Source: a virus. Taken from it: 30,724 nt of DNA. The notes under the pieces are model-generated. The model did no database searches and was not told where the DNA came from. It saw only the letters and a list, made by a program, of their open reading frames with translations. This document shows, in pieces, positions 1 through 30,724 of this stretch. The position numbers and the translations under genes are program-made. The stretch is from the IMG/VR virus record IMGVR_UViG_3300027963_000226, positions 1 to 30,724 of that record; one strand, written 5' to 3'. Within the stretch, counting starts at the first letter, position 1; each line of letters begins with the position of its first letter.

Positions 1-1
1 C

Positions 2-229
2 ATACAATTGTTAGACACTACATACTTAGATATAACGGAAATTGGAGCAGGGCGAACATCTGGTTTATCAAAAACTTGGTCAAATGTTACTAGTACTCCG
101 TTAGTCAAATTAAAAGCAGCGTATGATTCAACAACATTCTCTACACCAAAAACAACTAAAATTATTATTACACATAATATCTACGGTTCAAGAGTTGTTG
201 TTCCTGTTACAATACAAGCAGTTGCTTAA
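2..229 (+). CDS. 3' end of a gene cut by the window start; unrecognised, probably virion protein
   Basis: The frame is open from base 2 to the TAA at 227-229, so this is the C-terminal tail (about 75 residues) of a gene beginning outside the window. A TTG at 8 could be a start, but nothing like a ribosome binding site can be seen before it. The peptide is rich in Thr, Ser and Val and ends in alternating hydrophobic residues (SRVVVPVTIQAVA), as expected for a beta-rich domain. It lies directly upstream of a run of structural genes on the same strand, so a virion role is a guess from context. I recognise no family. Confidence 0.55.
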   Translation: MQLLDTTYLDITEIGAGRTSGLSKTWSNVTSTPLVKLKAAYDSTTFSTPKTTKIIITHNIYGSRVVVPVTIQAVA

Positions 230-276
230 AATTAAAAATAATATTTTATTGATTTAGTTATAAATGGATATACACT

Positions 277-1380
277 ATGAGTTATTTTGGTTCAGTTAGA
301 AAAGCGCCTTCGGCAAAAACAATTGCTTATGCCCGTGGTTTATGGGAAACTAATACTGGCGAACTTCTAACTTTTTTTACAAGTTCAACACAAAATACAG
401 CATCACTTGAATACTATTATGAAGTATGGGGATCTGCTTCATTATCATGTAACGATGAAAGAATGTTTTCAGTAGCATACGGTCATGTTAGTGGTTCTGG
501 TTCTATAAATCAAGGTGGTGATGTAAATGATACTGCAGCTAGAGCAATTTATTCACAATATAAATTATTGTGTTTAGACGGCAATGAAACTGGACTAATT
601 ATGTCTAGTTCTAATGGTGCTGCAATGACCGATTTTTATGCTATTAACATTAATAGAGATAAATTTGGTGATAAATTAGATCCAGGTAATTTTCAAGTAA
701 ATATAGCAATACTTTCTGGTAGTGGAATAGTGAATTCACAACATACTGGCAGTAAGGTTAAAGTTTCAGGTTCAGGTGCAACACAAAAGTATATATCATT
801 GATAGATGATTCTAATGACTTGAACGATGCAAGTGAATACCCATCTCAAACTTCAATTGTAAGACATTTAGTTAGTGGTAGTTTAACCAACGGTATATAT
901 AACTCTACTAACCCACATTATTATGGTAAAGTATTTCCAAGTCAAGGAACACTATTAATATCAGCAGAAAAATTAAATCAATCTGCTTCTTTTAATACGG
1001 TTACTGGTAGTAACATTGCAGGTGATAATGCTTATAAATTGTTTACAGCAATAAGTGGTGCAGCGGCAGTTTCTTCACCAGTTGGATTTACCGCAAGGTC
1101 AGTTAAAAACAAAAATGAATTATATTACTTTGTAACCATACCAACTGATTCTTTCAATCATACTAATAATCCTACGTATGTGAGTCAACTGTCTACTACG
1201 CAAGGTAAAATTCTTAATACAAGATTTGTAGATGCTCCTAAAGTTTACATAACAACTATTGGTTTGTACGTACAGAATAATACTGGCGGTTATGACTTAG
1301 TGGCAGTTGGTAAGATGAGTAGACCAGTATTAAAAACACCAAATACCGAATTATCAATTACTGTTAAATTGGAGTATTAA
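277..1380 (+). CDS. Virion structural protein, paralogue A of the YITTIGLY-module family
   Basis: This 367-residue protein has no enzyme motifs and a beta-rich, Ser/Gly/Thr/Asn-rich composition. It consists almost entirely of a module found in four other proteins of this window. Landmarks in order are TSSTQ...YYYEV, a YGH.SGSGS segment, ARAIYSQYK, a N-x-N-R-D-K-F...LDPGNFQ segment, LIDDS, GKVFPSQG, FNTVTGSN...GDN and, near the C-terminus, YITTIGLY followed by LVAVGKMSRPVLK. The same C-terminal signature occurs in unnamed virion proteins of T4-like phages, from my general knowledge. ATG 277 follows a 47-base gap with only a weak purine-rich sequence upstream. The next gene starts 5 bases after its stop. 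Baseplate, neck or tail-attached placement cannot be told from sequence. Confidence 0.75.
   Translation: MSYFGSVRKAPSAKTIAYARGLWETNTGELLTFFTSSTQNTASLEYYYEVWGSASLSCNDERMFSVAYGHVSGSGSINQGGDVNDTAARAIYSQYKLLCLDGNETGLIMSSSNGAAMTDFYAININRDKFGDKLDPGNFQVNIAILSGSGIVNSQHTGSKVKVSGSGATQKYISLIDDSNDLNDASEYPSQTSIVRHLVSGSLTNGIYNSTNPHYYGKVFPSQGTLLISAEKLNQSASFNTVTGSNIAGDNAYKLFTAISGAAAVSSPVGFTARSVKNKNELYYFVTIPTDSFNHTNNPTYVSQLSTTQGKILNTRFVDAPKVYITTIGLYVQNNTGGYDLVAVGKMSRPVLKTPNTELSITVKLEY
711..774 (+). repeat. 64-nt near-identical repeat, copy 1
   Basis: Positions 711-774 match 5280-5343 with a single mismatch (C750 versus T5319). Both copies encode the same stretch (SGSGIVNSQHTGSKVKVSGS) of paralogous modules that are otherwise much more diverged, which suggests recent sequence exchange. 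Confidence 0.9.
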
Positions 1381-1385
1381 AAGGT

Positions 1386-2489
1386 ATGGCAAATTATACT
1401 TATAAGTCGTTTACAGATAATGCAAAAAATATAAGTGCAAGAGAATTGGTTTCAGCTCCGTTATGGTCTGGTAATTCATTTGGTTTGTATAGTGTTTATA
1501 CGAGTTCTGAACAATCCAATACTCAAAAAAGATACTTCTATGAAGTTTACAATACACAATCGTATATACAAGGTTCTGAGTCTCAATTTAGTCTTACGTA
1601 TGGTGATTATCCAGGTAGTGGTTCTTCTACTGGTTCTTACAATGTTTCAGATTATGATTACCCCACGAGAGCAATTTATTCACAATATAAAAGATTACTT
1701 CTTAACTCTGGTGTTGATTTATTTGAGTTTCCGTACAACGATGGTACAATTCAAACATCGGAACATATATATGTTGTAAATGTAAACCGTTCAAGATTTA
1801 AAGATAGAATGGATACAAATACATGGCAGTTGTCACTCTCTAAATTGACTGGAAAGGGTTCTGCTAGTATAGCATCCAACGCTGATATTATTACTTTAAT
1901 AGATGATTCTGGTACTTCAACTACAGCGTTGGCTCAACAGGGCGGTAGAGTGTATAGTGTTCGTAGTGGTAGTTTGAAAGACGGTCTTTATACTGGTACA
2001 TATGCAAATACACCTTGGGGTTTATTCTATCCAGATAATGGTGTTATTGTATTAAATGGTAAAGCACTCGATGCTTCTGCTTCATATTACACATCTCGGT
2101 CTTACGTTCCAACTGTATCTCAAAATACATATACTGGATCTATGTGGGGTGATAATAGTGCTTATCGTTTCTTTAATTCTGTAAGTGGTGCTATTGCTTA
2201 TAGTCCAACTACACATTCATTTCAAGGTAGAACGAGTGAAGTGGTTTCTTCTGCATATTATTTTGTTAGAATATATTCCAATGAATATAATTACACCACA
2301 AATTCAAGTTTCTTGGATTCAAATTACAAAATAAAATTCCAACGAATGAGAGAAGATCCAAAAGTTTATATAACTACTATCGGTTTATACGATGATTCAG
2401 GAAACTTACTTGCTATTGCAAAATTAAGTAAACCAATTCAAAAATCATTTGATAGAGAAGTTATTATTAAAGTTAAATTAGATTACTAA
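1386..2489 (+). CDS. Virion structural protein, paralogue B of the YITTIGLY-module family
   Basis: This 367-residue protein has exactly the same length as its upstream neighbour and is clearly paralogous to it. Shared landmarks include YTSSEQ...YFYEVY, the YGDYPGSGSS segment, TRAIYSQYK, VNVNRSRFKDRMD, LIDDSG, SGSLKDGLY, a G-x-FYPDNG segment, and at the end VYITTIGLYDDSGNLLAIAKLSKPI. The start is ATG 1386, just after AAAGGT and 5 bases from the previous stop, so translation is probably coupled. The following gene begins 10 bases after its stop. I infer that the pair arose by tandem duplication and forms related subunits of one virion structure. No catalytic residues or membrane segments are visible. 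Confidence 0.75.
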   Translation: MANYTYKSFTDNAKNISARELVSAPLWSGNSFGLYSVYTSSEQSNTQKRYFYEVYNTQSYIQGSESQFSLTYGDYPGSGSSTGSYNVSDYDYPTRAIYSQYKRLLLNSGVDLFEFPYNDGTIQTSEHIYVVNVNRSRFKDRMDTNTWQLSLSKLTGKGSASIASNADIITLIDDSGTSTTALAQQGGRVYSVRSGSLKDGLYTGTYANTPWGLFYPDNGVIVLNGKALDASASYYTSRSYVPTVSQNTYTGSMWGDNSAYRFFNSVSGAIAYSPTTHSFQGRTSEVVSSAYYFVRIYSNEYNYTTNSSFLDSNYKIKFQRMREDPKVYITTIGLYDDSGNLLAIAKLSKPIQKSFDREVIIKVKLDY

Positions 2490-2499
2490 GGAATATATT

Positions 2500-5400
2500 A
2501 TGGCCATTTATAGTTGTTGTAGTTTTGATGGTTTCACCAATAGTATACTTAGTGCATTAAATTATTATGGTGCTAATCAACCATATTCTACTTTTCCAAA
2601 GTATACTACATGGCCCACTATAGAAACAACGGGTGGATTTAACACCAATTATCTAAACTGGCTTACACAGTTTGACCAAGCGAAAACATTTGAAAATTTT
2701 ACACAGGGATATACACCAGATGATGGTCAGGGAAACACTCTTAACATTATAGTGAGAGATTCGTACGCTTGGCTTCCTTTAGCATCATTATTGGCTGATT
2801 ATGACGAATATTGGCGAACTAAATCAGCTGGAATTGTAGGTGATAATGAAAATTTAGTAGCACAGACTCTTGGTTCATTCTCTACTTATTTGAAAGCAAA
2901 TACAACTAAATCAATATTATTGTTTGGAAGAGTAATTTCTGGTGCCACATTATATGACAAGTACGTTAATATAATAAATTCTCCTGAATTGACATCTCCA
3001 GCAGGAATAGCGGGTACTAATGATACATTACGTATTAGATCGTATGACGAAACTAAAAGACTAATTTCAAATTTTTTAAATGCTCCTGCATTATACGTAG
3101 CTACAACAACAACTAGTACAACAACTAGTACTGCTTCTACAACTGGTGCTGCTTCTACAACTGGTGCTGCTTCTACAACTGGTGCTGTTTCCACAACTGG
3201 AGCTGTTTCCACAACTGGTGCTGTTTCCACAACTGGTGTTGCTGCATGTAGATATACGTTTACGGTGAAACAAAAGCAAACTACACAGAAAGCTTCTATT
3301 AGTGGAGTAACAATACCTGGACCTTGTCAATTATATATTGATATTTGGAGATGTTGTTCTACATCAGGTCAAAATTTATTCCCAACTCCAGAACTGATTG
3401 CAACCGATAAAATAGTAGCAACTTCTAAAATCGCTTACAAACAGGATGCTTGTCCAGGCAATCCAAATAAAGATAGAATTACTTGGCAGTATTATTATGA
3501 TTTTGATGAAGTATCCGCCGGTATAAATACAGCATTAAATGTTACTGACGCTGCTGGCTTCAATGATTTAGAATATATAAATGAAAACTTAAAAAATAAT
3601 ATAAAAGTATTTGTTAATAATAATCCTGTTGTAGATGGCTGGAAAACAGATTGTGCAGCATGGCTCGCTGCAAGTCCTAAAAGTTTTACATTTGATGCAA
3701 AGATTAGAGAAATAGATCACACACATCAATGGAAGACAGATATAGTAAATTCCGGTGCTATGGGTAAGTTAGAACACTTATTGAATCAAGCAGTATATTT
3801 GGCAGACACAGACATAAAGAAAGATGCTAATGCGTTTGGTGGTGGGTTGCTAGTCGAAACAGAGAATGGTGCTGTTTACGCTAAATGCACAGGAGCGTCT
3901 GGTGTATCTGATTGTACAGCAACACAAGGTGGTGGGGGTAGTGGTGTTCCACCTGCTACTTCTAACGACTGTGCCAATAGAGAATATTGGGCAGTATATT
4001 CTGAGTTATCGAACGAGACTTTTGAATCTAGCTATGTTGATTATCCTATCATTGCCGGTCTTATCAAAAAGAGAGATGGTACTCCTGGTTATGTAGATGA
4101 TACTGGATTAATGCTTGCAATTTACAATGAAGGTATTACAAGATATTCTCCTTACTTAGCGTTTGAAGCGTTTGATGATGGTTCTTTAATTCAAACAAGA
4201 ATAGCTTTACCAACAAATCCATGTTTAACTGGTATTTTATCTAGATTTCAACGTGGAGTAAAAAGAAAAAGAATTCGTATTTTTAAAATAAAGTGTAGAA
4301 TAACTGAGCAAGAACTTCCATATAGAAAAGAGTCTGATATTGGTTATCAGTATATGTTAGATGCATTAAATGGTAAGTTACCAAACTCAATTCCAATTGT
4401 TGCATTAAAGAGCGATACTGGTAAATTTTTAACAACAACTGATGGTTATTATTACGCATTAGATGAAGTTGTTATGGCTTTGAATATACCATCCAGACAG
4501 CCAGATGACGGTACGTTTATTGCGTATGATAGTATTCAATTTAATCCATTTGGTGAGTGTGAACAATTTATAACAAAAGACTTTGAAACTGAATATAAGA
4601 CAGATCCAACTAATCCATGTGGATGTACAGAGATTGAAGTCAGAACAAATTACCTTACTTATCCAGCATTATCGTACGATCACCCAATTTTAGGTGACGG
4701 ATACTATAAACGTAAGAAAGAAAGAAAGAGAGCTACTAAACCAACCGCACCAACTGATATAGCAAGAAATCCATACGGATTAACAGACGGTCAAGAATTG
4801 ACAGGTGCAACAAGACAAAAAGACGATTGCTTTGATAAAGCAAATAAAGTACAACATCCATTTTTATTTGGTACTGACGTTTTAACTGCGGTGGTTAAAG
4901 ACACTAAGCGTGGATTGTTTGGTGCTTCAGCGTCACTTGATTGTTATTATACAAGTTCAACACAATATACTGCTTCAACGGCATATTATTATGAAGTAAC
5001 TGATTGTGATACGTGTGGTAAGACGCCTTATTTTGCTGTTACTTACGGTAATCACAATGGATCTGGTTCTTTAGCAACTGGATATAATAATCGTGATAGT
5101 GTATCGAGAGCGATATATTCTCAATATAGATTGTTATCAATGGAATCTACAGAAAAATATTATTCATTCTATAATAGTGGAACACTTGAAACACCCAATG
5201 ATATTTACGTTATAAACTTTAACAGAAACGGAATAAGCGATCAATTAAATGTTGGTAATTTTCAAATAAATTTAGCTGCACTTTCTGGTAGTGGAATAGT
5301 GAATTCACAACATACTGGTAGTAAGGTTAAAGTTTCAGGTTCAACTCCAATTATATTATCACTTATAGATAATTCATCAGAAATACTTGGTGATACGGTA

Positions 5401-5949
5401 TGTTCAGACACAGAAACAACTTATTATGATATTGTTAGTGGAAGTATAAGTTCTGGTGTACATTCTAGTGGTACTGGTAGTATATATACTAACTTAGCGA
5501 TTACAACTTATGGTAAAGTATATCCAAATCTCGGTGTTATAGTATTAGATTCTTCTAAATTAAATTCTTATTTGACATTTAATACTGTTACTGGTAGTAA
5601 TATTTTAGGTGACAATTCTTATAAGTTATTTACTTCAATAAGTGGTGCTGCTGCAATGGGTTATCCAATGCAAGCAAGAAGTGTTACACGAAAAACTACA
5701 AATCATTACTTCGTGAGAGTTGCAAATAGTGATTCTAATTATAGTAACAATCCAACATATACTTATGATGACTCTGCTAACATAGGTAAAATAAAGAATG
5801 CGTGTTTTATAAATGATCCTATGACTTACATTACAACGATTGGTCTTTATAATAAAGACAGAGAATTATTGGCTATTGCAAAGTTGAGTAAACCTATTAA
5901 GAAAACAAAAGAAAACGATATTTTAATAAAAATAAGATTGAATTGGTAA
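2500..5949 (+). CDS. Large multidomain virion protein: Cys-rich N-terminal part, STTGA repeat linker, C-terminal paralogue module C
   Basis: This 1149-residue protein has three visible parts. Residues 1-205 form an unrecognised N-terminal domain (begins MAIYSCCSFDGF). Residues 206-248 are a low-complexity Thr/Ser/Ala/Gly linker with six-residue repeats (STTGAA or STTGAV). Residues 249 to about 790 are Cys-rich and unrecognised, with a basic patch RGVKRKRIRIFKIK. From about 790 to the end comes the shared virion module (YTSSTQ, ARAIYSQYR type segment, LIDNS, VYPNLG, YITTIGLYNKDRELLAIAKLSKPI). AAGGA lies upstream of ATG 2500. I infer that the extra N-terminal domains give this copy of the module a distinct location or partner on the particle. 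Many cysteines are unusual for a cytoplasm-assembled virion protein and could bind metal or form disulfides after release. Confidence 0.7.
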   Translation: MAIYSCCSFDGFTNSILSALNYYGANQPYSTFPKYTTWPTIETTGGFNTNYLNWLTQFDQAKTFENFTQGYTPDDGQGNTLNIIVRDSYAWLPLASLLADYDEYWRTKSAGIVGDNENLVAQTLGSFSTYLKANTTKSILLFGRVISGATLYDKYVNIINSPELTSPAGIAGTNDTLRIRSYDETKRLISNFLNAPALYVATTTTSTTTSTASTTGAASTTGAASTTGAVSTTGAVSTTGAVSTTGVAACRYTFTVKQKQTTQKASISGVTIPGPCQLYIDIWRCCSTSGQNLFPTPELIATDKIVATSKIAYKQDACPGNPNKDRITWQYYYDFDEVSAGINTALNVTDAAGFNDLEYINENLKNNIKVFVNNNPVVDGWKTDCAAWLAASPKSFTFDAKIREIDHTHQWKTDIVNSGAMGKLEHLLNQAVYLADTDIKKDANAFGGGLLVETENGAVYAKCTGASGVSDCTATQGGGGSGVPPATSNDCANREYWAVYSELSNETFESSYVDYPIIAGLIKKRDGTPGYVDDTGLMLAIYNEGITRYSPYLAFEAFDDGSLIQTRIALPTNPCLTGILSRFQRGVKRKRIRIFKIKCRITEQELPYRKESDIGYQYMLDALNGKLPNSIPIVALKSDTGKFLTTTDGYYYALDEVVMALNIPSRQPDDGTFIAYDSIQFNPFGECEQFITKDFETEYKTDPTNPCGCTEIEVRTNYLTYPALSYDHPILGDGYYKRKKERKRATKPTAPTDIARNPYGLTDGQELTGATRQKDDCFDKANKVQHPFLFGTDVLTAVVKDTKRGLFGASASLDCYYTSSTQYTASTAYYYEVTDCDTCGKTPYFAVTYGNHNGSGSLATGYNNRDSVSRAIYSQYRLLSMESTEKYYSFYNSGTLETPNDIYVINFNRNGISDQLNVGNFQINLAALSGSGIVNSQHTGSKVKVSGSTPIILSLIDNSSEILGDTVCSDTETTYYDIVSGSISSGVHSSGTGSIYTNLAITTYGKVYPNLGVIVLDSSKLNSYLTFNTVTGSNILGDNSYKLFTSISGAAAMGYPMQARSVTRKTTNHYFVRVANSDSNYSNNPTYTYDDSANIGKIKNACFINDPMTYITTIGLYNKDRELLAIAKLSKPIKKTKENDILIKIRLNW
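3136..3243 (+). repeat. 18-nt tandem repeat encoding STTGA(A/V) linker
   Basis: Six 18-base units encode STTGAA twice, STTGAV three times and a final STTGVA. A shorter Thr/Ser-rich run (TTTTSTTTSTA) precedes them. The tract separates two domains of the 1149-residue virion protein. The unit size preserves the frame, so copy number could vary without breaking the gene. Confidence 0.9.
5280..5343 (+). repeat. 64-nt near-identical repeat, copy 2
   Basis: This is the partner of 711-774 with one mismatch, in the C-terminal module of the large virion protein. The flanking sequence on both sides is much less similar than the repeat itself. Confidence 0.9.
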
Positions 5950-5950
5950 C

Positions 5951-6301
5951 ATGATAACCGAAACAGAAATAATCGATATTATGTCTGGATCAATGATGTC
6001 AGATTTTCCACCAGTGGTTGATAGTAATGATATTTCAGAATATACTAAGCAATTATTTTTATCTATATTATCGGTGGATTCAAACAATAAAACACCAAAC
6101 CACTTATTTCATATTAGTAACAATTCTAATAAAATGAATGTTGCTCAGTATTATATACGTTTAATTAAAGAAGCACAGCAAAAGTTGGATAGACAAATTG
6201 AAAGTGTTGATACAACTATATTAAATACATCTATTAATGATGAGTTACCAAACACACGAATCAATACCCCAATACTTTTTTCTAAATTTTTAAAGGGGTG
6301 A
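5951..6301 (+). CDS. Small hypothetical protein between virion genes
   Basis: This 116-residue protein starts at ATG 5951, one base after the preceding stop, and ends 3 bases before the next start, so it sits inside a tightly coupled structural operon. It has no Cys, no transmembrane segment and no recognisable motif. A helical, charged middle part (MNVAQYYIRLIKEAQQKLDRQIES) suggests a short coiled coil or oligomerisation helix. Its context suggests a minor virion or assembly component, but I do not recognise a family. Confidence 0.65.
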   Translation: MITETEIIDIMSGSMMSDFPPVVDSNDISEYTKQLFLSILSVDSNNKTPNHLFHISNNSNKMNVAQYYIRLIKEAQQKLDRQIESVDTTILNTSINDELPNTRINTPILFSKFLKG

Positions 6302-6304
6302 TTT

Positions 6305-7588
6305 GTGCAAAAGCATAGCTTTGAAATAAATAAAAAAACACTCCAACTGATAGAAGAATATTTACTGTTTCAGATTTCAAATGGATTTCCTTCACGGGAA
6401 TACATTCAGATATTAATTAATAGTACTGGTGTATCGTTTACTATAAAACCACCCACACCTACTGTGCCGATTAGTTCTACTGAAAATACGGTTACTAACA
6501 ATTTAGTATATAAACGAATATCTACTGAAACCGATTATAGTAAACCTATTCTTAGATATAAGTCTGCAGGTTTGTTTGAGTGCTATTCTGAAAAAATAAA
6601 TAATTTTTTTACTGGTTCAACACCTTATAGTCATTCAAAATATTATTTACCAGTTTATTCAGAAAATCCAAATACTATAAATGCAGAACATATACTCGAT
6701 GTATGTTACGCTCATATTTCTGGATCTGGTTCATCGTACATAATAGATAAATGGACAGATTTAGTACCTGCTAAATCCTTATATAGACAATATATGTTGA
6801 ATTGCTTTGATACAAATAAGGGAAAATTTAAGTTTAAGAATGATAAGAATGGTGATTATTTTTATGTATTAAATTTCGATACTAATTTAATCAAAGATAG
6901 ATTAGATCCAGGTAATTTTGAATTATTATTATCACCATTATCTTCGAGTGCAAATCAACTAGTAAATACTGGAAGTAATTTTTATGCAAATCCTTCTTCA
7001 AGTGTTATTTATTCATTGATTGATGATAGTGGAGACGGTTCTGAGCAAACATTAAACGAAGGTGAAATAAGAGATTATTATTATTTAGTTTCTGGTTCAT
7101 TAATCGATGGTGTTTATGGCGAGTCAACTGATGATGCATGGGGAATGATTTTTCCAAGGCTTGGCTTTGTTATATTAGACGGTACTGTATTAGATACATC
7201 ATGTTCTTTTAATACCGTTACTGCATCTATCGATGGTGATAATATGAGAAAACTTTTTGTTTCTATTAGTGGTTCATGTAGTCCAAACGTAGTAAGACAA
7301 ACAACTGGATCTTTATTTGGACGTTCAACAACAACAACTATATCTGAAGCATACTTTTGTAGAGTAGACAGAAACGAATTTAATTATTCAACGAATCCAA
7401 CTTATACAGACTCTACTACTAACAAATTAAAATATAATTCTTTTTCTTCAAATCCAAGAGTTTATATTACAACTATCGGTTTGTACAATTTTGAAAATGA
7501 ATTGGTTGCAATTGGTAAATTACCAAAGCCAATATTAAAAACAAAAGATGATGAGCACGTATTTCAAATAAGAGTGAGATTGAATTAA
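6305..7588 (+). CDS. Virion structural protein, paralogue D of the YITTIGLY-module family
   Basis: This 427-residue protein starts at GTG 6305. The sequence AAAGGGGTG just upstream is a strong ribosome binding site and overlaps the previous stop, supporting this non-ATG start. Residues 1 to about 85 are specific to this copy (begins MQKHSFEINKKTLQLIEEYL). The rest is the shared module: FFTGSTP, YAHISGSGSS, SLYRQYM, LNFDTNLIKDRLDPGNFE, SLIDDSGDG, SGSLIDGVY, GMIFPRLGFVIL, SFNTVTAS, a N-x-FNYSTNPTY segment, and the terminal VYITTIGLYNFENELVAIGKLPKPILK. The next gene starts one base after its stop. The extra N-terminal helix-forming segment may determine where this paralogue docks. Confidence 0.75.
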   Translation: MQKHSFEINKKTLQLIEEYLLFQISNGFPSREYIQILINSTGVSFTIKPPTPTVPISSTENTVTNNLVYKRISTETDYSKPILRYKSAGLFECYSEKINNFFTGSTPYSHSKYYLPVYSENPNTINAEHILDVCYAHISGSGSSYIIDKWTDLVPAKSLYRQYMLNCFDTNKGKFKFKNDKNGDYFYVLNFDTNLIKDRLDPGNFELLLSPLSSSANQLVNTGSNFYANPSSSVIYSLIDDSGDGSEQTLNEGEIRDYYYLVSGSLIDGVYGESTDDAWGMIFPRLGFVILDGTVLDTSCSFNTVTASIDGDNMRKLFVSISGSCSPNVVRQTTGSLFGRSTTTTISEAYFCRVDRNEFNYSTNPTYTDSTTNKLKYNSFSSNPRVYITTIGLYNFENELVAIGKLPKPILKTKDDEHVFQIRVRLN

Positions 7589-7589
7589 T

Positions 7590-9323
7590 ATGCTATTCCA
7601 AACTGGAAATATTTTAAGTATATGTAATAAGTCCTTAAAGCGAGGGGACTATACGGTTACGCCATTTGAATCAAATAAATTTTGGAAAATAAATACATTA
7701 GATAATTCTGCCTATTTGTATAGTAAGTTGGGTATAAAAGTTTATCGTGTATTATATCCAGAGAATCATAAATATATTGGAAGAATACTGAACATTTCTT
7801 CTTCATTATACGAAAATCATTATGTGTCACAAAGTATTGACCCAAAAGTTCTATGGTATTACTTGGACCATAATTATTATACTGATTATGATAAAAATAA
7901 ACTACCAACTAATATAACAGACTACAATACATTTACCGATTTATCTGAATCTGGTTCTATGATGACTATTCCGATGAAAGTGTTTGGTGAAGGAATACAA
8001 AAAAACTCATTTAGAATAACTAACCAAAGTACTTCTTCTATTTATCAGTATACATTGGTCGATGATGGCTATGGTAATTTAAGAGATACAACATTTGATG
8101 AAACTAAATTCATTGATAATGGCTACCTTTCATTGTATGTTGGATTTAACGAAAAATATAGAGATTATTATTTTAGAAATAAAAATGTAGATTATCTGCT
8201 AGATGCTTCCCCGTTGAGAAATGATATAGATATTATATATCCTAAAAAAATCTCATATCAACCAGGAATACCAACAACAGACACATCACAGTCAAGTGGA
8301 GTATCCGTTGCTTTAGATGGTGGCTATTTTGAAGTAAAAAATCATAAAAATTTCAATTTTGGTAAAGATAAAAACTTTGCTTTTAGTTTTTGGATAAATG
8401 TACCAATAAGTCAGTCTAATAACATCAATACATATAATTCTTTGTTTAGTAAAAATAGAATTGTAAACATAGATACATTAGATGAAACACGGCTAATTTA
8501 TACTAATAAAGATGTTACGAAATCAATTGATCGTTATCCGTTTGATATTGCAATAACAAATACTAATTCTGCGTCTCCGTATAAATTAGTCTTTAAACAA
8601 TCATCTGCATTAGAAACAAGTGAATTAACATCAAGTGTTTTAGCAACTCGTTCTTGGCATCATGTTGTTTGTCAAAAAAGTGCAAGTTATTTACAAATTT
8701 GGGTTGATGGTTCATTAAACGCATCCAAGTATAGTAAAATAACAAGAAATATACAGAACACTCATAATTTTTACATGGGTGGAAACGGTATAGATACTTT
8801 TGCTTTTTCTGGTTCTTTAGATGAGATACGTGTATATAATAGAGTTATAACAGCAGACGAAATTGGCTATCTTGCAAATAATAGCTTACAAAATGGGTAT
8901 GCATATCAGACTTCACGAGTTGGTAATATTTTTTATAAAAAAGGACTTGTTGTTGTATCGGATCCAAGACCAAAATATAAAAATTCATTAATGGGACAAA
9001 CTGGAAATCTTGATTATTCTAACGATACATATGGGTTTGATGGCGAATTCAGAGGAACAACTACTTTTTATCAATCTGAAATTATTTGTAAAATAAGAAA
9101 ATCTGAATTTAATTTTACACAGAATCCTTCTATTAGAAAAGATAAAGATAGTGAATCTATATATGTTGAAGATTACGTTACCGGATCATATTTCACTCCT
9201 TATATTACAACAATTGGCCTTTATACCGATAATAACGAATTGGTTGCTCTTGCTAAACTGGCTAATCCAATAAAGAAAAGAAAAGATGTTGATATGAATA
9301 TTATTGTACGATTTGATATGTAA
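7590..9323 (+). CDS. Virion protein: diverged YITTIGLY module with a nested LamG (concanavalin-like) domain
   Basis: This 577-residue protein begins with a diverged first half of the shared virion module (about residues 1-235, with YTLVDDGYGNL equivalent to SLIDDSG). Residues about 236-431 form a laminin-G-like jelly roll: VALDGGYFEV, FAFSFWINVP, SWHHVVCQKS...LQIWVDGSL, and AFSGSLDEIRVYNRVITADEI are classic LamG_3 signatures. The module then resumes (SLQNGY, GNIFYKKGLVVV, FNFTQNPS) and ends YITTIGLYTDNNELVALAKLANPIKK. LamG domains of this type usually bind glycans or proteins, so this copy probably presents a binding surface on the tail or capsid. The stop overlaps the next start (TAATG). I read the LamG as inserted between two strands of the module. 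Confidence 0.8.
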   Translation: MLFQTGNILSICNKSLKRGDYTVTPFESNKFWKINTLDNSAYLYSKLGIKVYRVLYPENHKYIGRILNISSSLYENHYVSQSIDPKVLWYYLDHNYYTDYDKNKLPTNITDYNTFTDLSESGSMMTIPMKVFGEGIQKNSFRITNQSTSSIYQYTLVDDGYGNLRDTTFDETKFIDNGYLSLYVGFNEKYRDYYFRNKNVDYLLDASPLRNDIDIIYPKKISYQPGIPTTDTSQSSGVSVALDGGYFEVKNHKNFNFGKDKNFAFSFWINVPISQSNNINTYNSLFSKNRIVNIDTLDETRLIYTNKDVTKSIDRYPFDIAITNTNSASPYKLVFKQSSALETSELTSSVLATRSWHHVVCQKSASYLQIWVDGSLNASKYSKITRNIQNTHNFYMGGNGIDTFAFSGSLDEIRVYNRVITADEIGYLANNSLQNGYAYQTSRVGNIFYKKGLVVVSDPRPKYKNSLMGQTGNLDYSNDTYGFDGEFRGTTTFYQSEIICKIRKSEFNFTQNPSIRKDKDSESIYVEDYVTGSYFTPYITTIGLYTDNNELVALAKLANPIKKRKDVDMNIIVRFDM

Positions 9324-9730
9324 TGAAAAGAAATGCCGTAGCAATAAAGAATGGTTTTAGAAGTGGATTGGAAGACAATATAAATGATTCACTTCAAGAA
9401 TCGAAAAAAGAATTTGGTTATGAAACGGATAAAATATCCTATATACAACCAGCAACAAAACACAACTACACTCCTGATTTTATTCTTAATAAGAAAACAG
9501 GTGATAAACTTTATATTGAATCAAAAGGTCGCTGGGTAAAAACTGACAGATTAAAGTTTGATTTAATATTTGAACAGTATTCAGAAATAGATATTCGATT
9601 TGTATTTCAAAATCCAAATGCAAAGTTATACAAAGGAAGTAAAACCACATACGCTCAGTATTGTGATAAAAAAGGTTGGAAGTGGGCAAAGAAAGATATT
9701 CCAAAAGAATGGTTGGATGAGTGTTTGTAA
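9323..9730 (+). CDS. T7-type endonuclease I, Holliday junction resolvase
   Basis: This 135-residue protein matches T7 gp3 endonuclease I closely in length and motif order. Visible signatures are SGLEDN (E17), TPDF (D52) and YIESKGRW (E66, K68), which correspond to the PD-(D/E)XK catalytic set E20, D55, E65 and K67 of the T7 enzyme. Other family features are RFVFQNPNAKLYKGSKTTYAQYC near residues 92-114 and the terminal IPKEWL. The family works as a domain-swapped dimer that cuts four-way and branched DNA, resolving recombination intermediates and removing branches before packaging. The gene starts inside the stop of the upstream virion gene (TAATG), so it is expressed with structural proteins. 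That timing fits a debranching role coupled to packaging. Confidence 0.93.
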   Translation: MKRNAVAIKNGFRSGLEDNINDSLQESKKEFGYETDKISYIQPATKHNYTPDFILNKKTGDKLYIESKGRWVKTDRLKFDLIFEQYSEIDIRFVFQNPNAKLYKGSKTTYAQYCDKKGWKWAKKDIPKEWLDECL

Positions 9731-9755
9731 TTGTCACAAATTTTTATTATATTTG
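9724..9755 (+). promoter_or_regulatory. Candidate Bacteroidetes-type promoter upstream of primase and Mre11-Rad50 genes
   Basis: TTTG at 9724-9727 and TATATTTG at 9748-9755 are separated by 20 bases. This fits the published Bacteroidetes primary-sigma consensus (TTTG, about 19-21 bases, TAnnTTTG). The gap of 57 bases before ATG 9788 is one of the longest in the window and marks the change from structural to DNA-metabolism genes. Confidence 0.45.
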
Positions 9756-9758
9756 TGA
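9734..9758 (+). promoter_or_regulatory. Inverted repeat overlapping the candidate promoter
   Basis: TCACAAAT (9734-9741) and ATTTGTGA (9751-9758) form a perfect 8-bp inverted repeat around a 9-base spacer. The right arm overlaps the TATATTTG box, so it could be an operator. A weak terminator hairpin for the upstream operon is the alternative, but there is no T-run after it. Confidence 0.4.
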
Positions 9759-9787
9759 TATAAACTATTCTATAAAAAAGTGTTGTT

Positions 9788-10744
9788 ATGATAAATTATG
9801 ATTTACTCAATTTGTTAGAAAAAGTTCTTGGTAAAGGACGCAAAACTTCTGGCAATAACTACTCTTTTTTCTCTCCGTTCATTTCCCATTACAAACCAAA
9901 ATTAGAAATAGATTTAAGTGCATCTAACGATGGACAAAATGTATGGCATTGTTGGGTGAGTAACGCTAAGGGTAGAAATATATCATCACTATTCAAAAAA
10001 TTAAAAGTCGATAGGTCTTACTATACTGATTTGGATAAAATTATAAAGATTAGAAAACTTTATGTTCCTGACCAAAATCAAACAAAAGAAATTCAGTTGA
10101 GTATTCCATCGGAAACTATTCGTTTGTATGAATACGGCAAAATAAAAGACATACAAACTAAAATGCAGTTAAAGCAGGCAATAAATTATTTGAAAAAACG
10201 AGGAATCAGTAGAACCGATATGATTAGATATGATATTGGTTATTGCCCAAATGGTTCTTACTCTGGTAGAATAATCGTTCCATCGTATGATGATAATTTC
10301 AATTTGAATTTTTTTGTTTCTCGTTCTATTTTTGAAGAAGATACATTAAAATATAAAAATCCAAAATGGAGTAAAGACGTTATTGGTTTTGATTCATTTA
10401 TTAATTGGAATGAACCAATAACTTTAGTCGAGGGTGTGTTTGACGCAATTAGTGCCAGATATAACACTATACCACTTTTCGGCAAACTAATGTCAAACTT
10501 ATTGAAAGAGAAAATATTACTACGTAAACCACCGAAAGTAATTGTTGCTTTGGATAATGATGCAAGAAAAGATGCATTAAACATTTCAAGTTATTTAGTT
10601 AGAAATGGAATAAATGTTTACATTGTAAATTTAGAAGAAAAAGATGTAAACGAAGTTGGATTCAACGCATTTACTTTAATCAAGAGTAACAGTAAGAAGA
10701 CCGATACATACGATATTATTAAACAAAGGATTTTGAATGCTTAA
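9788..10744 (+). CDS. DNA primase, Toprim (DnaG/gp61-like)
   Basis: This 318-residue protein makes RNA primers for lagging-strand synthesis, by family analogy. The Toprim core is clear: LVEGVFDA with catalytic E215, and VIVALDNDA with metal-binding D256 and D258. The preceding segment (YDIGYCPNGSYSGRIIVPSYDD, about 148-169) matches the RNA-polymerase-basic region of DnaG-like primases. The N-terminal domain keeps the shape of a primase zinc finger (FFSPFISHYKPKLEI...VWHCWVSNAKGRNI) but only H34, H54 and C55 are plausible ligands, so the zinc site appears degraded. At 318 residues it is about as long as T4 gp61. The stop overlaps the start of the next gene by 8 bases, indicating coupled expression with the recombination protein. 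The partner helicase is not in the window. Confidence 0.88.
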   Translation: MINYDLLNLLEKVLGKGRKTSGNNYSFFSPFISHYKPKLEIDLSASNDGQNVWHCWVSNAKGRNISSLFKKLKVDRSYYTDLDKIIKIRKLYVPDQNQTKEIQLSIPSETIRLYEYGKIKDIQTKMQLKQAINYLKKRGISRTDMIRYDIGYCPNGSYSGRIIVPSYDDNFNLNFFVSRSIFEEDTLKYKNPKWSKDVIGFDSFINWNEPITLVEGVFDAISARYNTIPLFGKLMSNLLKEKILLRKPPKVIVALDNDARKDALNISSYLVRNGINVYIVNLEEKDVNEVGFNAFTLIKSNSKKTDTYDIIKQRILNA

Positions 10745-13700
10745 CTTACATAGAGTTATACACATAGCTGATGTACATATTAGAAATTATAAACGCCATG
10801 AAGAATATGAAATAGTATTTAATAGATTATACGATTATTGCCGTGAAACTGTTAGTAAACATAAAAATACTTTGATTTATGTTGCGGGTGATATTGTTCA
10901 CGCAAAAACAGATATGAGTCCAGAACTGATAGAAATGACGAGAAATTTTTTATTAAATTTATCTGAGATAGCAACTACTTTTTTTATAGCAGGAAACCAC
11001 GATTGCAACTTGAATAATAAAGACCGAATGGATTCTTTAACTCCAATTTTCAATTCATTTAATAACAATAATAATTTATTTTATTTCAAAGAAACTGGCG
11101 TTTATCCAATGGGTAACGTAGACTTTGTGGTAAATTCAGTATTCGATGATACTAAGAACTTTATTAAAGCATCGGATTTAGAAGATAACGGTAGAAAGAA
11201 AATAGTTCTTTATCATGGTGCGATTAATGCAGCAGAAACAGATACAGGTATGAAGTTACATAATACCGATGTTACTATTGATTTATTTGAGGGATTTGAC
11301 TATGGATTCTTTGGTGATATTCACAGATTTCAATATTTAGATTCAAACAAACGTTTTGCTTATCCAGGTTCACTTATACAACAAAACTTTGGGGAAGACT
11401 TAAAACACGGTGTAATTGAATGGAATTTAACCAATGGTACATCGAAGTTTGTAGAAATAAAAAATGATTTTACTTACCACACAATTGAGGTTGAAGATGG
11501 AAAAATTAAAAACTTACCAGACGAATTTTCAAAAAATAATTACGTACGCTTACATTCAATTAATACATCTAATTCGGACATTCATAAAGTCATTACCGAG
11601 ATAAAATCATTAGCAAATGTTCTTGATGTTAAAGTACAAAGAGTCGGTGGTTCATCGGAAGCAGGAAATACTTCACACAATAAATTAGGTGATATTAGAG
11701 ATATTGCATATCAGAACACATTAATTTCTGATTACATTAAAAATAATAAGTTACCAACTGATACTGCATTGTTAGAACGTATTTATGAAATAAACAGAAA
11801 CGTAAACAAGCAAGTTGATGATAGTGATGTTGTTAGAAATTTAATTTGGACTCCAAACTATTTTAAGTTTGATAATATGTTTTCATACGGTGAAGGTAAT
11901 TCTGTAAACTTTGATTCTATGAATGGTGTTTATGGTTTATTCGCACCGAATGCAAGTGGAAAATCTTCTGTGTTAGACGCTCTTATGTATTGTATTTTTG
12001 ATAAATGTCCAAGAACATACAGAGCAATTCAGGTAATGAATAATAAAAAAGAAAACTTCAACTGTAAACTTAGTTTTAATATCGGTGAACGTAATTACTT
12101 CATTGAAAGGGTTGCAACTAAGGACAAGAAGGGTGCTGTGAAGGTTGTAGTGAACTTTTGGTACTTAGATGGAGAGAACAAAGTTTCACTCAATGGTGAG
12201 GACAGAGACGATACAAATCGTATAATTAGAAAGTATTTGGGGACATACGATGACTTTATTTTAACTGCAATGTCTGTTCAGGGTAACAATACTAATTTTA
12301 TTGATAAGGCACAGCGTGAACGTAAAGACTTACTTGCTCAGTTTTTAGATTTAGAATTGTTTGAAGAATTACATACAATAGCAAACGATGATTCCAAAAG
12401 TGTAAGTACACTTATTAAAGAGTTTAGTAAACAGGATTATTCAACAAAGATATTAAGTGCAGAAGCAAAACGTGATGAAGCAAATACAATTTTATTGAAT
12501 TTGAATTCGGAAAAATCTGAAATTGAAGAAAAAATAGAAAAGTTGAATAGTACAGTTAGAGACAATGAAAATAAATTAATACAAATAGATTCTAATTTAT
12601 CGCCTAATTCATTACAAACACTTTTAGAAAAAGAAATTTCAATTGATAGAAAAATAGATGAAACTATTCGCGGTATGAAATCACTTGAATATGAATTAAA
12701 AGGTGCGAATGAAAGTCTTGATAGATATACGCTAATTCTTTCTGAGTTCAACAAAGAAGATTTGTTAGAACGTAGAAAGATGGTTGATGAAATTAGGTTA
12801 AAACTTTCTAAGAATGAATCCGATTTGAGAAATATAAGACTTCAGATTCAACATTGTGAAGATAAAGTAAATAATTTAAAGAATCATCAGTACGATCCAA
12901 AATGTAAATTCTGTCTTGGTAATGTGTTTGTTCAAGATGCAAAGAAAGCAGAATCAAGTTTAATTGGATTAAATAAAGATAAAAATGATTTACTTGCTGA
13001 AATTGAAGGACTTGAAAAAGAATTCAAGAAAAATTCTAATGTTTATACTGAACTAGACAGATTACAGAAGTCAGAAAACGATCAACATTTTCATCAAAAA
13101 ACGGTATTTAATTTAGAAAAAAATATTTATAGTAATAAAGAAACATTGAAAGGATTTGAAGAAGATTTGGTAAATGTTCAAAATAGAATATTAAAATATA
13201 AAGAAAATGAAGAATCTATTAAAACAAATTCCTTACTGATGGAAATTATAGAAGATTCTAAGAATTCTAAATTAATGTTTACTAAAGAGTTAAAGCAAAT
13301 TGAAGGAAAGATTATAGATTATAGTGGTGATATTAAAGTACAAGAAAGAATTATAAACGATTGTAATGAATCGATTCAGAAATTAAAAGAACTTGAAACA
13401 GAATATCTCGCTTATGATTATTATTTGAAATGTGTAAATAGAAACGGTATTCCGTACGCACTCATAGGTGACGCTTTACCGAAGATACAAGCGGAAACAA
13501 ATAATATTTTATCTCAAATCGTTGATTTTCAAGTGATTTTTGAGACAGATGGTAAGAGTATTAATACTTATATAGTGTATGATGATGATAACTTCTGGCC
13601 ACTTGAATTAACTAGTGGAATGGAAAAATTTATTTCATCTATAGCAATTAGAGCGGCACTTATAAATGTCTGTTCTTTACCAAGACCAAACTTTATAGCA

Positions 13701-13883
13701 ATTGATGAAGGTTTGGGAACATTAGATTCTGGCGTTTTAATGAGTTTCTCTATGTTTTTAGAGTATCTTAAAACTCAGTTTGATTTCGTTATTCTAATAT
13801 CCCATATTGATGTTGTTAGGGATATGGTGGATAGTCAGATAGAAATTAAGAAAGAGAATGGATTTTCAAAAATAAATTGGTAG
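10737..13883 (+). CDS. Fused Mre11/SbcD nuclease and Rad50/SbcC ATPase (gp47-gp46 type) in one polypeptide
   Basis: This 1048-residue protein joins two normally separate subunits. Residues 1 to about 245 are a Mre11/SbcD phosphoesterase: DVH (D12, H14), AGD (D52), GNHD (N87, H88, D89), YHG (H160) and GDIH (D194, H196). A linker region follows. From about residue 366 comes the Rad50/SbcC ATPase: Walker A GLFAPNASGKSS (K409), long coiled coils, a zinc hook CKFC (C723, C726), a signature-like LTSGMEKF (959-965), Walker B FIAIDEG (D990, E991) and the H-loop ISHID. T4 gp46/gp47 resects DNA ends for recombination-dependent replication and host DNA degradation, and the same role is inferred here. 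The frame is continuous, with no stop at the junction. The start ATG 10737 overlaps the primase stop. Confidence 0.93.
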   Translation: MLNLHRVIHIADVHIRNYKRHEEYEIVFNRLYDYCRETVSKHKNTLIYVAGDIVHAKTDMSPELIEMTRNFLLNLSEIATTFFIAGNHDCNLNNKDRMDSLTPIFNSFNNNNNLFYFKETGVYPMGNVDFVVNSVFDDTKNFIKASDLEDNGRKKIVLYHGAINAAETDTGMKLHNTDVTIDLFEGFDYGFFGDIHRFQYLDSNKRFAYPGSLIQQNFGEDLKHGVIEWNLTNGTSKFVEIKNDFTYHTIEVEDGKIKNLPDEFSKNNYVRLHSINTSNSDIHKVITEIKSLANVLDVKVQRVGGSSEAGNTSHNKLGDIRDIAYQNTLISDYIKNNKLPTDTALLERIYEINRNVNKQVDDSDVVRNLIWTPNYFKFDNMFSYGEGNSVNFDSMNGVYGLFAPNASGKSSVLDALMYCIFDKCPRTYRAIQVMNNKKENFNCKLSFNIGERNYFIERVATKDKKGAVKVVVNFWYLDGENKVSLNGEDRDDTNRIIRKYLGTYDDFILTAMSVQGNNTNFIDKAQRERKDLLAQFLDLELFEELHTIANDDSKSVSTLIKEFSKQDYSTKILSAEAKRDEANTILLNLNSEKSEIEEKIEKLNSTVRDNENKLIQIDSNLSPNSLQTLLEKEISIDRKIDETIRGMKSLEYELKGANESLDRYTLILSEFNKEDLLERRKMVDEIRLKLSKNESDLRNIRLQIQHCEDKVNNLKNHQYDPKCKFCLGNVFVQDAKKAESSLIGLNKDKNDLLAEIEGLEKEFKKNSNVYTELDRLQKSENDQHFHQKTVFNLEKNIYSNKETLKGFEEDLVNVQNRILKYKENEESIKTNSLLMEIIEDSKNSKLMFTKELKQIEGKIIDYSGDIKVQERIINDCNESIQKLKELETEYLAYDYYLKCVNRNGIPYALIGDALPKIQAETNNILSQIVDFQVIFETDGKSINTYIVYDDDNFWPLELTSGMEKFISSIAIRAALINVCSLPRPNFIAIDEGLGTLDSGVLMSFSMFLEYLKTQFDFVILISHIDVVRDMVDSQIEIKKENGFSKINW

Positions 13884-13892
13884 TACAAAAAA

Positions 13893-16559
13893 ATGATATA
13901 TTATAAAAGATTAAAGAAAAGTTTGATTGCAATACCTGTATCTTACGAGGATATTGAATTGAATTCTCCTACATTTTTTAATATAACATATACTCCAAGC
14001 TATTTTACAGCTGGTAAAAATATAATAAAATACAACCCAAACTTTAAAACATTATCAACTGAAAATCCAATAGAAATTGAAATTTTAGATTCTTCCGGAA
14101 ATACCATCTATCATTCTAATTTATATTATGCGGAAATAAATGGATCTAATGTAATTTCTGCATATGTGTATCAAGATGTTAGCGTAGGTGAATGTACTAT
14201 AACTTTTATTGGTACACGTAAAAACGCCTTTAAATTGGATAAAAATAAATTAGTACGTTATACTCATAAACTTGATGTAAATTTACTCGCTCCGAATAGA
14301 AATGATATAATATACACATACAAGCCAGTCGTATCATTGAGTGAAAGAAAATATTCTATACTTGAAGAAAAATTTACTTCTGATAAAAATATTATAGTAA
14401 GTGGTAGTGCTGCATTTCAGTATTTGGATGGAAAAAATATTCTGTTTTGTACTTCTCAATCATTTTCTAAAGATTTTGAAAATGGTATTTTATCTTTTCC
14501 TAATCTATCAAATACTCATCTTCCTAATATAACAGAATCGACTAATAGTTTTAGTTATAGTGCTAGTGTTGTTTCTGTGAAACTACCATCACAGATGGAG
14601 TTGGATTCTCGTCCTGTTGTTTATGGACAAAGCGGTGTACATTATGATATAATTGAATCATATAATCAACCGTATCTTCTAAATTACTACAAATCATCAA
14701 CTGATAGAAACGTAACACAAAATATAAAAAATTATATTAAAATCGATATAGATGGTCTCACACCATCTACTGGATATGTTTCAAGAATAAAAGTGATGGG
14801 GAAGAGCAAAATAAATCCTGCATCTGATTATAAGACTTTATATGATTATAGAGTAAATCTAAATAATATTTTAATAGATAGTTCATCGGATTTTATAGAT
14901 TTCAATGTAGGTGAATTTAAAGACTATACAAATCTCACAAGAGCGGGTATTCAGACATCGGTAACTAAATCTGCAATTGATTATTGGAATGTAACATCAA
15001 TTAATTCTGCACCAACTGCTTCTAAATTTTTTTATTCTTCTAATTTATTTAGTGGTATAACAATAACTACTGCAACTGAACTATCATCAAGTCAGTATAT
15101 TATGTTAGAACAGACTGGAAGTAGTGCTTTTAATCTATACAATGACACATTGTACTTATTAAAATTTGATTATTTAATAGATAAAGAAATAACAACTACT
15201 CCTACATTAAATGTTTATATGAGTGGTAGTGCAACTTTTGCCGATACTGAGTATGGAAAATATTTGGGGGGAGTTGATACTTCGACCGATGATTTTTCTG
15301 CTTTTGTATCAAACTTTTCAATTCCAATTTATACCGCTAATAATGGCAATGGAATACTAAAATTCCTTATAAGTGAAGGAATTATATTGCAGAATATACG
15401 AGTTGAAGAAGTTATAGATAGGGGATTTACACCAAATAGAACTACATTATATGTTCCGATTGACCAAAATCATAAATCTGAATATTGGGATTTTGTAATA
15501 AAGTATTTTAATGACGATTACAAAGAGGCTAATATAGATTCGCCTGTAAATAATATATTTATTGAGGGTGGAAATCAATACATTGTTGGTGATAATAATA
15601 TAATTACTGGTTCTACATTTGTTGCACCATATTCTTCAAGTGGTATAGAATTATACGGTAATATATCAGGTTCAAAATCTGGTTCTTATATAAGTTCTTA
15701 CGGATACAAAGGAATAGAATGGGCAACACTTTATCCACTAACTGCTTCAAATTATGGTTGGAGTATAACGCAAGGAAATCCATACTCAAGTGTTAGCTAT
15801 CCACAAGCAACGGTACAGATGATTAATCAAAGTGGTTCCAGATTTGAATTCCGTTCTAATCCAGACTCATTTAAGTTTAATGCGGTTGGAAGTAATTCTA
15901 CTGTGTTAATCGGTAATAGTGGTTCTATAAGTAGTTCTTACTTAAAATGGGATGGTATTGATTTGGTTGTGTATGCTAGTGGTTCTAAACTTACAACCGC
16001 AACCGGTTCATTTACAGGTTCATTTACTGGATCTGGTTTATTCGATTATGTAACTATAACTGGTAGTGTTAATGCAACATATGCATATGCATATTATTCA
16101 TATATAGGAGGTTTTTCTCCATCAACATCAACTGGAGTTTCTTCTGGAACAAATCCATATTCATTAACTGCAACTGCTCGTATTCAAGCATCTGAATTTA
16201 ATGCAACGTCGGATGAAAGACTTAAAAATATAATTGGTAAAATTAAATTAGCAGATGCAATTAGATTCATTAACGAAGTTGATTCAATTCAATTTACATG
16301 GAAAGATGAAATAGATAAGGGAATAAAAACAGGATATTCTGCTCAACAACTTATAAAAACAGGATTTGAGCACATGGTCGGTGCTGTTCCAAAAACAGGA
16401 TTAGAAGAAACAGTAGATAATGACGGATTTATTTCACCGAAAGATACTCAACTTGTTGTTAATACCGATCAAATAACTGCGTATCATAGTTTATTAATAA
16501 AATATCTTTTGGAAAGAATAGAAGAATTAGAAAAAAGGTTATTAGTTTCAGATAATTGA
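13893..16559 (+). CDS. Tail fibre/spike with C-terminal peptidase S74 intramolecular chaperone
   Basis: This 888-residue protein has a long N-terminal and central part (1 to about 680) of beta-rich, Ser/Thr/Asn-rich sequence without a recognised enzyme. A fibre-like tail with SGS/TGS repeats follows (TGSFTGSFTGSGLF). The last 116 residues are an S74 chaperone: S773-D-E-R-L-K778 matches the Ser/Lys autocleavage dyad, followed by GYSAQQL, AYHSLLIKYLLERIEELEKRL and a helical C-terminus. In endosialidases and related fibres this domain trimerises the fibre and then cuts itself off just before the serine. Here that would release a mature protein of about 772 residues. The gene begins 9 bases after the Mre11-Rad50 stop and opens the fibre cluster. 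Confidence 0.85.
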   Translation: MIYYKRLKKSLIAIPVSYEDIELNSPTFFNITYTPSYFTAGKNIIKYNPNFKTLSTENPIEIEILDSSGNTIYHSNLYYAEINGSNVISAYVYQDVSVGECTITFIGTRKNAFKLDKNKLVRYTHKLDVNLLAPNRNDIIYTYKPVVSLSERKYSILEEKFTSDKNIIVSGSAAFQYLDGKNILFCTSQSFSKDFENGILSFPNLSNTHLPNITESTNSFSYSASVVSVKLPSQMELDSRPVVYGQSGVHYDIIESYNQPYLLNYYKSSTDRNVTQNIKNYIKIDIDGLTPSTGYVSRIKVMGKSKINPASDYKTLYDYRVNLNNILIDSSSDFIDFNVGEFKDYTNLTRAGIQTSVTKSAIDYWNVTSINSAPTASKFFYSSNLFSGITITTATELSSSQYIMLEQTGSSAFNLYNDTLYLLKFDYLIDKEITTTPTLNVYMSGSATFADTEYGKYLGGVDTSTDDFSAFVSNFSIPIYTANNGNGILKFLISEGIILQNIRVEEVIDRGFTPNRTTLYVPIDQNHKSEYWDFVIKYFNDDYKEANIDSPVNNIFIEGGNQYIVGDNNIITGSTFVAPYSSSGIELYGNISGSKSGSYISSYGYKGIEWATLYPLTASNYGWSITQGNPYSSVSYPQATVQMINQSGSRFEFRSNPDSFKFNAVGSNSTVLIGNSGSISSSYLKWDGIDLVVYASGSKLTTATGSFTGSFTGSGLFDYVTITGSVNATYAYAYYSYIGGFSPSTSTGVSSGTNPYSLTATARIQASEFNATSDERLKNIIGKIKLADAIRFINEVDSIQFTWKDEIDKGIKTGYSAQQLIKTGFEHMVGAVPKTGLEETVDNDGFISPKDTQLVVNTDQITAYHSLLIKYLLERIEELEKRLLVSDN

Positions 16560-16567
16560 TATTTATA
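16560..16567 (+). promoter_or_regulatory. TATTTATA element, 23 nt before the start at 16591
   Basis: The octamer follows the upstream stop codon directly and precedes a GAGAGAG ribosome binding site. The same octamer recurs before other fibre genes at similar spacing, suggesting a phage-specific late promoter box. Confidence 0.35.
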
Positions 16568-16590
16568 TGGGAATTAATGAGAGAGAATAA

Positions 16591-18057
16591 TTGCCAAGTA
16601 TGCAAAGAGATTTAACCAGCCTTTACGTATCTGAATCGTATTATAGGCTGCTTCAGACTGACCCAACCGATGATTCTACACTCCTCGATGGAACTGGGTC
16701 TCTTGTTACGTACTTAGCTGTATCTGGAACTGTTGATGCCTATTATTTTAAAGGTGATGGTTCTCAGTTAACAACCATTTCACCGGCAGCATTACCAAGT
16801 GGTGTTGTATCTTCATCTGCACAAACAGTTAAAAACCTTGTAGGTACTAGTATAATATCAAGTTCTGCACAAAGAAGTGTTCTTGGACTTGCAACAACTG
16901 ATTCACCTACATTCAACAATTTAACATTGACTGGTGATTTAACTGCAAGGCAACTTATAATATCATCATCAGTAATCAATGTAACACAATCATTCAGTAG
17001 TGGTTCAAACATATTCGGTAACAGTTTGGATGACACACATCAGTTCACGGGTTCAGTTTACATAACTGGTTCTGTATATGGTACATTCGTTGGTAATGGT
17101 AGTGGATTAACAAATATTGTTGCTCTTGGAACATTATCATCTTCACAACAAATACAAAATTTTGGATTTATAACTTCTTCCGATTGGAATGGACTTGTAA
17201 ATAAACCAAGTGGAATTGTATCAAGTTCTGTTCAAGTATTAGGCGGAACTGGAATTATATCATCATCCACACAAAGAAGTTCAATTGGCTTGGGTACTTC
17301 CGATAATGTTACATTCGGCAATATTTCTGGTAGTGGACTTACACTATTAGGTAACGCTTACATAGACGGTACACTTACTGCAAGAACTTATGTAATTTCA
17401 TCATCCATCGTTAATATTCAATCAATAAAAGCATCTGGTTCAACTCAATTCGGTGATACAATAGATGACACACACCAGTTCACAGGTTCTTTATTTCTAA
17501 GTGGCTCACTTACTTCACGTGGAACAATAGTAGCTCCATTATTTAGTGGTAGCTTTGATGGTGCAATTTCTTCATCACAACAAATTAGTAATTTGGGATT
17601 TGTTACAAGTGGTGAGTTAAGTGGTTCTGTTTATTGGAATAATATTCTAAGTAAACCAATTGGTTTAGTTTCATCTTCCACTCAAACTCTAACACATTTA
17701 TTTGGAACAAATATAATTTCTGGTTCTGGACAAAGAAGTGTTCTTGGGTTAGGAGAATCGGATTCACCAAGATTTGCAACTTTATACGCAACAAATGGTA
17801 ATTTTGACGGTAACGTAGTTGTTGGTGGAACTATAACTGCAAGAACGTATGTAGTTTCTTCATCGGTAGTTAATTACCAAACTCTATTAGTATCGGGTTC
17901 AAGCAAGTTTGGGGATTCAACCGATGATACACATGAGTTTACCGGCTCACTTACAATAAGCGGTTCATTTGTATTACCGTCTACTAATTCATTACCAGTA
18001 ATAAATTCTACTGGAAGTTTAGTTATTTCTGCAAGTAACGCATATTTATTTATATAA
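16591..18057 (+). CDS. Repetitive tail fibre protein with three long internal repeats
   Basis: This 488-residue protein starts at TTG 16591, placed after GAGAGAGAATAA; ATG 16600 is the alternative but is farther from the purine-rich sequence. The N-terminus (MQRDLTSLYVSESYYRLLQ from the inner Met) probably docks to the particle. From about residue 69, three repeats of roughly 120-145 residues follow. Their landmarks are VSSSxQ...GTxIISxSxQRS, (S/T)ARxYVxSSSxVN, FGDSxDDTHxFTGS and LSGSx. The composition is Ser/Thr/Gly-rich with almost no charge, typical of trimeric beta-helical shafts. No chaperone or receptor-binding tip is recognisable at its C-terminus, so it may be a shaft or a connector to the next fibre proteins. 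Confidence 0.75.
   Translation: MPSMQRDLTSLYVSESYYRLLQTDPTDDSTLLDGTGSLVTYLAVSGTVDAYYFKGDGSQLTTISPAALPSGVVSSSAQTVKNLVGTSIISSSAQRSVLGLATTDSPTFNNLTLTGDLTARQLIISSSVINVTQSFSSGSNIFGNSLDDTHQFTGSVYITGSVYGTFVGNGSGLTNIVALGTLSSSQQIQNFGFITSSDWNGLVNKPSGIVSSSVQVLGGTGIISSSTQRSSIGLGTSDNVTFGNISGSGLTLLGNAYIDGTLTARTYVISSSIVNIQSIKASGSTQFGDTIDDTHQFTGSLFLSGSLTSRGTIVAPLFSGSFDGAISSSQQISNLGFVTSGELSGSVYWNNILSKPIGLVSSSTQTLTHLFGTNIISGSGQRSVLGLGESDSPRFATLYATNGNFDGNVVVGGTITARTYVVSSSVVNYQTLLVSGSSKFGDSTDDTHEFTGSLTISGSFVLPSTNSLPVINSTGSLVISASNAYLFI
16795..17990 (+). repeat. Three long imperfect repeats in a fibre gene
   Basis: Units begin near 16795, 17137 and 17569 and are marked by the repeated FGxSxDDTHxFTGS segments at about 17020, 17450 and 17910. 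The first unit is shorter at its front. The repeats are clear in protein but diverged in DNA. Confidence 0.65.
18047..18054 (+). promoter_or_regulatory. TATTTATA element, 28 nt before the start at 18083
   Basis: The octamer lies within the last codons of the upstream fibre gene. The intervening 28 bases include a TTGGAG ribosome binding site. Confidence 0.35.
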
Positions 18058-18082
18058 CAAAAAATTTAATTTGGAGAATTAA

Positions 18083-19471
18083 ATGGCAACGTGGAAAAAA
18101 ATTATAGTATCGGGTAGTAATGCAGAGCTTGCACAAGTTACTGCATCGATTGGGGTATTAGTTGGTTCAACACAAATAATTGGAACTACACAGGCAGCAA
18201 CAAAACTTACGGGTTCTTTCACTGGTTCTTTTAGTGGCGATGGAACTAACATAACCGGCGTAACAGCAACCGCAACATTTCCAACTGTTGAAATTACAAA
18301 TTTAACATCCGGTGATAAATTTTTCACAAGTGATGGTACTAACTCATTTACTACCTATGGAAATCTTTTAACTGATTTAGCAGGCACTAACTTAGCAGTT
18401 GAATCTTCTGATTCTTTACAACTTGCAAGTACAATAACCGGTCTTACATCTGTTAGTGCAACCTCGTTTACTGGTTCATTACTAGGTACTGCATCATTTG
18501 CAACAACTGCAACTTCTGCAACAACTGCAACTTCTGCATCATTTGCAACAACAGCGTCTTATGTACTCAATAGTGTAAGTTCTTCGTTTGCAACTAATTC
18601 ATCAACAGCGTCATTTGTATTGAATGCCGTTAGTTCTTCATTTGCAACTAATGCATCAACCGCATCTTATGTACTCAATAGTGTAAGTTCTTCGTTTGCA
18701 ACTAATGCATCAACCGCATCTTATGTACTCAATAGTGTAAGTTCTTCATTTGCAACTAATGCATCAACCGCATCTTTTGTATTGAATGCCGTTAGTTCTT
18801 CATTTGCTACGAATGCAAATAGCATAAATACTACTACCGATGCAGCTGCTACTAGTTTTCCGATACCGTTTGTAACAAACAATACAGGCACAAGTGCAGA
18901 AACTCTTAAAGTTGCTACAAATACCTTAACAATTAAACCTTCAGACGGTACAGTTACAACAGCGGGTGGACTTTTTGTTAATGGCGCATATATCAGAACA
19001 GCAACAGCAGGTACATTTAATATATTACAATCAAATGCAACAACAATTGCAATTGGTACTTCCGATGCAACTACTGTATCAATTGGAAATGCATCATCAA
19101 CAACTACCGTTGGTAATCATTTGGTTGTTCCCGGTGATTTAACAGTTAACGGAACACTAGTTAATCTTAATGTTACTAATGTTAATATTGAAGACCAATT
19201 TATATTATTAGCATCTGGTTCTGCAATAGGACTTGATGCAGGTATTGTTGCTTCATCGGGTTCATTAGCATCTGGTTCTGCAATGTACCATGATATTGGA
19301 GACAGTAGATGGGCAGTTGCAAAAGGTGTTGCTACAAATGCAACATCAGTTACTGCATTGGAATATGTAACAACTGTTAAACTTGCATCCGGCGCACCTA
19401 GTGCACAAGAGTATGGTAAAGGTGAGATGTATATTAACACAGCTGATGATAGTGTTTGGATATATTCTTAA
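18083..19471 (+). CDS. Tail fibre protein with WKK...SGS docking N-terminus and 18-residue repeats
   Basis: This 462-residue protein starts at ATG 18083, preceded by TTGGAG. Residues 1-21 (MATWKKIIVSGSNAELAQVTA) are nearly the same as the N-terminus of the fibre at 19729, suggesting a common attachment site. Residues about 159-248 are five 18-residue repeats of the type SYVLNSVSSSFATNASTA, part of a longer Ser/Ala/Thr-rich shaft. The C-terminal part has beta-solenoid-like sequence (TTIAIGTSDATTVSIGNASSTTTVG, LTVNGTLVNLNVTNVNIEDQFILLASGS) and ends GEMYINTADDSVWIYS, a motif common at the tips of phage fibre proteins. No S74 domain is present, so trimerisation must rely on the body or on a separate chaperone. 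Confidence 0.8.
   Translation: MATWKKIIVSGSNAELAQVTASIGVLVGSTQIIGTTQAATKLTGSFTGSFSGDGTNITGVTATATFPTVEITNLTSGDKFFTSDGTNSFTTYGNLLTDLAGTNLAVESSDSLQLASTITGLTSVSATSFTGSLLGTASFATTATSATTATSASFATTASYVLNSVSSSFATNSSTASFVLNAVSSSFATNASTASYVLNSVSSSFATNASTASYVLNSVSSSFATNASTASFVLNAVSSSFATNANSINTTTDAAATSFPIPFVTNNTGTSAETLKVATNTLTIKPSDGTVTTAGGLFVNGAYIRTATAGTFNILQSNATTIAIGTSDATTVSIGNASSTTTVGNHLVVPGDLTVNGTLVNLNVTNVNIEDQFILLASGSAIGLDAGIVASSGSLASGSAMYHDIGDSRWAVAKGVATNATSVTALEYVTTVKLASGAPSAQEYGKGEMYINTADDSVWIYS
18557..18826 (+). repeat. Five tandem 54-nt repeats in a fibre gene
   Basis: Each unit encodes 18 residues around VSSSFATNASTAS. Two DNA subtypes alternate: TCTTATGTACTCAATAGTGT (units 1, 3, 4) and TC(A/T)TTTGTATTGAATGCCGT (units 2, 5), so the order is A, B, A, A, B. 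The last unit is diverged at its 3' end. Confidence 0.9.
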
Positions 19472-19509
19472 TAAATAAATTTATGTTACAAAAAATTAAA
19501 AGGTTTTTT

Positions 19510-19692
19510 ATGGGCTTAGCTAATAGAAACGAAAAAATAGAACAAAATAATAATATACCACCGATTCCTCCCTTTAGCAAGGAGGAATTGGAGTTTTTAC
19601 TAAAATTGGTTTCCGATTGTACATTCAAGGGAAACGAGGTTCAAGTTGTTTATGATTTGGTTTATAAACTTCAACAATTATATATTAAGTAA
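19510..19692 (+). CDS. Small conserved-looking phage protein between fibre genes
   Basis: A 60-residue protein is read from ATG 19510, chosen because AAAAGG sits 6 bases upstream. ATG 19483 and TTG 19456 extend the frame but lack such a site. The N-terminus contains a Pro-rich spacer (NNNIPPIPPF), followed by an amphipathic helical part (SKEELEFLLKLVSDCTFKGNEVQVVYDLVYKLQQLY). Small proteins with this LSKEELEFLL...TFKG...VYxLxxKLQ pattern are familiar from other uncultured marine-type phages, from memory and without a known function. The gene sits between two fibre genes with the same polarity, which suggests a minor tail or assembly role. Confidence 0.7.
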   Translation: MGLANRNEKIEQNNNIPPIPPFSKEELEFLLKLVSDCTFKGNEVQVVYDLVYKLQQLYIK

Positions 19693-19700
19693 TATTTATA
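19693..19700 (+). promoter_or_regulatory. TATTTATA element, 28 nt before the start at 19729
   Basis: The octamer begins immediately after the upstream stop codon. The 28-base interval to TTG 19729 equals that before 18083 and 24644, and contains ACGGAG. Confidence 0.35.
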
Positions 19701-19728
19701 AGTATTAATATAATTTACGGAGTTACCT

Positions 19729-22317
19729 TTGTCTAATTGGAAAAAACTCGTAGCAAGTGGTAGTCATGCACATCTTCAGTCTGTAACTGCTTCTAATGGT
19801 TCTATAATATCCGGTTCACTTACCATGAGTGGATCTATAAACAATGTTGATAATCTCAACTTCTATACAACATCATCTGCTGCCGGTGCAGTTGGTAGAT
19901 TTGTTTGGAATGACGGTGATGGTACACTTGATTTAGGATTGAAAGGTGGAAATGTAACACTCCAATTAGGACAAGAACAAGTTGCAAGAGTTTACAATGC
20001 AGAAGCAACAACTCTTAATGATGGTGAAATAGTTTATATTTCAGGTTCACAAGGAAATCGAATTTCTGTTAAGAGGGCAGGAAATTCAGCCGAAGAAGGT
20101 TCACGGAATACTATTGGTATGATAACAGAGACAATTCTTGCAGGAACAGAAGGATTCGTTACTACAAATGGGGTTGTTAATGGATTAAATACGATTGGTT
20201 TAACAGCGGGTGCTACTTTATATTTAAGTACGAATGGTGGATATACCCAAACAAAACCGGTTTCTCCAACCCATACTGTTATTGTTGGTTTTGTTCAACG
20301 AGTTCATGCATCGGTTGGTTCTATATTTGTAAAAATAGATAATGGTTATCAATTAGATGAACTGCATAATGTTTTAGATACATCAACTACCGCTTCTTAT
20401 GGTGACTTATTGGTTAGAAGTGGTTCCGTTTGGACAAATTCAAAACAACTTACTGGTTCGTATGGTATAACTGGTTCACTACAAGCAACATCATTTACTG
20501 GTTCATTACAAGGAACTGCAACAACTGCAACTTCAGCATCATTTGCATCAACAGCATCATTTTTAAGTGGAACTGTGGTGTCTGCTTCATTTGCAACTAA
20601 TTCATCAACAGCATCTTTTTTAAGTGGAACGGTAGTGTCTGCTTCATTTGCAACAACAGCGTCTTATGTACTTAATGTACCACCACCAAGTACAATGAAT
20701 ATAACCGACGATAATACTAATGCAGTTTATTATCCAGTTTTTGTAGATGGAGCCGGTTCTGGAAAAACTTTATATGCAGATACAACAACAACTCCAACTT
20801 CTATAAATCCAAATACAGGTGAATTTAAGTTATCAAATACCGTAAAAGTACAATCAGATGCAAATGGCAACAGAATAGCAATTGGACATAATGCTGGACA
20901 AACTTCACATGGTACGAGTTCTATTGCAATAGGTTATAATGCAGGAAATTCTTCTCAAGGAAATTTTGCCGTTGCAATGGGTTACGCAGCAGGCGCAACT
21001 TCGCAGGGTGAGTATGGCGTTGCAATTGGTGCTGCAGCCGGAACAGAGGGTACGGGATCAACCGCTGTTGGTTATCAAGCTGGTACTTCAGCCCAAGGTA
21101 ATTACTCTGTTGCGATTGGTTATCAAGCAGGTGTTTTGTCATTGGGTGAGAATTCTATTGCAATTGGACGTAACGCCGGATACAATAGTCAACCTGCAAA
21201 AACAATTGTAATAAATGCAAGTGGAAGTTATACGATTAACTATGTTGCTAATCAAACTGGTAGCTTTTATGTTGCTCCAATTCGAGCATCATCATATACA
21301 TCTGGTTCTTTATATTATAATTCAACTACGAATGAAATAACTAGTCTTTTACCCGGTACTGAAACAACTGCAACCTCTGCATCATTTGCAACAACTGCTT
21401 CATATGTACGTAATAGTGTGAGTTCTTCATTTGCAACTTCTGCATCATTTGCAACAACTGCTTCATATGTAAACACACTAACTCAAAATGTTACAATTAG
21501 TGGATCAGTATTTGTAAGTGGTTCAATTGCAAATGTTAATTATATTACATTTGATGCAAATTCGAGTTCACCGGCAAGTCTGTCAACTGGTATATACGCA
21601 CTAGGAAACAACATCACGGTAACTGGATCGTCTATTAACTTATATACTAATAGTGGAACAGTAAGAATTTCTGGTACTAATTTAGTAAACAACACAGCGT
21701 TAGTCGTTAATAGTGGATCGATAACAGCAACAAATGGAATAATTGCAACTGGTTCTATTCTTGTAAACGGTATAGTGAATGCAACATCATTTACTGGTTC
21801 TTTACAAGGAACAGCAACAACCGCTTCTTATGTATTGAATGCCGTTAGTTCATCATTTGCAACTTCAGCGTCATTTGCATCAACTGCATCGTTTGTAAAC
21901 ACACTAACTCAAAATGTAACGGTATCGGGTAGTATATTTCTATCTGGCTCATTAAATACACCGACCTTTATTGATTATGAAGAACGTTTTTCTACACCTG
22001 GAATTTCAATTGCACCATCACCTGGTGTATTAACTTTGAATTTAGCAAACGGTAATGTATTTGATGTTGCCCTTAACGCTAATATAACAACATTAACTAT
22101 TTCAAATCCACCCGCTGCAAATAATGCTGGTTCATTTGTGTTGATATTTACCGCAGATGGAACAGCGAGAGTTGTTTCATGGGGTGCATCGATATTGTGG
22201 CCAGGCGGTACTGCACCAACACTTACAAGTACAAACGGTAAAAAAGATGTTTTTGGTTTTATTTCATTGAATAGTGGAACTAACTTCATGGGTTTTATCG
22301 GTGGACAAAATATATAA
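19729..22317 (+). CDS. Tail fibre/adhesin with WKK docking N-terminus, YadA-head-like repeats and receptor-type C-terminal domain
   Basis: This 862-residue protein starts at TTG 19729, supported by ACGGAG 6 bases upstream and by the N-terminus MSNWKKLVASGSHAHLQSVTA matching the neighbour fibre. Residues about 85-225 form a domain (ARVYNAEATTLNDGEIVYISGSQGN...GFVQRVHA) known in other fibres. Ser/Ala/Thr shaft repeats (SASFATTAS) follow. Residues about 384-489 hold seven or so SIAIGxxAG repeats like the left-handed beta-roll head of the adhesin YadA. After more shaft, the last ~115 residues (NVFDVALNANITTLTISNPPAANNAGSF onward, WPGGTAPTLT, FGFISLNSGTNFMGFIGGQN) match a common fibre-tip domain, probably receptor binding. 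The protein could be a main host-range determinant. Confidence 0.82.
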   Translation: MSNWKKLVASGSHAHLQSVTASNGSIISGSLTMSGSINNVDNLNFYTTSSAAGAVGRFVWNDGDGTLDLGLKGGNVTLQLGQEQVARVYNAEATTLNDGEIVYISGSQGNRISVKRAGNSAEEGSRNTIGMITETILAGTEGFVTTNGVVNGLNTIGLTAGATLYLSTNGGYTQTKPVSPTHTVIVGFVQRVHASVGSIFVKIDNGYQLDELHNVLDTSTTASYGDLLVRSGSVWTNSKQLTGSYGITGSLQATSFTGSLQGTATTATSASFASTASFLSGTVVSASFATNSSTASFLSGTVVSASFATTASYVLNVPPPSTMNITDDNTNAVYYPVFVDGAGSGKTLYADTTTTPTSINPNTGEFKLSNTVKVQSDANGNRIAIGHNAGQTSHGTSSIAIGYNAGNSSQGNFAVAMGYAAGATSQGEYGVAIGAAAGTEGTGSTAVGYQAGTSAQGNYSVAIGYQAGVLSLGENSIAIGRNAGYNSQPAKTIVINASGSYTINYVANQTGSFYVAPIRASSYTSGSLYYNSTTNEITSLLPGTETTATSASFATTASYVRNSVSSSFATSASFATTASYVNTLTQNVTISGSVFVSGSIANVNYITFDANSSSPASLSTGIYALGNNITVTGSSINLYTNSGTVRISGTNLVNNTALVVNSGSITATNGIIATGSILVNGIVNATSFTGSLQGTATTASYVLNAVSSSFATSASFASTASFVNTLTQNVTVSGSIFLSGSLNTPTFIDYEERFSTPGISIAPSPGVLTLNLANGNVFDVALNANITTLTISNPPAANNAGSFVLIFTADGTARVVSWGASILWPGGTAPTLTSTNGKKDVFGFISLNSGTNFMGFIGGQNI
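20879..21200 (+). repeat. YadA-head-like repeats (SIAIGxxAG), about 14-15 residues each
   Basis: The units run AIGHNAGQTSHGTS, IAIGYNAGNSSQGN, VAMGYAAGATSQGE, VAIGAAAGTEGTG, TAVGYQAGTSAQGN, VAIGYQAGVLSLGE and IAIGRNAG. The pattern is that of trimeric autotransporter head domains, where each unit forms one turn of a beta-roll. Confidence 0.85.
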
Positions 22318-22326
22318 GGTTATACT

Positions 22327-24585
22327 ATGATTAAAAATATAATAATAAATGCTTCTAAAACACCTCCTGTTCCCGTAGTAACTACTACGAAATTATATGG
22401 GTGGGGTTTGGGAAGATATGGTGAATTAGATTATAACACAACATATGCAAGGTTAAAATTAGTAGTCACTTCTAGTAATTGGTCGGTAATAACTACTTCT
22501 AATTTTACTGGAATGGCTATAAAAACAGATGGTACTCTTTGGGGGTGGGGTGGTAATTTCAATGCTCAGTTAGGTATCAATAATACAAACTCCAATATAT
22601 CATCACCAGTTCAAGTTGGTGCATTAACAAATTGGTCAAAAGTGGCATTAGCTTCATCGCATACTATAGCTGTAAAAACAGACGGAACTCTTTGGGCTTG
22701 GGGAGCGGGTTTAAATGGTAGATTGGGATTAAATTCTGTAACAACATATTCATCTCCTGTTCAAGTTGGTACATTAACTAATTGGTCAAATGTATCGTGT
22801 GGAACTAGTCATACCATGGCTGTAAAAACAAATGGTACTCTGTGGGGTTGGGGTAGAAATTCGGTTGGACAATGTGGCGATAGTAGTACAATACCTAAAT
22901 CATCTCCTGTCCAAGTTGGTACATTAACGAATTGGTCAAAAGTATCATGTGGAATAAATTATAGTATGGGTATAAAAACAGATGGTACATTGTGGGCTTG
23001 GGGTGAAAATAATTCTGGACAATTGGGAGATGAGACAATTACAACATATTCGTCTCCTGTCCAAGTTGGTACACTAACAGATTGGTTATCGGTATCGTGT
23101 GGACATTTTTATACCATGGCTGTAAAAACAGATGGTACATTGTGGGCTTGGGGTGACAATAATTCTGGACAATTAGGCATTGGAGATTTTTCAAGTCGTT
23201 CATCCCCCGTTCAAATAGGAACATTAACGAATTGGACTGCAAATATTACGTGTGATAATTCTCATACGATGGCTGTAAAAACAGATGGCACTCTTTGGGC
23301 TTGGGGTACTAACGGTTTTAATGGCGAGAGTACGGATTATTTGTATGATGAAACTAGTAATGTATACAATACTTCCCGATTTCAATATACATCTCCTGTT
23401 CAAATTGGAACTTTAACAAGTTGGTCAAAAGTAGCAGCGATGAGAAGATACCAAATCACAACAACTAATAGACCATTTATAGCATTAACAACCACGGGTG
23501 ACGTTTACGGTGGAGGATCAACAGCTGGTTATGACGCTTTAACAACCTTATCATATTCTTCACCAATACAACTTTCAAATATAAGTAATATTTCATTTAT
23601 ATCAAATGGAAATAATAAAACATTTTTTATAAATACATCTGGTAGTCTTTGGGGTATGGGTGAAGCTACTGGATTAGGAACTGAAACCACTTCTATTCCG
23701 TATAAACTATACATATCTCCAGTTCAAATAGGAACTTTGACGAATTGGTCTAAAATATATGCAAACTCAGATTGGAGACATGCTATAAAAACAGATGGTA
23801 CACTTTGGGCATGGGGTCATGCTAATGCAAATGGTCAATTAGGATTGGGTAATACTGACACAGTTACATATTCATCACCTGTCCAAGTTGGTGCATTAAC
23901 AAATTGGTCAAAAATAGCACATGGGGCTGATTATACCATGGCTGTAAAAACAGACGGAACTCTTTGGGCTTGGGGGAATGGTTCTAATGGTAGATTGGGT
24001 GATGGTGGAATCACAAGTCGTTCATCACCTGTTCAAATAGGAACATTAACAAATTGGTCAGAAGTAACGTGTGGCTACAGTCACACAGTTGCTGTAAAAA
24101 CAGACGGAACTCTTTGGGTTTGGGGAGCGGGTGCTAATGGTAGATTGGGATTGAGTAGCACAGTTACATATTCATCACCTGTTCAAGTTGGTGCATTAAC
24201 AAATTGGTCAAAGGTGAGTGCATACGGTTCATATACCATGAGTGTAAAAACGAATGGCACTCTTTGGGCTTGGGGTGTAAATAATTCTTATGGTCAATTG
24301 GGTGATGGTACAACCACAAACCGTTCATCACCAGTCCAAATAGGAACTTTAACAAATTGGTCAACGGTTTATACTGGAGCAAATTCAACAACAATAGCTA
24401 TAAAAACAAATGGAACTATGTGGGCTTGGGGGAATGGTTCTAATGGTCAACTTGGTGATGGTGGAATCACAAGTCGTTCATCACCTGTTCAAATAGGAAC
24501 ATTAACAAATTGGTCAAACGTATCTATATCAAAAGATGCTGCTTTTGGTGGGTCGTATGATACTGTAATTGCAATAACATCATAA
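22327..24585 (+). CDS. RCC1-repeat beta-propeller protein, 14 repeats (probably two seven-bladed propellers)
   Basis: This 752-residue protein consists almost wholly of repeats of about 50 residues with the RCC1 consensus: WSxVSCGxxHTMAVKTDGTLWAWGxNxxGQLGxG...SSPVQVGTLTN. I count 14 TDG-(T/S)LW-type units, which is twice the seven blades of a single RCC1 propeller. Units 7 to 9 are the most diverged, near the centre, fitting a junction between two propellers. There is no signal peptide; the first 20 residues are a short leader. RCC1 repeats act as binding platforms in eukaryotic and bacterial proteins. Here the location directly after the fibres suggests a tail-tip or adhesin role, but no attachment motif proves it. 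The gene starts 9 bases after the fibre stop. Confidence 0.85.
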   Translation: MIKNIIINASKTPPVPVVTTTKLYGWGLGRYGELDYNTTYARLKLVVTSSNWSVITTSNFTGMAIKTDGTLWGWGGNFNAQLGINNTNSNISSPVQVGALTNWSKVALASSHTIAVKTDGTLWAWGAGLNGRLGLNSVTTYSSPVQVGTLTNWSNVSCGTSHTMAVKTNGTLWGWGRNSVGQCGDSSTIPKSSPVQVGTLTNWSKVSCGINYSMGIKTDGTLWAWGENNSGQLGDETITTYSSPVQVGTLTDWLSVSCGHFYTMAVKTDGTLWAWGDNNSGQLGIGDFSSRSSPVQIGTLTNWTANITCDNSHTMAVKTDGTLWAWGTNGFNGESTDYLYDETSNVYNTSRFQYTSPVQIGTLTSWSKVAAMRRYQITTTNRPFIALTTTGDVYGGGSTAGYDALTTLSYSSPIQLSNISNISFISNGNNKTFFINTSGSLWGMGEATGLGTETTSIPYKLYISPVQIGTLTNWSKIYANSDWRHAIKTDGTLWAWGHANANGQLGLGNTDTVTYSSPVQVGALTNWSKIAHGADYTMAVKTDGTLWAWGNGSNGRLGDGGITSRSSPVQIGTLTNWSEVTCGYSHTVAVKTDGTLWVWGAGANGRLGLSSTVTYSSPVQVGALTNWSKVSAYGSYTMSVKTNGTLWAWGVNNSYGQLGDGTTTNRSSPVQIGTLTNWSTVYTGANSTTIAIKTNGTMWAWGNGSNGQLGDGGITSRSSPVQIGTLTNWSNVSISKDAAFGGSYDTVIAITS
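23998..24060 (+). repeat. 63-nt identical repeat in the RCC1 gene, copy 1
   Basis: Positions 23998-24060 are identical to 24454-24516, encoding the GDGGITSRSSPVQIGTLTNW segment of repeats 11 and 14. Confidence 0.92.
24454..24516 (+). repeat. 63-nt identical repeat in the RCC1 gene, copy 2
   Basis: This is the exact partner of 23998-24060. The bases just before it (GGGAATGGTTCTAATGGT) also match the earlier copy, broken only by the Arg/Gln difference in GRLG versus GQLG. Confidence 0.92.
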
Positions 24586-24607
24586 TTTTTTGTTTTTTTG
24601 ATAAAAA

Positions 24608-24615
24608 TCTTTATA
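24608..24615 (+). promoter_or_regulatory. TCTTTATA element (one mismatch to TATTTATA), 28 nt before the start at 24644
   Basis: This is the same spacing as at 18047 and 19693. It lies in the 58-base gap between the RCC1 and glycosyltransferase genes, after two T-runs. Confidence 0.3.
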
Positions 24616-24643
24616 TTGTATTTTTTAATAAAAGGTTTTGTAT

Positions 24644-25654
24644 ATGGAAAAGAAAATAATGCATCCATTAGATATGGCTTTACAAGCGTCTCAAAATGGA
24701 AATGTGGATATTAGCGAAGATATACTACGCAGTCAGCCACAAGATGATTTAAGAGTTCTTTTTAATTTAGGTTGGCATGAAATGCGTCATCGTAATATGA
24801 AAAAAGCTTTTGAATATTTCAATTATGGTAGATACATTGATGTATTTGGCTTACCAGCAATATCGGGTAAAATTTGGAAAGATGAACCATTAGAAAATAA
24901 AACACTCCTTTTCAGGTGTGAGGGTGGTTATGGAGATCAAATTCTTAACTTTCGTTTTGCTAAAATATTTAAAGAAATGGGTGCAAGGGTTTTAATATCA
25001 TGTACGCCAGAATTAAAAGAATTATTTTCTCGTCATGGATATATTTGTATAGATAACGAAGTCGTATTAGGCATTTATTATGACTATTGGATACCTGCAA
25101 TGTCTGCTCCATATATATTAAACATGCAATATGACGATTTAGATGGATTACCATATATCACATCAAAAAATCCAAAAAAACTTTTTGCAAAAGAACAAAC
25201 ATTAAAAGTTGGTATTCGTTGGAGTGGAAATTCTAAATTTGAAGATGAACAACATAGAAGATTCCCACCAGAATTAATGATAAATTTATATAATACGCCA
25301 AATACAACTTTTTATTCATTACAACGTGATGAAAATTGTATAGACGGACTACCATTTGCTGATATGCGGAATGCAATGAATTCTTGGGAAGATACTGCGA
25401 ATATAATAGCCGATTGTGATTTAATAATAACATCATGTACATCTGTTGCACATCTATCAGCTGCTATGGGGATAAATACATGGGTTGTTACACCTATAAT
25501 GCCGTATTACACGTGGGTAGTTCCTGGAAATAAATCAAATTGGTATAACTCAGTTACACTATTTAAACAAAAAAAATATGGTGTATGGGAAGACATATTT
25601 GAGGAAATTCGTAATGAATTGGTTGATACTACGAAAGATTTTTTAAAAAGGTAA
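24644..25654 (+). CDS. GT-B glycosyltransferase, TPR/heptosyltransferase-like
   Basis: The 336-residue protein is read from ATG 24644, with AAAAGG 8 bases upstream; the TTG at 24638 is too close to that site. An N-terminal helical, TPR-like segment (about 8-70, with LFNLGWHEMRHRNMKKAFEYFNYGR) is followed by a GT-B core. Signatures are CEGGYGDQILNFRFAKIFKEMGARV, LKVGIRWSGNSKFEDEQHRRFPP, FYSLQRDE and DTANIIADCDLIITSCTSVAHLSAAMGINTWVVTP. This order is typical of TPR-glycosyltransferases related to families GT9 and GT41. The donor and acceptor sugar cannot be told. Placement after the fibre array and before a methyltransferase suggests modification of virion proteins or host glycans. Confidence 0.85.
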   Translation: MEKKIMHPLDMALQASQNGNVDISEDILRSQPQDDLRVLFNLGWHEMRHRNMKKAFEYFNYGRYIDVFGLPAISGKIWKDEPLENKTLLFRCEGGYGDQILNFRFAKIFKEMGARVLISCTPELKELFSRHGYICIDNEVVLGIYYDYWIPAMSAPYILNMQYDDLDGLPYITSKNPKKLFAKEQTLKVGIRWSGNSKFEDEQHRRFPPELMINLYNTPNTTFYSLQRDENCIDGLPFADMRNAMNSWEDTANIIADCDLIITSCTSVAHLSAAMGINTWVVTPIMPYYTWVVPGNKSNWYNSVTLFKQKKYGVWEDIFEEIRNELVDTTKDFLKR

Positions 25655-25657
25655 TAT

Positions 25658-26293
25658 ATGAATTATGTTATTGAAGCATTTTATCCGAGAGATATTGGTC
25701 ATGCTAAAGATATATGTCTTTCACCAGAACCGGGTGTGTCATATAAATTTGATATGGAAACAGAAGTCACTATTAGAACGATATTAGAAAATTTTTATGC
25801 TTATAATTATTGTGTTGTTGGTGATTTTGGATGTGGTGTTGGTAGAATACCAAAGGGTCTTATAAGTAATTTGGGGTGTGAAGTTTATGGTTTTGATTTT
25901 AGTAAACCTATGCTGAATAGTGCAGTAGAATATGTACAGAGTAAAAAATTTATACCTATACATACACCGTTATCAGATGAAAAACAAAAACAATTTTTAG
26001 ATAAATTTGATTTAATTACAGCAATATATGTTATACAACACAGTCCAACACCGGAGCAAGATATTGATTTTATTTATAATTCTCTAAAATTGGGTGGTAA
26101 ATTTATGTCCGTAAATGAGAAAAAACGGTTTATACCAATTGGAATTGATGAAAAAAATTCTGGATTAATATATTGGGATGATGACGGTATAAAAGTAGAT
26201 GAAATAATATCAAAGAAATTCAGATTAGTCGCAGAACATCCGTATCCAAGAAGATTTGACATAAAGTTTTTGGTATGGGAGAAAATAGTATAA
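25658..26293 (+). CDS. Class I SAM-dependent methyltransferase
   Basis: The 211-residue protein has a Rossmann-type SAM-binding site: motif I VVGDFGCGVGRIP (about 50-62), an acidic residue after strand 2 (EVYGFDFS), then FDLITAIYVIQHSPTPEQ, and a post-motif strand LKLGGKFMSVNEK. It resembles the small-molecule/sugar type (Methyltransf_11/25) rather than DNA methyltransferases; there is no NPPY or PC catalytic motif. It starts 3 bases after the glycosyltransferase stop, so the two probably act together, for example by methylating a transferred sugar. That is inference from adjacency. Confidence 0.85.
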   Translation: MNYVIEAFYPRDIGHAKDICLSPEPGVSYKFDMETEVTIRTILENFYAYNYCVVGDFGCGVGRIPKGLISNLGCEVYGFDFSKPMLNSAVEYVQSKKFIPIHTPLSDEKQKQFLDKFDLITAIYVIQHSPTPEQDIDFIYNSLKLGGKFMSVNEKKRFIPIGIDEKNSGLIYWDDDGIKVDEIISKKFRLVAEHPYPRRFDIKFLVWEKIV

Positions 26294-26309
26294 TAAAAAA
26301 TATTATACA

Positions 26310-26317
26310 TATTTATA
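26310..26317 (+). promoter_or_regulatory. TATTTATA element, 34 nt before the start at 26352
   Basis: The octamer lies in the 58-base gap before the tail assembly chaperone-like gene. Spacing is longer than the 28 bases seen elsewhere. Confidence 0.3.
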
Positions 26318-26351
26318 ATTGTATCATATTTCAAATAAATCGGAATTATCA

Positions 26352-26804
26352 ATGGATTATATATTAGTAGAAAACAATAAAATTATAGGCAATCCAAGTC
26401 CACTTCCTACTATTTGGGCAAATATTTCCAATTTTCATGTGTTAGATTCTGAGACTGTAAAACAATACGGTTGGTATCCATATAGATTTGTTACTGCAAA
26501 TATTAACGGAAACCAGGTTTATGACGGCAGTGATATTGTAATTGAAGAAACAGAAGTTGTTGAGTATCAAAAAGTTCGTAACAAAACCGAAGAAGAAATT
26601 CAAAACAATATAAATGTGCAATGGAATTCAATTAGAAATATTAGAAACGAAAAATTATTAGAGTCTGATTGGACACAATTAGCAGACTCACCGTTAGTAA
26701 ATCAAAAACAAACGGAATGGCAAATATATCGTCAAGAATTACGTGATATAACTACCCAATCTAACCCATTTTCAATAGAATGGCCAAATCCACCGGATGC
26801 ATAA
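26352..26804 (+). CDS. Phage tail (fibre) assembly chaperone-like protein
   Basis: The 150-residue protein is read from ATG 26352, in agreement with a CGGAATTAT sequence upstream; an upstream TTG at 26319 overlaps the promoter-like element and has no ribosome binding site. The C-terminal part is diagnostic: RNEKLLESDWTQLADSPL...WQIYRQELRDITTQ...WPNPP matches the phage tail assembly chaperone family (Phage_tail_APC type) that accompanies tail fibre genes. The middle contains an acidic stretch and NKTEEEIQNNINVQWNSIRN, a helix. Members help fold or trimerise fibres, so this is a plausible partner for the fibres without an S74 domain. Its last 8 bases overlap the start of the polyvalent gene. 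Confidence 0.8.
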   Translation: MDYILVENNKIIGNPSPLPTIWANISNFHVLDSETVKQYGWYPYRFVTANINGNQVYDGSDIVIEETEVVEYQKVRNKTEEEIQNNINVQWNSIRNIRNEKLLESDWTQLADSPLVNQKQTEWQIYRQELRDITTQSNPFSIEWPNPPDA

Positions 26805-29088
26805 AGTGAAAAATAAAGTATTACAATTAATAAAAGAAATGAATCTTGCTATCTTCAATGAAAATGATTTGGTAGATAAACAGATTATTGTTTTATATCC
26901 AGGTACTTTTAATCCAATGGCTTTGCACCATAAAGAAGAATATGATAGATTATGCCGTAGATTTGGTTCAGATAGTGTGTATATTGTTACCGATGATATG
27001 CAAGACGCTATTAGAAAACCACTTACGTTTGCAGAAAAAAACGCTATAATGAAACGTCATAATGTAAAGAATGTTATTAAAACAACAAATCCTTATAATC
27101 CACTTGAATTATTAGAAGACTTCGATTCAACACATACGGTAGTTATATACGCAGTTGGAAAAGATAATATCGGTAAATTAAATGAATTCAAGCGGTTAAC
27201 TAAGTATAATAAGGCTTCTAATTTACCTTATAAAGATATTCAAAATCCTTATTTATATTATGTAATTACAAATCATGTTGTTTATAATATACCCAGCTTT
27301 GGACAAATGAATCAAGAAAATATTCAAAAAGCATTGGGTGATAGAACTGCTAAACTAACAGAATTAAAATCTCGTTTTATTTCTATTTTTGGTTGGTTTG
27401 ATGCTCAGATTTTTAATACAGTTGTTGCAAGAATGAATGTAAAACGCGGTGAAATGATTGAAGTAAAAAAGAAAAAGAAAGGCGAGTTAAGACCACTTCA
27501 CATGATAACAAAAAAGTTTTGGGATAAAGTATATGAATCTGTTATAACAGAAGAAATAATAGCTTATCACAGAAGTTCAAAAAATCTTCATAAGTTTGAT
27601 ATATCAAATGTTAGTGTTGATAGTAATAGACAAAGATATGGATATGGGCTTTATTTTTCTGATAATATACCACACAATCAGTACGGTGATTACTTATATA
27701 AAGTAAAACTTTTTAAAGATAAAAAAGAATATGTTTTAATAGACACACAGAATCCAGTTGAAGAAGATATAGTTAATAAAATTGTAGAATCAATTAAGGG
27801 GTATGGTAAAAATTCTGATGAAGTTGTTAAGTTTGCTTATAGTGGTTGGTTATTTTACAAAACTTTATCAAGAATTTTAGGTGGTGATAAATACGCTTCT
27901 TTATTTTTATTTAATAATGGCGTTGATGGTTTAAAAAATAGGATAAGTAATAATTGGAATGATTATATATTATTTAATGATGATTCTATAACTATTGAAG
28001 ATATTAAATATGATAAAGTATTTGAATCTGTTATAACAGAAGAAGTAGAACAAATAAATGAAGTAGCAACATTACCGACTGGTTTATTGAAAGAAATAGA
28101 ACCAGTTGCCATAGAACTTTTTACGGAAATTGCTGATTTAATACGATTAGATTCTAGTTTTAATGGATTTAAGAGTATTATAGTTTCTAAAACCGAATCT
28201 GGACTTGAAAATCAACAATATATTACATCAATTGTAAACCGTTGGATTAGAAACGAAGACTATATTAAAAAATATGGTGAAAAAATTTCTAATAGTATTA
28301 AATTACAATCTGTTAATATTGAACTTGGAGGTTCGCTTGATGCCAAATTTCCTGAAATAACAAAAGTTTTACAGTATTGTCTTAAAAATGGTAAAGATAA
28401 AGAAAATGCAGGATTCTCTTTGGAAATAGAACATTTACTTGATACCGATTTTGATTCAGAATATGAATTAAACAATAAAATAAATTATACAAAATTTAAT
28501 TCTGAGTTGACACAATTTTCTACAAATAGTGATGAGTTCTCTGGCGGTGCTTCGATGGGGACTTCTGGTGCTAACCCTTTGGATAATATGGAATTTGCAA
28601 TATATTTCACACTTGAATTTGTTCCATTCTTTGTAAAGATACAACTTGCAAAGCGTGGTTCAATTGAAACTTCCGTTGATAGTATAATATCAGAATTTGT
28701 TAAGAAAGTATTTTTACCTGCTATTGCACATGAGTTGATACATTATGTACAAAGAGTAAAGGAATTTTTAAATTCTTTTACAATTAAGCCGACCACATAT
28801 AATCGTTTATCGCAAGATGATCCAAATTTTTGGAAAACATATTTGTCTGATACTATGGAAATTGGTGCTCATGCAGAAGAATTTGTAGAACAAATGAGAT
28901 CGAATTTTCCAATGGAAACTGATAAATCAATATTGAAAATGTTACAATACAATGAAATACCACCTGATGCATCAGACGCACTAAAAAAATATTACAATGC
29001 GTTTTTCAAGGAAATGGGTAATAGCCCAAATGATCCAGTTAAGAAAAGATTTATAAAAACAGTTTATCAAATCATAGATAAAAGTTAA
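26797..29088 (+). CDS. Polyvalent protein: nucleotidyltransferase-like, ADP-ribosyltransferase-like and HExxH metallopeptidase-like domains with I-x-E boundaries
   Basis: This 763-residue protein has three domains. Residues about 28-185 resemble HIGH-superfamily nucleotidyltransferases (VLYPGTFNPMALHH at 32-45, then VYIVTDD and RKPLTFAEKNAIM), but the HxGH motif reads ALHH. Residues about 253-402 match phage polyvalent ADP-ribosyltransferases: AYHRSSKNLHKFD (H258), RYGYGLYFSDN (Y286), and GVDGL...DYILFNDDSITI. Residues about 423-763 hold AHELIHYVQ (H645, E646, H649) and EIGAHAEEF (E688), zincin-like ligands. Sequences IKE (12-14), ITE (250-252) and ITE (413-415) fit the T4 prohead-protease specificity (L/I)xE and lie at the N-terminus and both edges of the ADP-ribosyltransferase. 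The start at ATG 26797 overlaps the chaperone stop; GTG 26806 is an alternative. I infer a packaged, processed effector like T4 Alt; processing is unproven. Confidence 0.75.
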   Translation: MHKVKNKVLQLIKEMNLAIFNENDLVDKQIIVLYPGTFNPMALHHKEEYDRLCRRFGSDSVYIVTDDMQDAIRKPLTFAEKNAIMKRHNVKNVIKTTNPYNPLELLEDFDSTHTVVIYAVGKDNIGKLNEFKRLTKYNKASNLPYKDIQNPYLYYVITNHVVYNIPSFGQMNQENIQKALGDRTAKLTELKSRFISIFGWFDAQIFNTVVARMNVKRGEMIEVKKKKKGELRPLHMITKKFWDKVYESVITEEIIAYHRSSKNLHKFDISNVSVDSNRQRYGYGLYFSDNIPHNQYGDYLYKVKLFKDKKEYVLIDTQNPVEEDIVNKIVESIKGYGKNSDEVVKFAYSGWLFYKTLSRILGGDKYASLFLFNNGVDGLKNRISNNWNDYILFNDDSITIEDIKYDKVFESVITEEVEQINEVATLPTGLLKEIEPVAIELFTEIADLIRLDSSFNGFKSIIVSKTESGLENQQYITSIVNRWIRNEDYIKKYGEKISNSIKLQSVNIELGGSLDAKFPEITKVLQYCLKNGKDKENAGFSLEIEHLLDTDFDSEYELNNKINYTKFNSELTQFSTNSDEFSGGASMGTSGANPLDNMEFAIYFTLEFVPFFVKIQLAKRGSIETSVDSIISEFVKKVFLPAIAHELIHYVQRVKEFLNSFTIKPTTYNRLSQDDPNFWKTYLSDTMEIGAHAEEFVEQMRSNFPMETDKSILKMLQYNEIPPDASDALKKYYNAFFKEMGNSPNDPVKKRFIKTVYQIIDKS
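27523..27555 (+). repeat. 33-nt direct repeat at the front edge of the ADP-ribosyltransferase domain
   Basis: It encodes DKVYESVITEE. It matches 28012-28044 (DKVFESVITEE) with one base difference. The two copies bracket the ADP-ribosyltransferase-like segment. Confidence 0.92.
28012..28044 (+). repeat. 33-nt direct repeat at the rear edge of the ADP-ribosyltransferase domain
   Basis: This is the second copy of 27523-27555 (one mismatch, A/T at the Tyr/Phe codon). It is followed by a further I-x-E (INE, residues 420-422). Confidence 0.92.
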
Positions 29089-29110
29089 TAAAGTAATAAA
29101 AGGTTATGTT

Positions 29111-29752
29111 ATGGAAATAAAAATTGAGAATATACAAGATGTTAAAAAACTTCTTGCAGGTGAACACGATAGTCAGAATAAAGTTCAAATCGGTTATGTA
29201 GGTGAAAAATTAGAAGATACAGAAACAAGAAAAGTTGGTGATAAATGGTTTGATTCTGATGGAAATGAATGGGAACAAAAGAATGGATACAAAGTAAAAC
29301 TTGGAAAACAATGGCAACAAGAATTACATCAGTATTTAACTACATTCAAAAATTGTCCAAAAGAAACTTGTACTTGTTCAATGCCAAAGCGATTGGATGA
29401 AAAAATGAGAACTATTCATGGAATGTGTTTTGATTGTGCAATTGATATGGAACATAAAATTCGTTTAGAAGGTAAGTGGGATGAATATGAAAACAGAAAA
29501 GTAAAAGAAAACGCATTAGCGTGGTTAGTTGAAGCAGAGAGAGATAAAAATGTAGTAGCAGAGGAATTGTCTAAAGTAGATTTTGCTAATTCTTTCGGTG
29601 ATTCTGAAAAATGGAATGTTCCAATAAGTAAAGATGAATTATTAGAAAAAATAGAAAAGGAATTTGAAGAGTTTAGAAAAAACTTTATTGCAAAGTTGGA
29701 AAATGGAGAACAGAATGAAACAGTTAATAGTAGAGCGAGCAGTACCAACTAA
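29111..29752 (+). CDS. Cys-cluster (zinc-finger-like) phage protein
   Basis: The 213-residue protein starts at ATG 29111 after AAAAGGTTATGTT. An N-terminal domain includes RKVGDKWFDSDGNEWEQKNGYK (about 40-61), a pattern I recall from hypothetical phage proteins. Residues 82-109 carry C82, C87, C89, C106 and C109 (CPKETCTC...HGMCFDC), most likely one zinc site. The remainder is charged and helical, ending in a probable coiled coil (KDELLEKIEKEFEEFRKNFIAKLENGE). There is no enzyme motif. It lies 22 bases after the polyvalent gene and its last 38 bases overlap the next gene, so the three are probably one operon. The role is unknown; DNA or protein binding is possible. Confidence 0.7.
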   Translation: MEIKIENIQDVKKLLAGEHDSQNKVQIGYVGEKLEDTETRKVGDKWFDSDGNEWEQKNGYKVKLGKQWQQELHQYLTTFKNCPKETCTCSMPKRLDEKMRTIHGMCFDCAIDMEHKIRLEGKWDEYENRKVKENALAWLVEAERDKNVVAEELSKVDFANSFGDSEKWNVPISKDELLEKIEKEFEEFRKNFIAKLENGEQNETVNSRASSTN

Positions 29753-30290
29753 CAAGAAATTATACTCTAGTATAAAATCTCGTGTTAAAAAAAGATTTAA
29801 GGTATGGCCAAGTGCGTATGCTTCCGCTGCATTAGTAAAAGCATACAAAAAAGCAGGCGGAGGATATAGAACTGTTAAGGAAACTATTCAAAATCCGCAA
29901 TATACATTAGAAGGATTTGCAACTGATTGTAGTGATTCAATTGTTGAATTACATTTCAAACTCGGTGAAGGTACAAAAGAAAATTTAACAGAAGCAAAAT
30001 ACCGTGGAAGAAAAGTTTCACTTGGTAAACCATTCAGAACACCAGGTGGACCAAAGAAATTTTCTGTTTATGTAAGAAAACCAAACGGAAATATAGTAAA
30101 AGTAAACTTTGGACATAAAGGAAAAGGCGGTGAAAAAACAATGCGTATAAAGAAAAGTAACCCTACTCGTAGAAAAGCGTTTCGTTCAAGGCACAATTGT
30201 CAATCACCTGGCCCAAGAGATAAAGCGAGATATTGGTCATGCCGTTTTGGGTGGCCATCATCTGGCAAAGGTGCAATAGATAAAACATAA
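29715..30290 (+). CDS. Two-domain basic phage protein (DUF5872-like N-terminus, Arg/Lys-rich Cys-His C-terminus)
   Basis: The 191-residue protein is read from ATG 29715, with GGAGAA 6 bases upstream inside the previous gene; a TTG at 29664 would extend it without a site. Residues about 10-55 (TNKKLYSSIKSRVKKRFKVWPSAYASAAL...KAGGGY) resemble DUF5872, a domain shared by phages and large DNA viruses. Residues about 94-180 are strongly basic with KKFSVYVRKPNGNIVKVNFG, a R-R-K-A-F-R-S-R-H-N-C motif (H160, C162) and ARYWSCRFGW (C176), a module I recall from many marine-type phages. L91-T92-E93 at the domain junction and I5-V6-E7 at the N-terminus fit the (L/I)xE protease rule. High basicity would suit a DNA-bound, head-packaged protein; this is inference. 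Confidence 0.75.
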   Translation: MKQLIVERAVPTNKKLYSSIKSRVKKRFKVWPSAYASAALVKAYKKAGGGYRTVKETIQNPQYTLEGFATDCSDSIVELHFKLGEGTKENLTEAKYRGRKVSLGKPFRTPGGPKKFSVYVRKPNGNIVKVNFGHKGKGGEKTMRIKKSNPTRRKAFRSRHNCQSPGPRDKARYWSCRFGWPSSGKGAIDKT

Positions 30291-30293
30291 GTT

Positions 30294-30724
30294 ATGAATA
30301 AAGAATTATTTAAAAATCTATTAAAACCAGCAATAGAAGGTACATTGCCCAAAGATACTACTCAATTTGCTGAGTTATTTGCAACTGCATATAATTTGTC
30401 TAATGTTGGTATGAGTGGTACGATATTTGGTTCAAAATTAGTTTCTGCAAATAAAAGTTTTTTAGAAGATTCTATTAATAAAGCGTTTGCAGCAAATATG
30501 TCTGATGGTAGAGGATTTGCAGGAGAAATTACTTATAAATTATTTGCAATAGGTATATGTGGATATTGGGCATCTGCCGTATTTACGCCATTACCTGCAC
30601 TAGCACCGATGTCAATTCCAGTAAAAGGAACTAAAGTAACTTATCCAGGTGACATTGGTTCACTTACAAACGATTTACGATTTGCGTTTATTCAGGGAAT
30701 AACTGATAGATTTTTAGGTATTCT
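30294..30724 (+). CDS. 5' part of an unrecognised gene, cut by the window end
   Basis: An open frame starts at ATG 30294, 3 bases after the previous stop, and runs past the window end (143 codons seen). It starts MNKELFKNLLKPAIEGTLPKD and contains a Gly/Ala-rich hydrophobic stretch (ITYKLFAIGICGYWASAVFTPLPALAPMSIPV) that might be a membrane or buried segment. It then continues TYPGDIGSLTNDLRFAFIQGI. I do not recognise it. The spacing suggests it belongs to the same transcript as the basic protein before it. Confidence 0.65.
   Translation, partial: MNKELFKNLLKPAIEGTLPKDTTQFAELFATAYNLSNVGMSGTIFGSKLVSANKSFLEDSINKAFAANMSDGRGFAGEITYKLFAIGICGYWASAVFTPLPALAPMSIPVKGTKVTYPGDIGSLTNDLRFAFIQGITDRFLGI

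What the first reader, a model, noticed from the sequence alone, without database searches (positions are those of the whole stretch)
26797..29088. Possible injected polyprotein: nucleotidyltransferase + ADP-ribosyltransferase + metallopeptidase, cut at I-x-E sites
One reading frame joins three effector-like domains. I-x-E tripeptides occur at residue 14 and at residues 252 and 415, exactly at the N-terminus and both edges of the ADP-ribosyltransferase-like domain. Established knowledge: T4 prohead protease gp21 cuts after (L/I)xE, T4 internal proteins have a ~10-residue N-terminal targeting peptide ending in this motif, and T4 Alt is a packaged, injected ADP-ribosyltransferase. Inference: this protein is packaged into the head, cut into separate pieces, and injected. 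A nucleotidyltransferase of the NMNAT superfamily next to an NAD-using enzyme also hints at linked NAD chemistry.
Basis: partly seen in the sequence, partly recalled or inferred. Interest (0 to 1): 0.9.

Follow-up and report, generated by a model that had tools for sequence, protein, structure and literature searches.

The report
Phage effector polyprotein with protease sites
A T4-like virus of bacteria carries one gene that strings three effector-like domains together with what look like cutting sites for its own head protease, so several proteins could be loaded into the virus head and then separated, a design that recurs in many related environmental phages.

Summary
The ORF (26797-29088, 763 aa) and the I-x-E sites at E14, E252 and E415 are real. 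The window is 100% identical to part of a 177-kb T4-like phage contig that encodes a gp21-like (S77) prohead protease about 8 kb from this gene. Its capsid protein has LIDE where T4 gp23 has its cut-site E65. Relatives at this locus occur as NT alone, NT+ART, NT+peptidase, NT+ART+peptidase and NT+other modules. The ART is gained or lost as one unit between two 36-nt repeats that encode the putative sites. [LI]xE follows the NT domain in 15 of 15 sequences with ART or peptidase and in 0 of 48 NT-only ones. At another module's junction P3 is L/I in 56 of 56 and P1 is E in 47 of 56. A stand-alone ART homologue has its own targeting-like N-terminus. Conclusion: probably a head-packaged effector polyprotein cut by the prohead protease; packaging, cutting and injection remain unshown. 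The NT domain has the NMNAT/PPAT fold but a degenerate second motif, so the NAD link is not supported. The ART call rests on motifs and profile similarity, the peptidase call on HExxH alone.

The parts
26797..29088 (+). polyprotein gene, 763 aa (alternative start GTG 26806)
26797..26838 (+). N-terminal capsid-targeting-like peptide ending LIKE (residues 1-14)
   Evidence: E14 kept in 44 of 44 rows that reach it; pLDDT<50 at 10-25
26872..27456 (+). nucleotidyltransferase-fold module, residues 26-220
   Evidence: NMNAT/PPAT fold, Z 12.4 to 1f9a; PHROG_395 E 2.6e-4
27457..27552 (+). linker 1 ending in VITE (E252), putative cut site 1
   Evidence: pLDDT<50 at 221-238 and from 250; [LI]xE in 15 of 15 sequences with ART or peptidase and 0 of 48 NT-only ones
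27523..27558 (+). 36-nt direct repeat, copy 1
27553..28017 (+). ADP-ribosyltransferase-like module (YHRS, GYGLYF, NDYILF), residues 253-407
   Evidence: module profile finds an ART-PolyVal-like protein of the same phage, E 4.3e-8 in a small ORF set
28012..28047 (+). 36-nt direct repeat, copy 2
28018..28062 (+). linker 2 with VITE (E415) and INE (E422), putative cut site 2
   Evidence: pLDDT<50 at 404-421; ITE/ISE/INE/LTE kept at the peptidase edge
28063..29085 (+). putative metallopeptidase module, residues 423-763
   Evidence: HELIH and EIGAHA kept in 6 of 6 rows; no fold match
28729..28743 (+). HExxH motif (HELIH, residues 645-649)
29111..29752 (+). conserved gene downstream of the polyprotein in distant phages
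29703..30290 (+). second window gene with a targeting-like N-terminus (MENRMKQLIVE), DUF5872

Best explanation
The gene encodes a head-packaged effector polyprotein. The N-terminal peptide (residues 1-14, ending LIKE) acts like a T4 capsid-targeting sequence and draws the precursor into the prohead core. The phage's S77 prohead protease then cuts after E14, E252 and E415 (perhaps also E422), releasing a nucleotidyltransferase-fold protein, an ADP-ribosyltransferase and a putative metallopeptidase, which stay in the head and enter the host with the DNA. The linker KV[YF]ESVITEE works as a module connector, so whole effectors can be added or lost by recombination at the repeats. Shown: the sequence, loss or gain of modules at the junctions, the co-occurring protease, the match to the inferred capsid maturation site, low-confidence linkers in the model. 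Inferred: targeting, cutting, retention, injection and enzymatic roles.
For: S77 protease in the same phage (E 8.2e-31; PHROG head maturation protease E 3.7e-55) and in 17 of 19 further records that I picked; H85 and S140 of T4 gp21 kept (catalytic role recalled). Capsid LIDE60 aligns with T4 gp23 E65 (65-residue propeptide per a passage of PMC9026906). [LI]xE present with ART or peptidase, absent in NT-only relatives. ART missing as one unit in L008/L033, L030, L031 and L032. Stand-alone ART L247 (72% identical) begins MKLKTILE and ends before the linker. HPFDD junction: P3 L/I 56 of 56, P1 E 47 of 56, with no HExxH in 68 of 68 such proteins. N-terminal motif in 30 of 168 ORFs against 7.8 +/- 2.5 for internal windows, among them ART-PolyVal-like, zeta-toxin-like and SAM-lyase-like proteins. 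Low-confidence linkers.
Against: No proteomics. P1' is M or E at the three main sites. 9 of 56 HPFDD junctions have M or C at P1, and 32 of those 68 proteins are open at the 5' end of the contig. In 2 of 11 NT+HPFDD sequences (L132, L137) the first tripeptide after the NT domain is VKE, not [LI]xE (by eye). N-terminal P3 is V or M in 4 of 44 rows and T in one. The N-terminal enrichment is weak in the isolate Mel-JY01 (17 of 212, random mean 9.7, maximum 18) and in T4 itself (6 of 71, mean 3.1, maximum 9). The 907-aa protein at this locus in Flavobacterium phage immuto has no [LI]xE in its first 20 residues and gave no tblastn match to this protein. Relatives are not independent samples, and the DNA repeat alone could keep the linkers alike.
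Confidence: 0.7

Rival explanations
1. The protein is packaged, but its own C-terminal metallopeptidase module does the processing, as Iyer et al. proposed for polyvalent proteins such as P1 DdrB.
For: A HExxH module is present; the mechanism is proposed in passages of PMC5512222.
Against: Sites of the same pattern are kept in NT+ART without the peptidase (L041) and in HPFDD proteins, none of 68 of which has HExxH (32 of them are cut off at the 5' end); they match the phage's inferred capsid site.
Confidence: 0.1
2. The repeated linker is a recombination scar and flexible tether; the protein stays full length, in the virion or in the cell, and the I-x-E match is incidental.
For: 36-nt repeats at 94% identity flank the ART; close relatives share the linker by descent; most NT-only proteins end in a similar stretch, KVYNEIIK.
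Against: [LI]xE persists where the flanking linker has diverged (VISEN..INE, VINEVAMLPP, VLTEE) and at an unrelated junction where P2 and positions upstream of P4 vary; the N-terminal E is kept in 44 of 44 rows.
Confidence: 0.15
3. An ordinary multidomain enzyme made late and acting in the infected cell, not packaged.
For: No virion data; the NT module matches PHROG_395, filed under 'other' and named cytidyltransferase.
Against: Position between a tail-fibre-assembly gene and the portal/protease/capsid genes, and next to terminase and head genes in Mel-JY01; targeting-like N-terminus.
Confidence: 0.05

Closest known systems
T4 internal proteins and Alt (targeting peptide, gp21 processing)
   Same: short N-terminal peptide ending in [LI]xE, S77 protease in the same phage, effector-like cargo including an ART
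   Different: several cargo modules joined in one precursor with internal sites; the ART motifs are the H-Y polyvalent type, not Alt's R-S-E type; Alt is described as losing both of its termini (passage of PMC9026906), not as being split into modules
Polyvalent proteins (Iyer et al. 2017, PMC5512222, passages read)
   Same: multidomain phage proteins with ART and zincin-like peptidase domains, predicted to be packaged; the analogy to polyproteins is already drawn there
   Different: here the cut sites fit the phage's prohead protease rather than the embedded peptidase, and modules come and go at those sites
Cleaved head proteins of giant phages (SPN3US, phiKZ)
   Same: proteolysis after a short motif ending in E during head maturation (A-x-E in SPN3US, passages of PMC10052503)
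   Different: there propeptide removal; no multi-enzyme precursor in the passages I read
Cytidylyltransferase-like protein WWT39297.1 of Microcystis phage Mel-JY01
   Same: homologous NT module (45% over residues 11-216), same locus, IIAE before the next module
   Different: the second module is the HPFDD domain instead of ART and peptidase

Membership tests
gp21-processed T4-type head protein | S77 prohead protease encoded by the same phage | tested here: met
   the window itself holds none, the 177-kb contig that contains the same sequence does
gp21-processed T4-type head protein | N-terminal peptide of about 10 residues ending in [LI]xE | tested here: met
   LIKE14; E in 44 of 44 rows, P3 I/L in 39 of 44
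gp21-processed T4-type head protein | cleavage in the virion | not testable with these tools
   no proteomics
Polyvalent protein | several conflict-type domains in one polypeptide of a phage | tested here: met
   NT fold, ART-like and HExxH modules; the last two not confirmed by fold
Polyvalent protein | packaged and transferred with the DNA | not testable with these tools
   inferred from locus and N-terminus only
ART-PolyVal (PF18760) | match to the family model | tested here: inconclusive
   no Pfam ART hit for the module itself; the module profile finds a same-phage protein (E 4.3e-8 in a small ORF set) which hits PF18760 below its cut-off (22.1 against 31.2 bits); ART part of the model has low confidence
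Alt-type ART (R-S-E) | R-S-E active site | tested here: not met
   YHRS / GYGLYF / NDYILF motifs instead, by inspection; clade description from a passage
NMNAT/PPAT adenylyltransferase | nucleotidyltransferase fold | tested here: met
   Z 12.4, rmsd 2.8, 149 aligned to 1f9a
NMNAT/PPAT adenylyltransferase | ISxTxxR-type second motif (motif recalled) | tested here: not met
   NQENIQ in the window; SGTNIR in HPFDD-type relatives and Mel-JY01
Zincin metallopeptidase | HExxH with a downstream acidic ligand (rule recalled) | tested here: met
   HELIH and EIGAHA kept in 6 of 6 rows
Zincin metallopeptidase | zincin fold | tested here: inconclusive
   shallow alignment; no Foldseek match at E<=0.001, best Z 4.0

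The most novel reading that the evidence does not exclude
T4-like phages of aquatic bacteria use a general module-connector system: short cassettes readable by the prohead protease join interchangeable injected enzymes (NT, ART, peptidase, kinase-like, HPFDD and others) into precursors of up to about 1,400 residues, while the same enzymes also circulate as single genes with their own targeting peptide. This would be a DNA-virus counterpart of the RNA-virus polyprotein, used to load effectors into the head in fixed ratio.
Probability: 0.55. Interest if true: 0.85.

Novelty: new variant of a known kind. Interest (0 to 1): 0.73.

Why it matters
It would show that the head protease of T4-like phages does more than mature the shell: it would turn one gene into several injected proteins, and the sites would let effectors be swapped like cassettes. 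It would make the largely unknown cargo of environmental T4-like phages predictable from sequence (N-terminal and junction [LI]xE) and testable in isolates such as Mel-JY01.

Tried and rejected
Pfam, PHROGs and PDB-sequence searches of the ART and peptidase modules gave no convincing family. PHROG_20911 (tail spike, E 0.03-0.06) was taken as chance. The peptidase alone was folded and searched: no PDB match at E<=0.001 (101), best viral match E 0.17 (102), best Z 4.0 (103); absence of a match is no evidence against a zincin. The comparison of the peptidase profile with the Flavobacterium phage protein aligned only 20 columns around HExxH (probability 8%), so homology is not claimed. A further scan with the peptidase profile found 13 loci; I looked at architecture only in those that also hold the NT module.

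The idea that the NT domain supplies NAD chemistry was dropped because of the degenerate motif. The count of N-terminal motifs was tried as a general marker: strong in this phage, weak in Mel-JY01 and in T4 parts, at background in crAss001 (first 50 kb), T7 and lambda, whose numbers are small. A first script on the ART loci printed nothing because of a faulty pattern and was rewritten.

Literature: (open-access library; listings, plus passages of PMC5512222, PMC9503650, PMC9026906, PMC10052503 and PMC7824862) listed no paper whose title or abstract start reports a prohead-protease-cut effector polyprotein. Subscription papers and most preprints lie outside that library. Searches looked for papers on the two isolates; I read none of those listed.

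Full report
What is there. The window holds tail-fibre, methyltransferase and tail-fibre-assembly genes, then the 763-aa ORF at 26797-29088, a conserved gene at 29111-29752 and a DUF5872 gene. The whole 30,724-bp window is 100% identical to part of a 177,312-bp IMG/VR contig, G004 (my 20-kb pieces split the match in three). G004 is T4-like: portal, S77 head maturation protease and major head protein match PHROGs at E 3e-67, 4e-55 and 5e-72. The protease gene lies about 8 kb from the polyprotein gene. In the first protease search 2 of 10 records had it; the other eight, the window included, are records of 4-60 kb. Of 19 further records that I picked, mostly long contigs, 17 had it; the two misses were reached through stand-alone ART relatives (L247, L299). 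In Microcystis phage Mel-JY01, an isolate, the order polyprotein, conserved gene, terminase, protease, capsid is annotated. In Flavobacterium phage immuto a 907-aa protein annotated as NMN adenylyltransferase sits at the corresponding place, one gene before a distant homologue of the conserved gene; it gave no tblastn match to this protein, so it is an analogue by place and annotation only.

Modules. AlphaFold on 51 rows gives mostly confident NT (about 26-220) and peptidase (423-763) regions, with pLDDT<50 at 1-5, 10-25, 221-238, 250-352, 362-364, 384-396, 404-421 and 592-595; mean 67.9, pTM 0.47. The NT region is an NMNAT/PPAT fold (1f9a, Z 12.4, rmsd 2.8 over 149). Its second motif is NQENIQ here, whereas HPFDD-type relatives and Mel-JY01 keep SGTNIR, so catalysis is doubtful. 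The ART region is poorly modelled. Its call rests on YHRS/GYGLYF/NDYILF and on a profile of four module sequences that, in a set made of G004 ORFs and the loci found with the ART, reaches a same-phage protein at E 4.3e-8; that protein matches PF18760 at E 2.9e-4, below its cut-off. The peptidase has HELIH and EIGAHA, but its fold is unmatched.

Exchange at the sites. The locus lists were capped (80 kept of 99 for the NT search, 80 kept of 506 or more for the conserved gene), so counts describe the nearer relatives. Of distinct NT-containing ORFs, 48 complete and 4 open ones are NT alone; others are NT+ART (1), NT+ART+peptidase (5 complete, 3 open), NT+peptidase (3 complete, 3 open) and NT+HPFDD with or without a middle domain (9 complete, 2 open, including Mel-JY01 and LR756508). 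In L008/L033, L030, L031 and L032 the ART is missing as one unit, leaving a single KV[FY]E[SP]V[IL]TEE. The linker is a 36-nt repeat, 94% identical, 489 nt apart, around the ART. All 15 sequences with ART or peptidase carry [LI]xE just after FWxKV[YF]; none of the 48 complete NT-only sequences does. These sequences are related, so the counts are not independent events. The motif survives divergence as ITE, LTE, ISE and INE. In the 11 NT+HPFDD sequences the region after the NT domain shows [LI]xE in nine and VKE first in two, L132 and L137 (by eye). A 72% identical ART stands alone in L247: it begins MKLKTILE and ends at IKYDPY, just where linker 2 starts in the window.

Same rule elsewhere. 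In loci found with the HPFDD domain (no Pfam or PHROG match; 80 loci kept of at least 550), I read the ten residues before its GG[AVL]xG[HR]M start in 56 distinct sequences (L177, L189, L204, L214 and L235 dropped for missing or short upstream sequence, duplicates removed). P3 is L or I in 56, P1 is E in 47, M in 5 and C in 4; P4 is mostly L; P2 and the positions upstream of P4 vary. [LIVMF][LI]xE occurs at 0.0034 per residue in these proteins overall. None of 68 distinct HPFDD proteins contains HExxH, though 32 are cut off at the 5' end. Some exceed 1,300 aa and contain P-loop-kinase-like and NT-like modules (module names by eye).

Protease specificity. The capsid protein of this phage has QLIDE|SNRTG where T4 gp23 has LTE65; a 65-residue gp23 propeptide is reported (passage of PMC9026906). 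The LIKE and VITE forms in the polyprotein therefore fit the site expected for this phage. T4 gp21 H85 and S140 are kept (their catalytic role is recalled).

Other cargo. In G004, 30 of 168 ORFs of at least 90 aa have [LIVMF][LI]xE near the N-terminus, against 7.8 +/- 2.5 in internal windows, maximum 16 of 500 draws (repeat 7.9 +/- 2.7, maximum 20). Among them are ART-PolyVal-like, zeta-toxin-like, SAM-lyase-like and DUF2608 proteins; some of the 30 are surely chance hits. Mel-JY01: 17 of 212 against 9.7 (maximum 18). T4 parts: 6 of 71 against 3.1 (maximum 9), including IPII, IPIII, gp21, gp22 and a cut-off gp24, named by length. crAss001 half 2 of 42 against 1.8, T7 1 of 34 against 1.3, lambda 0 of 55 against 0.9. 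ORFs and start codons were chosen mechanically.

Reading. The most economical account is a polyvalent-type effector protein that uses the T4 targeting-and-processing route, with several cargo modules in one precursor. Iyer et al. proposed release by embedded zincins and drew the polyprotein analogy (passages). Here the same kind of site occurs in proteins without HExxH (L041 and the HPFDD set), which points to the prohead protease. What is missing is any direct evidence of packaging, cutting or injection.

Noticed in passing
L163-L241 (for example L200, L228, L238): Marine contigs encode polyproteins above 1,200 aa that combine P-loop-kinase-like, NT-like, ParB-like and a C-terminal HPFDD domain (no Pfam or PHROG match); module names are by eye.
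   Followed up: partly
L019:9754-10764 (- strand), between protease and capsid genes of G004: A 337-aa protein with a targeting-like N-terminus and an acidic stretch ends in a region that by eye resembles an R-S-E ART (YRT, STS, ETE); no Pfam support.
   Followed up: partly
L016:11370-11873, L017:1868-2494, L023:6614-7207 and 8126-8767 (- strand): Small proteins with MIKLKxLLKE-type N-termini in the same phage: two ART-PolyVal-like, one S-AdoMet-lyase-like and one with YHFS; by eye two of them have look-alikes in Mel-JY01 with the same kind of N-terminus.
   Followed up: partly
HPFDD junctions with LLLM|GG or LLTC|GG (L163, L185, L206, L240 and others): In 9 of 56 sequences P1 is M or C instead of E while P3 and P4 stay hydrophobic; unexplained, perhaps uncut or a remnant of an internal start.
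   Followed up: no
L132:1865-2206: A middle domain with an IPIPGTMLLIP stretch between NT and HPFDD that by eye recalls LETM1-like proteins; not searched.
   Followed up: no
L041:69-1307: NT+ART protein that stops right after KVFENVITEE, keeping a junction site with nothing behind it.
   Followed up: no
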